This document shows, piece after piece, positions 1 to 64,000 of a stretch of DNA of 64,000 nt (positions are counted from its first letter, which is position 1; each line of letters opens with the position of its first letter). The translations under genes and the position numbers were made by a program. This stretch comes from an uncultured Bacilli bacterium (GTDB taxonomy: Bacteria > Bacillota_I > Bacilli_A > RF39 > UBA660), in assembly GCA_944371995.1 (NCBI GenBank), contig CALVYD010000003.1, positions 1-64,000 of the forward strand, read 5' to 3'. The notes beneath the pieces were generated by a model, which saw only the letters and a program-made list of their open reading frames with translations, was not told the origin of the DNA and ran no database searches.

Positions 1-6
1 CATAAC

Positions 7-46
7 AAAACCTTCCTTTTCTTATTTTATCATATCGGAAGGTTTT
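7..46. terminator. Inverted repeat, likely bidirectional terminator
   Basis: A perfect 10-bp inverted repeat (AAAACCTTCC / GGAAGGTTTT) with a 20-nt A+T loop and T-rich flanks on both sides. It probably ends a rightward gene lying off the left edge and backs up the terminator at 91-120 for leftward transcripts. Positions 1-124 contain no gene that I can support. Confidence 0.55.
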
Positions 47-90
47 ATTCTATTTACACAACTTTTTCTATACTCTCAACACATTAATTT

Positions 91-120
91 AAAATAAAAG
101 CGTCTATAAAATATAGATGC
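91..120 (-). terminator. Rho-independent terminator of the xerD-deoB operon
   Basis: On the minus strand, a few bases after the stop codon of the 329-residue gene, GCATCTAT pairs with ATAGACGC (one G-T pair) around a 5-nt loop and is followed by TTTTATTTT. Confidence 0.6.
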
Positions 121-124
121 TTAT

Positions 125-1114
125 TTATATTGTTCCCCTACTTTTCCCGTCGTCTTTAAACTTTGCATAAGAAATAGATATATTTTCACGAAAAGATTCT
201 TCTTCTCCTTCTAAATTACCATTAGAAAGAACTCTAGCTGAAAAAACATTAGTATACTCATCTGAAAAAATATCAATTCGATCAATAACTTCAGATAATT
301 CATGATACTGCAATTCATTCACTTTCTCAGGAATATAAGAAAATACATCCCCTTCTCTAAAAAATAATACAGCAACCGATAAATTAGTTACTTCTTTCAT
401 TAAACTCTTTTCCTCTTCTCCGACATCTTTACCAGTCATTTCTAAAAGCATATGATTTAAAACCTCTTGATGACCTGTTTTCAGAACAGTAGAAGCATAA
501 CTCTCCCCTTCACCATTAACAACCATAACACCACAATAATTATGATTAACAGGATAACGATAAAGACTATCATCACTACTAAGTAATGTTTTCATATTAA
601 ATATTCGTGCCTCATCAAACATTTTAGCTTCTTCTTCAGACAATTCATGAAAACTATCACGTAAAAAAAGTTTAACCGCTTCTTGAAAAGAAAATTTAGG
701 ACCTTGAGTACATTGTGAAGGATAACATTCATAATCATATCCATATTTCAATTTATCTTTCACATAAATGAGATTAGTATAATAACTTTCTCCATCAAAA
801 GAAGCCGTAATATCATCTAATTGTTTTAACAATTCTGATGCATTTTCCCTGCTAACACTATTAGGTAAAAAAACAGTAAGGTTTTTCCCTGGAATCATAT
901 CTACATGACCATTCCGCTCCTTGAAATCATTAGTAACATGAATAACAGGAATTCCGCGTTCCCAGTAATCGGTATATTCTTGATGAACAAAAGGAATATG
1001 GCTAAAAACACCATGATAATCTTGATACAGCAATTTAAAAAGCTCTCCCTCTGCGCTAATCATAAAATTAGAAGGACACATACTATCTACAATATAAACT
1101 TTACAAATATCCAT
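125..1114 (-). CDS. Hypothetical protein, 329 residues, downstream of deoB
   Basis: I do not recognise this protein. It begins MDICKVYIVDS, has no signal peptide or membrane segment, and is acidic with scattered cysteines, so it is probably cytoplasmic. Its ATG lies one base after the deoB stop codon and has only a weak purine-rich stretch upstream, which suggests translational coupling to deoB. It is the last gene of a xerD-deoB-hypothetical operon that ends in a terminator just downstream. In Bacillus this place after deoB is taken by a purine nucleoside phosphorylase, but nothing in this protein resembles that family. Confidence 0.6.
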   Translation of the reverse strand: MDICKVYIVDSMCPSNFMISAEGELFKLLYQDYHGVFSHIPFVHQEYTDYWERGIPVIHVTNDFKERNGHVDMIPGKNLTVFLPNSVSRENASELLKQLDDITASFDGESYYTNLIYVKDKLKYGYDYECYPSQCTQGPKFSFQEAVKLFLRDSFHELSEEEAKMFDEARIFNMKTLLSSDDSLYRYPVNHNYCGVMVVNGEGESYASTVLKTGHQEVLNHMLLEMTGKDVGEEEKSLMKEVTNLSVAVLFFREGDVFSYIPEKVNELQYHELSEVIDRIDIFSDEYTNVFSARVLSNGNLEGEEESFRENISISYAKFKDDGKSRGTI

Positions 1115-1115
1115 A

Positions 1116-2282
1116 CTACTTCAACTCTTCTAAAATACTTTTACCAATAGAAGGCATATCTACATCAAAATTATCAGCGATAGTTGCTCCTATATTAGCA
1201 AAGGTCTCAAATACTTCAAGTCTTTTTGGTTCTAAAAAATCTCTACTATAAATAATGACGGGTACATTTTCTCTTGTATGATCCGTACCAGGGAAAGTAG
1301 GATCGTTTCCATGATCCGCAGTAATAATCAATAAATCTCCAGTATCAAGCTTATTTAAAATAATAGGAATTTCCACATCTAATTCCTCAATTGCCTTACC
1401 ATATCCTTCAGCATCTCTCGTATGTCCATATAACGAATCAAAATCAGCAAGATTTACCATACAAAGACCTGTAAAATTCTTATCAATAATATCAGTAAAC
1501 TTATTAATTGCTTCCATATTATTATTAGCTTTCATTTGTTTATTGATACCTTGTCCATCAAAAATATCATTAACTTTACCAATACCAATAACATTGTAAT
1601 TATGTTCTACTAAACTATCCAAAATACTCTTTTTTGGAGGCTTTACAGAATAGTCTTTTCTTCCACTTTGAATCAATTTATAATGACCTGGTGTACCTGT
1701 AAAAGGTCTAGCAATCACCCTACCTATTCTCCACTCTTCTCTTAAAGTTAAGGCACGAATTCTCTCGCAATATTGATAAAGAGTCGCAACTGGAATACAA
1801 TCTTCATGAGCAGCCACTTGTAAATCAGAATCAGCAGATGTATAAATAATTAAGGAACCATAATTTTGCTGCCTTTCACCAAGTTCTTGAATAATAGCAT
1901 CATCATTGCAACATTTGTTACCAATCACTCTACGTCCTGTAACCTGTTCAATTCCATTTAAAATATCAAAAGGAAATCCCTGATTAAAAGTTTTAAAAGG
2001 AATATGATTTTCAATTCCCATCATCTCATAATGACCATTTAAACTATCCTTACCAGCATTAGTAGGTCTCGCAATTGTATAATAAGCATCAACCTGTTTA
2101 TTTTCGTTCATATTAAGAGTATCTAAAAAGCCAATCTTCTTTAAATTAGGAATAAATAAATCATAATTTTCCTTAATATGTCCTAAAGTATTAGCACCAG
2201 CATCCCCGTAATTAGCAGCATCGGTCGTTTCACCAACACCTAAAGAATCCAATACCATTAAAAATATTCTTTTAAATTTCAT
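1116..2282 (-). CDS. deoB: Phosphopentomutase DeoB
   Basis: Interconverts ribose (or deoxyribose) 1-phosphate and 5-phosphate, linking nucleoside salvage with the pentose phosphate pathway. It belongs to the alkaline-phosphatase-like metalloenzymes. The N-terminal metal-binding stretch FLMVLDSLGVGE and the C-terminal TADHGNDPT and GTDHTRE motifs are all present, and 388 residues is the normal family length. The reading frame is open further upstream, but the start at 2282 has a good ribosome binding site (AAAGGAGAG, 7 bases away) and gives the canonical N-terminus MKFKRIFLMVLD. The start overlaps the end of xerD by 11 bases. The xerD-deoB order is the same as ripX-drm in Bacillus subtilis. 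Confidence 0.97.
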   Translation of the reverse strand: MKFKRIFLMVLDSLGVGETTDAANYGDAGANTLGHIKENYDLFIPNLKKIGFLDTLNMNENKQVDAYYTIARPTNAGKDSLNGHYEMMGIENHIPFKTFNQGFPFDILNGIEQVTGRRVIGNKCCNDDAIIQELGERQQNYGSLIIYTSADSDLQVAAHEDCIPVATLYQYCERIRALTLREEWRIGRVIARPFTGTPGHYKLIQSGRKDYSVKPPKKSILDSLVEHNYNVIGIGKVNDIFDGQGINKQMKANNNMEAINKFTDIIDKNFTGLCMVNLADFDSLYGHTRDAEGYGKAIEELDVEIPIILNKLDTGDLLIITADHGNDPTFPGTDHTRENVPVIIYSRDFLEPKRLEVFETFANIGATIADNFDVDMPSIGKSILEELK

Positions 2283-3186
2283 CAACTTTCTCTCCTTTAT
2301 GTTCTCTTGGATGATATTTTTTATAATCAGCTTCAACTTTTTCATCACTAACATGAGTATAAATCTTAGTAGTAGAAATATCAGAGTGACCAAGCATCTC
2401 CTGAATACTTCTCAAATCAGCGCCATGACTTAACAGGTGAGTTGCAAAACTATGTCTCAAGGTATGAGGAGAAACATCAGGATTTAATCCTTTATCTAAC
2501 AACAATTGCTTTAAAATCTTAAAAAAGCCTTGCCTAGTAATCTGCTTACCATGATTATTTAAAAACAAGGCATCTTCTTGTCTATGATTCTTAATAAGCA
2601 TACCACGATGTTCTAAATAAAGCTTTAAATAATAAACTCCATACTCACCAATAGGAATTTCTCTTTCTTTTCTCCCTTTCCCCATGATACGAATCAAACC
2701 ATTTTCTAAATCAATTTGATTCAAAGTCAAACTTACTAACTCGCTCACTCTAAGTCCTGCTCCATACATCAATTCTAACATAGCTTTATTACGATAGTCA
2801 AACGGAGTATTTAATGTTATATCTAATAACAAATCAACTTCTTCTACAGTTAACGCTCTAGGAAGTCTTTTTTGCAGTTTAGGACGAGAAATAAATAGTG
2901 ACACATCTTCTTTTACAATATTCTCTTTAATTAAATACTTATGAAAATTCTTAATAACCGTCAAGTTATGAGCAACCGTACTAGTACTTTCACTATCACC
3001 ACGTATTTTTAAAAATTCTTTAATATGATCACTAGTAATATCTTTTACCAAAAACACATTTTTATCCTGTAAAAAAGAAAGATAAACATCTAAATCATTT
3101 TGATAAGAACTAACAGACTGATCCGTTAATCCCTTTTCAAATAAACAATACTGAATAAAATCAACAATAGCATCTTCTATCTTCAT
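2272..3186 (-). CDS. xerD: Tyrosine recombinase XerD
   Basis: Site-specific recombinase that, with its partner, resolves chromosome dimers at dif. Residues 1-90 form the SAM-like core-binding domain. The catalytic domain carries the full set R146 (GAGLRVSEL), K170 (GKGRK), H241-x-x-R244 (HTLRHSFATHL), H267 (LGHSDIS) and nucleophile Y276 (TKIYTHV). The 304-residue length is typical. The linkage to deoB and the lack of phage genes nearby argue for the housekeeping XerD rather than an element integrase. XerC/XerS family members look similar, so the D assignment rests mainly on context. Confidence 0.92.
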   Translation of the reverse strand: MKIEDAIVDFIQYCLFEKGLTDQSVSSYQNDLDVYLSFLQDKNVFLVKDITSDHIKEFLKIRGDSESTSTVAHNLTVIKNFHKYLIKENIVKEDVSLFISRPKLQKRLPRALTVEEVDLLLDITLNTPFDYRNKAMLELMYGAGLRVSELVSLTLNQIDLENGLIRIMGKGRKEREIPIGEYGVYYLKLYLEHRGMLIKNHRQEDALFLNNHGKQITRQGFFKILKQLLLDKGLNPDVSPHTLRHSFATHLLSHGADLRSIQEMLGHSDISTTKIYTHVSDEKVEADYKKYHPREHKGEKVDEI

Positions 3187-3359
3187 TGAACATTCATTCC
3201 TTTCATATTACAAAAGAGAAAAACTGAAAGCCTCACTTTATAATACAAATTATTACCAATAAATAGTATAATGTAAAATTTAAAAAAATACAACTAGACA
3301 CCAAGCAACCATAAAAGACAAAACTATGATTTTTAATAGAATTTATTACAAATTTAAGA

Positions 3360-3365
3360 TATAAT
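3360..3365 (+). promoter_or_regulatory. Possible -10 box for rarA/mgsA
   Basis: TATAAT lies 31 bases before the rarA/mgsA start codon. The matching -35 position (TAGAAT at 17-bp spacing) is poor, so only the -10 is visible. The rest of the 3187-3396 gap shows nothing else that I can name. Confidence 0.35.
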
Positions 3366-3396
3366 AATAATGCACTAAAAAGAAAGTAGGGATGAC

Positions 3397-4617
3397 ATGA
3401 ATAAACCTTTAGCTTTAAAATTAGCACCATCTACCCTATCAGAAGTAATAGGACAAAAACATTTAATTGGAGAAGGAAAAATTTTAACAAATTTAGTAAA
3501 AAACAAAAGAGTATTCTCTATGATTTTATATGGAAAACCAGGAATAGGTAAAACATCGATTGCCAATGCTATTGCTAACGATTTAGGAGAAAGATATCGT
3601 TTTTTAAACGCCACAATCAATACGAAAAAAGATTTAGATATCGTAATAGAAGAAGCAAAAATGTATGATGGTATGATTCTAATCATGGATGAGATACACC
3701 GTCTAAATAAAGATAAACAAGATATCTTACTACCACAATTAGAAAGCGGACTAATTACATTAATCGGTATGACAACATCTAATCCCTATCATGCGATTAA
3801 TCCAGCCATACGTAGTAGATGTCAATTATTTGAATTAAAAGAACTAGAAACAGAAGATATTATAGAAGGCCTAAAAAGAGCCATAAAACACCCGGATTTA
3901 AAAGGAATAGAAATAGATGATAAAAGTATCGAGTTAATAGCAAAACTCTCTGGAAATGACTTAAGATACGCTTACAATCTGTTAGAAGTTGCTTTCTATT
4001 CTACAGATGATAAAAAAATAACAGAAGAAAAAATAAGAAAGATCAATAACAAACCAGTATTTTTCTCTGATAAAAACGGAGAAGGACATTATGATGTCTT
4101 AAGCGGCCTACAAAAATCGATTCGTGGTAGTGATGTGGATGCTGCCCTACATTATCTAGCAAGATTAACTGTAGAAGGAGACCTAGATTCCATTTATAGA
4201 CGATTATCAGTCATAGCCTATGAAGATATCGCACTAGCAAATCCTGCTATCGGTCCAAGACTAGATGCTGCAATTAACGCCGCTGAACGTGTAGGCCTAC
4301 CAGAAGCAAGAATACCATTAGGTACCATTGTTGTCGAAATGGCACTATCTCCTAAAAGTAATACAGCTCATATTGCCTTTGATGAAGCCATCAAAGATAT
4401 CGAAGAAGGAAATGTAGGAACAATACCCGCTCACATAAAAACAAACTCCCCTCTTTACAAATACCCGCATGATTATAACGGTGCCTATGTAGTACAACAA
4501 TACCTACCTGATAAACTAAAAAATAAAAAGTACTACCATCCTAAAGATATTGGATATGAAAAAAACATAAAAGAAATCTATGAACGCTTAGAAAAACTAA
4601 AAAGCCAAGGAAACTAA
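3397..4617 (+). CDS. rarA: AAA+ ATPase of the RarA/MgsA/WRNIP1 family
   Basis: Clamp-loader-like ATPase that acts at stalled replication forks and in recombination. Walker A is GKPGIGKT (46-53), Walker B LIMDEI (95-100), and sensor 1 is in the GMTTSNPY stretch. After the AAA+ module (to about residue 220) comes the tetramerisation domain typical of this family, containing SGLQKSIRGSDVDAALHYLA. The 406-residue length is normal. The gene stands alone on the plus strand, divergent from xerD, and ends inside a terminator hairpin shared with the converging ABC operon. Confidence 0.94.
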   Translation: MNKPLALKLAPSTLSEVIGQKHLIGEGKILTNLVKNKRVFSMILYGKPGIGKTSIANAIANDLGERYRFLNATINTKKDLDIVIEEAKMYDGMILIMDEIHRLNKDKQDILLPQLESGLITLIGMTTSNPYHAINPAIRSRCQLFELKELETEDIIEGLKRAIKHPDLKGIEIDDKSIELIAKLSGNDLRYAYNLLEVAFYSTDDKKITEEKIRKINNKPVFFSDKNGEGHYDVLSGLQKSIRGSDVDAALHYLARLTVEGDLDSIYRRLSVIAYEDIALANPAIGPRLDAAINAAERVGLPEARIPLGTIVVEMALSPKSNTAHIAFDEAIKDIEEGNVGTIPAHIKTNSPLYKYPHDYNGAYVVQQYLPDKLKNKKYYHPKDIGYEKNIKEIYERLEKLKSQGN

Positions 4618-4628
4618 CTCTTGGCTTT
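4601..4628. terminator. Bidirectional terminator holding both stop codons
   Basis: AAAGCCAAG (4601-4609) pairs with CTTGGCTTT (4620-4628), with T runs on both outer sides. The loop holds the UAA of rarA (4615-4617) and the UAG of the converging membrane-protein gene (4614-4616). One hairpin therefore ends both operons. Confidence 0.82.
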
Positions 4629-5102
4629 TTTACTCTGCAATAATACAAAGAAACTGGTAATAACAGATACAACTAAATACAATAAACTATTAAATAAAAA
4701 TAACGAAATAGAAAAAGGAATATCACGAAATAGAAAAAAATAACTAAATATAAAAATAAATGACCTGATAACTATAGTAAAAATACTCACAACAACAAGT
4801 AGATGAATAAAATTCTTTTTATAAGATTTACGTAATAACAAAAACTCAAAAGAATGTTCTTTTTCATTGGTAAAAAAAGTATAAGTAATATAGATGTGAC
4901 AACAGACTTGAAATAATGTCCATAGAATCTTAATACCTTCCTGATAGGGAGGTAATCCTATTAATATTGTAAATAGTGAAAGATTAGTTGGTAAAACCGC
5001 CATATAAAGCATAAACATAAAATAGAAAAAGATATAAACAACAAACAATAATATATATTGCTTTTTTATAGACTGCAACAAACGATAAAAATTATATTTC
5101 AT
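4614..5102 (-). CDS. Small ABC-exporter-associated membrane protein
   Basis: A 162-residue, very hydrophobic protein with about four membrane segments (roughly residues 15-38, 60-78, 100-124 and 128-152). It matches no family I recognise. It is the third gene of a leftward operon with an ABC ATPase and a larger permease-like protein, so it is probably a second transmembrane subunit of that transporter. The start has a good ribosome binding site (AAGGATGG). The stop codon lies in the shared terminator loop. Confidence 0.75.
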   Translation of the reverse strand: MKYNFYRLLQSIKKQYILLFVVYIFFYFMFMLYMAVLPTNLSLFTILIGLPPYQEGIKILWTLFQVCCHIYITYTFFTNEKEHSFEFLLLRKSYKKNFIHLLVVVSIFTIVIRSFIFIFSYFFLFRDIPFSISLFLFNSLLYLVVSVITSFFVLLQSKKAKS

Positions 5103-5111
5103 AAACCATCC

Positions 5112-5744
5112 TTACTTAGTATGAACTTCTCCCGCATCAAAATAATAAATAAAATCTGATAGATTATCTAAATCTTCTTTGATATGAGTAGATATAATAA
5201 TAAGTTTACCCTTTTCTTTTTCTTCTTTTAAAATACGACTTATTTTTTTTACGCTTTCATTTTCTATTCCATTAAATGGTTCATCCAAAATAATAATATC
5301 AGGATCTTCCATCAACACTTGTGCAATCCCTAACTTCTGTTTCATTCCCAAGGAATACTCAGAATATCTTTTATCTTTTTCTTCATATAAATTAACTTTT
5401 TTTAATGCTTCCTCTATTTCTGTTTTTCCTATTTTATTCTGAATTCTAGCAAGCAATTCTAAATTCTCATAACCAGTTAATTCTGGAAAAAAATTAGGTT
5501 TTTCAATAATAGCTCTCATATTCAAAAGATATAAATTATCTTTATCATAACTTTTTTGATCAAATAGTATCTCTCCGGTAGTTACTTTATAAAGTCCGCA
5601 CAATATCTTTAAAAATACACTTTTCCCAGAGCCATTTCTACCACTTAATCCATAGATATGTCCACTCTCAAAAGATGCATTAACATTATTTAATACCATC
5701 GTTTTCCTAAATCTTTTACTAACATTCTTTACTTCTATCTTCAT
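5112..5744 (-). CDS. ABC transporter ATP-binding protein
   Basis: A 210-residue nucleotide-binding subunit. Walker A is GRNGSGKS (35-42), the signature SLGMKQ (131-136) is an LSGGQ variant common in antibiotic- and bacitracin-type exporters, Walker B is IIILDE (150-155), and the H-loop is in IIISTHIKED. It lies between two membrane-protein genes, with gaps of about 9 bases on either side, and has a strong AGGAGG site. It probably powers a small efflux, immunity or lipid-active exporter. The substrate cannot be told from the sequence. Confidence 0.93.
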   Translation of the reverse strand: MKIEVKNVSKRFRKTMVLNNVNASFESGHIYGLSGRNGSGKSVFLKILCGLYKVTTGEILFDQKSYDKDNLYLLNMRAIIEKPNFFPELTGYENLELLARIQNKIGKTEIEEALKKVNLYEEKDKRYSEYSLGMKQKLGIAQVLMEDPDIIILDEPFNGIENESVKKISRILKEEKEKGKLIIISTHIKEDLDNLSDFIYYFDAGEVHTK

Positions 5745-5753
5745 AATATCCTC

Positions 5754-6653
5754 CTACTTATTTTTCTCGCATTGTATTACTAATTTTTCTTTGTTTTTAT
5801 ATGCCAAATAAACAAAAACAAACGAAATAATCAAGAAACTAATATTTACAAGAAATAATGAACCTATACCATATAAATCATTAAAACCAAAAATATCCAT
5901 AATATTAAATATCATTCCTAATTCCGTATGAAATATTCTTTGTAAAATGATAACTCTAACAACCGTCTCCAAGAATATCTCAAATGAAAAAAACACAATA
6001 TAAGATAAGATGATACAAGGAATAAATTTTTGTTGAAATCTCGCAACCACTAAAGAAATATTAACATAAATCATAGAAAGAATTACAACATTTAATAAAT
6101 AAAGAATGAAAAACAACACAGGATAATTAATAAGATTAGTACTCCATCCCATATTATAAACTACCGAATATTCTGGAACCAAAGAATAATTCATTAACAA
6201 AGGAATTATTAAAACGATAATCAACACAGGTAATATCCAAAGATATTTATAAGCAGTAAACAACATTTTTTTAATAAAGCTGCGATAACTTTCTCTTAAA
6301 TTAGTATTCATAATATATTTATTTCTTAACATTTTACAAATTGGAATCATCGGTGGAATAATAACAATTAAAAAAAGAAAATAAGTAAATGATTGTACAT
6401 GCCATACTAACACTTCTGAAAACTCAGAATAAAAATCTGGCTCAATTACTCTATTTGTAAGTATCTCATGGCAAAACTTCTTTTCTTCCTCATCTGTAAT
6501 TACCTTAGTTTTGCACTGTTCTTGAAGGTTATTTGTAAGTTCAACAATATCTTGATTGTTTTGTATAACCTGATAATCTCCATAAAGAAAAATAGCTCCA
6601 AATACCAAAAGTATAATTATCACAACTATATTTCGCTTCAAAAAACTTTTCAT
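5754..6653 (-). CDS. ABC-2-like permease subunit
   Basis: A 299-residue membrane protein with about six hydrophobic segments: one at residues 7-27, a loop of about 70 residues facing the outside, then segments near 92-112, 140-165, 180-205, 215-240 and 270-290. This layout is typical of ABC-2 type permeases. The frame is open to 6692, but the start at 6653 has GAGGTG at the right distance and gives the positively charged beginning MKSFLKRN. It is the first gene of the three-gene ABC operon. The 306 bases upstream, to holA, hold a weak hairpin and no gene; I could not settle on a promoter there. Confidence 0.82.
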   Translation of the reverse strand: MKSFLKRNIVVIIILLVFGAIFLYGDYQVIQNNQDIVELTNNLQEQCKTKVITDEEEKKFCHEILTNRVIEPDFYSEFSEVLVWHVQSFTYFLFLIVIIPPMIPICKMLRNKYIMNTNLRESYRSFIKKMLFTAYKYLWILPVLIIVLIIPLLMNYSLVPEYSVVYNMGWSTNLINYPVLFFILYLLNVVILSMIYVNISLVVARFQQKFIPCIILSYIVFFSFEIFLETVVRVIILQRIFHTELGMIFNIMDIFGFNDLYGIGSLFLVNISFLIISFVFVYLAYKNKEKLVIQCEKNK

Positions 6654-6927
6654 AATACACCTCATTAAATAAGTATTTATAGAACAAAACAAATATAATA
6701 TCTAATGTAATCACTAAAAATAATCCAATTTTTATATAAAACATTCAATTATTTTAAATATCACAAACAATAAATTATCGACAATTACATTGTACTATTA
6801 TAAAATTTAATTTTCCAAAAAACATGAAACATACCTCTAACTACTCTACTTAATAATTAAAATCTACTATATTCATTGTACCACTTACTACGAAATAAAA
6901 TAGTAAATTTGCCAAAGAAAAAGTTAA

Positions 6928-6946
6928 TTGACAAAATACTTGTCAA
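6928..6946 (-). terminator. Weak terminator-like hairpin after holA
   Basis: TTGACAA (6928-6934) and TTGTCAA (6940-6946) form a 7-bp inverted repeat with a 5-nt loop. On the minus strand it is followed by TTAACTTTTT, 14 bases after the holA stop. It could equally be an operator for the ABC operon to the left. Confidence 0.4.
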
Positions 6947-6959
6947 ATGAACTTAAATA

Positions 6960-7898
6960 TTATGCATTCTCTAATATAAATAACTCAATTAAAAAACTTC
7001 CATCTACATCCGTAGTTTTTATTTTTAAATCAATATCCGCAAGCTTTCTAAAAATATCTCTAAGTTCTTCTTTACTATAATACCTAGTTAATTCTCTAGT
7101 CTTTTGAATACGATATGGTTTTTCTCCTAAAGTATCAGCAATCTCTTGATTTAGTCTCATCTTCTCCTCTAGTACCTTTACTTGATACATAATTAAATAC
7201 TGACTAGCAAGTAATCCTAGTAATGATAAAGGTTCTATAGAATAATTACAAAGCTCATGATACTTTTCTAACGCTTTCTTTTTATCCTTTGCTGCTAATA
7301 CTCTAACAAACTCAAAAGTCAAATCCTTAGGATCTCCCAACTTTCGAATAACCAATCTATCTACATCTTCTAACGTAATCTTTTTACTATCAAGACAATA
7401 CATTTTTAACTTAGAACACTCTTGATGAATTCTTCCAATATCTTCTAAACACTCCGTAGCAAGCCTTCGAACAACCTGAGAATCTACCTGATATCCTTGT
7501 AACTCTTTCTTAATAAAACTAACAGCATCTACCGAAAAAGAAGGACACTCTAAATTTTTCTTTAACTCTTTGGTAATCTTTTTCGTATTATTTAACTTTC
7601 TTGCTGTAACAAATAACAAAATACTATCCAAAGGATTTTTTAAATATTTTAGAAAATGTTCTATCTCTTTTTCACTAGTATCACTAGCTAAAGATTCAAT
7701 ATGAGAAACTATAATAACTTTCTTCTCAGAAAACAATCCGTAAGTATCTAAATCTTCTATCGCCGAAGACAAAGGAACTTCTTCCATATCATAAGAATGT
7801 ACAGGACTAGAAGAAAATTCCCTCGACTCGATAATTTCTTTTATTTTCAACTCAATTAGATATTCATCAACTTGTTCTAACAAATAATTATTCTTCAT
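6960..7898 (-). CDS. holA: DNA polymerase III delta subunit HolA
   Basis: The clamp-loader subunit that opens the sliding clamp. The 312 residues follow the HolA pattern: an N-terminal domain with GLFSEKKVIIVSHIE, a middle region (SFIKKEL and VVRRLATECLEDIGRIHQE), and a helical C-terminal collar domain (LLGLLASQYLIMYQV). It is slightly shorter than the usual 330-340 residues. Its start overlaps the end of alaS by 11 bases and has no strong site of its own, so it is probably coupled to alaS. It would then fall under the T-box leader at the head of this operon, an unusual place for a replication gene. Confidence 0.9.
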   Translation of the reverse strand: MKNNYLLEQVDEYLIELKIKEIIESREFSSSPVHSYDMEEVPLSSAIEDLDTYGLFSEKKVIIVSHIESLASDTSEKEIEHFLKYLKNPLDSILLFVTARKLNNTKKITKELKKNLECPSFSVDAVSFIKKELQGYQVDSQVVRRLATECLEDIGRIHQECSKLKMYCLDSKKITLEDVDRLVIRKLGDPKDLTFEFVRVLAAKDKKKALEKYHELCNYSIEPLSLLGLLASQYLIMYQVKVLEEKMRLNQEIADTLGEKPYRIQKTRELTRYYSKEELRDIFRKLADIDLKIKTTDVDGSFLIELFILENA

Positions 7899-10581
7899 TT
7901 CTTAATACTTTCTCAATATGTGTATAAATTTTTGGTAAGGCATCTTTCGTTTTACCTCCACCTTGAGCAAACGTAGGACTACCTCCTCCATTACCTAAAG
8001 AAGATACACTAGCATCTTTTACAACAAGACCACTATTAACGTGACAACTACTACGAGATAAGAAATTAATACTTCCATCTTCTTTAATATTAGCAAAAAA
8101 TACAAATCCTGTTCCCATCTCATCAATCATTGCATCAGCAACACTCTTAAGTAAGTTAGTATCTTTATTTTCAACAGTCATTAAAAGTCCAAACGTACCA
8201 TTATAATCTTTAATATGTTCCCGATAAACATCCAAATTAGAAAGCACTTGTTTTTCTCTTAAATCACGATACTTTTTCTCTAAATCTCTTACTTCTTGTT
8301 GTACATATTGTAATTCATTACGATTAAAGATAATATCCTTATAAGATTCTGGCTTACTATGATCAATATCAACATCAAAATCTAATTTAATACCTACATT
8401 TCTAGCATCATCGACTACCTCTTTTGCCTTTAATAATAACTTAATCATTTCATCATTATATGGCTTAATAATATCAAATAAAGTATCTTCTATCTTACTT
8501 CCTGTAACACCTTCAATACGGTATAAATTACTTCCTTTAGACTCATAAGAAGAAATAGCAAATTTTTCAATATCTTTCGTATTCGTAGCATGTGTACCAC
8601 CACAAAGTTCAATAGACTTACCAATTTTAACTACACGAACAATATCTCCATATTTTTCACTAAATAATGCCATAGCTCCCAATTGCTTTGCCTTTTCGAT
8701 TGGCATCACTTCGGTTGAAATAATAATATGTTTATTAATCATATCATTAACAAAATTTTCAACTTCAATAATCTTATCATCGGTAAGCTTACCAGCATAA
8801 GTAAAGTCAAAGCGTAACTTGTCACCGTCAACATAACTTCCTGCTTGTCTAATCTGACCAGAAACACATTGTTGCAACGCATACTGTAACATATGAACAC
8901 TAGAGTGATTTGCTTCTGTTCTCTTACGACGGTCTTTATCTAAAATAATTTCACATTCATCATTAGCACTAATATAACCATCTAATAATTTAACTTTATG
9001 AATATGTTGTCCATTAGGAGCCTTAAAAGCATCAAGTAGACGAGCCTTAAAGTTCTTACCAATAATCATACCAGTATCACTAACTTGTCCACCACTTTCT
9101 GCATAACAACAAGTTCTCTTTAATGCAATATAGCAATCATGATCAATTCTATCTACGATACTATCCTTAGAAAAAATTGCTAAAACATTCGTCTTTAACC
9201 GATAAATTCCATAGACAAACTGACTATCTTCTTTAAAGTCTAACAATACTTTTTTCTGACTTGCCATAGCAGACTTATTTTTAGCATTCTTTTTAGCAAG
9301 TTCCTTTTGCATATTCATATATTTATCAAACTCTTCTTTAGAAACCTTATATCCTTGCTCAGCTAAATATTCTTCTGTAAGTTCAAATGGAAATCCATAA
9401 GTATCATATAATTTAAAAGCATCTTCTCCGCTAATAGTACCATCGATAGATTCACTGACTAATTCTTTTAAGCGTCTCTCTCCTGCTTCCAAAGTCTTTA
9501 AGAATAACTTTTCTTCTTCTAACACTAATGCCTCAACAGTAGCTCGTTTTTCTGTTAAATAAGGATAAGCGTCTTTCATAGTCTCTACTACCTCAGAAAC
9601 TAATTTATAAAGGAATGGACCTTCTAATCCTAAATTCTTACCAAATCTAACACTACGACGTAATAGACGTCTAAGAACGTAACCACGACCATTATTATCA
9701 AAGAAAGCACCATCTGCTAAAGCAAATGTAATAGCTCTAATATGATCAGCGATAATCTTAAATTCCTTCTGACCTTCATAACTAAATCCTACTAATTGTT
9801 CAATATGTCTAATGATAGGTTGAAATAAATCTGTCTCAAAATTACTATCAACATTCTGAAATACACAGCACCATCTCTCAAGACCAGCACCAGTATCAAT
9901 ATTTTTACTAGGAAGTTCTTTATACTCTGAACGAGGAACTCCTTCTTTAGAATTAAATTGACTAAAAACATTATTCCAAATTTCAACAAATCTTTCCTGT
10001 TCTTCATCTTTTTTAAATTTATCTAAAGCATCATGATTAGGATCGTATTTTTCTCCTCTATCAAAGAAAATCTCAGAATCAGGACCACAAGGACCTTCTC
10101 CAATCTCCCAGAAATTTTCTTCTAATTTAACAATATGTGCTTCATCTAATCCTACTTCAATCCATTTTTGATAAGCTTCATGATCATCAGGATAAACAGT
10201 GACATAAAGTAACTCCTTAGGAATAGCAAACCATTCTTCTCCTGCTAACAGTTCAAAAGCAAACTCAATTGCTTCATTCTTAAAATAGTCTCCTACAGAA
10301 AAATTCCCCATCATCTCAAAGAAAGTTTGATGTCTCTTTGTAATACCAACATTTTCAATATCATTAGTACGAATACATTTCTGAATATTAACAATTCTTC
10401 TACATTCTGGTACTTCACTTCCATCAAAATATTTCTTTAAAGGACTAACTCCTGCATTAATCCATAATAAACTATCATCATTAACAGGAATTAAAGAGGC
10501 ACTTTCTACTCTTTTATGTCCCTTACTTTCAAAAAATTGAAACCATTTATTTCTAATATCATTATGACTCATATATTTCAT
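7888..10581 (-). CDS. alaS: Alanine--tRNA ligase AlaS
   Basis: Charges tRNA-Ala. It has a class II catalytic domain (residues 1-250), a tRNA-recognition domain, an editing domain with HSSVH and the zinc-binding CGGTH motif, and a C-terminal oligomerisation region with a coiled coil and a glycine-rich stretch (GNGGGSPTFAQGGG). The length of 897 residues is slightly above the usual 870-880. A frame is open to 10608, but the start at 10581 has AAGGAGAG 7 bases away. The gene is third in an operon whose leader is a T-box with an alanine-type specifier. Confidence 0.97.
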   Translation of the reverse strand: MKYMSHNDIRNKWFQFFESKGHKRVESASLIPVNDDSLLWINAGVSPLKKYFDGSEVPECRRIVNIQKCIRTNDIENVGITKRHQTFFEMMGNFSVGDYFKNEAIEFAFELLAGEEWFAIPKELLYVTVYPDDHEAYQKWIEVGLDEAHIVKLEENFWEIGEGPCGPDSEIFFDRGEKYDPNHDALDKFKKDEEQERFVEIWNNVFSQFNSKEGVPRSEYKELPSKNIDTGAGLERWCCVFQNVDSNFETDLFQPIIRHIEQLVGFSYEGQKEFKIIADHIRAITFALADGAFFDNNGRGYVLRRLLRRSVRFGKNLGLEGPFLYKLVSEVVETMKDAYPYLTEKRATVEALVLEEEKLFLKTLEAGERRLKELVSESIDGTISGEDAFKLYDTYGFPFELTEEYLAEQGYKVSKEEFDKYMNMQKELAKKNAKNKSAMASQKKVLLDFKEDSQFVYGIYRLKTNVLAIFSKDSIVDRIDHDCYIALKRTCCYAESGGQVSDTGMIIGKNFKARLLDAFKAPNGQHIHKVKLLDGYISANDECEIILDKDRRKRTEANHSSVHMLQYALQQCVSGQIRQAGSYVDGDKLRFDFTYAGKLTDDKIIEVENFVNDMINKHIIISTEVMPIEKAKQLGAMALFSEKYGDIVRVVKIGKSIELCGGTHATNTKDIEKFAISSYESKGSNLYRIEGVTGSKIEDTLFDIIKPYNDEMIKLLLKAKEVVDDARNVGIKLDFDVDIDHSKPESYKDIIFNRNELQYVQQEVRDLEKKYRDLREKQVLSNLDVYREHIKDYNGTFGLLMTVENKDTNLLKSVADAMIDEMGTGFVFFANIKEDGSINFLSRSSCHVNSGLVVKDASVSSLGNGGGSPTFAQGGGKTKDALPKIYTHIEKVLRNEE

Positions 10582-10582
10582 A

Positions 10583-11149
10583 TTACTTCTCTCCTTCATG
10601 TTTATCAATATCTTCTAGTATTTCTTTCAATCTCTTATAATAATCATCGACACTACCATTATTAAATAAGAAATAATCACTATAGGCTATAGGACCACCT
10701 TTGGCAAGATTTTCAATCTCAGAAATATCTCGATAAATAATATCTTCTCTAGCAAAAGGTCTATCCACTCTGTTTCCTACTCTCGTATAACGTAATTCTT
10801 TATCTACTACAATACAAACAAGTTTTAGCTCAGGAAATCTTTCAATTAAATATTTATATTCATACCAAGAATATAAACCATCTAAAACTACATTACCTAC
10901 TTTTAACGCTTCTTTGATATCAGGCTCTAAAAACTTTGCATAGCACTCAGGTCCGTGATCTTGTCTTAACTTTTCCCGAAACTCTTTTTCACTTTTCCCA
11001 TCAGGAGTTCTCTCAATTCCTGCTTCCGCCATTAATTTATAAGTAATGCCTCCAAAATATAACTTTGTCCAGCCTTGACTTTCTAAATAATCAGTAGCAA
11101 TACTCTTACCACTGCCACTCATTCCAATAATTGCAACTAATTTATTCAT
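10583..11149 (-). CDS. P-loop nucleotide kinase, dephospho-CoA-kinase-like
   Basis: A 188-residue protein with Walker A GMSGSGKS near the N-terminus, a helix-rich lid region and a lid-type RVDRPFARED stretch. The fold family is that of nucleotide and dephospho-CoA kinases; it most resembles the CoaE-like/UPF0200 group. The true substrate cannot be read from the sequence. The start overlaps the stop of the upstream kinase (ATGA), and the stop lies two bases before the alaS start, so it is tightly operonic with alaS and would be read from the T-box leader. Confidence 0.78.
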   Translation of the reverse strand: MNKLVAIIGMSGSGKSIATDYLESQGWTKLYFGGITYKLMAEAGIERTPDGKSEKEFREKLRQDHGPECYAKFLEPDIKEALKVGNVVLDGLYSWYEYKYLIERFPELKLVCIVVDKELRYTRVGNRVDRPFAREDIIYRDISEIENLAKGGPIAYSDYFLFNNGSVDDYYKRLKEILEDIDKHEGEK

Positions 11150-11700
11150 ATAACTTCTCCTTCCTCACCTTCCTCAGCTTTCATAATTCGATCTGCTTCT
11201 AAAAATAATCTTTCTTTAGTTGTATTTCTTACAACATAATCATAATCATGATATTCTTCCATTTCCACTTCTGTAACATGCTGTTTTTCATCTTCCGATA
11301 ATTTATTGTCATAATTTTCACGAATAACATGAATAATTTTAATATTAGGATATCTACGTCTTAACTCTTCAAATTCAAATAATAGTCTTCCATCAGTAAT
11401 AATAAACACATCAAAAAAGTGTTTTAAAATATCAATATCTTCACATAATCTATCCAATAAAAAATATTTCTTTCCCAATCTTTTTTGAATAACCTCAATT
11501 CCCATTTCCTGCAAAAACTCTCGAGGTTTTTCAGCCATATTCCCATTCCAACTAAAATAATTTCTCGCATATTCATAAAGAGGGGACGTTATATGCAAAA
11601 TACAAGCATTATGGCCTGCATAATCATATTGTGTTTTCATATATCTACCTAGCATATCCTTACCGCTCCCTGCTTTACCTGCTAACAAATAAATTTTCAT
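11146..11700 (-). CDS. P-loop kinase, deoxynucleoside-monophosphate-kinase-like
   Basis: A 184-residue protein beginning MKIYLLAGKAGSGKDMLG, with Walker A GKAGSGKD. The order GK(A)GSGKD, SPLYEYAR and FIITDGRLLFEFEEL resembles phage-type dNMP kinases that use a DxR stretch for substrate contact. It is the first gene after the T-box leader and has a very strong ribosome binding site (AAGGAGG). It and the next gene are distantly similar P-loop kinases in tandem. Its substrate and its link to alanine metabolism are unknown. Confidence 0.75.
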   Translation of the reverse strand: MKIYLLAGKAGSGKDMLGRYMKTQYDYAGHNACILHITSPLYEYARNYFSWNGNMAEKPREFLQEMGIEVIQKRLGKKYFLLDRLCEDIDILKHFFDVFIITDGRLLFEFEELRRRYPNIKIIHVIRENYDNKLSEDEKQHVTEVEMEEYHDYDYVVRNTTKERLFLEADRIMKAEEGEEGEVI

Positions 11701-11717
11701 AAATCCTCCTTAAAACA

Positions 11718-11877
11718 AACAAAAGACCTGGCTAGGAGAGCATTTGCTCGGTACCATCCTAGTCTGGTCTTAATTAACATAACGGCATGGCCGATAAAGC
11801 TCCTAAAGTAGCTTCTTAAAGTAGAATACATCGTTTTCACCAACCACGACTTCTCTTACTATTCTATTTCTTTAATA
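11718..11877 (-). promoter_or_regulatory. T-box riboswitch, probably tRNA-Ala-specific
   Basis: A compact T-box leader directly upstream of the kinase-kinase-alaS-holA operon. On the minus strand I see: the conserved stem I apical sequence GGTTGGTGAAA (11835-11845) after AGAGAAG; a specifier-loop candidate GGAGCT with GCU, an alanine codon (11798-11800); a stem III hairpin CGGC-CAT-GCCG (11783-11793); and the T-box core UGGUACC (11750-11756), whose variable base U matches A73. It ends in a terminator that pairs GACC..CTAGGA (11757-11770) with TCCTAG..GGTC (11725-11737), followed by TTTTGTTTGTTTT. Uncharged tRNA-Ala should favour antitermination. The specifier assignment is inferred by eye, and alaS in the operon supports it. 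No promoter was pinned down; it must lie inside the preceding gene. Confidence 0.88.
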
Positions 11878-13053
11878 CTAGTCTTCAGTCACTGCTTTAT
11901 ATTCATCATCACCTGTAACTCTTCCAACAACATCTACTTTTTCATTGATAAATGTAAGAATAATTTTACCTGCTGCAATTACCGGTGTTGCAACAATCAT
12001 ACCTATAATACCAAAGAAATGTTGGAAAATCAAGAGTCCTAACATAATTGTTACCGGATGTAATTTCATAGTATGTCCCATGATCAAAGGTTGATAAAAA
12101 TTATTTTCTAAAAGTTGTACTACAATAATAGAAATAACACAACAAATACCAACAATCGGATCCATAGTAAATCCTACTAACACAATTGGTATGGCACCAA
12201 TATAAGGTCCAAAGTAAGGAATAATATCAGTAAGTGCACAAAAGAATGCAAAAACTAAAGGTGCTTTAATACCACTTATAGTAAGACCAATACTTTGTGT
12301 AATAAACACTAAAGACATCACTAATAGCAATCCTTGTACATAACTTCTTAACGACTCATTTAATCTCACGCACAACTCACTAGCACCTTTACGCCAATGC
12401 CTTGGTAACCAAGAAATAAACGAGCGATTTAACTTATCAAAATCAAACAACATGTAAAATCCTATCATAAGTCCTAAAAAGAAGGATACTCCTCCACTAA
12501 CAACGGAAGAAACGATTCCAATAGCCATATTAGGTAATTTAGTAGACATATCAATACCAAACTGTTCTATAGTTTGATATATTGAGTTTTTCACGCTAGA
12601 AAAGTCATAATCAAAAGTATGATTCAAATTTTTCACAAGTTCATTTGCAAAATGTTGAAAATCTTGAATCAATGCTGGAAGGCCACTAACAAAATCTTTA
12701 ATTTGACTACCCATGGCAGGAACCAATAATGCAAGTATCAAAAATAAAAGAGCCAAAAACAACAAATACACAATAATACAAGCAAAAATTCTAGGCACTT
12801 TTTTCCCTTGCAACCATTTCACCAGAGGATCTAATAACCAAGCAATAATTAACCCGATAAATATTGGAGAAATTACTATCAAAAACTCTCCTAAAAAACG
12901 CAGTGCATGCCATTCTTTTACTAGATAAGTACCTAATAATATTAAAGCGATAATAGTCATGATATAAACTATATTAATTAACTTCTTACTGATACTTAAA
13001 ATATCATTTAAACTACCAATATCAATCTCTTTATCTTTCTTTCTTCGAAACAT
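11878..13053 (-). CDS. AI-2E/PerM-family transporter
   Basis: A 391-residue polytopic membrane protein with about eight membrane segments and the family stretches ALTDIIPYFGPYIGAIP and LHPVTIMLGLLIFQHFFG. This family includes TqsA and sodium/proton exchangers; the substrate of this member is unknown. The start at 13053 (MFRRKKDKE) has AAGGAGAG at the right distance. The longer open frame to 13146 would add a second hydrophobic stretch with no binding site. The stop codon directly borders the T-box leader. Confidence 0.9.
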   Translation of the reverse strand: MFRRKKDKEIDIGSLNDILSISKKLINIVYIMTIIALILLGTYLVKEWHALRFLGEFLIVISPIFIGLIIAWLLDPLVKWLQGKKVPRIFACIIVYLLFLALLFLILALLVPAMGSQIKDFVSGLPALIQDFQHFANELVKNLNHTFDYDFSSVKNSIYQTIEQFGIDMSTKLPNMAIGIVSSVVSGGVSFFLGLMIGFYMLFDFDKLNRSFISWLPRHWRKGASELCVRLNESLRSYVQGLLLVMSLVFITQSIGLTISGIKAPLVFAFFCALTDIIPYFGPYIGAIPIVLVGFTMDPIVGICCVISIIVVQLLENNFYQPLIMGHTMKLHPVTIMLGLLIFQHFFGIIGMIVATPVIAAGKIILTFINEKVDVVGRVTGDDEYKAVTED

Positions 13054-13174
13054 AGCTTCTCTCCTTATCCCTACTTCAGTATCTATAAATTTATTATAGC
13101 ACAATACAAGCAAAATAAAAGTTAAAAAACATGAAATTACTAACAATCTAGCCCTTTATGTACAAAATAATACA

Positions 13175-13183
13175 TGATATAAT
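13175..13183 (+). promoter_or_regulatory. Extended -10 promoter for the YigZ-family gene
   Basis: TGATATAAT fits the extended -10 form (TG-N-TATAAT). A weak -35 (TTTATG, 13155-13160) sits 17 bp upstream. Transcription would begin about 10 bases before the start codon at 13200, giving a very short leader. Confidence 0.6.
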
Positions 13184-13199
13184 ATGAATGGTGAAAGTT

Positions 13200-13772
13200 A
13201 TGTATACCATTCATGAAAATGTAAAAAATGAAATAATAATTAAAAATTCAAGATTCATTACAATAATAGCAAAAATAAAATTTAAAGAAGAAGTAGACTC
13301 TATTTTAAATCAAATAAAAAAAGTCTATCCTAAAGCAACTCATTATTGCTATGCCTATAAAATAGGAGAAACAATAAAAAAAGCAGAAGATGATGGCGAA
13401 CCAAGTTCCACAGCTGGACTTCCTATGCTAAATATATTAGAAAAAGAAGATATTACAAACGTAATAGCAATTACTGTTCGTTATTTTGGAGGAATCAAGT
13501 TAGGTGCTTCAGGATTAATTAGAGCATATAGTAAATCTGTAAAAGAAGCATTAAAGAAAGCACAAACAAAAGAATTAATAAAAGCCGTAATTTGTGATAT
13601 TACTTTTCCATATACCAAAGAAAAAGAAATAAATTATAAAATACCTAAAGAACATATACTAGATAAATCCTACTTAGAAACAATTACTTATCGCATAATC
13701 ATACCAAAAGATAGTCCCTTACTAACCCAATATCCAATAACCATAATAGAAGAAAGCCAGTTAGAAAAATAA
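13200..13772 (+). CDS. YigZ/IMPACT-family protein
   Basis: A 190-residue member of the UPF0029/IMPACT family (YigZ, YvyE). The diagnostic block is complete: SRFI near the N-terminus, ATHYCYAY, DDGEPSSTAGLPML, and VRYFGGIKLGASGLIRAYS. The C-terminal domain (from about residue 125) is ferredoxin-like. The biochemical role is unsettled for this family. An ATG at 13188 is also in frame, but it lies 5 bases after the -10 box, so I prefer 13200 with GGTG upstream. It is a single-gene unit between two leftward operons. Confidence 0.92.
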   Translation: MYTIHENVKNEIIIKNSRFITIIAKIKFKEEVDSILNQIKKVYPKATHYCYAYKIGETIKKAEDDGEPSSTAGLPMLNILEKEDITNVIAITVRYFGGIKLGASGLIRAYSKSVKEALKKAQTKELIKAVICDITFPYTKEKEINYKIPKEHILDKSYLETITYRIIIPKDSPLLTQYPITIIEESQLEK

Positions 13773-13780
13773 CAAAAAAA

Positions 13781-13798
13781 AGAAAGCCGAAACTTTCT
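13781..13798 (-). terminator. Terminator of the coiled-coil gene operon
   Basis: On the minus strand AGAAAG pairs with CTTTCT around a 6-nt loop and is followed by eight T. The 5' arm overlaps the stop codon of the 95-residue gene. Confidence 0.7.
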
Positions 13799-14084
13799 AT
13801 ACGTTATTTAATACACTAATATCCTCATTAATTAAATCGACTAACACCTGAATGTTATACTTCTCAAATCTCTCTTGAATTACATCTTTAGGAATTAAGA
13901 ACAACTCTAGACGGTTAATAAGTAAATCATCTAAAACTTCTATATGAATAGATTTTAAATACTGAATAACTTCTATGACATTTTTCTTAAAACAAAGTAC
14001 AGAAAATATCATACTTTCTTCATGATTTTCTTTTATTTTTTTGATAGTATCATCTGAAATATTATACTCTAATAAAAAACTCAT
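13797..14084 (-). CDS. Hypothetical protein, 95 residues
   Basis: A small, soluble, helix-rich protein (MSFLLEYNISDDTIKKIKEN) that I do not recognise. Its ATG overlaps the stop codon of the 589-residue gene (ATGA), and a GGGAGA site lies upstream, so the two are translationally coupled. It is the last gene of a three-gene operon of unknown function. It could be a small partner subunit of the larger coiled-coil proteins, but that is inference from position. Confidence 0.6.
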   Translation of the reverse strand: MSFLLEYNISDDTIKKIKENHEESMIFSVLCFKKNVIEVIQYLKSIHIEVLDDLLINRLELFLIPKDVIQERFEKYNIQVLVDLINEDISVLNNV

Positions 14085-15850
14085 AAAATCTCCCTTTCCG
14101 TATCCACTGCATCACGAATAGCCGTAACTAATTGATGATACTCATTTTCTGAAAATATCTTATGATAAGTAACAGCAAATAGTAAAGCATCCATACTATC
14201 TCCTAGACCTGATTTACACAAACTGTCATAAATTCTCAATACTTTTAATTTAGATATTTTAATTCCATGAATATCATATAATAGACTCTCATGAGGATCA
14301 GAAAATTGATTCATATGGACAATATACGGATGATCAAAAATATTATCAGATATAGTGTTAGTTAAAGACTGTTTTGCACATTCCAAATACTTTTCTTGAT
14401 TTTCAAAAAGTATCTCAAAAGCTTGTGTTACTTCTTTAGCGCTTTCTAAATCATGAATTCCAAGATAAGGAATAGAGTTTTTAGTAAACTCTTTTCTAAG
14501 ATGTAATTTCTTTACACCATTAGAAACAGTTAACCTAAAAGGAGAAGTATCACTTTCTCTTTGAGAGATATATAATTTATAAAACAATAAAGTATCATCA
14601 GATAAATAACTAGCTAAAACACTTAAATTGTTTTTAATATAAGCAATTCCTAATGGATGTGACTCAATCCATAAATCAATAACTTCAGGAATATTTTGTG
14701 ACAACAAAGAAGACAAGAAATCATCTAATAATAAATCACTTACTGTATCACTATATAATCCATATTTTTCTAACCATTCTAAATTTTTCTGAAGTATAGC
14801 ATTAGAAGTAATCAATAACTCTTTTTCTTTTTCACTAACAGCAGGAATACTAATACCATGTTCTGCTAACAAAGTTAAATTCTTCTTAAAATCTTCCATT
14901 TTTCCAATATGATAACGTCCTTGCCATAAAAACCGATTAGGTAAATAAGCACTAACTAATTTTTCAATGGTAGTAAGATTAATTCCTCTTTCTCCAGCCA
15001 TATTAGTAATATCACGAACAATATCTTTCGTACTTCCTAATAATAAAGAAGTAAGAATAAGTCCTGAAGACTCTTCACGAAGTTTAGAAAAACCAACCTC
15101 TTGCATAGCATTAAGAACTTCATCAATATTTTTTCTATTTCCTTCTTTTCTTAATTTTATCTGATATTCTGTATCTAACTTAGAAAAATCATAGCCATAT
15201 CTTTGAAATATTGTAGTAAGTTCCATAGCTGTAATATCTACTCTTCGATGACTAACTTCTTTTTCTTTTTTAGAAATAACTTCTTGGTTATATTTAATTA
15301 AAGACAGTAAAATAGCTTGCTTTTTATCTTCCTCAATCTTATTTTCTTGAAACAAATGAAGAATAGTATCAATATCAGTAATTAGTTCTGTATTATTTGG
15401 TCTTTTTAACTTAGAAAGTAAACTCTTATACTGATTAGTTAACACCATAATATGATTATATTCCGGGTCAATCGACTGTTTCTCTTGATTTTTTGCCTCA
15501 ATATATTTTTCTAAACACTCAATAAAAGTAGTAAATGCTGCTAACTGATTTGGAAGTAACGTATAGTTAGTTTTTTCCGTCTGGTTTAAGGTAAGCAAAG
15601 CTTTAATAATATCTAACTCTTGCATCAAAGATGCCTTCTTTTCTTCTGGAAGAGGAAACAGTTGAATAATCTCATTTAAGGTATTCATATCCACTTTTGT
15701 AATCTCATTAACATCTTGTCTTAAGTCCTCTAAAAGTTGCATCTTTAGTGACAAATTTTGATCAAGTCGATTATTATATTCTTTTACATCATTCTTTTTA
15801 TCATTAATTGCATTTTTTAATATCGTAATTAATTCATTTTGATCCGTCAT
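14081..15850 (-). CDS. Hypothetical coiled-coil/helical protein, 589 residues
   Basis: I do not recognise this protein. It has no signal peptide or membrane segment. Residues 1-210 look like long, charged helices. The stretch KKQAILLSLIKYN (about 178-190) has a close counterpart in the neighbouring 289-residue protein, so the two share a module. The remainder (210-589) is helix-rich, with repeated leucine/isoleucine spacing suggesting helical repeats. The ribosome binding site is AGGTGA. It is the second gene of the operon. Confidence 0.65.
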   Translation of the reverse strand: MTDQNELITILKNAINDKKNDVKEYNNRLDQNLSLKMQLLEDLRQDVNEITKVDMNTLNEIIQLFPLPEEKKASLMQELDIIKALLTLNQTEKTNYTLLPNQLAAFTTFIECLEKYIEAKNQEKQSIDPEYNHIMVLTNQYKSLLSKLKRPNNTELITDIDTILHLFQENKIEEDKKQAILLSLIKYNQEVISKKEKEVSHRRVDITAMELTTIFQRYGYDFSKLDTEYQIKLRKEGNRKNIDEVLNAMQEVGFSKLREESSGLILTSLLLGSTKDIVRDITNMAGERGINLTTIEKLVSAYLPNRFLWQGRYHIGKMEDFKKNLTLLAEHGISIPAVSEKEKELLITSNAILQKNLEWLEKYGLYSDTVSDLLLDDFLSSLLSQNIPEVIDLWIESHPLGIAYIKNNLSVLASYLSDDTLLFYKLYISQRESDTSPFRLTVSNGVKKLHLRKEFTKNSIPYLGIHDLESAKEVTQAFEILFENQEKYLECAKQSLTNTISDNIFDHPYIVHMNQFSDPHESLLYDIHGIKISKLKVLRIYDSLCKSGLGDSMDALLFAVTYHKIFSENEYHQLVTAIRDAVDTEREIL

Positions 15851-15882
15851 TTCTTCACCTACTATCTAATTTTACTCTTCTA

Positions 15883-16752
15883 CTATGCTTTTTTAGGTGT
15901 ATCCACTTTACTCTTTTTCATATTAGAACCATTTTTTATAATATCAATAATCTCTTGTGTCTTTGGCTGTAACTGGATAACTCGCATTTTGATAGGATAA
16001 GTAATTCTAATTGGCAACTTTTCTAGCTGTACCTTCTGTAAACTTAATATTTCTTTCATATTTTCCAACTCTTGTTCAGGAATCACAAGTGCAATTTTTA
16101 CAATAACTCTATTTTGTATTTGTTCTATATTTTCTAACTCTTCAAGACGCTTTTTCTGTAAAGATAAATTTTTTTCTAACACAGAAAGTAAAATAGCAGT
16201 CTTCTCATTTTCTGATAAATTAGCATACTTCAATTCTTCATAAAAGGAGTCAATATCTTGTATTTCTAACATATTCTCATTTACTAAACTTGTCTTTAAA
16301 TCAGACAACTTCTTTAAAATTTCTTCCTTTTTAGCAGTTGCTTTTTTTAATGTTTCGTTAGAAATTAACTCTTGGTATGACTGTTCAATCTTACGACGAT
16401 ATTCCTCTAATCGTTCTTTCGTTTCTTGATATTGTTCTGCATGACGATATCCTATTTTTTCTAAGAAGTACAAATTCTTAACTTCTGCTTTAAAAGAAGC
16501 AATAATGCGATCTTCTTTTAAAGTATATTTCAACATAACATTAAAATCTTCTTCTGCCTCTTTCGTATCTAAATCATTAGGATCATAATATGGAAAATTA
16601 CTAACATTTCCCTCCGTAATATCCAACATTCCTTTAATATAAGCAAGTAGTTCATTTTCTGCTTTTATCTTTTGTAATTCTTTTTGATAGGAACGTTCTT
16701 TCTCTTCAATATCTAGTTTTAACTTATGAATTATTTGTCCCTCAATCATCAT
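15883..16752 (-). CDS. Hypothetical coiled-coil protein, 289 residues
   Basis: Almost wholly charged, long helices (for example DIEEKERSYQKELQKIKAE near the start), predicted coiled coil, cytoplasmic. EKTAILLSVLEKN near residue 190 matches KKQAILLSLIKYN in the next gene, in the same setting before a charged helix, so I read the two genes as diverged relatives. The first Met pair is preceded by AGGGGTG. It is the first gene of the operon behind the promoter at 16774-16802. Function unknown. Confidence 0.65.
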   Translation of the reverse strand: MMIEGQIIHKLKLDIEEKERSYQKELQKIKAENELLAYIKGMLDITEGNVSNFPYYDPNDLDTKEAEEDFNVMLKYTLKEDRIIASFKAEVKNLYFLEKIGYRHAEQYQETKERLEEYRRKIEQSYQELISNETLKKATAKKEEILKKLSDLKTSLVNENMLEIQDIDSFYEELKYANLSENEKTAILLSVLEKNLSLQKKRLEELENIEQIQNRVIVKIALVIPEQELENMKEILSLQKVQLEKLPIRITYPIKMRVIQLQPKTQEIIDIIKNGSNMKKSKVDTPKKA

Positions 16753-16773
16753 AGCACCCCTATCCTATAATTG

Positions 16774-16802
16774 AGTATAGCACACTTTTTTTATAAAGAA
16801 AA
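16774..16802 (-). promoter_or_regulatory. Promoter of the coiled-coil gene operon
   Basis: On the minus strand: -35 TTTTCT (16797-16802), 17-bp spacer, -10 TATACT (16774-16779) preceded by TG (extended -10), 21 bases upstream of the first start codon. Confidence 0.55.
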
Positions 16803-16817
16803 TAATTTTTTAATATA

Positions 16818-17147
16818 TTATTGATTACTAATTGCTTTAGATAACTCATCAAAAATAGTGTTCATTGCTTTATTAAAACCAGCCTCAATTAACTTAGAAA
16901 CTTTCATACCTAAAGTAGAGGCCTTATTATTATAATCTGTTTCTTTTTCTAAGTAATCTCCTGCTCGAATCTCCTTACCCTCTTTAACATCTTGCTCAAA
17001 CCTTTGAATAGCGCTTTCTGTTAAAGTAGTCTTTTTACTCTCACTATATTGATAATATCCGGTCATTTGACCAATATAGAGTCCGATAAACAAAATAATT
17101 AACACACCAATAGTAAGTTGAAATATTCTAGTGTAATTCATATTCAT
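16818..17147 (-). CDS. Membrane-anchored protein after spoIIP, YqxA/DUF3679-like
   Basis: A 109-residue protein with one N-terminal membrane segment (about residues 9-27) and a charged, helical outer part, including FEQDVKEGKEI and an amphipathic C-terminus. In Bacillus the gene after spoIIP is yqxA (DUF3679), of similar size and layout, so position and shape together suggest a distant relative. Sequence identity by eye is low and the call is tentative. The start (GAGGTGA) lies inside the last 20 bases of spoIIP, indicating coupling. Confidence 0.6.
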   Translation of the reverse strand: MNMNYTRIFQLTIGVLIILFIGLYIGQMTGYYQYSESKKTTLTESAIQRFEQDVKEGKEIRAGDYLEKETDYNNKASTLGMKVSKLIEAGFNKAMNTIFDELSKAISNQ

Positions 17148-18063
17148 TAATCACCTCAAGAAAACAATCAGCAAATGCCAAAGATGTATTCAAAACTTCA
17201 TCAATAGTATTTTCAGGACCTCCCATTTCCACTAAGATAGTAAACGGAGAAAAGTCCTGATTATAAACACCATTGACACCTGGTCCTTCCTTTTTATAAA
17301 TTCCTTTAGATAAATTAGGATATTTTTCATTAATTTTCTGATTAATTTTTTCTGTAAATTCTAAATTTTGTTGATAATTAGGATTCTCTAATCCTATCAA
17401 AAACAAAATGCTAGCATAATTCTTATCACCTATAGTAACAGTAGTTCTATCTTTTCCTAAACTATCTCTATGCACGTCAATAAAATATTTTAAACTAGGA
17501 TAAGTTGTTCTAACATCTTCTAAAAAAACTCTACTAGCTTGATAACTTTTAGCATAATTCCAACCATTCTGATTTAATACCTCTTTAATATTTCTCTCTT
17601 CTACGACTGTTGCAAAATTATGCTCTTCAAATTTTTCTTCTAAAATATAATCATTCATCATCACAGTTGGCATTACACTATACTCAACGAAAGTATTTGG
17701 TGTATATTCTTCTGTTTGATGACTATTATAAATATAAATACAAGGTTCACCCTGCTCTACTTCCGCAGCAATGGAAACTACCTTCGACTGTTCTTCTATA
17801 ATCAAATTTTGATAATTATTTTCAAGGAGTGCTACTACTTTTTCTTCATTTGATGGAAAAATAATAGAAAGAACAGACTCCGCTAAACTTTTTTCCTGAT
17901 CTTTAGAAAGTAAAATTTTTACAAACTCTTTCTGATCTATATTGATAGGACTTTGATCTAAATATTGATAAGCAATATACATACCAAACACAAAAAGAAG
18001 TAAAAAAAGATATTTTCTTACTCTATGCTTTTTTCTTGTTTTAGAATAAAATCTCTTCTTCAT
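17128..18063 (-). CDS. spoIIP: Stage II sporulation protein P (SpoIIP)
   Basis: Peptidoglycan amidase/endopeptidase of the DMP complex that thins septal wall and drives engulfment. A basic N-terminus and one membrane segment (about 17-35) anchor it. The catalytic domain shows YNSHQTEEY, YFIDVHRDS and the C-terminal block VNGVYNQDFSPFTILVEMGG followed by ENT, which supply the zinc-binding His/Glu residues of the family. The 311 residues are a little short because the linker after the membrane segment is brief. It lies 36 bases downstream of gpr, the same order as in Bacillus. Confidence 0.94.
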   Translation of the reverse strand: MKKRFYSKTRKKHRVRKYLFLLLFVFGMYIAYQYLDQSPINIDQKEFVKILLSKDQEKSLAESVLSIIFPSNEEKVVALLENNYQNLIIEEQSKVVSIAAEVEQGEPCIYIYNSHQTEEYTPNTFVEYSVMPTVMMNDYILEEKFEEHNFATVVEERNIKEVLNQNGWNYAKSYQASRVFLEDVRTTYPSLKYFIDVHRDSLGKDRTTVTIGDKNYASILFLIGLENPNYQQNLEFTEKINQKINEKYPNLSKGIYKKEGPGVNGVYNQDFSPFTILVEMGGPENTIDEVLNTSLAFADCFLEVINEYELH

Positions 18064-18099
18064 TCTATCACCAAGACTAATATACCTAATAAAAGCAAG

Positions 18100-19143
18100 T
18101 TAATTTGTCGGATTAAAGTGAGTATGAAGACTTTTATTAATGGCATTTCCCAATAATAGACTTAACTTATCCATAACATAGTCTATTTCCTTAGGTGTTA
18201 CCATTAAATTATAGTTAACTGGCAACAATACCTCTAATAATAATTCTTTTTGTTCACTATCACTAAGCAATCCAACCATTCCCAAAACATCTTCTTTCTG
18301 TTCATTGGTCAACTCACCTTGATGATACTGATAATCTTGTTTATTAACTGGCACTAGTTTTAATTTATCATTATCCTGATTACTTAACTTATAACTAATT
18401 TGTTTTAATAATAACTGTAAAGTATTCTGTACGATTGTAGTAGCATCCACTACGGTAGGTATACCAATAGCTAAAACCGGAACACCAAGCGTTTTTTCAC
18501 TAATCTCCATACGATCATTACCAATACCACTTCCCGGAGAAATGCCAGAAGTTGCAATTTGAATCGTCTTATTAAGTCGTTCAATAGAATTCGTAGCCAA
18601 AGCATCAATTACGATAATCAAATCAGGCTCTACCTTGCATTTGACAGCTTCTATTAAATCTTTAGTTTCAATTCCAGTAGCGCCAGTAACACTAGGTTTA
18701 AAACTAGCAGTATTCCGATAACCATTCTCAACTTCTCCCAGTAAAAACAAATGTCTAGTTACTAAAACTTGATCAATACATTTAGGTCCTAAAGAATCCG
18801 GTGTAGACTTTTCATTACCAAGACCTACAATTAAAATTTTTCCATCTTCCTTTAAGTTTATTTTTTCATACATTAACTTCAAGGCTTGAATCATAACATT
18901 TTCTACATCTTTAAAATTATTCTTATCTGTCACATCTTGAAACGAAACTGTATTATAATAGCCCGCTTTCTTATGTAGTTTTTCTTCTAGCTCTTTAGTA
19001 ACCTCAATTTCTTCTAATGTCGTATTCTTAGTTTTAGTAACAACATTAGTAACTACACCTAATTCTTTTGCTTGTTTATTACTAATTTCATCAATAACTA
19101 AATCTGTTCTCAAATCCGTATTTTTTAAATCGATTGTATGCAT
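18100..19143 (-). CDS. gpr: Germination protease GPR
   Basis: Protease that degrades small acid-soluble spore proteins at germination. The family blocks are clear: RTDLVIDE near the N-terminus (including the propeptide region), ILIVGLGNEKSTPDSLGP, TGATGIETKDLIEA, LIIVIDALAT, and GISPGSGIGNDRMEIS. The 347-residue length is close to the usual 370. The frame extends to a GTG at 19152, but the ATG at 19143 has AGGTGA 5-6 bases away and is preferred. It is first in a gpr-spoIIP-yqxA-like operon divergent from rpsT. It implies the organism makes SASP-containing spores. Confidence 0.94.
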   Translation of the reverse strand: MHTIDLKNTDLRTDLVIDEISNKQAKELGVVTNVVTKTKNTTLEEIEVTKELEEKLHKKAGYYNTVSFQDVTDKNNFKDVENVMIQALKLMYEKINLKEDGKILIVGLGNEKSTPDSLGPKCIDQVLVTRHLFLLGEVENGYRNTASFKPSVTGATGIETKDLIEAVKCKVEPDLIIVIDALATNSIERLNKTIQIATSGISPGSGIGNDRMEISEKTLGVPVLAIGIPTVVDATTIVQNTLQLLLKQISYKLSNQDNDKLKLVPVNKQDYQYHQGELTNEQKEDVLGMVGLLSDSEQKELLLEVLLPVNYNLMVTPKEIDYVMDKLSLLLGNAINKSLHTHFNPTN

Positions 19144-19187
19144 TTTCTTCACCTATTTTTAATATTGACAATTCACCAAAAAAATAT

Positions 19188-19216
19188 TTGCAAATTTAAA
19201 GAATATTTGATAAAAT
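19188..19216 (+). promoter_or_regulatory. Promoter of rpsT
   Basis: TTGCAA (19188-19193), 17-bp spacer, TAAAAT (19211-19216), about 30 bases upstream of the rpsT start codon. Confidence 0.62.
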
Positions 19217-19245
19217 TAATATGTTTATAAAAGTGAGGTGAAAAA

Positions 19246-19506
19246 ATGCCAAATATTGCTAGTGCTAAAAAAAGAGTACGTTCTAACGTGAAAAAAACAA
19301 ACGTAAATACGTTAGTAATCTCAAGCATGAGAACTGCTATTAAAAAATTTGAAAAAGAAGTAAGAGCAGAAAACAAAGAAGCAGCAAACAACAACTATAA
19401 TATTGCTATTCAAAGAGTTGACAAAGCTATGGCTAGTGGAAAAATCCACAAAAATAAAGCTGCACGTTTAAAATCAAGATTAACAAAGATGAAAAACGCT
19501 ATGTAA
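19246..19506 (+). CDS. rpsT: 30S ribosomal protein S20
   Basis: A 16S rRNA-binding primary assembly protein. The 86 residues begin MPNIASAKKRVRSNVKK and continue with the basic helical hairpin typical of S20, ending in the AARLKSRL block. The binding site is GAGGTGA. It is a single-gene unit with its own promoter and a strong terminator, divergent from gpr; the rpsT/gpr neighbourhood is also found in Bacillus. Confidence 0.97.
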   Translation: MPNIASAKKRVRSNVKKTNVNTLVISSMRTAIKKFEKEVRAENKEAANNNYNIAIQRVDKAMASGKIHKNKAARLKSRLTKMKNAM

Positions 19507-19509
19507 ACA

Positions 19510-19535
19510 AACCAATCCTTCGATTGGTTTTTATT
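19510..19535 (+). terminator. Terminator of rpsT
   Basis: ACCAATC and GATTGGT form a 7-bp stem with a CTTC loop, followed by TTTTTATTT, four bases after the stop codon. Confidence 0.9.
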
Positions 19536-19594
19536 TACAATTTTTTTCTTTTACGTTAGAATTAAATTAGCATAACTAAAGTACTGGAGGAATT

Positions 19595-20512
19595 ATGAAA
19601 AAACTTATTTTATTGGCCATTACATTAATAATTATCGGAGTATTATTTTTGTATCAACAAGACTTACAAAAAGCTTATTATTCTGTTCTTCGTTCATTTC
19701 AAGATGATACATCTACTCTAGAAAATAAAAACGAGTACTATAGAGACTATGATTTTAATTATGTACAAACAACAGATGACTTCTCACCTGACTCTAAACA
19801 AGATATTCTAAATATTTTTTATACCGCAATAAACTCAGGAATGGAAAATTTTACTTTCTACTGTCCTGATACTTATAGTGATTGTTTAAACGAAGTAGAA
19901 AGTTTAGCAAACAATCAAGAAATGCTTTCTGATATTAATAATTTTGTTCATCCATATAACGGTTTCTATCATATAGAAACACAGTATGACTCCCTAGGAA
20001 AAGTACAAATTCATATTCAAAAAAGCTACAGTGATGAGCAAATAAGAGAAATTAATAACAAAGTAGATGAATTAGCTGGACAATTAATTATTCCAGGGGA
20101 TACAGATACCAATAATATCCTAAGAATACATGACTATATTATTAACAATAGTGTATATGATTCTGCCAGAAGTGATTATGGTGACACGACCTATCAATCA
20201 GATATAGCCTATGGACCTCTTCTTCAAGGATATGGAATCTGTGGTGGATATACAGATGCTATGCAACTATTTTTAGAAAAATTAGGAATTAAAAATTACA
20301 AAGTATCAAGTGAAGAACATGTCTGGAATGCTGTATTTGTAAACAATCAATGGCTACACCTAGACCTAACCTGGGATGATCCCGTAACCTCTACAAAAGA
20401 AAACATCTTAGATCATAATTTCTTTTTAATAAGTACCAATAACCTTTTAGCAATCGAACAAACAGAACATCAATTTAACATGGATGTTTATTCCGAATTA
20501 AAAGAAGCCTAA
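19595..20512 (+). CDS. Secreted/anchored transglutaminase-like protein
   Basis: A 305-residue protein with an N-terminal membrane anchor or uncleaved signal (about residues 4-19, no lipobox). Its C-terminal half carries the transglutaminase/papain-like triad in the expected order: C216 in GICGGYTDA, H242 in EHVWNAVF and D257 in HLDLTWDD. Bacterial members of this fold act as peptidases or as protein-binding domains at the cell surface; the substrate here is unknown. It is monocistronic, with GGAGG before the start, and shares its terminator with miaA, with which it converges. Confidence 0.86.
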   Translation: MKKLILLAITLIIIGVLFLYQQDLQKAYYSVLRSFQDDTSTLENKNEYYRDYDFNYVQTTDDFSPDSKQDILNIFYTAINSGMENFTFYCPDTYSDCLNEVESLANNQEMLSDINNFVHPYNGFYHIETQYDSLGKVQIHIQKSYSDEQIREINNKVDELAGQLIIPGDTDTNNILRIHDYIINNSVYDSARSDYGDTTYQSDIAYGPLLQGYGICGGYTDAMQLFLEKLGIKNYKVSSEEHVWNAVFVNNQWLHLDLTWDDPVTSTKENILDHNFFLISTNNLLAIEQTEHQFNMDVYSELKEA

Positions 20513-20520
20513 CTGGCTTC
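20504..20520. terminator. Bidirectional terminator holding both stop codons
   Basis: GAAGCC (20504-20509) and GGCTTC (20515-20520) flank the loop TAACT. The loop holds the UAA of the transglutaminase-like gene (20510-20512), and the UAG of miaA (20509-20511) straddles the stem edge. Plus-side tail TTGTTTTTTT, minus-side tail TTTTAATT. Confidence 0.82.
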
Positions 20521-21393
20521 TTGTTTTTTTATATCTTCATATATTTCATCGATAGTCTGATTAAAATCATCAAAATTAACATTATACCAATGAGTATCAA
20601 ATTGGTGATTAAAAAAAGTATACTGTCTTTTTGCATAATGCCTAGAATCAAGCTGAATTTTTTCTATTACCTCTTCTAAACTCGCATCACCTAAAAAATA
20701 AGGAATAAACTCTTTATATCCAATAGCAGTACCTAATACTCTAGAATTCTTATAATCCCCTTTTAAAGATAGGACTTCTTCTAACAATCCATTATCGATC
20801 ATATTCTCTACTCTTTTATTAATTCTATCATAAACCATACTACGTAAAGCAGTAAGTCCTACAACATAAATAGGATACAAACATTCATCTTTTTGATGAG
20901 TTAAAATATCACCATTTTCATATTTATTCAAAGTACGAACCAATCTTTTACGATTATTAGGATGAATAGTAATTGTATTATCATAACTTTTAATTTTATC
21001 TAATATCTCTTCATTACTTAAATCATCATACGTATTTTGTCTGCTTCCCGGCGTAAAAATATAATTATAAAGAAGAGCTTTAATATAAAGACCCGTACCG
21101 CCAGCAACAATAATCCTCTTCCCGCGACTATCAATATCCCTTATTACATTCCTAGCATCTTTTTGATAATCATAAACACTATATTCTTCTGTCGGATCTT
21201 TAATATCAATCAAATGATGAACAGCTTCCAATCTTTCTTCTTTCGATGGTTTCGCACTCCCGATATCTAATTTTTTATAGATTGCGACAGAATCGCCATT
21301 AATAATTTCCGCATCCATTCTTTTCGCAAGTTCAATACTCAATCTTGTCTTTCCTACTCCCGTAGGTCCAACAATCACAATAATCGGCTTCAT
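20509..21393 (-). CDS. miaA: tRNA dimethylallyltransferase MiaA
   Basis: Adds a dimethylallyl group to A37 of tRNAs reading UNN codons. Residues GPTGVGKTR form the P-loop, INGDSVAIYK the catalytic Asp region, VAGGTGLY the prenyl-donor contact, and DSRHYAKRQYTFF the C-terminal tRNA-binding block. At 294 residues it is typical. It lies 10 bases after mutL, the widespread mutL-miaA pairing, with an AGGAGAAG site. Confidence 0.96.
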   Translation of the reverse strand: MKPIIVIVGPTGVGKTRLSIELAKRMDAEIINGDSVAIYKKLDIGSAKPSKEERLEAVHHLIDIKDPTEEYSVYDYQKDARNVIRDIDSRGKRIIVAGGTGLYIKALLYNYIFTPGSRQNTYDDLSNEEILDKIKSYDNTITIHPNNRKRLVRTLNKYENGDILTHQKDECLYPIYVVGLTALRSMVYDRINKRVENMIDNGLLEEVLSLKGDYKNSRVLGTAIGYKEFIPYFLGDASLEEVIEKIQLDSRHYAKRQYTFFNHQFDTHWYNVNFDDFNQTIDEIYEDIKKQEAS

Positions 21394-21403
21394 ATTTCTT
21401 CTC

Positions 21404-23182
21404 CTAGTCTAAAGATCTCTTAAATAGTTTTTCTAAGTCATATTTAGTATAAGTAATAATAGTAGGTCTACCATGAGGACAAGTAAATGGATTTTCACAA
21501 CATCTTAATGTATCTAACAACCATACTTGATCATCATAAGATAAATAATCATTAGCCTTAACAGACATCCTACATGCCATAGTAGAAGCCATACGCCATA
21601 CAAATTGATCAAAATCAAAATCTTCTTTCATAATAATAATATCTACCACTTTACGAATACACTCTTCAGCAATATCATCTTCAATCCAATGAGGATGACT
21701 GCGAACAATAATCGTATTCATACCAAACTCCTCTGCAAGAAAACCATATTTATTTAAAATATCTAAATGATTCTTAATAATTAAAAACTCATTAGAAGCA
21801 AGCTCTATTTTAACAGGAATTAATAAATCAATAGGAATCACTTTCTCTTTTAAAGAAGCTAGCACTTTTTCATAATTAATGCGCTCTGCTGCGGCATGCT
21901 GATCAATAATATACATACCCTCCTCATTTTCAGCAATAATATAAGTCATATAAACAATTCCTCTAGGAATCATCGGTTTAATACGCGGTTCCTTCGAAAC
22001 TTCTATATTTTGATCAATATCTACCTCCTCATGAGAAACAGGAGCAAAAACAGTCTCATCTGCTTCAGAAACAGAAAAATCCAAAACAGTCTCCTCGTAC
22101 TTAGGTTGCTCTACTTCTTCTTTTTTAAATGCCCGATAAAGTGGAATAGTAGTCTCTCTCAAAGCTTCTTCAGTTCTAGTACTAATCTGAGGAATTAATG
22201 TTAATTTCTTTAATTGCTCAGAAAACACATCATTTACTAATTCTTTTAACGTATCCATCTTAGAAAATTTAATATCCATCTTGGTAGGATGAATATTAAT
22301 ATCAATCAAAATAGGATCTACATCAATATGTAATACCACAATCGGAAACTTATCTTTAGGAATATAAGTATGATACGCATCTACAATAACTTTATTCAAC
22401 TCATTATTTTTAATAACTCGACCATTAACCAAAGTAGTAATAGAATTACGATTACTCTTAGTCATCTCAGGATAAGACATGTATCCATGAATACAGTAGT
22501 CATCATTCTCACCAGATACCTCAATCATCTTTTTCGTAATATCTGCACCATATATTTCATAAATAACTTTTCTTAAATCACCATTACCATCCGTATCCAA
22601 TAAAACTTTATCATTATTAATCAATGTAAATTTTATATTTGGATAAGAAAGAGCCATCTTATTTACATATTCCGTAATATTAGCAAGTTCCACATAAAGA
22701 TTTTTTAAATACTTTAGACGAACTGGTGTATTATAAAATAAATCTTTAACAGTAATACTAGTTCCCTTTTGTAAGTCACTATCTTCAACATGCATATCTT
22801 TGCCAGCAGACAAAGTAAGATAGGTACCTTGTTCGCCGTTAGAAGTCTTTAATTCAATATTAGAAACGGAAGCAATGGATGGCAAGGCTTCTCCACGAAA
22901 ACCTAAAGATTCAATATTAAACAAATCATCCAAATTTTTTAATTTAGAGGTAGCATGTCTAGAAAACGCTAAAGTAGCATCCTCCCTATCCATACCGATA
23001 CCATTATCAGTTACTCTAACTTCTTTTACACCAGAATCAATAAGTTCTATTTTAATACAATCACTACCAGCATCAATAGAATTTTCAACTAATTCTTTTA
23101 CTACATTCATCGTTTTTTCGACAACTTCACCAGCAGCAATCTTATTAGCTAAAATCTCATCCATTACTTTTATTTTACTCAT
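21404..23182 (-). CDS. mutL: DNA mismatch repair protein MutL
   Basis: GHKL ATPase with ELVENSIDAGS, DNGIGM, RHATSKL and GFRGEALPSI in the N-terminal domain. The C-terminal domain holds the metal-dependent endonuclease motif DQHA-x2-E-x4-E (read as DQHAAAERINYE), plus ACR and CPHGRP blocks. It is therefore the nicking type found in bacteria without MutH. The 592-residue length is normal. No mutS lies beside it in this window. The gene follows a pseudopilin gene by 13 bases and precedes miaA. Confidence 0.96.
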   Translation of the reverse strand: MSKIKVMDEILANKIAAGEVVEKTMNVVKELVENSIDAGSDCIKIELIDSGVKEVRVTDNGIGMDREDATLAFSRHATSKLKNLDDLFNIESLGFRGEALPSIASVSNIELKTSNGEQGTYLTLSAGKDMHVEDSDLQKGTSITVKDLFYNTPVRLKYLKNLYVELANITEYVNKMALSYPNIKFTLINNDKVLLDTDGNGDLRKVIYEIYGADITKKMIEVSGENDDYCIHGYMSYPEMTKSNRNSITTLVNGRVIKNNELNKVIVDAYHTYIPKDKFPIVVLHIDVDPILIDINIHPTKMDIKFSKMDTLKELVNDVFSEQLKKLTLIPQISTRTEEALRETTIPLYRAFKKEEVEQPKYEETVLDFSVSEADETVFAPVSHEEVDIDQNIEVSKEPRIKPMIPRGIVYMTYIIAENEEGMYIIDQHAAAERINYEKVLASLKEKVIPIDLLIPVKIELASNEFLIIKNHLDILNKYGFLAEEFGMNTIIVRSHPHWIEDDIAEECIRKVVDIIIMKEDFDFDQFVWRMASTMACRMSVKANDYLSYDDQVWLLDTLRCCENPFTCPHGRPTIITYTKYDLEKLFKRSLD

Positions 23183-23195
23183 AAACTACTCCATT

Positions 23196-23603
23196 CTAAG
23201 GAAATGTTACTGGATCTCTATTTCCACAGTCTAAGTCCACTACATATTTATATTTATCTAAACCAATCGTAGAACTAGTAGAATTATTAGTAACAGTAAC
23301 CGTTCCCGTGCATAATTTTCCATTGTCGTTAGGATCAGTAGGCCTTTCAATGTAGCCTCCTTCAAATAATTCAGCAAGCGTAACACTCATTGACTCGCCC
23401 TCATTTAATAGCATATTATGTTCCATCATATAATTTACTGTACCATCATAAGAAGTATACTCTAATGTCTCAAAGGCATCATTTTTAGTTTTATTAATAT
23501 AAATTAAAACACCTCCTACAGCAACCGACATTAAGATTCCCAAGATAACAATTGTTGTCAATAATTCAACCAATGAAAACCCTTTTTGATTTAATCTTTT
23601 CAC
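23196..23603 (-). CDS. Orphan type IV prepilin/pseudopilin-like protein
   Basis: A 135-residue protein with a classical class III signal: a short basic leader ending QKG, cleavage before FSLVELL with Glu at position 5, then a hydrophobic helix (IVILGILMSVAVGGVLIY). A small C-terminal domain holds two cysteines (CTGTVTV, DLDCGN) that could form a disulfide. I start it at the GTG at 23603, which has AAAGGGTGA upstream; a GTG at 23612 is also in frame. It sits alone between uvrC and mutL, with no assembly ATPase or platform gene, so it must rely on machinery elsewhere, for example a competence (Com) system. Confidence 0.82.
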   Translation of the reverse strand: MKRLNQKGFSLVELLTTIVILGILMSVAVGGVLIYINKTKNDAFETLEYTSYDGTVNYMMEHNMLLNEGESMSVTLAELFEGGYIERPTDPNDNGKLCTGTVTVTNNSTSSTIGLDKYKYVVDLDCGNRDPVTFP

Positions 23604-23630
23604 ACTCTTCACCCTTTCATATCCATTATA

Positions 23631-25394
23631 CTACAACTCTTGCAAGTAAGAAACTAAATTTTTTGCAACATCTCTAGATACCACTTCAGAAAGTTCCTCC
23701 ACACTAGCTTCTTTTAATCGCTTTAAAGAACCAAATTTTTTTAATAATTCTTTCTTTCTTACTTCACCAATTCCAGGAACAACATCTAAAACACTAGATA
23801 ACATTCCCTTAGATTTAATATTTCTGTGATAAGTAATTGCATAACGATGCACTTCATCCTGAATCCTAGTAAAGAATAAGAACAAATTAGAATTCTTATC
23901 TACATTTAACACTTCATACTTATCATTCATAATATAACTAGTTCTGTGATTATCATCTTTAACAAGACCAATAATAGGAATATGTAAGCCTAAGGAATCA
24001 ACAATTTCTTTCGCAACACTTATTTGTAATTTACCACCATCCATCACAATCAAATCTGGCTTTTCTAAATTCTCCATCAGTACTTTATAATACCTACGAT
24101 ATAAAACTTCCTTCATCGCCGATAAATCATCTTTTACATCTGTAGATATCTTAAATTTACGATATTCATTCTTTAATGGTAAAAAGTCTTCAAACACCAC
24201 CATACCACCAACATAGAATGTGCCAAATAAATGCGAGTTATCAAAAGACTCCATACGAGATACCGAATCAAGGTGCAATAACTCTTTTAACTCACGGATG
24301 GCATCCATTCTAAGTCTATCATCTTTCTTTAAGGTCTCTTCTTGTAAATCTAACTGCTCTTTGGCATTTTCCTTCGCTAAATCTAAAAGCTTCTTTAACT
24401 TTCCTTTTTGTGGACGATAAGTTTTTAGTTGAAAATATTCACTAATAAGTTCCGAATTTAGCTCATCTGGTAAATACAACTCTTTAGGTAAAACTCCTGA
24501 CTTATCATAAAACTTAATTAAATACTCCACAACTTCTTCTTCCGGATCAATCATCGTCTGAATAATTTCATTATGTCTTCCAAACAACAAACCATCCCGG
24601 ATAAAGAAAATCTCTATCGATAAATAATTCTCATCTTGATAATAATTCACTAAATCAAATTGATATCCCTTATTAAGATCAATTTTTTGTTTACGTAAAG
24701 TAATATCGATATCTTCTAACATCTGTTTTAATTCCAACGCTTTTTCGTAGTTCATAGCTTCACTTGCTTTTTCCATAGAAGCTTTAATTTTTTCAACAAT
24801 TTCCCTAGAGTCACCCTTTAAAAAAGAGATAATTTCTCTTTTCATCTGATTAATATCATCTTCAGGAACCTCTTTTACACAATATCCCAGACACTCATGA
24901 ATATGATAATAAAGACACAAGTCTTTTTGCAATTTATCACACTTTCTAAGCGGATAAATCCGGTTAATCATCTCAACTGTCTTCCTTGCTGCTGCAACAT
25001 TAGGATAAGGACCATATAAATGATCTTTAGACTTCTTTCTTTTAGCATTTCTAACAATTTTAAGTCTTGGATACTTCTCATTCGTAAGTTCAATATAAGG
25101 ATAAGTTTTATCATCTTTTAATAAAATATTATATTTAGGATCATACTTTTTAATTAATGTAATCTCTAGTATTAAAGACTCTAACTCCGAAGAAGTAACA
25201 ATATATTCAAAATCATCAATCTCTTCTACCAATCTTCTAGTCTTTCCAGTAACAGTACCAGTAAAATAACTTTTTAACCGGTTCTTCAAATTCTTAGCCT
25301 TTCCCACATAGATAATAACTCCATCTTTATTTTTCATCTGATAACTACCAGGTTTCGTAGGAACTAATGCTAACTTCTCTCTAAAGTTTTTCAT
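23631..25394 (-). CDS. uvrC: Excinuclease ABC subunit C (UvrC)
   Basis: The nuclease subunit that cuts on both sides of a lesion in nucleotide excision repair. The N-terminal GIY-YIG domain reads GVIIYVGKAKNLKNR. A UVR motif (MNYEKALELKQMLEDI) follows. The C-terminal RNase H-like endonuclease contains SFDNSHLFGTF and DLIVMDGGKLQ, and a terminal HhH domain reads VPGIGEVRKKELLKKFGS. The 587-residue length is normal. The ATG at 25394 is preferred over a TTG one codon upstream. Confidence 0.96.
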   Translation of the reverse strand: MKNFREKLALVPTKPGSYQMKNKDGVIIYVGKAKNLKNRLKSYFTGTVTGKTRRLVEEIDDFEYIVTSSELESLILEITLIKKYDPKYNILLKDDKTYPYIELTNEKYPRLKIVRNAKRKKSKDHLYGPYPNVAAARKTVEMINRIYPLRKCDKLQKDLCLYYHIHECLGYCVKEVPEDDINQMKREIISFLKGDSREIVEKIKASMEKASEAMNYEKALELKQMLEDIDITLRKQKIDLNKGYQFDLVNYYQDENYLSIEIFFIRDGLLFGRHNEIIQTMIDPEEEVVEYLIKFYDKSGVLPKELYLPDELNSELISEYFQLKTYRPQKGKLKKLLDLAKENAKEQLDLQEETLKKDDRLRMDAIRELKELLHLDSVSRMESFDNSHLFGTFYVGGMVVFEDFLPLKNEYRKFKISTDVKDDLSAMKEVLYRRYYKVLMENLEKPDLIVMDGGKLQISVAKEIVDSLGLHIPIIGLVKDDNHRTSYIMNDKYEVLNVDKNSNLFLFFTRIQDEVHRYAITYHRNIKSKGMLSSVLDVVPGIGEVRKKELLKKFGSLKRLKEASVEELSEVVSRDVAKNLVSYLQEL

Positions 25395-25446
25395 CAAATC
25401 ACCAACAATTCTAGTTTATTATACCCTATTTCAGTAAAAATAAAAA

Positions 25447-25460
25447 GAAGATTTCTCTTC
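25447..25460 (-). terminator. Terminator of tkt-sirA-yneF
   Basis: On the minus strand GAAGA-GAAA-TCTTC, a 5-bp stem closed by a GNRA tetraloop and followed by TTTTTATTTTT, directly after the yneF stop. Confidence 0.82.
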
Positions 25461-25461
25461 C

Positions 25462-25671
25462 TTATTGATACTTTTGCATAGCTTTCATCATTTGATTAAT
25501 TTGTTTTTGATTAGGTTTTCTACCCATTTGCATCATTAATCCTTTAATCATTTCCTCATTGATTGGAGGATTATCTTTTAAATATTTCTTCATTAATTTT
25601 CTAGCAACAACGACTCCAATAATTAAGCCGATAACTAATCCTAATAATACCATTAATATATCATGTAACAT
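25462..25671 (-). CDS. yneF: YneF family membrane protein (UPF0154)
   Basis: A 69-residue protein with one N-terminal membrane helix (about 5-25) and the family tail [15 protein letters not shown] followed by QMGRKP and QKQINQMM. The function is not established in any species I know. The order tkt-sirA-yneF is the same as in Bacillus subtilis. The start has AAGGAGATG upstream. Confidence 0.94.
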
Positions 25672-25717
25672 AATTTCATCTCCTTACTAACATTATTTTA
25701 CTAAAAAATAAAATATT

Positions 25718-26155
25718 CTACAAGTGATTTACTTCTTTTTCTAAAGAATCTTGTAAAAAGAAATAGTCCTGATAACAAAACTCACAAACAAAAAATCTAG
25801 GATTAAGAAAATTTAAATAAGAAAAGAAAGAAGAAGCTAATTGTTCTGCTTCTATTTTTATATAGCTATGCTTCACAGTTAACCTACTAATTTCATCTTT
25901 ATATAAGTTGTTATAATAATGAATATCCCCGCGTTTAGAATATGGAATATCTTGATGTAGTTTTAAAAATAAAGTGCGATCAATTTTACTTTTTTCAATA
26001 GGATTAATTAGCTGTTTAAAAAGATGATAACCATATTCTGCTTCTTCTTTTTCAAGATAATAAATTTGCTTTAAAATATTAAATAAAATTCTTTCATTTC
26101 CCCGGTACAAATTAATAAACTCTTCCTTAATATCAAAAATAAAATAGACTCTCAT
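25718..26155 (-). CDS. sirA: SirA-like sporulation inhibitor of replication
   Basis: A 145-residue protein whose N-terminus (YFIFDIKEEFINLYRGNE) follows the SirA pattern, a tyrosine-rich strand, then IKEEF and a GRE/GNE element. In B. subtilis SirA binds domain I of DnaA and stops new rounds of replication when sporulation begins. It lies between tkt and yneF exactly as in Bacillus, which strongly supports the call, although overall similarity by eye is modest. The C-terminal FVCEFCYQDYFF stretch, with two cysteines, is specific to this copy. Confidence 0.8.
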   Translation of the reverse strand: MRVYFIFDIKEEFINLYRGNERILFNILKQIYYLEKEEAEYGYHLFKQLINPIEKSKIDRTLFLKLHQDIPYSKRGDIHYYNNLYKDEISRLTVKHSYIKIEAEQLASSFFSYLNFLNPRFFVCEFCYQDYFFLQDSLEKEVNHL

Positions 26156-26204
26156 ACCATCACCTAATATTACTATACATGATAGACGAGTCTATTTATG
26201 TCGT

Positions 26205-28196
26205 TTATTTGAGTAAATTTTCTATTTTTTCTTCTAAACTATCAACATCAAATCCAAATTTTTTATATACATCTTCTTTTTTACCACTAGCACCAAATTG
26301 ATCAAGGGTAATTAAATACTTATTATTAAAGACAATACTATTCCAAGACATAGAAGATGCTGCTTCAATAACTATTTTTCTAACCTCTACTGGTAAGATA
26401 CTATCGATATATTCTTGATCTTGTGCTAAAAAACGTCCAAGACATGGCATAGACACAACACGAATATCTAATCCTTTCGATTGTAATCTCTTAGCAACAT
26501 CAATTGCTAGATGCACTTCTTCTCCTGTTGCGATAATAATTCCCGTTAATTTTCTTTCAGAATCAAAAACTGTATATCCACCTTTCGCAACTTCACTAAT
26601 TTTAGTAGTCTCTAAAATTGGTGTTTTATTTCTAGATAGTGCAATGACGGATGGACCACTCTTTTTCTCAAAGATAGCACGGTAAACACCAATAACCTCA
26701 TTAGCATCTGCCGGACGAAATACTTCTAAGTTTGGTGTAGCTCGTAGAGATGCTAATTGCTCTACTGGTTGATGTGTTGCTCCATCTTCTCCAACACTGA
26801 TAGAATCATGCGTAAATATATAAGTAACTGGTAAATCCATCATGCAAGACATACGAATACTTGGTTTTAAATAATCACTAAAGCTTAAGAATGTAGAACC
26901 ATAAGGATGAAATCCACATAAAGCAAAACCATTTAAAATAGCTCCTAGAGCATGTTCTCTAACACCAAAGAAGATATTCTTGCCTAAGTAATTATCACTA
27001 GTAAAGTCTCCCGCATCTTTTACATAAGTTTTAGTTGCTGCAAATAAATCAGCACTACCACCAATTACTGTTGGATATTTAGGAACAATAGAAGATAAAA
27101 TTTTACCAGATGTCACTCTAGTAGCTTCAGCTTTATCTTCTGGTGCTTCATATAAAATATCTTTGATATCATAGGATTTATGACCTTCGATAAAATCCAT
27201 CAAACACTTCTTATCTTCCTCATCCATATTCTCTACTGCTTTTAAGAACTTGTCATGCAAATTCTTACAACGATTATGAATAAGTGTTTGAAAATCATCC
27301 ATCGTAATTTGAGAAATAGTAAAAGGTATATCTCGAATTTGCATTTTTTCTTTAATGGCAGAAACATCATCTTTATCCAAAGGAGAACCATGTACCAAAT
27401 TCGTACCTTCTAACTTAGAATATTTACCAATGGTAGTCTTAATTTCAATTAATGTTGGCTTATCAGTAGAAGCTTTCGCATCTTCAATTGCCTTTACAAT
27501 AGACAAAATATTATTACCATCAGGAACCGTAATTACATTCCATCCTTGCGCAATAAATCTCATTGCCACATTCTCTGTAAAACATTGTGAAGTGCTACCA
27601 TCTAAACAAATATCATTAGAGTCATATAAAACGATTAATTTATTTAATTTTAGTGTTCCAGCAAGAGATGCTGCTTCATAAGAAACACCTTCCATTAAAT
27701 CTCCATCACCGCATAAAACATAAGTATTAAAGTCAATAATTTCTTTTTTACCCTTATTAAATCTAGCTCGAAGATTAGCTTCCGCCATCGCAACACCTAC
27801 CGCTGTCGCAAAACCTTGTCCCAGAGGACCAGTAGTCATCTCAACACCAGGTGTCTTTTTATATTCAGGATGTCCTGGAGTAATAGAATCAATTTGTCTA
27901 AACACTTTTAAATCATCTAAAGTAATCGGATATCCCGCCATATATAACGTTGCATAAAGTAAGGCAGATCCGTGTCCTGCTGACATAATAAACCGATCAC
28001 GATTAAAAAAATCAGGATTTTCTGGATCAATTCGTAAATGGTGAGCATACAAACTATAAATAATAGGTGCTGCTCCTAATACAATACCTGGATGACCACT
28101 ACCAGCTTCAGATATCATATCAATACCAATAGAACGCAGTTGATCAACAATTTTCTCCTCATTAATTTCACTCTCATCTCTTTTTGGATTTAACAC
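26205..28196 (-). CDS. tkt: Transketolase
   Basis: Thiamine-diphosphate enzyme of the non-oxidative pentose phosphate pathway. Seen are the N-terminal GSGHPGIVLGAAP, the TPP-binding CGDGDLMEGVSYEA with a following YDSND, the pyrimidine domain (FTHDSISVGEDGATHQPVEQL) and the C-terminal domain. At 663 residues it is full length. The start codon is GTG, with AAGGAGT upstream. It is the first gene of tkt-sirA-yneF and has a well-formed promoter. Confidence 0.97.
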   Translation of the reverse strand: MLNPKRDESEINEEKIVDQLRSIGIDMISEAGSGHPGIVLGAAPIIYSLYAHHLRIDPENPDFFNRDRFIMSAGHGSALLYATLYMAGYPITLDDLKVFRQIDSITPGHPEYKKTPGVEMTTGPLGQGFATAVGVAMAEANLRARFNKGKKEIIDFNTYVLCGDGDLMEGVSYEAASLAGTLKLNKLIVLYDSNDICLDGSTSQCFTENVAMRFIAQGWNVITVPDGNNILSIVKAIEDAKASTDKPTLIEIKTTIGKYSKLEGTNLVHGSPLDKDDVSAIKEKMQIRDIPFTISQITMDDFQTLIHNRCKNLHDKFLKAVENMDEEDKKCLMDFIEGHKSYDIKDILYEAPEDKAEATRVTSGKILSSIVPKYPTVIGGSADLFAATKTYVKDAGDFTSDNYLGKNIFFGVREHALGAILNGFALCGFHPYGSTFLSFSDYLKPSIRMSCMMDLPVTYIFTHDSISVGEDGATHQPVEQLASLRATPNLEVFRPADANEVIGVYRAIFEKKSGPSVIALSRNKTPILETTKISEVAKGGYTVFDSERKLTGIIIATGEEVHLAIDVAKRLQSKGLDIRVVSMPCLGRFLAQDQEYIDSILPVEVRKIVIEAASSMSWNSIVFNNKYLITLDQFGASGKKEDVYKKFGFDVDSLEEKIENLLK

Positions 28197-28219
28197 AAAA
28201 AATCACTCCTTATGAGTTC

Positions 28220-28248
28220 ATTATAACAAAGATTATAATTTTTGTAAA
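28220..28248 (-). promoter_or_regulatory. Promoter of tkt-sirA-yneF
   Basis: On the minus strand: -35 TTTACA (28243-28248), 17-bp spacer, -10 TATAAT (28220-28225), with TG one base before the -10. It lies 24 bases upstream of the GTG start. Confidence 0.75.
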
Positions 28249-28269
28249 AAATAATTAAAAAGTACATCT

Positions 28270-28881
28270 CTACTCTATAGCACGAATCTTTTTAATAGGT
28301 ACTTTATATCCTTTTTCTAAAAAGTACATTATCTGTGTTTCAATAATAGTAAAAATAATACCATATATTACAGACAAAATACCAAAAGTTGCAAAACCAG
28401 ATAATATAATAACTAACTCAATCACACATAAAACATCTGAAGTTTCTAATCTCTTATGTTTTTCATGTATATATAAAGCAAACGCATCATAACCAACAGT
28501 AGAAGAATCCTCCATTAGACATAAAAATCTACCAACACCAACAAAAATACCCGCCAAAACAACAATAACAATCGGTGAAAAAGTAAATGATATGCCTGTC
28601 ATATGAAACAAATTAAAAAACACCATATAACAAGCACTACTAAATAAAGAACGATAAAAGAAATCTTTCCCTAACATAACTCTTCCAAAAAATAACAAAA
28701 GAATAATTAATATAGTTACAACATATCCAATATCTACATGAAAATAATAGGATAATAATAAAGATGTACTGGTAACCCCACCATTAATAATATTATTAGG
28801 AACAGTTAAAAAAGCATAAGCGCTAGTAAGTAATAAATTACCCAGAACAATAATAAATAAACTCTTAATATTCTCTTTCAT
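28270..28881 (-). CDS. YitT-family membrane protein without the DUF2179 domain
   Basis: A 203-residue protein with five to six membrane segments and the start of the YitT/DUF161 family (LGNLLLTSAYAFLTVPNNIINGGVTSTSLLL). The usual cytoplasmic C-terminal DUF2179 domain (about 80 residues) is absent, so only the membrane part is present. Substrate unknown. It has a good AAGGTGG site and an extended -10 (TGCTATAAT) shortly upstream. It is probably monocistronic. Confidence 0.82.
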   Translation of the reverse strand: MKENIKSLFIIVLGNLLLTSAYAFLTVPNNIINGGVTSTSLLLSYYFHVDIGYVVTILIILLLFFGRVMLGKDFFYRSLFSSACYMVFFNLFHMTGISFTFSPIVIVVLAGIFVGVGRFLCLMEDSSTVGYDAFALYIHEKHKRLETSDVLCVIELVIILSGFATFGILSVIYGIIFTIIETQIMYFLEKGYKVPIKKIRAIE

Positions 28882-28965
28882 GTTTTACCACCTTGTCTGT
28901 TTATTATAGCATAATCATATCCATTTTTAAGAGTCACTTTTAATCAATGTGTCAATTATTGTAAA

Positions 28966-28994
28966 GAAAAAGGAAATATGCCATTACTATTTCC
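28966..28994 (-). terminator. Terminator of the unknown six-gene operon
   Basis: On the minus strand GGAAATA and TATTTCC form a 7-bp stem with a 9-nt loop, followed by TTTTTC, about 20 bases after the stop of the last gene of the 29-36 kb block. Confidence 0.75.
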
Positions 28995-29012
28995 TATCAA
29001 ACAAAATAATAA

Positions 29013-29471
29013 CTACATACCAGAAGTGGTAAGTGTTACATTCACTTTTCTTTTGACTTTATCAGTAAAACTTTCCGTAATCTGAAATTCTTTCATCAAC
29101 CTGTCTTGCACAAATGGAATGCAATCATTATATTTCTTAGCGTCCAAAGATTCTATATTTCCAATAGAACAATACCAGATATGATCAATCGCCCAGGAAA
29201 CATCAACTAAAGAACCATCAATTGCATCTTGTTCCAAAAGTCCTAAATAATGATTTAGAACAAATTTAGATTCATCTTCACTAATTCTTAAACCAAGCAC
29301 ATCATAAGTAGTAGAAAAAATTTTAACAAAATCACTTTTACAAAAGAAAATAGGAAAAGAATACTGTTCACTATAAAAGCAATAATCTTGCCATAAATTC
29401 TCTAAATAATGCCCGTCAAGCTTTCTCTCACCAACTACCTTACTTAACAAACGATATTGTAACTGATTCAT
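29013..29471 (-). CDS. Hypothetical protein, 152 residues
   Basis: A soluble, acidic, aromatic-rich protein (MNQLQYRLLSKVVGERKLDG) that I do not recognise. No membrane segment or known motif is seen. It is the last of six leftward genes of unknown function, 18 bases after the previous gene, with a GAGGTG site, and is followed by the operon terminator. Confidence 0.62.
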   Translation of the reverse strand: MNQLQYRLLSKVVGERKLDGHYLENLWQDYCFYSEQYSFPIFFCKSDFVKIFSTTYDVLGLRISEDESKFVLNHYLGLLEQDAIDGSLVDVSWAIDHIWYCSIGNIESLDAKKYNDCIPFVQDRLMKEFQITESFTDKVKRKVNVTLTTSGM

Positions 29472-29489
29472 ATAAACACCTCATCTAAT

Positions 29490-29954
29490 TTATTTTGAAG
29501 GAGAACCTAATGGTTTTATTTTTTTACTTAATATTGCCGGATTATCATTCTTATCTATAACATCGGCATCTTCTGTTTTCATCATCTCTAAAAGGTTAGC
29601 AGCAAACGCATCATATTTATGATTTTGATTTAAAAGAACAGCATGTACTTTATCATTTAAATCAATAACGACATCATCACGAACATCACCAAAAGCACTA
29701 ACATGCATTACAGTAACTAACGCATCTGGTGCAACAGCACAAATTCCTTGATATAAAAATTCACCAATCGTTTGACCATGTAAATCTGAAAAAGAAATAG
29801 GTACCATTTTATTCCCTGCTATACCATATTCTAAACTATTCTCATCCTGATATTTTTCTTGTATAATAACATATTCATCACTTTCTACAATAGTACGTAA
29901 AGTAGAAACTAATTTTTGCATATTACCATCATATTCTATTAAATGATTATCCAT
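29490..29954 (-). CDS. Hypothetical protein, 154 residues
   Basis: A soluble alpha/beta-looking protein: IEYDGNMQKLVSTLRTIV, then strands such as LVTVMHVSAFGDVRDDVVIDL, then a polar tail. I do not recognise it. The start is the ATG at 29954 (AAGGAGTG 5-6 bases upstream); a GTG three codons earlier lies in the binding site. It is fifth in the unknown operon. Confidence 0.62.
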   Translation of the reverse strand: MDNHLIEYDGNMQKLVSTLRTIVESDEYVIIQEKYQDENSLEYGIAGNKMVPISFSDLHGQTIGEFLYQGICAVAPDALVTVMHVSAFGDVRDDVVIDLNDKVHAVLLNQNHKYDAFAANLLEMMKTEDADVIDKNDNPAILSKKIKPLGSPSK

Positions 29955-29968
29955 TATTATCACTCCTT

Positions 29969-30562
29969 TTAATTTTTATGTCCTCCCCAGTTCTTAAAAC
30001 CAGGTTTTAACATAAGTCTTTTTACTCTACTTTCTTTTCTATCCTCATTAACACGAATATTTCTAATATCATCAAGAGCAACTTCAAAATATTTTAATGC
30101 AGTAACATCATCAATATCAGGATGATTTTCTACTATTTTAGCATACATAGCACGTGCTAAATCAAAATTACATAGTGTATGAGATCTTATTCCTGAAGTA
30201 GCATAATGTTCCAAAAAATAATCATATATTATTTTATCGTTAGTAGATAAAAATCTAGGATTATAAGTACCTAAAACTCTTTGATCTAATCCACATTTCA
30301 CACAACCATAATCAATATCAGAACGACCCTCGTAATAATCAATATTTTTACTAATAGGTATCCAAATATGCTTACATTTAGAAAACTCTTCTTTCTTCAT
30401 ATCCGTATATAACTGAAGTAATTCTGAATTTAATTTCAATCTTTGATCGTTAAGTTCCAAATACTTTTTAACCCGTTCATCTTTCATTAATTCTGCTAAT
30501 TGAGTCTCTATATCATTCATTTCAGACAACTTCTGTTCATAAGTTTTACGTATATTACTCAT
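29969..30562 (-). CDS. Hypothetical protein with a probable zinc site, 197 residues
   Basis: Residues 1-58 form a charged coiled coil (YEQKLSEMNDIETQLAELMK). After this come C63-x-H65 and C87-x2-C90 (CKH and CVKCG), spaced like a zinc ribbon or knuckle, and then a helical C-terminal part with many basic residues at the end. I do not know the family. The frame is open to a TTG at 30595, but the ATG at 30562 gives the better beginning; its binding site is weak. Fourth gene of the unknown operon. The zinc site suggests binding to nucleic acid or protein, which is inference. Confidence 0.6.
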   Translation of the reverse strand: MSNIRKTYEQKLSEMNDIETQLAELMKDERVKKYLELNDQRLKLNSELLQLYTDMKKEEFSKCKHIWIPISKNIDYYEGRSDIDYGCVKCGLDQRVLGTYNPRFLSTNDKIIYDYFLEHYATSGIRSHTLCNFDLARAMYAKIVENHPDIDDVTALKYFEVALDDIRNIRVNEDRKESRVKRLMLKPGFKNWGGHKN

Positions 30563-30644
30563 ATACTTTTTCTCTTTTCTAATTAAAAATTCCAACTTTA
30601 CAATACTCTAAAATATAATAAATTGCAACTATTTTATCAAACAT

Positions 30645-31823
30645 TTATTTCTTTTCTAATACTTTTCCAAGATCATTTTCAGGCAAATGACCTACAGGGT
30701 TCATAAGTAGGAAACTATAATTAATTCTCTCAGTCAAACCAAACAAAGGCAACTCTCCTTTAATTTTCTTTACCGTATCAACTACTTTTCGTTCCGCATC
30801 ATGAACTGCTTTCATATTAAAATCAGTAGCATCAAAACTAATAATACGATTATTTAAAGCATCAGCAACCGCTTGCTGTGTAGAATCAGCAAAATTAGAT
30901 ATCACCATATCAGAAGTACTAGAAGAACGAGTAGAAAGTAAAAGATTTGCTTTCGCTAATATTTCAGGATGACGAATTAAATCCACCTTAATCCCTTTTC
31001 TAGAATAAAAATTAGCACGAGCACCTTTCTCTCTACTTACATCAAATCGATAAGTACCATTTACCCTACCATTTCCTTTGTACGTTTTAATATCGACCGA
31101 GCCTCTTTGAAAAGCATCAAAAGTATCAAGTACAGCTTCAAAAGTAACAGCAGAATTATAAGATTTATTTTTCTTATTATATTTCTTTTCTATTCTAATC
31201 ATTTTCCTATTAGTATTTAAATCATGATAAATATAAATATCATTGAATCGTTTTACTACCATATCTCCTAAACGTGAAAAACTTATATAATCACGATAAC
31301 GTTTACTATATCGTTCACCCGTAATCCTATCAACTGTAATATCTAGGCGAAAATCATCAGATAACACATTATAAGTTGCTTCATAAGAAGTATAAATAGA
31401 ATCTTTTCCTGTATTCTTTCTTCTCGTGTTACTCTTTATCTTATCAGTCTTTGTAAATGATATTTCTCCATCATTAGCAAAAGAAAAACTTCTTATAGCT
31501 TTCTTAGAACACATTCCTTCCCAGACAACCTTAGCAAATTCACAATTATATTTCTCTCCATAATCGCCTATTAATGTTACTTTTCTAAGAGCTTCTCCAT
31601 TCCTCTGCTCAAGAGGCCTCACTCCCTCTAATAGATAATGATTATGATAAGATTCTTGAAAATCCAAAAGATCTGCGTCCCTCATACCATATAAATCATC
31701 ACTATAAACATCTAAATACTGTTCGTACCAAGATGCCTTCCATTCACCAACATACTCTTCTACCCTAGACATCTCTTCAAATACTTTTTCTAATGCAATA
31801 AGTTGCATTGTACTATCTAACAT
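30645..31823 (-). CDS. Hypothetical protein, 392 residues
   Basis: I do not recognise this protein. A helical N-terminus (to about residue 60) precedes a long middle part rich in alternating hydrophobic and charged residues (about 75-270; FRLDITVDRITGERYSKRY, IRIEKKYNKKNKSY), which looks beta-rich and basic. A helical C-terminus follows. No signal or membrane segment. The start has AAGGTGA upstream. Third gene of the unknown operon, about 80 bases before the next one. Confidence 0.62.
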   Translation of the reverse strand: MLDSTMQLIALEKVFEEMSRVEEYVGEWKASWYEQYLDVYSDDLYGMRDADLLDFQESYHNHYLLEGVRPLEQRNGEALRKVTLIGDYGEKYNCEFAKVVWEGMCSKKAIRSFSFANDGEISFTKTDKIKSNTRRKNTGKDSIYTSYEATYNVLSDDFRLDITVDRITGERYSKRYRDYISFSRLGDMVVKRFNDIYIYHDLNTNRKMIRIEKKYNKKNKSYNSAVTFEAVLDTFDAFQRGSVDIKTYKGNGRVNGTYRFDVSREKGARANFYSRKGIKVDLIRHPEILAKANLLLSTRSSSTSDMVISNFADSTQQAVADALNNRIISFDATDFNMKAVHDAERKVVDTVKKIKGELPLFGLTERINYSFLLMNPVGHLPENDLGKVLEKK

Positions 31824-31870
31824 TTTATATCACCTTTTTCCAAAGCCATAAATAAAGCAACATATCTACT

Positions 31871-34822
31871 CTATATAGCTATATTTTTATGCGACCCTTG
31901 TTTCTCATTATTAATACTACTTGAATATTCCCTGAACATTATAGACGATTGTAATACATCTTTTCTTTCTAGCAAATCATGAATAGTATCTCTTGGCTCT
32001 TTAGATTTAATCAATTTAATATACGGTTCAAATAATGCCAAATACTCATCATTCTCCATAGTAACTATCTTACTTAAAGCATCATTATCACGACCCGATA
32101 CTTCATAATTCATATTAAAATCATCTGTTGCTATAGTATCAACCAAAAAGTTAATAGCTTTATCAAATTCATTTTCAGGAGATTGGTTCTGCAAAACAGT
32201 TAATGTTTCTTTACCGCCTAAATATTTTCCATAAGTAAATAAAGTTCTAGATGGAACTCCTGCTATATGATATAATTTTTCTTTAACAAGAGCTTCTTCA
32301 AAAACTTTAGAATCAATATTTCTTCTGGTAGAATCAACATAATCATAAACTGGAAGAGCGCTATACACTTCTCCTTGATAATTTGCAATATAATCATCAT
32401 AACCATATTTTTGATGTACAGTAGTAATATCTACAGACTCAACATGATTTTTAACATCTCCTATTTCCTTTTGAACCGTTAACACTAACATATCATATTT
32501 ATCATTAGGCGTAACTACCACAGCTCTATCCTCATAACTATGATCTTTTATATGATAAAAACTCTCATCATCAGCTAAACTAATACCATAACGTCCTTTT
32601 CCAGCATCTTTCTGATAAGTTTCTTGTAAATCATCTATTTGAACTAAAGGTACGCCTAAAAAAGCCGCAGCATTAATTTCCTCTTCTGTCGGATTATCAC
32701 CCAGGAACGCAATACCACTTGGCATCAATCCATCACGATAAGCATCAAACTCATTATACGTTTCCGAACCATGCACTTGTGTAGTTCTAACTATTTTTCT
32801 AAATGGCATCATATCTTTAGGTAATCTAGTAGCTATATTTTTATTATTATAACCAGAGCCAATACCAGTATCCCTATTTGCTGCACAAACTAAAGAACCA
32901 TCTGGTAAATGAGAATACAAAACTTTAATAGAATATATAGACTGCCCGTTAACACAAACTCTATTATATTCATCACTAATTCCCGTTAAACAAATATAGG
33001 CAGCACCAATTAATTTAGGAGTAATGACAGATTCAATAGCACCTCCAGTAGAATAAGAGTTTAAAACATGAAGATAAGCATTAAATTTCTCTCCACTTGG
33101 AATATGAACAACATGTACTCTTCTTCCATTAACATTAGTACCATCTTCAAAAGTATAATCAGTAGCATCATAAAACTTATCTGTAACGTAATCATTAAAA
33201 TCTGTCATACGCTCATTAAATTCATAATTATAAAAAGACATGATTTTATCATTAAAATTCAACCATTTTCTATTCACACCATATTTTAATATTTGATCAT
33301 TAAATAATCCAGCCAATTGTTTTAGTTTTTCTACATCATCTATTTTATCAATAGTACTCAATAAATCACTAATAATAAAATAACTATCTAACTCTTTAGC
33401 TAGTTTTTGATTATGAAGTGAATTCTTTAAAGGAATTAATCTCTCTCTACTTGCAGACTCTAATAAACCCTGTCTAGTTTCAAAATAATTCTGATTTAAT
33501 AATATATTACAAATAATATTTTTTAACTCTATAGAAGAAGTTGCTGAATCGATTCTTTGTTGTTTTTGTTGATAATATATCTGCCTAATATTGGTTAACT
33601 CTTCTTTATTTCTAACAGCAAGCTCTTCATATTCAAAATATAATCTTAAATTTTCTATATTTTCTTCAATACTATTATCATCCAGACTATCAAATAAAGC
33701 AGTATTTTGATTAAACTTATAAGTAATTTTTAGAAATAATTCTAAATCAAATCCCTCTTTTTCATTTAGATTATCATATATTTTTTTGACTAGTAATAAA
33801 TTTTTCGGTCTCACTACTTCACTTAAATCGACTTTATGAGCACCTAATAATATATATTTTATCATTTGCTCAAAAGCATCCTGACCAAGTACTAAAGGAA
33901 CATCGTCATGAAATATATCTTTTTTGCAATGCAATAATTCTGCATAAGAACCCTGTATTTTAAAAAGTTCACGATCTAAGTTTTGAAAAAACTTAGGATT
34001 CATACCATTTATCGATTTATAAAATACTTCTCTCATAATTTCATTATTATTATATATCGAAGCTGGTGAATTCTCGTCAACTACATATCCTAATTCCATA
34101 ATTTTTCTTATTAATGGTGTATCAAATTCCCAAGAAACCATCTTTGTAAAATCTTTTTTGTCTGGATGTTTCTCAAAATAACGAATAATTTCACGCGTAA
34201 CTTTAATATCTTGAAAATGACGATTAAACTCAATTATTTCTGATCTATCATCTCTTTGCGCTATAATTTTTGCAATATGTTCATCTACATAAGACAACTT
34301 CATTAATATTCTTTTTTCTTCCTCTAAAGTTGCATTTTGTAAAAAATATTCTACCAAAGGCTTAAACTGATAAATAGCATTAGTTTTCATATCAAGAGAT
34401 AGGAAATCATCTAATTGAAAATTCTTATCTTTTAAATATTGTAACAATGTTTCATCATGACTTTCTTTTTCAGAAAATTCCAAAATATAGTTAAACTGTT
34501 CTTGATTTACTGCATGCTCTAATAATTCTATAACTCCAGAACTATTATTTAAATAATCAGAAAGAGAAGCAATATCTCCATATCCTTCTATATTATATGT
34601 AGGTTCCTCCGAAGGATTAGATTCCTTAGACACATTAGATATATAAAAATCAATATCACTACTGCCAACATCAATAGTACTAGTATCTATCAAAGGAACA
34701 TCATTCGTTTGAAATACCGCATCATCAAAATCAATAGTATCATCTCCTGGAGAATCAAAAACATCATCAGATCCATCTGTCATAGGAAATACATTTTCCA
34801 TCTCTTCTACTTCTTTATTCAT
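31871..34822 (-). CDS. Large hypothetical protein, 983 residues
   Basis: The central gene of the unknown operon. Residues 1-85 are acidic and probably disordered. About 85-555 are helical and leucine-rich, perhaps helical repeats. About 560-735 form a compact, probably beta-rich core with GRRVHVVHIPSGEKFNAYLH, GAAYICLTGIS, GSETYNEFDAYRDG and AFLGVPLVQID. The rest is mixed. I have the impression that segments of the YNE...R...P type occur in large proteins of uncultured gut Firmicutes, but I cannot name a domain. The start at 34822 has AAAAGGAG upstream; the longer frame to 34846 does not. No membrane segment is present. Confidence 0.68.
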   Translation of the reverse strand: MNKEVEEMENVFPMTDGSDDVFDSPGDDTIDFDDAVFQTNDVPLIDTSTIDVGSSDIDFYISNVSKESNPSEEPTYNIEGYGDIASLSDYLNNSSGVIELLEHAVNQEQFNYILEFSEKESHDETLLQYLKDKNFQLDDFLSLDMKTNAIYQFKPLVEYFLQNATLEEEKRILMKLSYVDEHIAKIIAQRDDRSEIIEFNRHFQDIKVTREIIRYFEKHPDKKDFTKMVSWEFDTPLIRKIMELGYVVDENSPASIYNNNEIMREVFYKSINGMNPKFFQNLDRELFKIQGSYAELLHCKKDIFHDDVPLVLGQDAFEQMIKYILLGAHKVDLSEVVRPKNLLLVKKIYDNLNEKEGFDLELFLKITYKFNQNTALFDSLDDNSIEENIENLRLYFEYEELAVRNKEELTNIRQIYYQQKQQRIDSATSSIELKNIICNILLNQNYFETRQGLLESASRERLIPLKNSLHNQKLAKELDSYFIISDLLSTIDKIDDVEKLKQLAGLFNDQILKYGVNRKWLNFNDKIMSFYNYEFNERMTDFNDYVTDKFYDATDYTFEDGTNVNGRRVHVVHIPSGEKFNAYLHVLNSYSTGGAIESVITPKLIGAAYICLTGISDEYNRVCVNGQSIYSIKVLYSHLPDGSLVCAANRDTGIGSGYNNKNIATRLPKDMMPFRKIVRTTQVHGSETYNEFDAYRDGLMPSGIAFLGDNPTEEEINAAAFLGVPLVQIDDLQETYQKDAGKGRYGISLADDESFYHIKDHSYEDRAVVVTPNDKYDMLVLTVQKEIGDVKNHVESVDITTVHQKYGYDDYIANYQGEVYSALPVYDYVDSTRRNIDSKVFEEALVKEKLYHIAGVPSRTLFTYGKYLGGKETLTVLQNQSPENEFDKAINFLVDTIATDDFNMNYEVSGRDNDALSKIVTMENDEYLALFEPYIKLIKSKEPRDTIHDLLERKDVLQSSIMFREYSSSINNEKQGSHKNIAI

Positions 34823-34851
34823 ATACACTACTCCTTTTAAAACCATATATT

Positions 34852-35841
34852 TTATCTTTTTTTATCTATAGAATCATTAAAATATCTTCGACCAATTTTA
34901 TGATTAGAAAACATTTCATCCAACTGTTCATCCGTTGTTTTAAGACAACTATGATTTAATGTATCCACAATATATTGATTCCCATCATACTGAATTAAAA
35001 TTTCATCAATTACTTCTCTTGGTTCATCAGGCTCATTTACAATCTCACCAATATATTTGTGCTCTAAAGGTTCATTAAAACCATGATTTCTATTTAAAAA
35101 ACTAAATAGATATATAAACTCTTGTCCTGCAATATTTCTTTTTCTCATATCACTAATAAACAAAGAAAATCTATCAATACTATTATCAAGTCTATTATTA
35201 TCTGCATAATTTATAAATTGTTGCAAAAAAGAAGTAGCATCATTGGTATAACCAAATAAATTATTCATCTTCTGAATTTTTTGATTATAAAAATCCTGAT
35301 TACCTAAAACAACTTCAATATTGGTTAAAGGAAATCCCATTTTAGCATTAGTTAAATCACTTAGTCTATTTTCATTAATATCAATAGCCATTGGTTCTAA
35401 TTCAATAATACCATTCGCTGTTGCCATACCAACTCCTATATGTTCATTAAATACATCTTCCTTAGAATCTAATACTACTCCATAGATTTGTTTATCATCC
35501 ATCATATCGATTAATTTAGTAAATATTCTAGCAAAATCCCAACATACAATAGGTGTATCCATGTTGATACTTTCTAATCTACTCTTATTAAACTCTCTTT
35601 CCATCTTACGATACATATAATTAATATCATAAGAAAACAACTCACACATCTTAAAATAAACAAATAAACCTTTTTCCTCAGGAGTAAAATCTTTAGGCAT
35701 ATCATGAAATATATAATCACTAATTTGAGGATTCAATTCCCATTCTCCCTCATCACCATAAAAATAAGCCATATCAAATCTGTTGGATTTCAATCTCCAT
35801 ATTCTTAAAATCCCATTTCTTAATTCATCATTCGCAACCAT
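34852..35841 (-). CDS. Degenerate transglutaminase-like protein, 329 residues
   Basis: Residues 55-165 follow the transglutaminase-like order: helical KGLFVYFKMCELFSYD, then C100 in TPIVCWDFARIFTKL at the start of a helix, H134 in NEHIGVGMA on a strand, and D154 in EPMAIDI, with DLTNAKMG after it. This is a hypothetical triad; the fold call is inference. Unlike the secreted relative at 19.6 kb, it has no signal peptide. The start is the ATG at 35841 with ACGAGGTG upstream; a GTG two codons earlier lies in the site. First gene of the unknown operon, divergent from the metallopeptidase gene. Confidence 0.62.
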   Translation of the reverse strand: MVANDELRNGILRIWRLKSNRFDMAYFYGDEGEWELNPQISDYIFHDMPKDFTPEEKGLFVYFKMCELFSYDINYMYRKMEREFNKSRLESINMDTPIVCWDFARIFTKLIDMMDDKQIYGVVLDSKEDVFNEHIGVGMATANGIIELEPMAIDINENRLSDLTNAKMGFPLTNIEVVLGNQDFYNQKIQKMNNLFGYTNDATSFLQQFINYADNNRLDNSIDRFSLFISDMRKRNIAGQEFIYLFSFLNRNHGFNEPLEHKYIGEIVNEPDEPREVIDEILIQYDGNQYIVDTLNHSCLKTTDEQLDEMFSNHKIGRRYFNDSIDKKR

Positions 35842-36056
35842 AAACACCTCGTAAAATTTTTATAAACATTATTTTTATTATACCATAGAGAAAACATTTT
35901 ACATAATCCATTTAAAAAATTATTAATACCTAAGCAAAATAAGATATATATCAACAAATAAACTTAATGTACCATACATATATTTTTCTTGCTATTCTTC
36001 ACATTTTTATATATTATATATATAGAATTTAATGACTAGGATGAGAGAGAAAATAT

Positions 36057-37865
36057 ATGAATTTATTAGATATTAACTTTAAAAGCATGATTTCAAACAT
36101 AACAGATGCTTTTACTACTGTTTATGGAGAAAAATATAGAGAACTTATCAACAAAAAGTTAAATAATACTTATTTTATTTCATATTTTGACATTGAAGGA
36201 CTAAAAGAATATATTAATTACTTAAAATTTTGTAAATCACGAGAACTATCTATAAAATTTTTAGAAGAAATTGGAATATCTGTAAATTATGACAAAAGTA
36301 ACTACACGAAAGCTTTAGATATAGATACATCTGAAATTTTAGATAGTACTATTGACACTTATTATGCATTTTCAAGCAAGAGAAATCAATATGTTCCGTT
36401 ACTTGCTTTTGATAATGAAAATCATGAACAAGAAAATGATATATTGCAAAATAATAGATTGAAATTGATTAATTATTTTTTACGAGAGAAAAACAAAAAA
36501 ATTACGATAGAAGATTTACCTTCTTTTATGGCAACAGATAAATATTTAGAAATTCTTAACAAAATAAAAAAATATAAAACCATTTATGATAAATTATTCC
36601 AAGAATTTTCTAACTGGGAAAAGAGTTTAGAATCATACGAGACATTTATAAAAAAAGAAGAAGATAAAAGAAATGAAATATATAAAAGAAAAAAACAAGA
36701 ATTATTTCAATTAATTTATGATAAATTACCTAAAAAAGTTAAAGAAGCAATTCAAGGTAAAGATATAGAAGAACAACAAAAAATTATATTAGGAGACTTT
36801 GATATTACTTCCCCTTCACTTATTGAAAGTTTTTCAAAAAATAGTTTTGAAGAACTTACAGATTCCAACAATAATATATGGAAAAAAATAACTAAAATTG
36901 GTATTCATCAAGTTGAATATTTAAAACATCTGAAAATAACCCTTCCATTTAATGATGCATATGATTGCAATAACGAAGAAAAACTTTCTTTTTACCTAGA
37001 CTTTTTAAAGCAAGAAAAGATACAACAGTATATTCCTAGTCAAGATGTAATTTCTTTTATTGAAAATACTAGAAAAGAAAAAATGGAAGAAGCTTATTTA
37101 GAATATCTTAGTAATCGTTCTGATTATCAGAAAATTGCTAATTCCTTTTCTTATCAACCCGACTTTCTTAATACTATACGTAATATTATACAGAAAAAAA
37201 TGATTCTTGTTACTTTACCTTATGCAATCGATAAACAAGGAAATATTATTTCTTTCTTATGTTATTCCGTTAGAAAAAATGCAGCCGGTTATTTAGATTA
37301 TCTTCTTCTTCATGAGTGTGGTCACGCTATAGAGAAGACAGAAAAAGGTTGTGGTTTAGGACCAGAATACACTTATAATAATGATTTATGGTATAATCCC
37401 TATGATAATAATTTTCGAATTTATGAAAAAATCAATGAAAACTTAAACGATATTTTTACTTTAGAAGCATTAGACTATTTACATAAAAATGATATTTATT
37501 TACTTGAGCCTAAAGAAATTGTACAACAAGACTGCCAAGACAAGAACACTTATATGATTACAAAAAAAATTCTTTACCCGTTATTAGAAAAATTTAGAGA
37601 AGAAGTTATTGCTGCAAAACTAAATGTAAATCCTTCTATTCTTACTCAGTGCATTGGAGAAGATAATTATGAAGCACTAGTTGATGTTGTTAATAAAGTT
37701 GATTATCTATGTAGAAATGACCTAGAACATTTATTAAAGTATTATCCCGATACATCTATATGCAAAGAGTATCAAAAGCAATTAGAAAGAACAAGCGAAA
37801 TTTATACTGCGATTGATACCTACTATAATAACCATCATAAAGAAACAAACCAAAACAAACGTTAA
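36057..37865 (+). CDS. Putative gluzincin-type metallopeptidase, 602 residues
   Basis: The C-terminal third carries a zinc site: H419-E420-C-G-H423 in LLLHECGHAIE, then N460-E461-x3-D465 (NENLND), matching the HExxH...NExxxD layout of gluzincins. The first 400 residues are helical and lysine-rich, with a coiled-coil region (about 170-240), and carry no signal peptide or membrane segment. It therefore probably acts in the cytoplasm. I do not know the family. It is monocistronic and divergent from the unknown six-gene operon across a 215-base gap, and ends in a strong terminator. The start is preceded by a purine-rich stretch rather than a clear AGGAGG. Confidence 0.78.
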   Translation: MNLLDINFKSMISNITDAFTTVYGEKYRELINKKLNNTYFISYFDIEGLKEYINYLKFCKSRELSIKFLEEIGISVNYDKSNYTKALDIDTSEILDSTIDTYYAFSSKRNQYVPLLAFDNENHEQENDILQNNRLKLINYFLREKNKKITIEDLPSFMATDKYLEILNKIKKYKTIYDKLFQEFSNWEKSLESYETFIKKEEDKRNEIYKRKKQELFQLIYDKLPKKVKEAIQGKDIEEQQKIILGDFDITSPSLIESFSKNSFEELTDSNNNIWKKITKIGIHQVEYLKHLKITLPFNDAYDCNNEEKLSFYLDFLKQEKIQQYIPSQDVISFIENTRKEKMEEAYLEYLSNRSDYQKIANSFSYQPDFLNTIRNIIQKKMILVTLPYAIDKQGNIISFLCYSVRKNAAGYLDYLLLHECGHAIEKTEKGCGLGPEYTYNNDLWYNPYDNNFRIYEKINENLNDIFTLEALDYLHKNDIYLLEPKEIVQQDCQDKNTYMITKKILYPLLEKFREEVIAAKLNVNPSILTQCIGEDNYEALVDVVNKVDYLCRNDLEHLLKYYPDTSICKEYQKQLERTSEIYTAIDTYYNNHHKETNQNKR

Positions 37866-37871
37866 AAAGTA

Positions 37872-37911
37872 AAAAGAACTAGTACAAAAACATATACGTA
37901 CTAGTTCTTTT
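37872..37911. terminator. Strong bidirectional terminator
   Basis: A perfect 14-bp inverted repeat (AAAAGAACTAGTAC / GTACTAGTTCTTTT) with a 12-nt loop between the convergent metallopeptidase and nuclease genes. Confidence 0.88.
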
Positions 37912-37928
37912 GTTACCTAATCTCTTCT

Positions 37929-38684
37929 TTAATTCTCAAAATAATAAATCAAATCAAAAAGACTTTCTAAATTCTTTTTTCTAATAGAAAACTGCAGACT
38001 TTTATTCTTATTCTTTAAGAAATCTTTACCACTCTTAGCAAATCTCAATATTAAAGCAACTAAAACATCTTCCTCTTCAATACATTTTATAAAAGCTTCA
38101 ATTCCCTTATATTTATAGCATTCTAATTTATAATATCTAAAATAAAAATTATCATTAGAGACATTCTTACTCGCGTAAAACAAAGCTAGATGATGAAGTT
38201 TGACACGCAATCTTTGCTCCAGAGAATCAAAATAAATAAAAGCCCTATCTTCTAAGAAATCAAACTTATCATCATATATTCTTATAAAAATCTTTTTACT
38301 ATCATAATCAATTTTTAATTCAAAATAATATTTACCATAAACTAAAACTTTTCTATTTAATTTTAAATTGACAATCAATTTCTTATGTTCATGATAAACA
38401 TTATCTCTTATTCCATAAGTTTCTAATAAATAATTACTTTCGTATAAATCAGGCCCGTCAAACGCTAAAGAAAATAAACTTATATTATATCTACTAAACC
38501 TCTGAGTACATTTCACTTCGACACCATAATAATCAGGAAAAAACATACTATCAGGATTTTTACCAAGCTGATTTTCTAATGTAAGACCTGCAGAATTATA
38601 TAAATTATTATTAATACCTTTCATATATCCTTTCATATTTAACTTTTTAAACTCTTCGATAATCTTTTCAAATTCCTTTTCCAT
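37929..38684 (-). CDS. MvaI/BcnI-type restriction endonuclease-like protein, solitary
   Basis: A 251-residue protein with the MvaI/BcnI pattern: NSAGLTLENQLG with E37, then PD51-x4-E56-V-K58 in FFPDYYGVEVKC, the PD-(D/E)XK metal site, followed by FSRYNISLFSLAFDGP. Known members cut short GC-containing sites as monomers. No DNA methyltransferase lies in this window, so the enzyme may be partnered elsewhere, be a solitary nuclease of another defence type, or target modified DNA. It is monocistronic, with a GAGGTGG site, and lies between the unknown island and the tRNA pair. Confidence 0.82.
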   Translation of the reverse strand: MEKEFEKIIEEFKKLNMKGYMKGINNNLYNSAGLTLENQLGKNPDSMFFPDYYGVEVKCTQRFSRYNISLFSLAFDGPDLYESNYLLETYGIRDNVYHEHKKLIVNLKLNRKVLVYGKYYFELKIDYDSKKIFIRIYDDKFDFLEDRAFIYFDSLEQRLRVKLHHLALFYASKNVSNDNFYFRYYKLECYKYKGIEAFIKCIEEEDVLVALILRFAKSGKDFLKNKNKSLQFSIRKKNLESLFDLIYYFEN

Positions 38685-38700
38685 ATTCCACCTCTTTTAG

Positions 38701-38808
38701 AGGGATATACTATCAGCTGGTTAGAGCAACATTTGTCGATTCTTGGAATAGAAATTATATTTTAGATAAGGGCGGTCACCGGGCAAAAAAAAAAGACCAG
38801 TAGGGTCC
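38701..38808 (+). pseudogene. Degenerate inverted copy of the adjacent tRNA(CAU)
   Basis: Read on the plus strand, this stretch keeps three collinear parts of the tRNA at 38915-38991, which lies on the minus strand. These are the D-arm (TCAG-x-TGGTTAGAGCA, 38713-38728), the anticodon-to-variable part (ATAA then GGGCGGTCAC, 38766-38779) and the 3' acceptor part (CCAGTAGGGTCC, 38797-38808). The anticodon arm is replaced by unrelated A+T sequence, and ten A replace most of the T-arm. It cannot fold as a tRNA. Confidence 0.6.
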
Positions 38809-38812
38809 TTTT
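38785..38812 (-). terminator. Terminator of the tRNA operon
   Basis: On the minus strand GACC-CTACT-GGTC is followed by ten T, with AAAG before it extending the stem imperfectly. It lies about 10 bases after the CCA end of tRNA-Leu. The hairpin is made from the 3' acceptor part of the inverted tRNA remnant. Confidence 0.72.
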
Positions 38813-38821
38813 GTTTCATAA

Positions 38822-38905
38822 TGGTGCGGGTAACAGGAGTTGAACCTGCACGTCTAAGACACTAGATCCTAAGTCTAGCGCGTCTGCCAATTCCGCCATA
38901 CCCGC
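38822..38905 (-). tRNA. tRNA-Leu (anticodon UAG)
   Basis: An 84-base cloverleaf with 7-bp acceptor GCGGGTA/TACCCGC, discriminator A and encoded CCA. The anticodon loop CTTAGGA on a CTAGA/TCTAG stem gives UAG. The long variable arm typical of class II tRNA-Leu is present (TGTCTTAGACG), and the T-loop GTTCAACTC. It is the second gene of a two-tRNA transcript. Confidence 0.95.
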
Positions 38906-38914
38906 AACTGATAA

Positions 38915-38991
38915 TGGTGGACCCTACTGGACTCGAACCAGTGACCGCCCGGTTATGAGCCGGATGCTCTAACCAACTGAGCTAAGGGTCC
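38915..38991 (-). tRNA. tRNA with CAU anticodon, probably tRNA-Ile2
   Basis: A 77-base cloverleaf with acceptor GGACCCT/AGGGTCC, discriminator A and encoded CCA. The anticodon loop CTCATAA gives CAU. The body (GGACC acceptor, TAGCTCAGTTGGTTAGAGC D-arm, CTCATAACC) is closer to the tRNA-Ile2 of Bacillus, in which TilS changes C34 to lysidine, than to its elongator tRNA-Met; this is from memory of those sequences. Elongator Met stays possible. First gene of the two-tRNA transcript. Confidence 0.88.
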
Positions 38992-39002
38992 ATTGCCTTT
39001 TA

Positions 39003-39031
39003 ATCATATCACATTTAGGGCGGTCACGCAA
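39003..39031 (-). promoter_or_regulatory. Promoter of the tRNA(CAU)-Leu operon
   Basis: On the minus strand: -35 TTGCGT (39026-39031), 17-bp spacer, -10 TATGAT (39003-39008) preceded by TG. The tRNA 5' end is 11 bases downstream, so the leader is very short. Confidence 0.65.
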
Positions 39032-39050
39032 GAGATATTCTAAAAAAAAT

Positions 39051-39152
39051 TTACTTTTTATCATCATTATCGTATTTACTAGATAATTTTAACGCACAAA
39101 ATAAAAACAAAACTAAAATAAATAAGATAATTCCAAGGATAATATACCACAT
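39051..39152 (-). CDS. Small membrane protein, 33 residues
   Basis: A short frame read from the minus strand: MWYIILGIILFILVLFLF, then CALKLSSKYDNDDKK and a UAA stop. One membrane helix of about 18 residues is followed by a Cys and a short charged tail, a shape seen in small single-helix proteins of Firmicutes such as the DUF3789 type. AAAGGGGAAAAG lies 5-6 bases before the ATG. It sits between the tRNA operon and the toxin-antitoxin pair. Function unknown. Confidence 0.6.
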   Translation of the reverse strand: MWYIILGIILFILVLFLFCALKLSSKYDNDDKK

Positions 39153-39218
39153 ATTATCTTTTCCCCTTTTCTTTTAGTATATCAACTTTTTCAAAATATT
39201 AGTCCAAAAACCAGAAAA

Positions 39219-39242
39219 AAACTATACAAAAATGTATAGTTT
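39219..39242 (-). terminator. Terminator of the toxin-antitoxin operon
   Basis: On the minus strand AAACTATAC-ATTTTT-GTATAGTTT followed by TTTTC, a 9-bp perfect stem 15 bases after the antitoxin stop. Confidence 0.85.
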
Positions 39243-39257
39243 ACTTATACATAGTCT

Positions 39258-40286
39258 TTATATATTCACTAAAGGATTATATTTTTGATATAGACTATCA
39301 CTATATTTAATTATTTTATCTCTAGCTAACCGGTAAACAAAAAATGATTTAACAACATCTAACTCTTCGATATTTTTATAATTAATCTTTATTATATCAT
39401 ATATTTTACTAGGTACCATCCAATCCAATGCTTGCATATCCGCTTTTATCTCATAATCTTCTGTTTCTTTATCATCTAACATTGTAATGATACTTCCACT
39501 TTTTGCTCGATTATAATCACTTTTACAATGAGCAAGCTCATGTAATAAAGCAAAATAAATATCAGCATACCTTTTATGTTTTCTCGTGATATATATTGCA
39601 GGTTTATCATTTAATACTTTAAACGCTCCCCTTACCTTAGTACCTTTTAAATCATCTTGGATAGCTAAAAAAATACCATTCTTATTAAATTCCATGATTA
39701 ATTTATTCTCATCAAAAGACTGATTACTTGCTTCCATTCTAATAAATTCTACCAATTTATTAATATTTTCTTTTGTATATTTTTCAACTTTTTGATCTGC
39801 AATAATTCTATTGCATCTTTCTAACCATAACGCTAATAATTCTGGCTTATCGTTTTTACTCTTATAAAAAATCACATTATTTTCTTTTGTTAATGAATTA
39901 GGATTTGTAATTCTCAAATATTTTAATATATCTTTGGCAATAGCATAATCATTTCTAGCATCTCTATATTTTACATGATACTCATCAGCCAATTCTTTAT
40001 AACTAAATCTATTAATATAATTTCTAATAGATAAATGATTCTCATCCAAATAATTTTGAATTACTTTATCCATTTTATAATTTTGTTCAGTATTTTCAAT
40101 ATAACTTACTGGAATACCAGTAATAAAAGAAATGTTATATATCATATTTTGAGATAATTCAACATTACCTTTTATAATATCTATTAAGTTTTTAGAAGTT
40201 GTATTAATTCGATCAGCAAATTCTTTTATACTAATATTCTTGTACTCTAAAAATTCACCTAATTCTCTACCAAATTTATTCATCAT
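39258..40286 (-). CDS. HigA-like antitoxin: XRE helix-turn-helix plus ImmA/IrrE peptidase domain
   Basis: About 342 residues from the start at 40286. Residues 5-65 form an XRE-type helix-turn-helix (ISIKEFADRINTTSKNLIDIIKG). The C-terminal part is an ImmA/IrrE (COG2856) domain with H249-ELA-H253 in ALLHELAHCKSDYNR and a later EIKADMQALDWMVP that can supply the third ligand. The start overlaps the stop of the toxin gene by about 11 bases and has no clear site, so translation is probably coupled. By the toxin-first order it resembles HigBA. It should bind the palindrome at 40668-40689. Confidence 0.85.
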   Translation of the reverse strand: MMNKFGRELGEFLEYKNISIKEFADRINTTSKNLIDIIKGNVELSQNMIYNISFITGIPVSYIENTEQNYKMDKVIQNYLDENHLSIRNYINRFSYKELADEYHVKYRDARNDYAIAKDILKYLRITNPNSLTKENNVIFYKSKNDKPELLALWLERCNRIIADQKVEKYTKENINKLVEFIRMEASNQSFDENKLIMEFNKNGIFLAIQDDLKGTKVRGAFKVLNDKPAIYITRKHKRYADIYFALLHELAHCKSDYNRAKSGSIITMLDDKETEDYEIKADMQALDWMVPSKIYDIIKINYKNIEELDVVKSFFVYRLARDKIIKYSDSLYQKYNPLVNI

Positions 40287-40614
40287 AAAATCTGAGTTTA
40301 TCAGGAGTAAAGTCATTATAATGATCATAACTTACATATACAAAAATTATTTCATTTTCAGCTGTTGATGGCATTACTATTAATCTTATTACTCCACCGT
40401 TTCTTTCTAAATTAAAAGACCAAAAACCACTATTTTGATGTTTTAATGGTTCAAATTCATAGATTGTCGTCATAATTGGATTGGTTTGTAACTCTTTAAA
40501 TACATTATGATTCGTAATTTTTTCCGTTATATCTTCTAAATTAGCTAATTCCTTTCTATACCTTTTTAATTTTTTGGCTGAATTATCAAAACTTTTTGTA
40601 TATGTTATGTGCAT
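40276..40614 (-). CDS. RelE/HigB-like toxin
   Basis: A 112-residue protein with a RelE/HigB-like outline: MHITYTKSFDNSAKKLKRY, a helical hairpin, then strands (FWSFNLERNGGVIRLIVMP and IIFVYVSYDHYNDF) ending near a basic/aromatic C-terminus (DKLRFYDE). Such proteins cut mRNA on the ribosome. The start has a very strong site (AAGGAGGAAC). The antitoxin follows immediately. The catalytic residues are not certain from sequence alone. Confidence 0.8.
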   Translation of the reverse strand: MHITYTKSFDNSAKKLKRYRKELANLEDITEKITNHNVFKELQTNPIMTTIYEFEPLKHQNSGFWSFNLERNGGVIRLIVMPSTAENEIIFVYVSYDHYNDFTPDKLRFYDE

Positions 40615-40667
40615 TTTTTCTTGTTCCTCCTTCCTTTCTCATACACCTCCTTATCTCATTTGTTATT

Positions 40668-40696
40668 ATATTAACATATACGTTAATATATGTAAA
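40668..40696 (-). promoter_or_regulatory. Promoter and operator of the toxin-antitoxin operon
   Basis: On the minus strand: -35 TTTACA (40691-40696), 17-bp spacer, -10 TAATAT (40668-40673). A perfect palindrome, ATATTAAC-N6-GTTAATAT (40668-40689), covers the spacer and the -10 box. This is the expected position for an operator through which the helix-turn-helix antitoxin represses its own operon. Confidence 0.72.
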
Positions 40697-40711
40697 TAAC
40701 ATTTACAAAAA

Positions 40712-40735
40712 AATAAAAGATTTTCATCTTTTATT
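40712..40735 (-). terminator. Terminator of the LCP gene pair
   Basis: On the minus strand AATAAAAGAT-GAAA-ATCTTTTATT followed by TTTTTG, a 10-bp stem with a GNRA loop overlapping the stop of the last LCP gene. Confidence 0.8.
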
Positions 40736-42167
40736 CTTTCTCCAAAACTTCATTTATTTTATTTCTCGCATTAACAACATCTTCAGCATTAGGAATCATA
40801 GCATAGCCATAATCATCTAATACAGTAATAAACACATTACCATCAGGTCCATCAACAGACTGTGTAATAAACTTCCATTCAGCTCCATCAATGGTATCTT
40901 TTGCAATATTAGTAATAACTTCTCTTGGAATTGTCGTTGTATACAAATCACTTAAAGAGTCCAATATTTCTTTATAATTTACAAACGAATTCGTACTCTT
41001 TAACTTTTCAAATATAGCAATAATAATCTTTTGACAATTCTTCTGTCTTACTCTATCTCTTCCAACAAAGGCATTTCTTTCTCTCGCAACAGTCAAAGTC
41101 TCTATTCCATTTAATTCTTGACACCCTTTTTTTACATACAACTTCTCTTTTCCACTATCATCATAAGAATTTAAAATCAATGCATGCGTTGTAGTAAAAC
41201 TTTGATCAGAGCAATAAGTAATACCTCCAATTTTATCAACTAAACCAACTAAACTCTCTGTAGTTATTTTAATAGTATAATCAATATCAATATCAAAAAA
41301 TTGTTCCAATGACTTTTCACTAGAATCAGGAGCAAAAGCAAACATATGACTTAAAGTATCCATCTTACCATCCATACCATAAATCTCCATATAATAATCC
41401 CTTGGAATACTAGTCATTAGTATTTCATGTGTATCCATATTAACAGTAATAATAGCATTATAATCAATTAATCCAGCAAAGTCTTTACCACCAATATAAA
41501 TATTAAATCTATCTTTAACATCTTCATCATTAACAGAAGAAGATTCCATATCAAACTCATAAACAATTTTAAAAGAATCTTTATCAAGACTATCATTAAC
41601 ATTCAATAAAACATCATAACTAGCTTTATCAATCAACATAAAATCAATATCTTTATTTAATACATCACTTACCATAGTAGTAACATTATCATAAGAAGAA
41701 CTCTTAATAGAAAACTCACTTTCTACCTCTTTTAAAGCCTTCTTAATATTACTACTATTCTTATAATAATAAATAGTACCTTGAATATCTTTCTTCTTAT
41801 ATTTATTCTCTTTATTAGTAACAATATAATAAGTAGATATCTCTTTTTTTACATTACTAAAAGACTCATTTAAAAACTCATTTCCATAATATAAATAATA
41901 ACTACCTACACCACTTAAAATAATAGAAATGATTATTAAAACAACACCAATTACTTTAACTACTTTCTTCTTTAAATTAATAAATACAATAGATAAAATA
42001 ATAAGTATAAAAACTACTAAAATAATAAGTATTAAGTATTTAGTAGGTAAAATATTAATACTAAATAAGAAATATAAAAAAATACTAAATACAATAACTG
42101 CAATAATACTTAATATATTTAATTTACTAATATAATGTTTCTTAGTCTTATCCTTAGTCTTTTTCAT
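40731..42167 (-). CDS. LytR-CpsA-Psr (LCP) family wall polymer ligase, second copy
   Basis: A 478-residue protein that, by family, transfers lipid-linked glycopolymers to peptidoglycan. Three N-terminal membrane helices (about 15-35, 45-65, 75-98) replace the usual single one. An extra extracellular domain (about 110-220; TYYIVTNKENKYKKKDIQGT) follows, then the LCP domain with the conserved Arg/Asp sites (TSIPRDYYMEI, ARERNAFVGRDRVRQKNCQKI). The start at 42167 has GAAGGTG upstream and overlaps the previous LCP gene by 14 bases. It probably attaches the polymer made by the adjacent locus. Confidence 0.9.
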   Translation of the reverse strand: MKKTKDKTKKHYISKLNILSIIAVIVFSIFLYFLFSINILPTKYLILIILVVFILIILSIVFINLKKKVVKVIGVVLIIISIILSGVGSYYLYYGNEFLNESFSNVKKEISTYYIVTNKENKYKKKDIQGTIYYYKNSSNIKKALKEVESEFSIKSSSYDNVTTMVSDVLNKDIDFMLIDKASYDVLLNVNDSLDKDSFKIVYEFDMESSSVNDEDVKDRFNIYIGGKDFAGLIDYNAIITVNMDTHEILMTSIPRDYYMEIYGMDGKMDTLSHMFAFAPDSSEKSLEQFFDIDIDYTIKITTESLVGLVDKIGGITYCSDQSFTTTHALILNSYDDSGKEKLYVKKGCQELNGIETLTVARERNAFVGRDRVRQKNCQKIIIAIFEKLKSTNSFVNYKEILDSLSDLYTTTIPREVITNIAKDTIDGAEWKFITQSVDGPDGNVFITVLDDYGYAMIPNAEDVVNARNKINEVLEKE

Positions 42168-43584
42168 TTGACACCTTCTCCAACAATTCATTAATTCTAT
42201 TAGATGCATCTTTTCTACTTTCTTCATCAGGTATCGTTACATATAACTTCATACCTGGCATAGAATAAGTTTCCATATAAGTAGAAGCAGCAGTACCAGT
42301 AACAGCTTCTCTATAAACACTCCATTTACTCATAGTATCTATTTGATCTCTAACATATTTTTTTATGGTATCAGTAGGAATATTAGTTTGAAATAAATCT
42401 TTTAAATCATCTAAGATATTACCATAATCTTTAAGTAATTCCCTACTACTAGAAATCTTAGTAATAATAGCTTCAATAATTCGTTCTTGATGTTCTCCTC
42501 TAGTATTATCTCCATTAGGCATCTTCTTACGTTCTCTAGCATATTCTAAAGCTTCTTTACCATTTAAATGAATCATACCTTTTTCAAAGTATCTAGTACT
42601 TCCTTGGAACGCTACATCATTATTAACATCAATACCATTAATAGTATCTACTAGTTTAATAACACTATCAAAATTAACTCTAATGTAATAAGGAATATCA
42701 ATCTCTAAGAAATCTTCTATTGTATTAATAGACATATCAATACCATAAATTCCTGCATGAGTTAATTTATCTTTAAGACCAGTAGTACCATGAAGCTGTA
42801 CATACATATCACGAGGAATATTAGTAAGTAAAACTTCATGAGTATAAGGATTAATCGTTACTACAATATTAACATCACTTCTAGATACACTATCAATATG
42901 ACCATTCGTATCAATACCACTAATTAAAATATTCATAGGTCCATATTTTTTCTCTTCTTCTGTTTCTTTTTTCTGAATTACATCTATCGATAACTCAGCA
43001 ATAACCCTAGTATTAGACTGAAAAGAATCCATATTTTCATCTAATATCTCTTTATTAGTAGAATTAATCAATAAACTATCTACATCACCATTTAATAAAT
43101 CTTTAACGATAGTATTCATATTCGTATATTCCTTATCATGAATAGTAATACTATCACGAACCTCCTCTAATACTTTTTTATAATTATTAGACTGTCTTTC
43201 AAAAATAGCCATAGTTTTATCTTCTAAATCATCTAACTCTTTATATTTACTATCCTTCTTTACTACAACATAATAAATCTTCTTCTCATTGACTTCTTCT
43301 ATCGTATCAAAAAAAGAATTTGTAGTCCAAACATAATAAATACCAATAAAAGACAATGTACCAAAAAGTAACATAAAAACTAATAAAATAATAGACAAAA
43401 CAAGTCTTTTAACCTTAAAAGAAAAAATAGTAAAGAAAACACCAAGTACGACAACCAATACACTAAGTATAACTAAATATTTAACAGGTATTAATCCCAT
43501 TCTATATACACTAATTAATAATAGAATAAAGACAATATCTAAAACAATACTAAGTACTCTATTAATATATTTAAATACTCTCAT
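42154..43584 (-). CDS. LytR-CpsA-Psr (LCP) family wall polymer ligase, first copy
   Basis: A 476-residue relative of the next gene with the same layout: three membrane helices (about 10-30, 34-54, 62-86), an extra outer domain (about 95-210; IYYVVVKKDSKYKELDDLED) and the LCP domain (NIVVTINPYTHEVLLTNIPRD, ARERKKMPNGDNTRGEHQERI). The extra domain resembles part of a periplasmic-binding-protein lobe, an impression only. Its binding site (AGAGTGG) is weak. It lies after the terminator of the polysaccharide operon and so needs its own promoter or read-through. Confidence 0.9.
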   Translation of the reverse strand: MRVFKYINRVLSIVLDIVFILLLISVYRMGLIPVKYLVILSVLVVVLGVFFTIFSFKVKRLVLSIILLVFMLLFGTLSFIGIYYVWTTNSFFDTIEEVNEKKIYYVVVKKDSKYKELDDLEDKTMAIFERQSNNYKKVLEEVRDSITIHDKEYTNMNTIVKDLLNGDVDSLLINSTNKEILDENMDSFQSNTRVIAELSIDVIQKKETEEEKKYGPMNILISGIDTNGHIDSVSRSDVNIVVTINPYTHEVLLTNIPRDMYVQLHGTTGLKDKLTHAGIYGIDMSINTIEDFLEIDIPYYIRVNFDSVIKLVDTINGIDVNNDVAFQGSTRYFEKGMIHLNGKEALEYARERKKMPNGDNTRGEHQERIIEAIITKISSSRELLKDYGNILDDLKDLFQTNIPTDTIKKYVRDQIDTMSKWSVYREAVTGTAASTYMETYSMPGMKLYVTIPDEESRKDASNRINELLEKVSNEKD

Positions 43585-43692
43585 ATAACCACTCTTTCTG
43601 TGCCTTATTATACTATAAATAAAGAAAAAAATAAATTATAAAGTAAACATAATTCATAAAATATTATTGATTAAATAACAATAAAAATAGAA

Positions 43693-43722
43693 CAGCTATT
43701 TAACATCTCTATAAAATAGCTG
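43693..43722 (-). terminator. Terminator of the polysaccharide operon
   Basis: CAGCTATTT and AAATAGCTG form a 9-bp stem with a 12-nt loop, followed on the minus strand by TTCTATTTTTATT, just after the flippase gene. Confidence 0.75.
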
Positions 43723-43739
43723 CTCCAGCATAATTATAT

Positions 43740-45266
43740 TTATTTCTGGAATTTTAAATTTTTAAACAATTTTTTAATAATTTTAAAATAATATTTAAAT
43801 TCGTCCGTTTTTCTAAACATCGAAATAAAAACTATTAAACAAATTCCAATACTTACGACAATGTTAAAAATAAACTGCATAAAATAATTATCAAAATTAA
43901 TAATTGAAACTATTGCAAAAGAGACAATAGAAGATATTAATATCAATAAAGCATACCTAAAATTTTCCAAATAATAGCTAATTTTTTCTTGTTCAAAAAG
44001 TGGTTTAAAAATATATTTAGGATAACTATATAAAATTAAATAAATATAGCTTATTGCAGTTCCTAATATTACTCCACTCATACCGATTAACTTACATAAT
44101 ATAATTGAACAAAATAAATTAATTAAGGCCATTACAATATAAGTATACTTATCTTCTTTACATATCCCTGCTGAATCTTTATAAATTGTCATAGTTCTTC
44201 TGCTACTATCAGAATAAATATAAATTGCAAAAGAAATTAAAACAGGAAGTGAAAGTAAATACTTATTACCAATCCAAATTACAACAAAAGGCTGCATTGC
44301 ACAAAGAAAACCAACTACTCCAATACAAGTTAAAACAGAATTAAACATGTTTATTCTCTTATAAAATAAATACGTTTTTTCTTTATTATTTTCTGTCAAC
44401 AAATTTCCAACACTAGCTGTCATACTCGATACAATCTGAAAAATAATTGCAGTTATAGCAGAAACTACTGTATTATAATTTATATAAAATCCCGATGCAG
44501 TTATTCCAAGTAAAGTAGTAATAATAATATTATCAATCCCTTTATTTACAACATAAGATATTTTCTGTAAAAGCATAGATTTAATTCTAGAAAAAACATC
44601 TTTTTTTTCGGCTTTATCTAAATTAGTATATGGTTCATTAATATAAGGATAATTAACATTAACATATATATTTAAAATGATATTTTCTAAAACTCTATAA
44701 AAAATCTTTACTAACAAGAATAATATATAATTTTTAAATAATATTAAAAGTAAAATTTGCGTGAGATTCATAAAAATTGTATATCCAATATGAACCAAAT
44801 TAATTATATAGTTTTTCTGATCTGCATATAATAAAGACCTTTTATAAGTCATGCAATATGATAAAACTGTATCCATTAATGATATGAAATATAATAATTT
44901 TAAATTTTCATTAACATCTACTTTTCCAATAATAGCCGGAACGAAAGGCATCAAAAATAAACCAATAACCAAAACAAACACAGCAATAAATCGATAACAT
45001 ACTTTATAAAAATTCATCCAAGATTTAATGCTTTCTTTATCATCTTCAGCCAAAGGATTATATAATTTATAAATTATTGTCGTTCCTATACCAAGTTCAG
45101 CAATAGAAAGCATTGTCAAAATATTAGTAAACAGCCCATTTATTCCAGAGTATTCTATTCCTAAAATCTTAACAATCATAGCCTGTGTTATAAAAGTAAA
45201 AATCATAGAAAAAACATACGAAGAAAATGAACCTATCATATTAAAAAAAGATCTTTTTTTTCTCAT
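43740..45266 (-). CDS. Wzx-type polysaccharide flippase
   Basis: A 508-residue protein with 12-14 membrane segments, the shape of the MATE/PST (Wzx) superfamily, starting with MIGSFSSYVFSMIFTFITQAMIVKILGIEYSGINGL. It moves the undecaprenyl-linked repeat unit across the membrane. It is the last gene before the operon terminator. The binding site is AGAGGT. Base composition in the block 43.7-51 kb is visibly even richer in A+T than the flanks, as is common for exchanged, serotype-specific polysaccharide genes; I have not computed this. Confidence 0.92.
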   Translation of the reverse strand: MRKKRSFFNMIGSFSSYVFSMIFTFITQAMIVKILGIEYSGINGLFTNILTMLSIAELGIGTTIIYKLYNPLAEDDKESIKSWMNFYKVCYRFIAVFVLVIGLFLMPFVPAIIGKVDVNENLKLLYFISLMDTVLSYCMTYKRSLLYADQKNYIINLVHIGYTIFMNLTQILLLILFKNYILFLLVKIFYRVLENIILNIYVNVNYPYINEPYTNLDKAEKKDVFSRIKSMLLQKISYVVNKGIDNIIITTLLGITASGFYINYNTVVSAITAIIFQIVSSMTASVGNLLTENNKEKTYLFYKRINMFNSVLTCIGVVGFLCAMQPFVVIWIGNKYLLSLPVLISFAIYIYSDSSRRTMTIYKDSAGICKEDKYTYIVMALINLFCSIILCKLIGMSGVILGTAISYIYLILYSYPKYIFKPLFEQEKISYYLENFRYALLILISSIVSFAIVSIINFDNYFMQFIFNIVVSIGICLIVFISMFRKTDEFKYYFKIIKKLFKNLKFQK

Positions 45267-45279
45267 ACTTAACTACCTC

Positions 45280-46278
45280 TTAATTATTTACTTTAACACC
45301 TTTTATTTTTCTCCTCAGCAACATCATCTTCGGAAGAAACTGAGGATAAATTAATAAACTAATACCTCTTATTTTATCTTTCAATGATGATTTTATTATA
45401 AATGGTATATAAAAGTAAATCTTTCCAATTTTTTTAGTTTTTATATAAAAAGAACTGTATTTTTTTTGATTATTAGAAAGACATAATAAAGTAAACGCAT
45501 CAACATTAGTTCGCCACTTAGCAAATGTGTATGCCCTATTAATTATATTATCAGTTAAATCAAGATTACTACCTATTCTCTCAATAGCAAATAATGCATT
45601 TTCCCACTTTTCTAAAGTGAATTTAGTAGTAGCACTATTTTCATTATCTCTACGGTAATAATAAATCTTTTTATTACCAACAGCAATTTTTCTAGCACTT
45701 TTAAATGCTAAAATATTAAAATTAAACCCTTCACCCATAAATATATCTTCATAAAAAAGAATATCATTATTAATCAATAATTCTCTCCTATACATTTTGT
45801 CCCATACTGCAACATTAATATCATACGTTAAAATATCAACAAGTGCTTCCTTAGATGAATAAGATTTATCAACAAGTTTTTTATTCTGATTCATATCATA
45901 ATTATCAAAAACAGCCTTCGATAGAGAAATGTCAGCATTATACTTTTCAATCAAATCCACCAAATAACTAATATAATCAGGTAAAACATAATCATCAGGA
46001 TCTATAAACGTAATATAATTCCCTGTACAATTTTTTAAGCCTACATTTTTAGCAGAACTTACCCCTCCGTTTTTTTTATGAAAAACCCTTACCCTAGAGT
46101 CTTTTTTCTCTAGTTCATCTAAAATTTCAGATGAATTATCAGTAGAACCATCATCAACAAAAATAATTTCTAAGTTTTTATAATTTTGTTTAAAAATTGA
46201 ATCAGCACATATATTAAGGTATTTATCAACGTTATAAACAGGTAAAATTATTGAAACTTTATTTTTTTCCTTTTTCAT
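45280..46278 (-). CDS. Family 2 glycosyltransferase
   Basis: A 332-residue GT-A enzyme with VSIILPVYNVDKYLNICADSIF at the start, the nucleotide site IIFVDDGSTDNS, SAKNVGL, and the DxD-type site ITFIDPDDYVLPDY. The C-terminal part ends in basic, membrane-near segments. It adds one sugar to the lipid-linked repeat unit on the inner face of the membrane; donor and acceptor are unknown. It has a strong GGGAGG site and overlaps the upstream gene by four bases (ATGA). Confidence 0.93.
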   Translation of the reverse strand: MKKEKNKVSIILPVYNVDKYLNICADSIFKQNYKNLEIIFVDDGSTDNSSEILDELEKKDSRVRVFHKKNGGVSSAKNVGLKNCTGNYITFIDPDDYVLPDYISYLVDLIEKYNADISLSKAVFDNYDMNQNKKLVDKSYSSKEALVDILTYDINVAVWDKMYRRELLINNDILFYEDIFMGEGFNFNILAFKSARKIAVGNKKIYYYRRDNENSATTKFTLEKWENALFAIERIGSNLDLTDNIINRAYTFAKWRTNVDAFTLLCLSNNQKKYSSFYIKTKKIGKIYFYIPFIIKSSLKDKIRGISLLIYPQFLPKMMLLRRKIKGVKVNN

Positions 46279-47387
46279 TGCTTTAACGCCTCCCTTAATA
46301 AAGATAGCGATTTTTGTCGTTCATTTTCCAAAATTGTATTAACGTTATTATAATCAATACTATTATTAATCAGATTAATATCATCATACGATTTCGCTAT
46401 TCTATCTTTAATATTAAATATTTGTAATAAACTTTCTATTCTAGTACCAGTCAAATCTGGTAATATATCAATAAATTGTTTATTAAAAATAATAGAGAAA
46501 ACAGTCCCATGAAATGAATCTGTTAATACGAAAGAAGAATTATATATTAAGGATAGAAACTTTTTTGGTGAAGGAATATATTCAAATTTACCTACTTTAT
46601 ATCTAAAATGTTTTGAAACACTTACCCTTACTAATTTTAACCCCATTTTTTTAGCCAAATATTTAGCATACTGATCAAATTTTTTATTATGATGTAATTG
46701 ATATAATAAAATATAGTTTTTATAAGGAATATTTTCTCCATGAATAAACTCAATCCATTCACTTTGATTAAGTAACAAAGTAGGGTCAAGTACAATGTCA
46801 GAATCAACATCAGAATATTTTTTTAAAAGTTCTTTTGCCGAAATTTCACGCACCATTATTTTTTGATATTTATCAACCAAGATTTTTAAATTTTCTTTTA
46901 ATTCTGGGCAAAGCTGCTCCTTTCCAAAACTAGCAGAATATGCTATGCATTTAGAATTTTTAGGTGCAAAATCTAAAAAATAATTTTTATCATAATTTGA
47001 ACACCCTATTTTTCCCCAAACTTGATCACTTCCAGTACAATAAATATCCGCAATAATTGGATAATTAACAAAATCTTTATCACAAGCATAATGATGACTT
47101 GTTAAATTTAATATTTCTTTTCGATATTGTGAAAAAACTTTTTCCATATGAAAAATATTTTTAGATTGTAACAATTTATAAATTGCTCTAGTTAAAAAAC
47201 ATAAATTCCAAACTTTAGAAGATTTAATATAAGTATCTATTAAATTCTCTGGTTTTTCATCATCTCTAATATAATCAACTATTTCCGCATCAACATTACA
47301 TTTTTTAAATGCCTGTATAGTAGCATATGTCTGCAAAATTGATCCATAATTTGATATGGCATGTCTAGTTATAACTGCAACTTTCAT
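46275..47387 (-). CDS. Polysaccharide pyruvyl transferase family protein
   Basis: A 370-residue PF04230-type protein: MKVAVITRHAISNYGSILQ at the N-terminus, DIYCTGSDQVWG in the middle and VLTDSFHGTVFSIIF near the C-terminus. Characterised members put a pyruvate ketal on a sugar, which would give the polymer a negative charge. Other members of the family have different donors. ATGA overlaps join it to both neighbours, and GAAGGTGT precedes the start. Confidence 0.88.
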   Translation of the reverse strand: MKVAVITRHAISNYGSILQTYATIQAFKKCNVDAEIVDYIRDDEKPENLIDTYIKSSKVWNLCFLTRAIYKLLQSKNIFHMEKVFSQYRKEILNLTSHHYACDKDFVNYPIIADIYCTGSDQVWGKIGCSNYDKNYFLDFAPKNSKCIAYSASFGKEQLCPELKENLKILVDKYQKIMVREISAKELLKKYSDVDSDIVLDPTLLLNQSEWIEFIHGENIPYKNYILLYQLHHNKKFDQYAKYLAKKMGLKLVRVSVSKHFRYKVGKFEYIPSPKKFLSLIYNSSFVLTDSFHGTVFSIIFNKQFIDILPDLTGTRIESLLQIFNIKDRIAKSYDDINLINNSIDYNNVNTILENERQKSLSLLREALKQ

Positions 47388-48598
47388 CTGTTTACACCTT
47401 CTTTACACAAAACTTTTTCATAAACCCTTATAACATTTGATATATATTTTTCTTCAGAAAATTTACTTATTAAACTAGCAGGACTAAATTTTAAATTATA
47501 TTTTGCAAAATTTAACAAAATTTCTTTTAATTCATTTACATCATGAAAAATTAAACCATTTTTTCCATTTTCAATATACTCTATTGTTGCATTGCACTCG
47601 CTAGAAATACATGGTATCCCATATTGCATAGCTTCTAATGGAGTTAATGGAGCACCTTCATACCACCTACTAGGAACAATTAATGCTTTAGCTTTTTTCA
47701 TATATTCTTTTACCTCTTTAGAGTTCTTCCATCCTACAAATTCTACATTCGTATATTTACTTTTTAAAACCTCATATTCATCACCATTACCTACAACAAT
47801 TCCCTTCACCTTAGCATCACTAACTGCTTTACAAAATATGTCTACACCTTTTTCCTTAGAAACTCTGCCAACATACAAAAAATATTTATTTTTAGTATAA
47901 TCAGCAATTTTTCTGTTCTTATCAAAATCAATTGGATTATAAACTCTATACACGGTTGTACTATCATTAAGTGTGTCTTTCAAAATATCCTCACTAAATT
48001 TTGATATAGATATAACATTATCTAAACGCTTAGTCAATTTAACAATTTTATTTTGTAAAAATTGTCGTAATATCCTATATACTTTAAAAAAATAATTTCT
48101 AGAATCACAATTACATATAATACACTTAAATGATAAAGGACATAACTTACATATTTCATTTTTTTGGTAATTATAATATCCACCATTAGGACACGCAGTA
48201 AAATAATCATGCATAGTTAACACGGTGTTAAATCCCATCTTCCAACACACATCAAAAACACTACTCGACAACACTTTAGTCCACCCATGAATATGAACAA
48301 CAGTCTCATCACGATTTAAGTGCATAAGTAACTGTGCTAATTTTTTTCGTGCTTTTATATTATAAAGTCCATTAAAAAAACCAGCAATTTTATTTTTATT
48401 TTTTAATGATTCACATTGATTTGTGGTAATCAAATTCACCTTATCATCCAAAAATATTTCCTCTGATGTTGCACCTGAGAAAAAATAAACATTAAACTTA
48501 TCACATAATAAATTTGCAGTATTAATAGCTACTTTACTCGCACCACCTTGTATATAATCAAAATCATTAACTATTACTATATTTTTTAATTTTGACAT
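47384..48598 (-). CDS. Family 4 glycosyltransferase
   Basis: A 404-residue GT-B enzyme: DFDYIQGGASKVAINTANLL in the acceptor domain, GRVSKEKGVDIFCKA at the start of the donor domain and PSRWYEGAPLTPLEAMQYGIP as the EX7E-type donor-sugar site. A cluster of Cys between about 138 and 170 (CPNGG, CKLCPLSFKCIICNC) looks like an inserted metal-binding or structural loop, unusual for GT4. The ATG at 48598 (GAGGTGA) is preferred over a GTG three codons upstream. Confidence 0.92.
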   Translation of the reverse strand: MSKLKNIVIVNDFDYIQGGASKVAINTANLLCDKFNVYFFSGATSEEIFLDDKVNLITTNQCESLKNKNKIAGFFNGLYNIKARKKLAQLLMHLNRDETVVHIHGWTKVLSSSVFDVCWKMGFNTVLTMHDYFTACPNGGYYNYQKNEICKLCPLSFKCIICNCDSRNYFFKVYRILRQFLQNKIVKLTKRLDNVISISKFSEDILKDTLNDSTTVYRVYNPIDFDKNRKIADYTKNKYFLYVGRVSKEKGVDIFCKAVSDAKVKGIVVGNGDEYEVLKSKYTNVEFVGWKNSKEVKEYMKKAKALIVPSRWYEGAPLTPLEAMQYGIPCISSECNATIEYIENGKNGLIFHDVNELKEILLNFAKYNLKFSPASLISKFSEEKYISNVIRVYEKVLCKEGVNR

Positions 48599-49658
48599 AT
48601 TTTTCACCTCTTTTCAAAAAAGAAAATATTTTTTCAATTAATAAAGGAATACAAATTCCAAAAATTAAATAAAATATAAAAAACCAAATACTATTTATTT
48701 CTGGTAAGTAAAATCCGACATTGTAATCTGAAATAAATATACTTAAAATTAAAGCACCTATTTTAAACCCAAGAAATTGAAAAGCCATTATATAAAAAGA
48801 ATTTTTACCAATATATGAAAGAAAATTAATATTTTGGATTTTCTTTGCTAAAAAGCTAACAAAATATGTTTCAACAAATGCAGTAAAAGCTAAAAATATA
48901 GGATTAACAATCATATTTATATTAAAAGAAAACCGACCAAAAAACGGTAAAAATGAATAAATTATGAAACAAATTAAAAATATATAAACATTATCAAACT
49001 TCAAATACTTAAATATTAATTTACCAAAATCAATTAAATAAGCAGCAGTAAATGCATTACTTATTCTCGGAATATTTATGTGAAAAAAATAATTTAATCC
49101 ATAAGATACCGACATCATTAAAAACAAAATAGAAATTCTAACAACTTTTTCCCATTTTCTTCCGTTAAATAACATATTAACAACCTTTGCCGTAAACGCA
49201 TAAATTAAAAATGCAAAAAATAAACAACATGCAAACCACAATGGCCCTAGTATTACTTCTCTGTTTGCCAAAAACATAGTCAAAATAAGGTTTTTAAATA
49301 TATCTATAGTATTATATAAGTGCATCGTTTTTCCACCATATATAACATTTTCCTGATACAAACCAATATTAATAAAAAAATTATGCAATAAAACAGCCAA
49401 TATTCCTATTATGATTGTTTTTAAATAAATTGACTTGAATTTACTTTTTAAAAAAGTTATTGTATTAAAAAGTCTTTCATCTTTGATTAAAAAACCAGCA
49501 ATTACAAAATAAAGTGAAACTTTATAAAAGCTAACAAACGATTCTATATAATTAAAAACGCTATTATTTCTAAAAGGAAAAGACATATGCCCTATAACAA
49601 TAGTAATCATACATATCGCTTTAATTACATCAATCCATTTTAATCTTTCTTTTGTCAT
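48567..49658 (-). CDS. Acyltransferase family 3 membrane protein
   Basis: A 363-residue protein with about ten membrane segments and the family start RLKWIDVIKAICMITIVIGHM, with the essential His in IGH, then FYKVSLYFVIAGFLI. Members O-acetylate or otherwise acylate surface sugars. The start at 49658 has TAGGAG upstream; the frame is open to 49688. Its end overlaps the following GT4 gene by 32 bases. Confidence 0.9.
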   Translation of the reverse strand: MTKERLKWIDVIKAICMITIVIGHMSFPFRNNSVFNYIESFVSFYKVSLYFVIAGFLIKDERLFNTITFLKSKFKSIYLKTIIIGILAVLLHNFFINIGLYQENVIYGGKTMHLYNTIDIFKNLILTMFLANREVILGPLWFACCLFFAFLIYAFTAKVVNMLFNGRKWEKVVRISILFLMMSVSYGLNYFFHINIPRISNAFTAAYLIDFGKLIFKYLKFDNVYIFLICFIIYSFLPFFGRFSFNINMIVNPIFLAFTAFVETYFVSFLAKKIQNINFLSYIGKNSFYIMAFQFLGFKIGALILSIFISDYNVGFYLPEINSIWFFIFYLIFGICIPLLIEKIFSFLKRGEKYVKIKKYSNS

Positions 49659-49684
49659 TATAAAACTCCTATCTTTCATTATAA

Positions 49685-51043
49685 TCATATATCTTCTTTC
49701 CTTAATACAAAAAAATGTAATAATAAATAGAAAACATAAAAACTAAATGCAGAAACAACAACAGGTTGCATAGACCCCCGTAATAAGAAAATCAATACTC
49801 CAAATAATGGAAAATAATAAAATAGGCTTCGATTATTATAATCAGAAGAATTCCAATATATTAAATCCATCTTTGTAATTACTATAGAAACAATTATCGC
49901 ATAAACTATAACACCAATTATACCAAAATCAATATATCCCTCAGCAACTAAAGGTGCTGAAACATTTGTAAAAAATTGATTTTGAGCTTCTGCAACCACT
50001 AATCCAGTTGGCTGTGGTTTATTATTCCAGATTTTTCTTGGAATGATAAAAAATAAAGAAGAAGAAAGTTGTTTTCCGTATTTCAGACCACTTGAATCTG
50101 TATAATTTATCGTTCTAGAAAACATACTATATGCATCAAAATCCACATTATTATAGGACTTAGAAGAATTTTCTATCAATATACTCGGCTTTTCCAAAAC
50201 TTGTTCAAAAGTATACCATTTAAAAATTTGAAACATAGGAAAAACAATAGAAAAAATAAGAATTAATATTATATCAAACTTTCGAGAAGTCAATTTTTTT
50301 CTTAAAACAGCGAGTAAAATTGCGATATAAACGAAACCAATCATATACCTAGAAATACTTTGAGGAAAATCAACAATAAAAGTAATTATTAATAATAGAA
50401 ATACATAAAAAATGCCTTTTCTATGTTTAGAAAAATAATAAATTGAATATAGAACAGAATATAATGGTATACTCCTAATAATTCCTGTTAGTAGCGCAGA
50501 AATACTCGAATCACCCATTGTAATAAAATTGCTACTTTTAGCAAACATATTATTTAAACCTACATTTCCGATTAAAAATAATAGAGAAAAAATTGAGCAA
50601 ACAGTTAAAAAATTTAAAACACTACGCTTTTCACTTATAATCTTTGGAGCTTTTATATTAAAAAACTTACTTTTCTTATAAAAATGAACATAAGAATATA
50701 CAATAAACCAAAGTAAAAGTAATAGATTAGTTTTAATATATGTCGCCTCATTTATATTATAGCCCCAACAATCATATCCAGAAATATATTGAAAAAAAGG
50801 TGCCAAAAAGAAGAAATAAAATGAAAAATACCAAAAAACCTTATTCAAAGAAAAATCATATTTATCAATAACAATGTTAAATAATATTACAATTGCGTTT
50901 AGAAAAAATGTCGCAATAATTAAAAAATTATAATTTCTATCCACATCCTGTATACTATTAAATGTAAAAAATATACTAAAAAATATTATAAAAAGAATAA
51001 TATAAGTAGAAATCAAAAATTTTTTTGAAATCTTAATTTTCAT
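49685..51043 (-). CDS. Wzy-type oligosaccharide repeat-unit polymerase
   Basis: A 452-residue protein with 11-12 membrane segments and one large outer loop (about 270-350, containing KYGKQLSSSLFFIIPRKIWNNKP), as in O-antigen and capsule polymerases. Sequence in this family is poorly conserved, so the call rests on topology, the IPR.W segment and the locus. It overlaps the upstream GT2 gene by 11 bases. Confidence 0.85.
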   Translation of the reverse strand: MKIKISKKFLISTYIILFIIFFSIFFTFNSIQDVDRNYNFLIIATFFLNAIVILFNIVIDKYDFSLNKVFWYFSFYFFFLAPFFQYISGYDCWGYNINEATYIKTNLLLLLWFIVYSYVHFYKKSKFFNIKAPKIISEKRSVLNFLTVCSIFSLLFLIGNVGLNNMFAKSSNFITMGDSSISALLTGIIRSIPLYSVLYSIYYFSKHRKGIFYVFLLLIITFIVDFPQSISRYMIGFVYIAILLAVLRKKLTSRKFDIILILIFSIVFPMFQIFKWYTFEQVLEKPSILIENSSKSYNNVDFDAYSMFSRTINYTDSSGLKYGKQLSSSLFFIIPRKIWNNKPQPTGLVVAEAQNQFFTNVSAPLVAEGYIDFGIIGVIVYAIIVSIVITKMDLIYWNSSDYNNRSLFYYFPLFGVLIFLLRGSMQPVVVSAFSFYVFYLLLHFFVLRKEDI

Positions 51044-51899
51044 GCTTGCCTACCTTCATACCAATAAACCTTGCCAACATATCAAAAGGATATCGAAACA
51101 ATAGCATAAATTTCTTATCTTGAATTATTCTTTTTAAAATATATTTAGCTAAATCTAACCCTGAACCATTAGTTCCATATTGATCCAAATAATTATTTTC
51201 TTTAAAAAAATTACCAGTTAATTTATATCTATCATAAATCTGCTTTAACGTAAATTGGTGTGAATGAATTATCTGAGAATTGGCACAATACTTAATCTTA
51301 TATCCGCCCATAATAACCTTATAAGCAAAATACATATCTTCACTTATTGGTAACTTTTTTTGATCATAACCATTTAATTTTATAAAAATCGTTCTATTTA
51401 TTGCAGAAGAAGCATCACTAAAGAAAAAAGTTCTAAGTCCAAGTTTCACAATATCATTTTTAGAAACAACACTTGATTTTGCAGGATAATTTCTTTCTCT
51501 TGTATATTTTTCAATATTATCATATTTTGGCAGTTGTCTTGAATAACATGCAACAATATCATCATCAATATCTTTAGTTAAATTATAAAGCCATAAATCA
51601 TCATAAATTTCGATATCTTGAGTAATAAAACAGATAACATCAGCATTACTTTCAAACACAGCCTGTTCCCGTACTAAACTATGGGAAAACTCATTTTTTT
51701 TAATTTTTTTATAATCAATACTATTACTCTTTAGAATATCTTCTGTACCATCTGAACTTTCAGTTAAAATATACTTAATATTAGATATATTAACTCGCTT
51801 TTGTTGTAAAATAGACTCATGTAATTTAATCAAATATTTTTCTGCATTATACAGCGGGCAAATAATATCAATTGTTTTATCCTTCTTTTCTTTAGACAT
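51033..51899 (-). CDS. Family 2 glycosyltransferase, rhamnosyltransferase-like
   Basis: A 288-residue GT-A enzyme: TIDIICPLYNAEKYLIKLHESI, YILTESSDGTEDIL, and ADVICFITQDIEIYDD as the DxD-like site. KKNEFSHSLVRE and the later FSDASSAINRTIF resemble rhamnosyltransferases, but this does not fix the donor. It lies two bases after the priming transferase gene and has only a weak binding site. Confidence 0.9.
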   Translation of the reverse strand: MSKEKKDKTIDIICPLYNAEKYLIKLHESILQQKRVNISNIKYILTESSDGTEDILKSNSIDYKKIKKNEFSHSLVREQAVFESNADVICFITQDIEIYDDLWLYNLTKDIDDDIVACYSRQLPKYDNIEKYTRERNYPAKSSVVSKNDIVKLGLRTFFFSDASSAINRTIFIKLNGYDQKKLPISEDMYFAYKVIMGGYKIKYCANSQIIHSHQFTLKQIYDRYKLTGNFFKENNYLDQYGTNGSGLDLAKYILKRIIQDKKFMLLFRYPFDMLARFIGMKVGKHEN

Positions 51900-51901
51900 C
51901 T

Positions 51902-52660
51902 CTATTCAGCCCCTTTACCAAATAATACTGCTGTAAAAGTTTTAAAGAATATTTTAATATCAAGTATTAATGAATAATTATTAGAATAATATTTTTCTAA
52001 TTCTAGTCTCTCTTTAAAACTTGTCTTACTTCTTCCATTTACTTGCCAATATCCTGTAATACCTGGCTTTGTTTTAATAATATCTTCGTAGTATTCTTCC
52101 ATATCTTCTTTTTCTCTAGGTAAATATGGTCTATTACCAATAATAGACATATCTCCTTTTAAAACATTAATAAGTTGAGGTAATTCATCAATAGAAAGTT
52201 TTCTAATGAATTTCCCTACTTTTGTAATTCTAGGATCGTTTTTAAGTTTCTTATTTTTCTTATATTCTTCAGCAGCAACCTTATCCATCTCTAAAGTACG
52301 AAATAATACTTCATCTGCATTTGGTACCATAGAACGAAATTTATAAAATTTAAATTCTTTTCCATTCTTACCAATTCTATTTTGTGTAAAAATAATAGGA
52401 TGAAAATCTCCTGTTGCCATAGTTATAATCTTTAAAATAATACCAACTGGTATTAATACAACAACACCAATCAAACCACACACAATATCAAATACTCTTT
52501 TTACGAATAAATATCCTAACTTTCTAACAGATACTTTATTCATCTTTTCTAACTCTTCTTGCTCCCTCTGATAAGCATCTAAATCCATAATAATTTCTTT
52601 TGTCTTAATAATTTCTTCTTCACTACTATTTTCTTGTTCTTTTACTAATACCTCATCCAT
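51902..52660 (-). CDS. Priming undecaprenyl-phosphate sugar-phosphate transferase
   Basis: A 252-residue bacterial sugar transferase (PF02397, WcaJ/CpsE core). One membrane segment near residues 50-80 is followed by FYKFRSMVPNADEVL, DPRITKVGKFIRKLSIDELPQ, MSIIGNRPYLPREKE and KPGITGYWQVNGRS. It loads the first sugar phosphate on undecaprenyl phosphate and so starts repeat-unit assembly. It lacks the long N-terminal membrane domain of full-length WcaJ proteins and has an acidic 45-residue head instead. AGGAG lies before the start. Confidence 0.93.
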   Translation of the reverse strand: MDEVLVKEQENSSEEEIIKTKEIIMDLDAYQREQEELEKMNKVSVRKLGYLFVKRVFDIVCGLIGVVVLIPVGIILKIITMATGDFHPIIFTQNRIGKNGKEFKFYKFRSMVPNADEVLFRTLEMDKVAAEEYKKNKKLKNDPRITKVGKFIRKLSIDELPQLINVLKGDMSIIGNRPYLPREKEDMEEYYEDIIKTKPGITGYWQVNGRSKTSFKERLELEKYYSNNYSLILDIKIFFKTFTAVLFGKGAE

Positions 52661-52713
52661 ACCTATACTCCTAACTTCTCTACTTATTTACTACTACAAT
52701 TACTACTACAAAC

Positions 52714-53442
52714 TTATCTTCTAATACCAAAGTTTTCATTAGAAATTACTTTGTTAAAGTTATTCTCTAATAAGTCCTCTATCATGTTATCACTTTTTAC
52801 TATTGATTTCAATTTCTTTTTTAACTTTTTTATCTTAAAATCTTTCTCATGATGACAATCGCTACCTAAAAAGGTAATTTGATGTTTCTTTAAGAAATAA
52901 ATTAATGTCTTCTTAGCTTGTTTTCCATATTTACCAAACAAACTCTTATAGTTTCCTTGTAATAATACTCCCATTCTTAGATATTCTTCTATATGATCTG
53001 GATGTCTTTGAAAAATTCTATATCTTTCTGGATGAGCAAGTACTGGTACATACCCTGCTACTACAAGTTCATAAATAATATCTTTTGTATTATATAACAT
53101 ATTACCTAATGGAAATTCTAATAATATGTATTTAGAATTATTTAAAGTAGTTATTTCTTTCTTTTTTAATAACTTAATAAAATTATCATTAATAAATACT
53201 TCATTACCTAAATATAATTTAATATTTATACCTTCATCTTTTACTGCTTGAACTAGTTGATCAAATCTTTTTTTCTTATCCTCATTATTACAATTATATT
53301 TACTCTCTTCTATATAATGAGGTGTGATCATTAATTCTGTTATTCCTTGTTTTTCTGCTTCTTTTAATAAAGATATACTCTCACTTATATCTTTACTTCC
53401 ATCATCTATCCCAAAAAGCAGATGTGAATGCAAATCTTTCAT
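52714..53442 (-). CDS. PHP-type tyrosine phosphatase CpsB/YwqE
   Basis: A 242-residue Mn-dependent protein-tyrosine phosphatase that removes phosphate from the BY-kinase. Metal-binding blocks are DLHSHLLFGIDDGS, ITPHYIE, PVLAHPERY and GSDCHHE. Its ATG overlaps the kinase stop by one base (TAATG), so the two are made together. It belongs to the control module of the polysaccharide operon. Confidence 0.94.
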   Translation of the reverse strand: MKDLHSHLLFGIDDGSKDISESISLLKEAEKQGITELMITPHYIEESKYNCNNEDKKKRFDQLVQAVKDEGINIKLYLGNEVFINDNFIKLLKKKEITTLNNSKYILLEFPLGNMLYNTKDIIYELVVAGYVPVLAHPERYRIFQRHPDHIEEYLRMGVLLQGNYKSLFGKYGKQAKKTLIYFLKKHQITFLGSDCHHEKDFKIKKLKKKLKSIVKSDNMIEDLLENNFNKVISNENFGIRR

Positions 53443-54155
53443 TATCTTCTTTTCTTCTTTTTATTCTCGCCATAATATTCACTTGAATAATAACTATAAT
53501 AGCTATTATCTTTTACAGAAGCTTTATTGATCACTACACCTGCTATCTTAGCATTTGCTTGAGCAAATACTTTTTTAGCTTTATCTAGGCTTTCTACTTT
53601 AGTCTTTTTATTACTTACTACAATAATATTAGCATCACTATACTTAGTCATTATCATAGTATCACTTAATCCTAATACTGGAGGGCAATCTAATAAAATA
53701 ACATCATATATTCCCCTTAATTCTTCCATTAATTTTTTATTATTCTCAGACGCTAACAACTCTACTGGATTAGGAGGAGTTGGTCCTGTAGGTAATAAAT
53801 CTATATTTTTATTACTAGTACCTACAATATATTTTTTTAACTTAATATCGTCTTTATAATTTAGAATTAAATTAGAGTAACCACCACTAGTTAAATTCAT
53901 AACTTCAAAAATTTCATGTTGTCTACCTTTACGTAAATCACAATCTACAACTAATACTTTTTTACCTTCTTGTGCATAAGCAACAGCAAGATTAGCAGTA
54001 ATAAAACTTTTTCCATCTCCTGATTGAGGTGAAGTACTTAGTATTACTTTCATTTCTCCATCAATTGCTTGAAATGCTAAATTAGTACGAATTGTTTTAA
54101 TAGCTTCACTAAAAATAGATTTAGGGTTTACATTAATAATTAAATCCGTTGACAT
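53442..54155 (-). CDS. BY-kinase CpsD/YwqD (tyrosine kinase)
   Basis: A 237-residue bacterial tyrosine kinase. Walker A is TSPQSGDGKSFITANLA, Walker A' KKVLVVDCDLRKGRQ, Walker B VILLDCPPVLG. The C-terminal tyrosine cluster SYYSYYSSEYYG is the autophosphorylation tail, followed by a basic end. Residues 15-25 (AIKTIRTNL) are the oligomerisation motif. It works with the membrane adaptor encoded just upstream to set chain length and export. Confidence 0.95.
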   Translation of the reverse strand: MSTDLIINVNPKSIFSEAIKTIRTNLAFQAIDGEMKVILSTSPQSGDGKSFITANLAVAYAQEGKKVLVVDCDLRKGRQHEIFEVMNLTSGGYSNLILNYKDDIKLKKYIVGTSNKNIDLLPTGPTPPNPVELLASENNKKLMEELRGIYDVILLDCPPVLGLSDTMIMTKYSDANIIVVSNKKTKVESLDKAKKVFAQANAKIAGVVINKASVKDNSYYSYYSSEYYGENKKKKRR

Positions 54156-54161
54156 AACTCA

Positions 54162-54827
54162 CTACTCCTTACTTTCTTTAGGAACTATACCAATTACAGT
54201 TAAACCTAATTTTTCTTCTACAGTTTCACTTGATTTAATAGTAGTATCAAAATAATACATAACAAATACTACACCAAAAGATAATACAATTCCAATCATT
54301 AGGTAAATTACATTATCTTTTACATAGTTAATATTATATGGCTCATCTGCTTCTTCTGCTTTATCTATAATTGCAACATTCTCTAAGTTATAAATATCTT
54401 GTATTTCTTCTGAGAATACACTTGCTACTTCATCAGCAATTTTAACAGCCATCTTTTTCTTTTCATTATTTACTGTAATACGAATAATTTCTGTATCTTC
54501 TACAGAAGATGTTGTAATATTTTGTGATAACTCATCTACAGTCATTTTTAATTTTAAATTATCGATTACTTGTTGTAATACTTTTCTACTAGTAATAATC
54601 TCACTATAAGTACCAATTAAGTTTTGATTTAATTGAGAATCAGTTTGACTATATCCTTTTTTACTCTCACCAACTAATACAATCGTAGTATTACTCTGAT
54701 ACATTGGAACTCTTGTTAATATGGTATATACATTACCAATAATTACAATCACAACAATCGCAAGTAACATCCAAAGTAGTCTAGATTTAAAATAACTATA
54801 CACTTCTTTTAAATTTATCTCTTCCAT
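54162..54827 (-). CDS. Wzz-type chain-length/kinase adaptor CpsC/YwqC
   Basis: A 221-residue membrane protein with two helices (about 18-38 and 172-194) framing an outer domain, and a short cytoplasmic tail, the layout of CpsC/CapA partners of BY-kinases. The start at 54827 (MEEINLKEVYSYF) has GGAGGG upstream and fits the family. The open frame to 54890 would overlap the promoter. First gene of the polysaccharide operon. Confidence 0.94.
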   Translation of the reverse strand: MEEINLKEVYSYFKSRLLWMLLAIVVIVIIGNVYTILTRVPMYQSNTTIVLVGESKKGYSQTDSQLNQNLIGTYSEIITSRKVLQQVIDNLKLKMTVDELSQNITTSSVEDTEIIRITVNNEKKKMAVKIADEVASVFSEEIQDIYNLENVAIIDKAEEADEPYNINYVKDNVIYLMIGIVLSFGVVFVMYYFDTTIKSSETVEEKLGLTVIGIVPKESKE

Positions 54828-54861
54828 ACGAACCCTCCCTAAACGTGTATAAATCGTGCTT

Positions 54862-54911
54862 ATTATAACATTTTTCCTATCATTCGTCAATTTATTTTGT
54901 CATATTTTGTC
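54862..54911 (-). promoter_or_regulatory. Promoter of the polysaccharide operon with direct repeats
   Basis: On the minus strand: -35 TTGACG (54885-54890), exactly 17 bp, -10 TATAAT (54862-54867) with TG before it. Directly upstream of the -35, GACAAAAT occurs twice, exactly 10 bp apart (54894-54901 and 54904-54911, minus strand), on one face of the helix, a likely site for a regulator. Confidence 0.82.
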
Positions 54912-54933
54912 GAAAAACTAATGCAAAACAAAA

Positions 54934-54956
54934 AAACTAGAAGCAACTCCTAGTTT
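54934..54956 (-). terminator. Terminator of the GNAT gene
   Basis: On the minus strand AAACTAG and CTAGTTT form a 7-bp stem with a 9-nt loop followed by TTTTG. It separates the GNAT gene from the polysaccharide promoter. Confidence 0.78.
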
Positions 54957-55011
54957 ACACATATAATTTAAATTTTTAAAAACACATCCAATTATTATAT
55001 TTATTTTTCAT

Positions 55012-55458
55012 CTACATTCTTCTTTGTGTATGTCTTACACTATTTTCTTGCGTATATCCTGCTAAATCTGCAGTCTTTTTACTAGGTGTATTTAAGTCAT
55101 TAATAATTAGAGTTAGTTTATCAATTTCTGGATATACTTCAAACATCTTTTCACTAAACTCTTGCAATAACAAAGCACCTAAATATTCTCCTCTTTTTTC
55201 TGGCCTAATACCATAACTAATTTGATAAGAATCTGCTTCTGTAAAAATAGAAATAAACCCTACAGGATAATCATTATAATAAGCAATATAAGCATGATTA
55301 CAACGATTATCTTCTCTTCTTTGGTTAATTCTAGCAATATGATATTCTAAATCTCCCAGATAATGCTCTTTATCAGCATTTTCTATTTCTAATGCAACCG
55401 TCCTATGATCTACATTTTGAAAATCATACTCTGCTAAAAAGAAATTATCTAACTCCAT
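55012..55458 (-). CDS. GNAT-family N-acetyltransferase
   Basis: A 148-residue acetyltransferase-fold protein: AYIAYYNDYPVGFISIFTE, then ISYGIRPEKRGEYLGALLLQEF, the acetyl-CoA (pyrophosphate) loop region (RGEYLGA in place of the usual Q/RxxGxG/A), then LTLIINDLNTPSKKTADLAGY. The acceptor is unknown. It is monocistronic, with GAGGTGG before the start. Its position between the polysaccharide operon and an unknown gene gives no firm clue to its job. Confidence 0.85.
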   Translation of the reverse strand: MELDNFFLAEYDFQNVDHRTVALEIENADKEHYLGDLEYHIARINQRREDNRCNHAYIAYYNDYPVGFISIFTEADSYQISYGIRPEKRGEYLGALLLQEFSEKMFEVYPEIDKLTLIINDLNTPSKKTADLAGYTQENSVRHTQRRM

Positions 55459-55561
55459 ATAACTCCACCTCTATCTTATATATTATCATACTCTTATAAC
55501 TTAATCATACCATAATATTGATATACTACAACCCTATCTAATTTAAAAATTAAATTAACAC

Positions 55562-57139
55562 TTATTTTCTCTTTATTTTAGATAAATACATATTTCTTAT
55601 CCTCCATAACTCATCAGGTAAATCAGTATGAGAATTAACAGTAGCATCAACAATACTAGTATTATATAAAGTAATAGGTTGTTTTATCGTAGTACCTTCT
55701 AAATTAACTCCAGTAAAATCAGTACTATAATCAAATAACCTACCTGTCAAATTTTCTTCTATAGAACTATCGAAATAGCAACCAGATAAATCTTTATGAT
55801 AAACAGTTTGCGGATTAAAATTAATTCCTCTGATATTAGTATTTCTAAAATCTATTTCCTTAACTTCTACATTATCAAAAGTAATATCACTTAAATCATA
55901 ATAAGCTAAATCATCTCTAAACTCTGGACGTATTACCCAGTGTCCTATTTCCTCATCTTTTACCATCATACATAAAACTTCTTTAGAAATTTTTTGCCTT
56001 TCACCGAGTATTTGATATAAATTTTGATTATTTTTTATTAAATTTACTATTTTTAAATTATTATCCTCAATCTGCTTTTTTATTTCATTAACAATTTGAA
56101 GTTCTTTTGAATCATCATCACTAGTATTTTTTATTTCTAAAACTTCTTCTTTCTCATCATCATCAGTGTCAACTTCAATATATCCCTTTAAAAATAATTT
56201 CATATATTTTTGTAAAAAATCAGGTAAATCTTTCGTATGAATCTTAAAATCTGGAAAAACATTATTACTAATAGTATCAAAGAATGATGAATATTGATAA
56301 GCATTATCAATACTTATCATCTTTTTATCAAAAGTATAAAGTTCCATAAAAGTTAAAAAGTATTCACTAGTCATATGAAAAGTAAATTCATCACAAATAT
56401 TCTTTAATCTCAAAATTGAATACTGATGATTTTTAATAGTAAAATTAATAGGTTTATTATCACTATAATAACTTTTACATTTTATCCCTGGCAATAAAAC
56501 ACCTTTATCATCTTTAACAGGCATTTCTTTATAATGATAAGCAGGAGAAAAATTGATAACTGCACTACTTCTTTTGGTTTCGCTAGCTTTTAAGTCATCA
56601 AAATCTAAAATAGAAGAAACTGAATTATAATATAAAAATGCTAATCTCTGTATTTGCTCTTTATATTTTAAAATATTCATATGATAATAGCTAGCTAATA
56701 AACGATCTTTATCACCAAAATAAGAATCTATTTTATCTCCTTGTAATGAATATTTATCCTTTAAAATGATAAACTCTTCATCATAGATTCTAATAACAAG
56801 AAAAACATTATCAATACCATATGGAACATCATGATGTTCTTCTAACACACCATCAACTGTCTTATATCTTTCTCTTTCTAAATACAAGCGAGAAGAAACA
56901 AGTTGATCTGTATCAGAAGATATCTTTTTTTCTAGTTTTTCCTTCTCAATATAAAACTCTCTGAAACAATCCGTCAAATATTTTTGATATAAATAAATTA
57001 CATCATCTAACGACAATATCTTTTCTTTATTCAACTTATCTTTAATTTCGTAAATAATATTTCCTCTTTTGGCGGTAGAAATTAAATCATTAATTCCTCG
57101 CTTTAAATCTCGAAGTAATAATTCTGTTATATTATTCAT
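55562..57139 (-). CDS. Hypothetical protein with a pentapeptide-like C-terminus, 525 residues
   Basis: I do not recognise the first 390 residues, which are helical at both ends around a part with alternating strands (YKTVDGVLEEHHDVPYGIDN, FLVIRIYDEEFIILKD). An acidic linker (about 335-355, DDDEKEEVLE) divides the protein. From about 425 to 505 the segments IDFRNTNIRGINF, DLSGCYF, LFDYSTDFTGVNLEGTTI and ITLYNTSI have the A(D/N)LxX spacing of pentapeptide repeats. No membrane segment. It is monocistronic, with GAGGGG before the start. Confidence 0.65.
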   Translation of the reverse strand: MNNITELLLRDLKRGINDLISTAKRGNIIYEIKDKLNKEKILSLDDVIYLYQKYLTDCFREFYIEKEKLEKKISSDTDQLVSSRLYLERERYKTVDGVLEEHHDVPYGIDNVFLVIRIYDEEFIILKDKYSLQGDKIDSYFGDKDRLLASYYHMNILKYKEQIQRLAFLYYNSVSSILDFDDLKASETKRSSAVINFSPAYHYKEMPVKDDKGVLLPGIKCKSYYSDNKPINFTIKNHQYSILRLKNICDEFTFHMTSEYFLTFMELYTFDKKMISIDNAYQYSSFFDTISNNVFPDFKIHTKDLPDFLQKYMKLFLKGYIEVDTDDDEKEEVLEIKNTSDDDSKELQIVNEIKKQIEDNNLKIVNLIKNNQNLYQILGERQKISKEVLCMMVKDEEIGHWVIRPEFRDDLAYYDLSDITFDNVEVKEIDFRNTNIRGINFNPQTVYHKDLSGCYFDSSIEENLTGRLFDYSTDFTGVNLEGTTIKQPITLYNTSIVDATVNSHTDLPDELWRIRNMYLSKIKRK

Positions 57140-57227
57140 ATGAATCCCCTCAATTTTTATAAAACCTAACTAATTAGTGAATTTATGAAACAATCATGAT
57201 TATATCAAATACATTATTCCAAGAGTA

Positions 57228-58322
57228 TTACTTACGATAAGTATCCATAGCACTCCTAATAACGTCATCCATATCATAATATTTATATTCTGCAAGTCTA
57301 CCACCAAAAATAACGTTTTCTTCACCTTTAGCAAGCATCATATATTCTTCTTTTAGTCTATTATTTCTATCATCATTTATAACATAATATGCTTCCTTTT
57401 CTTCTGTCCAATCATCTGGATATTCATAGGTAACTACTGTCTTATCACTTTTGGTATTATCAAAATGTTTATGTTCGATCACTCTCGTATAATCAACTTC
57501 ATCTCCCGTATAATTAAAAACAGCATTGCCTTGAAAATTTTCCATATCTAATATTTTCGTATCAAATCTTAAAGATCGATATTCTAATCTTCCTAATTTA
57601 CAATCGAAATATTCATCAAGCATACCAGTATAAACAATTTTTTTACCTAGACTTTTATAATAGTCTTTTTTCTCTAAAAAATCTTCTCCTAGTTTTACCT
57701 CTATTCCTTCTAACATTTTTTCAACTAATTTTGTATAACCATCAATAGGTATTCCTTGATATTTATCATTAAAATAATTATTATCATAAGTAAATCTAAC
57801 AGGTAGTCTCTTTATAATAAACGCTGGTAAATCAATACATTCTTTATTCCATTGTTTTTCCGTATAACCTTTGACTAATTTTTCATAGATAGTTCTTCCT
57901 ACTAGAGAAATAGCTTGCTCTTCTAAATTTTCTGGAGTCTTGCCTTCCATTTCTTTTCTTTCTTCTTCTATATGTCTTTTAGCATCCTCTGGTGTAATTA
58001 CATCATCCCAGATTTTAGCAAAAGTATTCATATTAAATGGCATATTATAAATCTCGTTCTTATAACGTGCAACTGGCGAGTTTGTATAACGATTAAACTC
58101 TACAAAACTATTCACGTAATCCCAGACTTCTTTATCATCAGTATGAAAAATATGCGCTCCATACTTATGTACCTGAATACCTTCTATTTCTTCGGTATAC
58201 ACATTTCCCGCAATGTGATTTCTTTTTTCAATTACTAAAACTTTCTTTCCATCTCTTTTTGCAAGATTTGCAAAAGTTGCTCCAAACAAACCAGACCCTA
58301 CTATAATATAATCATATTTCAT
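57228..58322 (-). CDS. glf: UDP-galactopyranose mutase
   Basis: A 364-residue FAD enzyme that converts UDP-galactopyranose to UDP-galactofuranose. The N-terminal dinucleotide site reads YIIVGSGLFGATFANLAKRDG; KYGAHIFHTDDKEVWDYV and YTEKQWNKECIDLPAFIIKRLPVR follow, and the C-terminal NVIFGGRLAEYKYYDMDDVI is the family block. Its presence near the polysaccharide locus suggests galactofuranose in a surface glycan; it is transcribed apart from that operon. AAAGGA lies before the start. Confidence 0.96.
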   Translation of the reverse strand: MKYDYIIVGSGLFGATFANLAKRDGKKVLVIEKRNHIAGNVYTEEIEGIQVHKYGAHIFHTDDKEVWDYVNSFVEFNRYTNSPVARYKNEIYNMPFNMNTFAKIWDDVITPEDAKRHIEEERKEMEGKTPENLEEQAISLVGRTIYEKLVKGYTEKQWNKECIDLPAFIIKRLPVRFTYDNNYFNDKYQGIPIDGYTKLVEKMLEGIEVKLGEDFLEKKDYYKSLGKKIVYTGMLDEYFDCKLGRLEYRSLRFDTKILDMENFQGNAVFNYTGDEVDYTRVIEHKHFDNTKSDKTVVTYEYPDDWTEEKEAYYVINDDRNNRLKEEYMMLAKGEENVIFGGRLAEYKYYDMDDVIRSAMDTYRK

Positions 58323-58342
58323 ACAAAATCCTTTCTAAAAAA

Positions 58343-58368
58343 AGAAGTATACATAAAGATATACTTCT
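58343..58368 (-). terminator. Terminator of gltX
   Basis: On the minus strand AGAAGTATA-N8-TATACTTCT followed by TTTTTT, a 9-bp stem whose 5' arm overlaps the gltX stop. It leaves little room for a separate glf promoter before 58322. Confidence 0.85.
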
Positions 58369-60025
58369 ACTTGTTACTATATTTTCTATATAATTCAATT
58401 CTATTATTAATTCTATCTTTACCTAGTATTTTCATAATAGAGAATAAATCAGGAGATTTAGTTCTTCCAGTAATCATAACACGAATTGCTTCACAGATAT
58501 CTCCAACATGTCCTTTATAATCATCAGGATTTTTCTTATAATCTTTTGGACTTGCAGCATAACCATGACTACTTGCAAATTCTTTTGTAGCATTAAACCA
58601 TTCTTCATTAGTTGTATCTAAATCTAGTCCTTCTACATATTCTTTAATTAATTCTATATCATATGTTTTATCACCATCATATTTAGAGTAAAACTCATCC
58701 TCAAACATAGAATCAATCGCATAAGAAAATTCTTCTTTTACATCAGAATATTTAGCAATATCTTTTCTAGGTCTAGGACCATCTTTTTCAATACTTAAGA
58801 ACTGAATCATATCTTCTTTATTTTCTTTTAATAATTTATTATATTCTTTATCAAATTTCTCGGTATAAACTAAAGTTTCATTATAAACTTCTTCTCCACT
58901 CTTACGTGAGAAATAAGTTTTACAAAGATTATTTAACTTAGCTTCATCGAATGATGTACCACCAATAGCTTGTTTATCAAAAGAAAATTCAAAATCTTTA
59001 ATTGTCTTATCCTGATTATTTAAATACCATTCTTCAAAGTTTGTATTAGTAATCGTTGCTAGATACAAATGTAAAGCTTCTATTGGAATACCACTTTCTT
59101 CATAGAATTTAGCTCCTGCCCAGGGATCTTTTCTTTTAGATAGTTTTCTAATCGTACCTGTTTCACTATCTTTAATCGTAATTGGTGCAATATGAGCATA
59201 CTTTGGGGGAGTAAATCCTAATAGTTCAAATAACTGAATATGTAAAGGTAGACTAGATACCCATTCATCACCACGAATAACATGTGTTGTATGCATTAGG
59301 TGATCATCAATTACATGAGCAAAATGATAAGTAGGAGTACCATCTTTCTTTAGTAATATATCATCTAAATTTCTCTCAGGAAGTTTCATTTTACCTTTAA
59401 TTAAATCGACAATTTCTATTTGCTTATTAGGGTCACCTGGAGATTTTAAGCGAATTACATATTCTTCGTTATTTGCTAACTTCTCTTTAATTTCTTCCAA
59501 AGATAAATCTCTATCTACTGCATACATTCCATAGATACCAATTTGTACTTTATTAATTTCTTGTTCTTCCCTAATCTGAGCAATCTCTTCTTCCGTCATA
59601 AAACAAGGATAAGCAAGTCCTTTTATAATTAAGTCTTTAACATAGGTTTGATAGATTTCAGTTCTTTCACTTTGCTTATATGGACCATAACTACCATCAA
59701 AACCATATCCTTCTGTTGGTGTTATATCAAACCCTTTTAAAACACCAGTAATATTTTCTATACCACCTTCTACTGCTCTTTTTTGATCCGTATCTTCTAT
59801 TCTTAAAAAGAATACACCATTGCTTTGTCTAGCATATACCATATCACAAAAAGCAGAAAATAAGTTTCCTAGATGAACACTACCCGTTGGACTAGGACCA
59901 TATCTAGTCACCATTGCTCCCTCTGGTAAATTTCTTTCAGGATACATTTCTTCATAATATTCTCTTGTCTTATCTATATTTGGAAAAAGTAATTCTGCTA
60001 ACTCTATACGTTCTTTTTCAGTCAT
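58367..60025 (-). CDS. gltX: Glutamate--tRNA ligase GltX
   Basis: Class I synthetase: GPSPTGSVHLGNLF carries the HIGH signature, and RKLSKRKDP is the KMSKS loop. An ICE-like FLRIEDTDQKRA and DEWVSSLPLHIQLF complete the catalytic core. At 552 residues it is longer than the usual 470-500, with the addition in the C-terminal anticodon-binding part. Firmicutes mostly use a non-discriminating GluRS that also charges tRNA-Gln for GatCAB to amidate. Here a tRNA-Gln gene lies just upstream on the same strand. The binding site is GAGGTGA. Confidence 0.94.
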   Translation of the reverse strand: MTEKERIELAELLFPNIDKTREYYEEMYPERNLPEGAMVTRYGPSPTGSVHLGNLFSAFCDMVYARQSNGVFFLRIEDTDQKRAVEGGIENITGVLKGFDITPTEGYGFDGSYGPYKQSERTEIYQTYVKDLIIKGLAYPCFMTEEEIAQIREEQEINKVQIGIYGMYAVDRDLSLEEIKEKLANNEEYVIRLKSPGDPNKQIEIVDLIKGKMKLPERNLDDILLKKDGTPTYHFAHVIDDHLMHTTHVIRGDEWVSSLPLHIQLFELLGFTPPKYAHIAPITIKDSETGTIRKLSKRKDPWAGAKFYEESGIPIEALHLYLATITNTNFEEWYLNNQDKTIKDFEFSFDKQAIGGTSFDEAKLNNLCKTYFSRKSGEEVYNETLVYTEKFDKEYNKLLKENKEDMIQFLSIEKDGPRPRKDIAKYSDVKEEFSYAIDSMFEDEFYSKYDGDKTYDIELIKEYVEGLDLDTTNEEWFNATKEFASSHGYAASPKDYKKNPDDYKGHVGDICEAIRVMITGRTKSPDLFSIMKILGKDRINNRIELYRKYSNK

Positions 60026-60087
60026 TATCTCACCTCATTTGTTTTCTATTTAATGATAAACTATAATCACTAAAATTGCAAGAAAAA

Positions 60088-60105
60088 AGCCTTCTTTCGA
60101 AAGCT
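60088..60105 (-). terminator. Terminator of tRNA-Gln
   Basis: On the minus strand AGCTTTC-GAAA-GAAGGCT followed by TTTTT, a 7-bp stem with one T-G pair and a GNRA loop, 9 bases after the tRNA end. Confidence 0.82.
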
Positions 60106-60114
60106 TAATAATCT

Positions 60115-60189
60115 TGGTTGCCCTAGTTAGATTCGAACTAACGCATCGTGCGGTCAGAGCGCACTGCCTTACCGCTTGGCTATAGGGCA
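60115..60189 (-). tRNA. tRNA-Gln (anticodon CUG)
   Basis: A 75-base cloverleaf with acceptor TGCCCTA/TAGGGCA, discriminator A and encoded CCA. D-arm TAGCCAAGCGGTAAGGCA; anticodon stem GTGCG/CGCAC closing the loop CTCTGAC, giving CUG; T-loop GTTCGAATC. The body matches bacterial tRNA-Gln (TATAGCCAAGCGGTAAGGC). A UUG-reading tRNA-Gln is expected elsewhere in the genome, so this is probably the second, CAG-specific isoacceptor. Confidence 0.92.
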
Positions 60190-60238
60190 ATTTATCTGAC
60201 AAAATAATTTTACTACAAAAATAAAAAAAAAGAAAGAG

Positions 60239-62323
60239 TTAACTTGCTGTTTCTTCATTTTCACTCTCTTCTTTTTTTCCATAATGTGCTTTTGCCTTCT
60301 TAGTATCTAATTTTACACACTTATCATCTCTTAATTCATAACCATTACTACATTTATATTTAGTAGTTGGAGCAACTTGACTATATAATTTACAATTACT
60401 ACCATCTAATGTATATCCTTCATCACAATGATAACCATTCTCTGCAGGTAATGTTAATACCTTCTGACAAACTTTATCATTTAATTCATAACCAGTATCA
60501 CATGATAAAGTAACATTAGGAGCTTGCGCTAGTGCTTTAGTACATTGATTACCAACTACTTCATATCCTGCAGCACATTCAAAAGTAGTAGTAGCAGCAA
60601 CCATAGAAGTAACAACACAATTAGAACCATTTAATATTCCCTGCTCACAATAATTTGTAGCAGTAGCATCATAGGTTTTATAACATTTTGTTCCAATCAA
60701 TTGATAATCATTAGAAGGACAACTATAAGGCATCCACCAAGTATAAGGATTTCTCTGTGCATCTTGAACATCTTCACATTTAGTACCATTTAAAGTTCCA
60801 CCATTGGGACAAGAATACCTTTTCTTTAAATAACTATTATTAGTCTCACTTTTTACACAGACACCATTAGTTAAATTATAACCATCTGGGCAAGTTTGCT
60901 TCATAGTAGCTTCATGATAATCTAAACTAACGCATTTTTCTTCATACAACGTATAACCATTTGGACAACTAGCATTAACAACTGGTTGTCTTACATCTGG
61001 TCTTTGACACATAGTTCCATTAAGTGTATATCCTGTCTGACAATAAAGACCATTATCTGCCTTTTTCGTATCACTCTTAACACATAACTGTCCTTGCATC
61101 TGATAACCCTTCTCACAACCAATCTCAGGGATTGCATCCTTAGTTTCTAGTACCTTTTCACACTGATCACCATTTAAAGTATATCCCTCATCATCACAAG
61201 TATAATATCCTTCAACACACATATTAAATCGCTTAATATATCCATCTTTACATTCTTTATCTTTATTACATTGTGTCAAGAATAACAAAACTATACAAGC
61301 AATAATAAGAGTTCCAATAAATCTACCTAAAAATTTCTTAAACTTTTTCCTATGGTCATCATTAAATAACTGCTTAAAAGAATGCCTCTCTTTAGTCTCT
61401 AATTTTTTCATCTCCTGAATACTAATAGTTTTATCAAAATTAGAAACCTCTTTTGTTTTATGTACTTCTCCAGCAATCTTAAAATGAACTTTTTTTAAAT
61501 CTGCTGCAAATTCAGTAGAAGTCTGATATCTATCTTCTTTTTTAAAGGCACATGCTTTTAGTAAAACTTGTATAATATCAGCATCTATCCCTTTTATTTT
61601 CGGTAAAGCCTTACCACTAAGTCTTTGATCAATCGCTTTTGCATCAGAAGTAGTCTTATCAGCAAATGGTAATTTATTATCATTTAATAATTTATACATA
61701 ACTAGTCCCAGAGAATATAAATCACTCGTATAATCTGGTGTTTCTTGATTATAAATTTCTGGAGCAATATAATTATAGGTTCCATGAAATTCTTTAACTT
61801 CTTGTCCTAAAATAACTGCTGTTCCAAAATCTCCTAACTTAAAAACACCATCTTCTCCTCGAAATATATTACTTGGTTTAATATCTCTATGAATAATATG
61901 TTTATCTTCACAAACTTCTAAGGCCTGACATATATCAATACCCAGTTGCAATATCTCAGCAGCATCTCTTTTTACTCTATTAAAATATTTTTCAATATCT
62001 TCTGCCAATTCCATATAAATATAACAGTCAGCACCCTTTTTATCATCTCTAGGTTCCTGATGAAAATTCAAATAATTTAAAATATTCTTATGACCATTTA
62101 ATTTTTGAATAATATTAATCTCTTGCTTTAGATTAGCAATAATTTCATCAATACTTTTTACAGTACTATCTTTTTCTTTTTGTACTTTAGGCAAAGAGAT
62201 ATATTTTACTGCACAATATAAAGATATTCCATCAACCTTTTTTACTGCTTTATATACTTCAGAATAACTACCTTGTCCTAATTTATCTATTACTTCCCAA
62301 TTATTCCATAATCTTCTCTTCAT
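60239..62323 (-). CDS. Membrane Ser/Thr protein kinase with Cys-pair repeats outside
   Basis: A 694-residue Hanks-type kinase. Gly loop LGQGSYSEVYKAV (15-27), K40, E68, H145-R146-D147 in IIHRDIKPSN, D165-F-G and APE in YNYIAPEIY are all intact, so it should be active. One membrane helix (about 333-351) follows a basic juxtamembrane part. Outside are 13 repeats of about 25 residues, each reading roughly C-x2-GY-x-L-x-G-x2-C (for example CQTGYTLNGTMC and CPNGYTLYEEKC, residues 358-678), and a charged tail. No PASTA domains are present. It lies one base after the ABC transporter gene and is probably coupled to it. Confidence 0.9.
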   Translation of the reverse strand: MKRRLWNNWEVIDKLGQGSYSEVYKAVKKVDGISLYCAVKYISLPKVQKEKDSTVKSIDEIIANLKQEINIIQKLNGHKNILNYLNFHQEPRDDKKGADCYIYMELAEDIEKYFNRVKRDAAEILQLGIDICQALEVCEDKHIIHRDIKPSNIFRGEDGVFKLGDFGTAVILGQEVKEFHGTYNYIAPEIYNQETPDYTSDLYSLGLVMYKLLNDNKLPFADKTTSDAKAIDQRLSGKALPKIKGIDADIIQVLLKACAFKKEDRYQTSTEFAADLKKVHFKIAGEVHKTKEVSNFDKTISIQEMKKLETKERHSFKQLFNDDHRKKFKKFLGRFIGTLIIACIVLLFLTQCNKDKECKDGYIKRFNMCVEGYYTCDDEGYTLNGDQCEKVLETKDAIPEIGCEKGYQMQGQLCVKSDTKKADNGLYCQTGYTLNGTMCQRPDVRQPVVNASCPNGYTLYEEKCVSLDYHEATMKQTCPDGYNLTNGVCVKSETNNSYLKKRYSCPNGGTLNGTKCEDVQDAQRNPYTWWMPYSCPSNDYQLIGTKCYKTYDATATNYCEQGILNGSNCVVTSMVAATTTFECAAGYEVVGNQCTKALAQAPNVTLSCDTGYELNDKVCQKVLTLPAENGYHCDEGYTLDGSNCKLYSQVAPTTKYKCSNGYELRDDKCVKLDTKKAKAHYGKKEESENEETAS

Positions 62324-62324
62324 T

Positions 62325-64000
62325 TTATCTACTTCTTTCTAATTGATGTCTTAATATAAAGAAACATACAATTAATAATATAATCATCATCAATATAATA
62401 ATAGAAATATCTGTTGTAAAATGTTCTGCAGTAAAAGTATAGAAACTTTCCTCTTCTCTAACATAAGTTGGAATAATCTCTTGAATTACATCAGTTAAAT
62501 TATTTAGATTATTAGTAGTACCTAAAGCTTCTACAGACCAGCGACATAAAATAACATAAGATACTTTATTAATAACTCCCTCTAAAGGAAACATAATTCC
62601 AGAGAAAAGTAATTGTGGAACCAGTAACAACGGAGCAAAACTCATCGCAACACTAGCATTTTTAGATACAGTAGAAACAGTAAGACCTAATGCCGATGCG
62701 GAAACAATAGTCAAGAAACAAACTAAAATAGTTTCGAGTTTCCAAGACATGATAATTCCTTCATCAGGCACCTCCATAAATATAGAAACAGTAACAACTA
62801 GTAAAACAGATTGAAGCAGAGCTAATAAACACTGAACTATCATTTTCGAACCTAAATATGCTGGCAATTTTAAATTAGCCATATACTCTTTCTTTAAAAT
62901 AACTCGTTCCTTACATATTTCTTGAATGGAATTTAAAAACCCTAACCAGATAGAAGAACAAGACATAGCAAACAAAAACATCTTAGCTTCATCATAAGAG
63001 TGAAACACTTCATCACTAACAACACAAGTCAATAAATAAGCAATAATTGGCGCTTGCAACAACAATAACATTAATTGTTGTTTATTATTTAATATTGTTT
63101 TAGCATATCTTTTAGATAATGTAGAAAATTGCTTTATAAATGATTTTTTATTCTTTGCTCTAGTAACACTCTGATTTTCTTTACTAGTAACATGATCTTT
63201 ATAACTAGAATTATTAAATGTCTGATACCAGGTATCTGTATCTTTATTTAAAAAAGTATAAATATCAACAAAATCTGTTACATGGAAAAATTCTAACGCA
63301 TCTTTAGGAGGTCCAGAAAAACATAACCTTCCCTCAGATCCAAAAAAAGCAATTTTATCACATAGATGTAAATTTAAAGTAGTATGTGTAACTAATATAA
63401 TTGTTTTTCCACTATCAGCCATCTTACGAAGAGTTTGCATAATACTTCGTTCCGTACCAGGATCAAGACCACTAGTTGGTTCATCTAAAAAGAAAAGTTT
63501 AGGATCAGCAATTAATTCAACAGCAATACTAGCTCTTTTTCTTTGTCCTCCTGACAAATTCCTAATCATAACATCTTCTTTTCCTGTTAACTCTACAATA
63601 TCTAAAACAGTTTTAATTCTATTTTTCTTTTCACTATCAGTAGCATCATCTGGCATTCTTAAATCAGCTGCATATTTTAACATATCTCTTAATGTTAAAT
63701 CTGTAAATACAATATCTTGTTGTGGTACATAACCAATAATATTTTTTAATACTGCGTAATTAGCAAACAAATCATTACCATTGACATAAACCTTTCCACT
63801 AGTAGGTCTAGAAACACCACTAATACAGTTCATAAAAGTACTTTTACCAGCACCAGAACCACCAACAAAAGCAACAAATTGCCCTGGCTTAATAGATAAA
63901 TTAACATGTTGAGATATATCTTTTTTTCTACCCTTTACTTTTACTGTCTTAGTAATATCAACAGCATCTAAAGACACTCCATAATCACTCATCTGATATA
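62325..64000 (-). CDS. ABCG-type transporter, ATPase fused to permease (5' end off the window)
   Basis: At least 555 residues. The ATPase part has Walker A GGSGAGKST, signature LSGGQRKR and Walker B LFFLDEPTSGLD, with a Q-loop in YVPQQD. A linker leads to an ABC-2 permease with about six membrane helices (about 300-550; LLLLQAPIIAYLL and LLLVPQLLFSGIMFP). The frame stays open past the Met at 63992 to the window edge, so an N-terminal domain may be missing. In related proteins this is often an FHA phosphothreonine-binding domain, which would fit the kinase made next, but it cannot be seen here. Confidence 0.88.
   Translation of the reverse strand, partial: YQMSDYGVSLDAVDITKTVKVKGRKKDISQHVNLSIKPGQFVAFVGGSGAGKSTFMNCISGVSRPTSGKVYVNGNDLFANYAVLKNIIGYVPQQDIVFTDLTLRDMLKYAADLRMPDDATDSEKKNRIKTVLDIVELTGKEDVMIRNLSGGQRKRASIAVELIADPKLFFLDEPTSGLDPGTERSIMQTLRKMADSGKTIILVTHTTLNLHLCDKIAFFGSEGRLCFSGPPKDALEFFHVTDFVDIYTFLNKDTDTWYQTFNNSSYKDHVTSKENQSVTRAKNKKSFIKQFSTLSKRYAKTILNNKQQLMLLLLQAPIIAYLLTCVVSDEVFHSYDEAKMFLFAMSCSSIWLGFLNSIQEICKERVILKKEYMANLKLPAYLGSKMIVQCLLALLQSVLLVVTVSIFMEVPDEGIIMSWKLETILVCFLTIVSASALGLTVSTVSKNASVAMSFAPLLLVPQLLFSGIMFPLEGVINKVSYVILCRWSVEALGTTNNLNNLTDVIQEIIPTYVREEESFYTFTAEHFTTDISIIILMMIILLIVCFFILRHQLERSR

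Follow-up and report, generated by a model that had tools for sequence, protein, structure and literature searches.

A six-gene operon of lineage-restricted genes in a tRNA-anchored variable interval of gut-type Bacilli

The stretch of DNA analysed here (the window, 64,000 nucleotides) comes from an uncultured gut-type Bacilli bacterium (G000) and carries a previously undescribed operon of six genes. The interval that the operon occupies is variable and is flanked by a tRNA pair and by the yitT/tkt genes. We think it probable, on balance, that the site holds a cassette of lineage-restricted genes in this tRNA-anchored interval, with the six-gene operon recombining as a mosaic block and a divergent metallopeptidase gene as independent cargo.

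Results

Six leftward open reading frames span positions 29013-35847, and all six, together with a divergent 602-residue frame, lie where the initial annotation had placed them, with lengths (329/331, 983, 392, 197, 154 and 152 aa) that agree with it within the choice of start codon. The gaps between the six, in order from gene 1, read as 29, 47, 85, 14 and 18 bp, which suggests co-transcription. A terminator-like hairpin, read from the sequence, follows at the 3' end (28966..29004, minus strand; AGGAAATA-(9 nt)-TATTTCCT, then TTTTTCTTT); a simple scan did not report it because the loop limit of that scan was 8 nt and the hairpin loop is 9 nt. The annotated picture of small-gap leftward genes ending in one terminator is therefore borne out, from the frames and the 14-85 bp gaps to the hairpin. 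These frames are not chance, because dN/dS between G000 and a second species, G005, is 0.17-0.37 in all six, a sign of purifying selection, and because five of the six have homologs in other genera (25-47% identity) while the sixth, the 983-aa protein, shares a core domain only (28-33%). Pfam, NCBIfam, PHROGs and PADLOC gave no name to any of the seven proteins, divergent one included (PADLOC returned zero matches up to E 0.5), in keeping with the annotation's view that the families were mostly unnameable. Profile searches against solved structures with the proteins here called TG331, GLU602, BIG983, P392 and Zn196, and with the BIG983 core, found no credible match.

The first gene, TG331 (34852..35847, minus strand; 329-331 aa), encodes a putative transglutaminase-like cysteine enzyme and has homologs in 24 other genomes among the 193 sampled. 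A single-sequence Pfam scan matched none of 14 TG331-family members, but compared profile to profile the family aligns with Transglut_core proteins at E 4e-4 and a score of 40, where unrelated profiles score 13-17. This alignment, which lends weight to the transglutaminase-like outline first seen by the annotation, superposes Cys102, His136 and a third acidic residue. C102 and H136 are near-invariant among the 14 sequences, and the third catalytic position (H+15) is Glu in the window protein and Asp in the relatives checked. We take TG331 to belong to a family-wide transglutaminase-like group of putative enzymes, most of which carry an extra N-terminal region of about 220 aa that TG331 lacks. 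Two other candidates were set aside: a 328-aa protein from the corresponding interval of G012, which reached E 0.0026 against the TG331 profile but aligned outside the catalytic core only, and a 233-aa protein of G011, which looked papain/transglutaminase-like by eye (C, H, D) and was unsupported by profile comparison.

The second gene, BIG983 (31871..34822, minus strand), encodes a large, mostly helical protein with a C-terminal core domain at about residues 524-745. This core is common to proteins of 977, 1316, 2208 and 2339 aa in other genera, and a full-length counterpart was found only in G005. A weak relative of the core in G311 (E 8.5e-4 when searched with a single sequence; the core profile did not pick it up) sits directly downstream of an AbiL-like pair. 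An AlphaFold model of the core from a single sequence had a mean pLDDT of 32 and was discarded, and a possible resemblance to ADP-ribosyltransferase motifs was dropped when profiles gave it no support.

The four genes that follow are all on the minus strand. P392 (30645..31823), a lineage-specific protein, has homologs in 5 other genera, never adjoining other operon genes, and is broken into three frames in G011. The fourth gene, Zn196 (29969..30562; 196/197 aa), encodes a putative zinc-binding protein; its CxH...CxxC site is conserved in homologs, found in 24 others of the 193 genomes sampled, with C62, H64, C86 and C89 invariant in 13, which supports the zinc-type site annotated in this gene. 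P154 (29490..29954) is lineage-specific; in G013 it is represented by the C-terminal domain of a longer, 391-aa protein. The last gene, P151/152 (29013..29471), is 98% identical in G005 and 62% in G011, and has homologs at 34-38% identity in two other genera.

Divergent from the operon lies GLU602 (36057..37865, plus strand), a 602-aa putative metallopeptidase whose predicted gluzincin-type site, already flagged by the annotation, consists of HExxH plus a downstream Glu ligand (H419-E420-H423 and E461, unchanged across 7 homologs). Sequence comparison with solved structures gave it no match. In G005 the gene is missing at a clean junction (window 35919/37865) that brings gene 1 directly beside the nuclease gene described below, and in G011 only a short 3' remnant is present. 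Because G005 joins gene 1 to the nuclease so cleanly, we read GLU602 as independent cargo outside the operon, which leaves six genes rather than seven in the unit and does not support the inclusion of the metallopeptidase in the set.

The interval itself is bounded on one side by tRNA-Leu(tag) and a CAT-anticodon tRNA (38822..38991, minus strand) and on the other by transketolase (tkt) and a YitT-like gene (26205..28881, minus strand). Linkage of tkt to the tRNA pair recurs in G009, G012 and G006, and also in the other genera G106 and G141, with different contents each time. Other genes fill the stretch from the tRNA pair to tkt, or follow immediately downstream of the pair, in G009, G008, G007, G006, G012, G002/G014 and G011; an adhesin, a P-type (metal) ATPase, a glycosyltransferase and a deformylase are among the cargo of sister species. 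Profile comparisons were negative for the idea that these genes are diverged versions of the operon genes.

All compared genomes are metagenome-assembled, that of G000 with 5% contamination. The whole six-gene set was found in one other species only, G005, where it is split over three contigs (TG331 with the nuclease and tRNAs; BIG-P392-Zn196; P154-P151-yitT-tkt), all in window order, the full operon being pieced together from contig ends. In G011 the order is nuclease, other genes standing where the window has TG331 and BIG983, broken P392, Zn196, P154 and P151, so that the order of the last four genes is kept in three species. Elsewhere in the family, homologs of each operon gene are scattered, never adjacent and with different neighbours. 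The reading as a conserved system is not supported here, since beyond the genus the different genes turn up in separate genomes and are never neighbours. The lack of co-occurrence that the annotation said would refute its reading is thus seen outside the genus but not within it, where G005 has all six genes (over three contigs) and G011 the last four. Co-occurrence was tested for 15 gene pairs; P392/Zn196 alone was weakly enriched (uncorrected P 0.015, with 15 tests made), and its two genes lay on different contigs.

Divergence between G000 and G005 is uneven across the site. Stepwise identity is 95-99% inside the block and 83-91% in the flanks, with a dip to 79% in Zn196. Four of the six operon genes have dS of 0.05-0.18 (P151 0.05, BIG983 0.06, TG331 0.11, P392 0.18; P154 and Zn196 stand at 0.28 and 0.44), against 0.55-0.62 for the flanking genes (yitT 0.55, nuclease 0.59, tkt 0.62). 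This low dS indicates that the block was recently exchanged between species as a mosaic, under purifying selection. The same pattern could arise from variable selection instead of exchange, which is unlikely because dS differs about ten-fold. Neither an integrase nor repeat boundaries were found at the block. The six genes appear to share a fate, as judged from two species and part of a third. In the mosaic-block reading, TG331 and BIG983 probably make up an exchangeable front half of the operon, and P392-Zn196-P154-P151 an older back half.

Beyond the operon, the neighbours named in the annotation (a nuclease, tRNA genes and a toxin-antitoxin pair) were confirmed. The nuclease (37929..38684, minus strand) is of the MvaI/BcnI type (Pfam PF15515, 7.1e-23, full length over profile positions 1-227/227; PADLOC REase_II 2e-16) and occupies the same site in G005, G011, G002 and G014; no cognate DNA methyltransferase was found by Pfam and NCBIfam scans of ten neighbouring proteins. 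Within its leader (38685..38823, minus strand) part of the adjacent CAT-anticodon tRNA is repeated in antisense, over a stretch that overlaps an intrinsic terminator at 38790-38812. The antisense copy corresponds to each host's own variant of this tRNA. A HigB/RelE-like gene and an HTH-ImmA gene follow at 39258-40614, outside the operon; the HTH-ImmA protein matches PD-Lambda-2_B at 1e-19, and the A-like toxin upstream matches RelE/YoeB weakly (0.0017).

Discussion

Among the alternatives to a mosaic block, the one that survives best, a real possibility if short of an even one, is that the genes are unrelated and lineage-specific, loosely strung together under a chance shared promoter, with no common function. 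Each gene does have independent, scattered homologs with different neighbours, dS is a mosaic within the block, and P392 is broken in G011. On the other hand, three species agree in the order of four of the genes, exchange affected the set as a block that is under purifying selection, and the short gaps suggest co-transcription.

If the six proteins do have a common function, we speculate that they may act jointly in the cytosol as part of a response to conflict. BIG983 would be a helical sensor or scaffold that includes the core domain, TG331 a cysteine-based effector that modifies or cuts proteins, and Zn196 a zinc adaptor. This functional reading is doubtful at present, and a conflict or defence role is plausible but unproven; the defence or stress module of the initial annotation likewise stays at the level of context, given zero PADLOC matches among seven proteins and the mixed cargo (adhesin, metal ATPase, glycosyltransferase) held by the interval elsewhere.

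A more specific proposal is a dedicated anti-phage system of the abortive-infection type, in which BIG983 would sense infection and TG331, perhaps with the metallopeptidase, would attack host or phage proteins. Consistent with this, a restriction-type nuclease and a PD-Lambda-2-like HigB/HTH-ImmA pair adjoin, the genes were exchanged between species, and the weak BIG-core relative in G311 neighbours an AbiL-like pair. The operon proteins also evolve fast between G000 and G011 (dN/dS 0.38-0.48, compared with 0.06-0.15 in tkt, yitT and the nuclease). We nevertheless regard it as rather unlikely, since none of the seven proteins matches PADLOC, G005 lacks the metallopeptidase, sister species fill the interval with genes such as the deformylase and P-type ATPase, and the operon genes show no conserved co-occurrence outside the genus.

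It is also conceivable, if a long shot, that the MvaI-type nuclease is controlled by a tRNA-responsive leader of a new kind, whose terminator is accompanied by two further blocks that are antisense to the CAT-anticodon tRNA. When this tRNA is freed or cleaved, for example during phage attack, it might pair with the leader and let the nuclease be made; if functional, such a leader would give a nuclease gene a new route to sensing the state of a tRNA. Weaker than this leader reading is the idea that the six genes make up a novel conflict system in two parts, of which the TG331/BIG983 effector half can be swapped. Last, a remnant of a phage or integrative element inserted at the tRNA genes is very improbable: the tRNA genes are adjacent and the interval varies, but the block has no structural, integrase or replication genes, it has only weak PHROGs matches, none with a known function, BIG983, TG331, P392, GLU602 and the nuclease have no relatives in 2.9 million viral contigs, and no BIG983 relatives appear in phage or plasmid records.

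The mosaic-block reading, which we prefer, would make this a concrete, anchored site where a poorly known family of gut-type Bacilli exchanges uncharacterised proteins between species. The interval from tRNA-CAT/Leu to tkt offers a handle, across the family, for learning what these proteins do, and a real unit of six genes can be told apart from a chance neighbour, the metallopeptidase, ahead of cloning.

Several known systems resemble parts of the site. The catalytic core of Transglut_core (PF01841) aligns with the TG331 family, including the Cys and His positions and an EK..IY....YD motif, but all 14 members fall below Pfam detection and the window protein has Glu as third catalytic residue where most relatives have Asp. 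GLU602 shares HExxH and a downstream invariant Glu with gluzincin metallopeptidases, yet it matches no named peptidase family, one member showing a weak YgjP-like match. PD-Lambda-2 has been described with three components, A, B and C (PMC9519451); the neighbouring pair resembles it in its HTH-ImmA match to the B component and the HigB/RelE-like gene upstream, and differs in that component C was not identified and in lying outside the operon. Finally, although the cargo here is mostly lineage-specific uncharacterised proteins and no integrase was seen, the site resembles tRNA-anchored variable islands and defence islands in its fixed anchors, in cargo that changes between relatives, and in the nuclease and toxin-antitoxin-like pair nearby.

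Results

The six leftward genes at 29013-35847 (minus strand), in order TG331, BIG983, P392, Zn196, P154 and P151, follow one another at spacings of 29, 47, 85, 14 and 18 bp and end in a terminator-like hairpin, as the initial annotation had described, with the 602-residue reading frame GLU602 divergent beside them (36057-37865, plus strand). Its view that none belongs to a nameable family also held: searches of Pfam, NCBIfam, PHROGs and PADLOC with the six operon proteins and GLU602 named 0 of 7. Every genome compared is a MAG, the window's own being from an uncultured Bacilli bacterium; homologs were counted in samples of the family and not in all its genomes, and the first residue of the gene is missing from some search coordinates, which leaves the conclusions unaffected.

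Two outlines read from single sequences gained support from homologs. TG331 has homologs in 24 other genomes (193 sampled in the family), mostly of 440-610 aa with some near 300, and a 14-member profile matches real Transglut_core proteins of related genomes (E 4e-4, score 40, vs 13-17 for unrelated control profiles), aligning the catalytic Cys and His as well as the acidic residue, and backing the suggested transglutaminase-like outline. Because the third catalytic residue of the window protein is Glu instead of Asp, we grade the predicted enzymatic activity as likely only. A genuine Transglut_core protein (305 aa), kept across the genus, lies away from the operon at 19595-20512. Zn196 has homologs in 24 further genomes, and C62, H64, C86 and C89 of its proposed zinc site are invariant in 13 of 13 aligned sequences. 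Homologs of P392, P154 and P151 are few and scattered; a 391-aa protein of G013 has P154 as its C-terminal domain.

BIG983 occurs at full length elsewhere only in the relative G005; contig CALVJR010000061.1 carries a 96%-identical big protein. Other genera have its core (residues about 524-745) close to the C-terminal end of far larger proteins, with H585, Y689-N690-E691 and R696 invariant (numbers converted from a fragment). Modelling this core from a single sequence gave no usable structure. A 2208-aa protein in G071 (L207, 289-6915) joins a DUF4116 match to a BIG983-type core, and its C-terminal stretch looks kinase-like by eye; a 1301-aa protein in G311 (L209, 3451-9729), missed by the core profile, has a weak core match (E 8.5e-4) and sits directly downstream of an AbiLi/AbiLii-like pair.

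The putative metallopeptidase GLU602 does not belong to the set. The HExxH and downstream Glu of its gluzincin-type outline are indeed invariant in seven homologs, but G005 lacks the 1.95 kb holding GLU602, with a clean junction at which TG331 directly adjoins the nuclease gene, and G011 keeps a short remnant of its 3' end; GLU602 is therefore separate cargo outside the operon. At four related loci (L102-L105) a 103-137 aa conserved protein, absent from the window, immediately precedes the GLU602 homolog, and the two likely form a two-gene unit.

The operon itself falls into two parts, a front (TG331, BIG983) that can be exchanged and a back that persists more, as seen from gene content within the genus: G005 has all six genes in window order over three contigs of an assembly fragmented at the site, and G011 has the nuclease, other genes, a broken P392, Zn196, P154 and P151. 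Synonymous divergence between the window's genome (G000) and G005 is 0.55-0.62 in yitT, tkt and the nuclease, vs 0.05 in P151, 0.06 in BIG983, 0.11 in TG331, 0.18 in P392, 0.28 in P154 and 0.44 in Zn196; nucleotide identity rises stepwise to 95-99% across most of the block, dipping to 79% in Zn196, and dN/dS of the six genes is 0.17-0.37. The operon has thus undergone recent mosaic exchange under purifying selection. Genes shared with G011 evolve fast (dN/dS 0.38-0.48).

The block occupies a slot of variable content between a CAT-anticodon tRNA/tRNA-Leu pair (38822-38991) and yitT/tkt (26205-28881); the slot is not purely a defence island. Nearly every sampled genome of the family has a match to the pair or to part of it, and the content of the site changes among relatives: the pair is linked to tkt with differing genes between in G009, G006 and G012 (a single gene), and also in G106 and G141 of other genera, while in G008, G007 and G002/G014 other genes lie just downstream of it and tkt falls beyond the sequence that was read. 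Among the genes carried there are a Cna_B/VWA adhesin, a metal ATPase, a glycosyltransferase and a peptide deformylase, besides lineage-specific families that recur. Two such families, one of about 300 aa and one of about 340 aa, reappear immediately downstream of the pair in several species (L179, L182, L183; L176, L177, L181, L184), one also in another genus (G106).

Past GLU602 lie, in the order annotated, a solitary MvaI/BcnI-type nuclease gene (37929-38684), the two tRNA genes and a toxin-antitoxin-like pair. The 139-nt nuclease leader (38685-38823, minus strand) copies part of the CAT-anticodon tRNA next to it in antisense, as three colinear blocks, the first of which coincides with an intrinsic terminator. 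ARAGORN assigns this tRNA as Met, and its body presumably resembles tRNA-Ile2. All 5 genus members with the nuclease at the site have the leader, as does G147 of another genus; in three genera it corresponds to the tRNA variant of its own host. Other positions are L168 10378-10570 and, downstream of tRNA-Leu, L258. At sites without the nuclease the leader is mostly missing: 1 of 14 in a first set (G006) has a weak match, and among 40 in a second set only G159 has a clear two-block relic, a G094 match looking spurious and one short stretch being uninformative. Calculated duplex energies with the own tRNA are -75 to -83 (shuffled leaders average -30 to -36); since folding of the tRNA itself is left out of the calculation, the values compare complementarity rather than binding. 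On that measure the G147 leader favours its own variant (-79 vs -62) and the G000 leader shows the reverse.

Discussion

Co-occurrence in other genomes, the refuting test set by the initial annotation, is seen within the genus (all six genes in G005, the last four in G011) but not outside it, where operon genes occur in different genomes, or on different contigs when two share one, and are never adjacent. P392/Zn196 is the sole pair of 15 above expectation (3 vs 0.6, P 0.015 uncorrected for 15 tests), and its copies are not adjacent. One cross-genus locus, in G147, holds two genes of the region, the nuclease and a broken P154 (L168, 9112-10378); decayed tRNA-Leu sequence lies beside them, and the contig also has tkt within a few kb. 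The reading we put forward, tentatively, is a cassette acting in the cytosol in some form of conflict: BIG983 might serve as sensor or scaffold, TG331 as a cysteine-based effector, Zn196 as an adaptor and P392, P154 and P151 as accessory members. Its main rival, lineage genes in a loose string with no joint function, is a slightly stronger possibility, if itself short of probable.

For the leader, regulation of the nuclease gene by the tRNA is a possibility, and the more exciting one; the observations would fit equally an inverted duplicate of the tRNA that arose long ago and that gene conversion has kept similar.

Among known systems, the pair past the tRNA genes (39258-40614) invites comparison with the anti-phage system PD-Lambda-2. 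The third component was not identified there; the HigB/RelE-like gene and HTH-ImmA protein resemble its A and B, the second member matching PD-Lambda-2_B.
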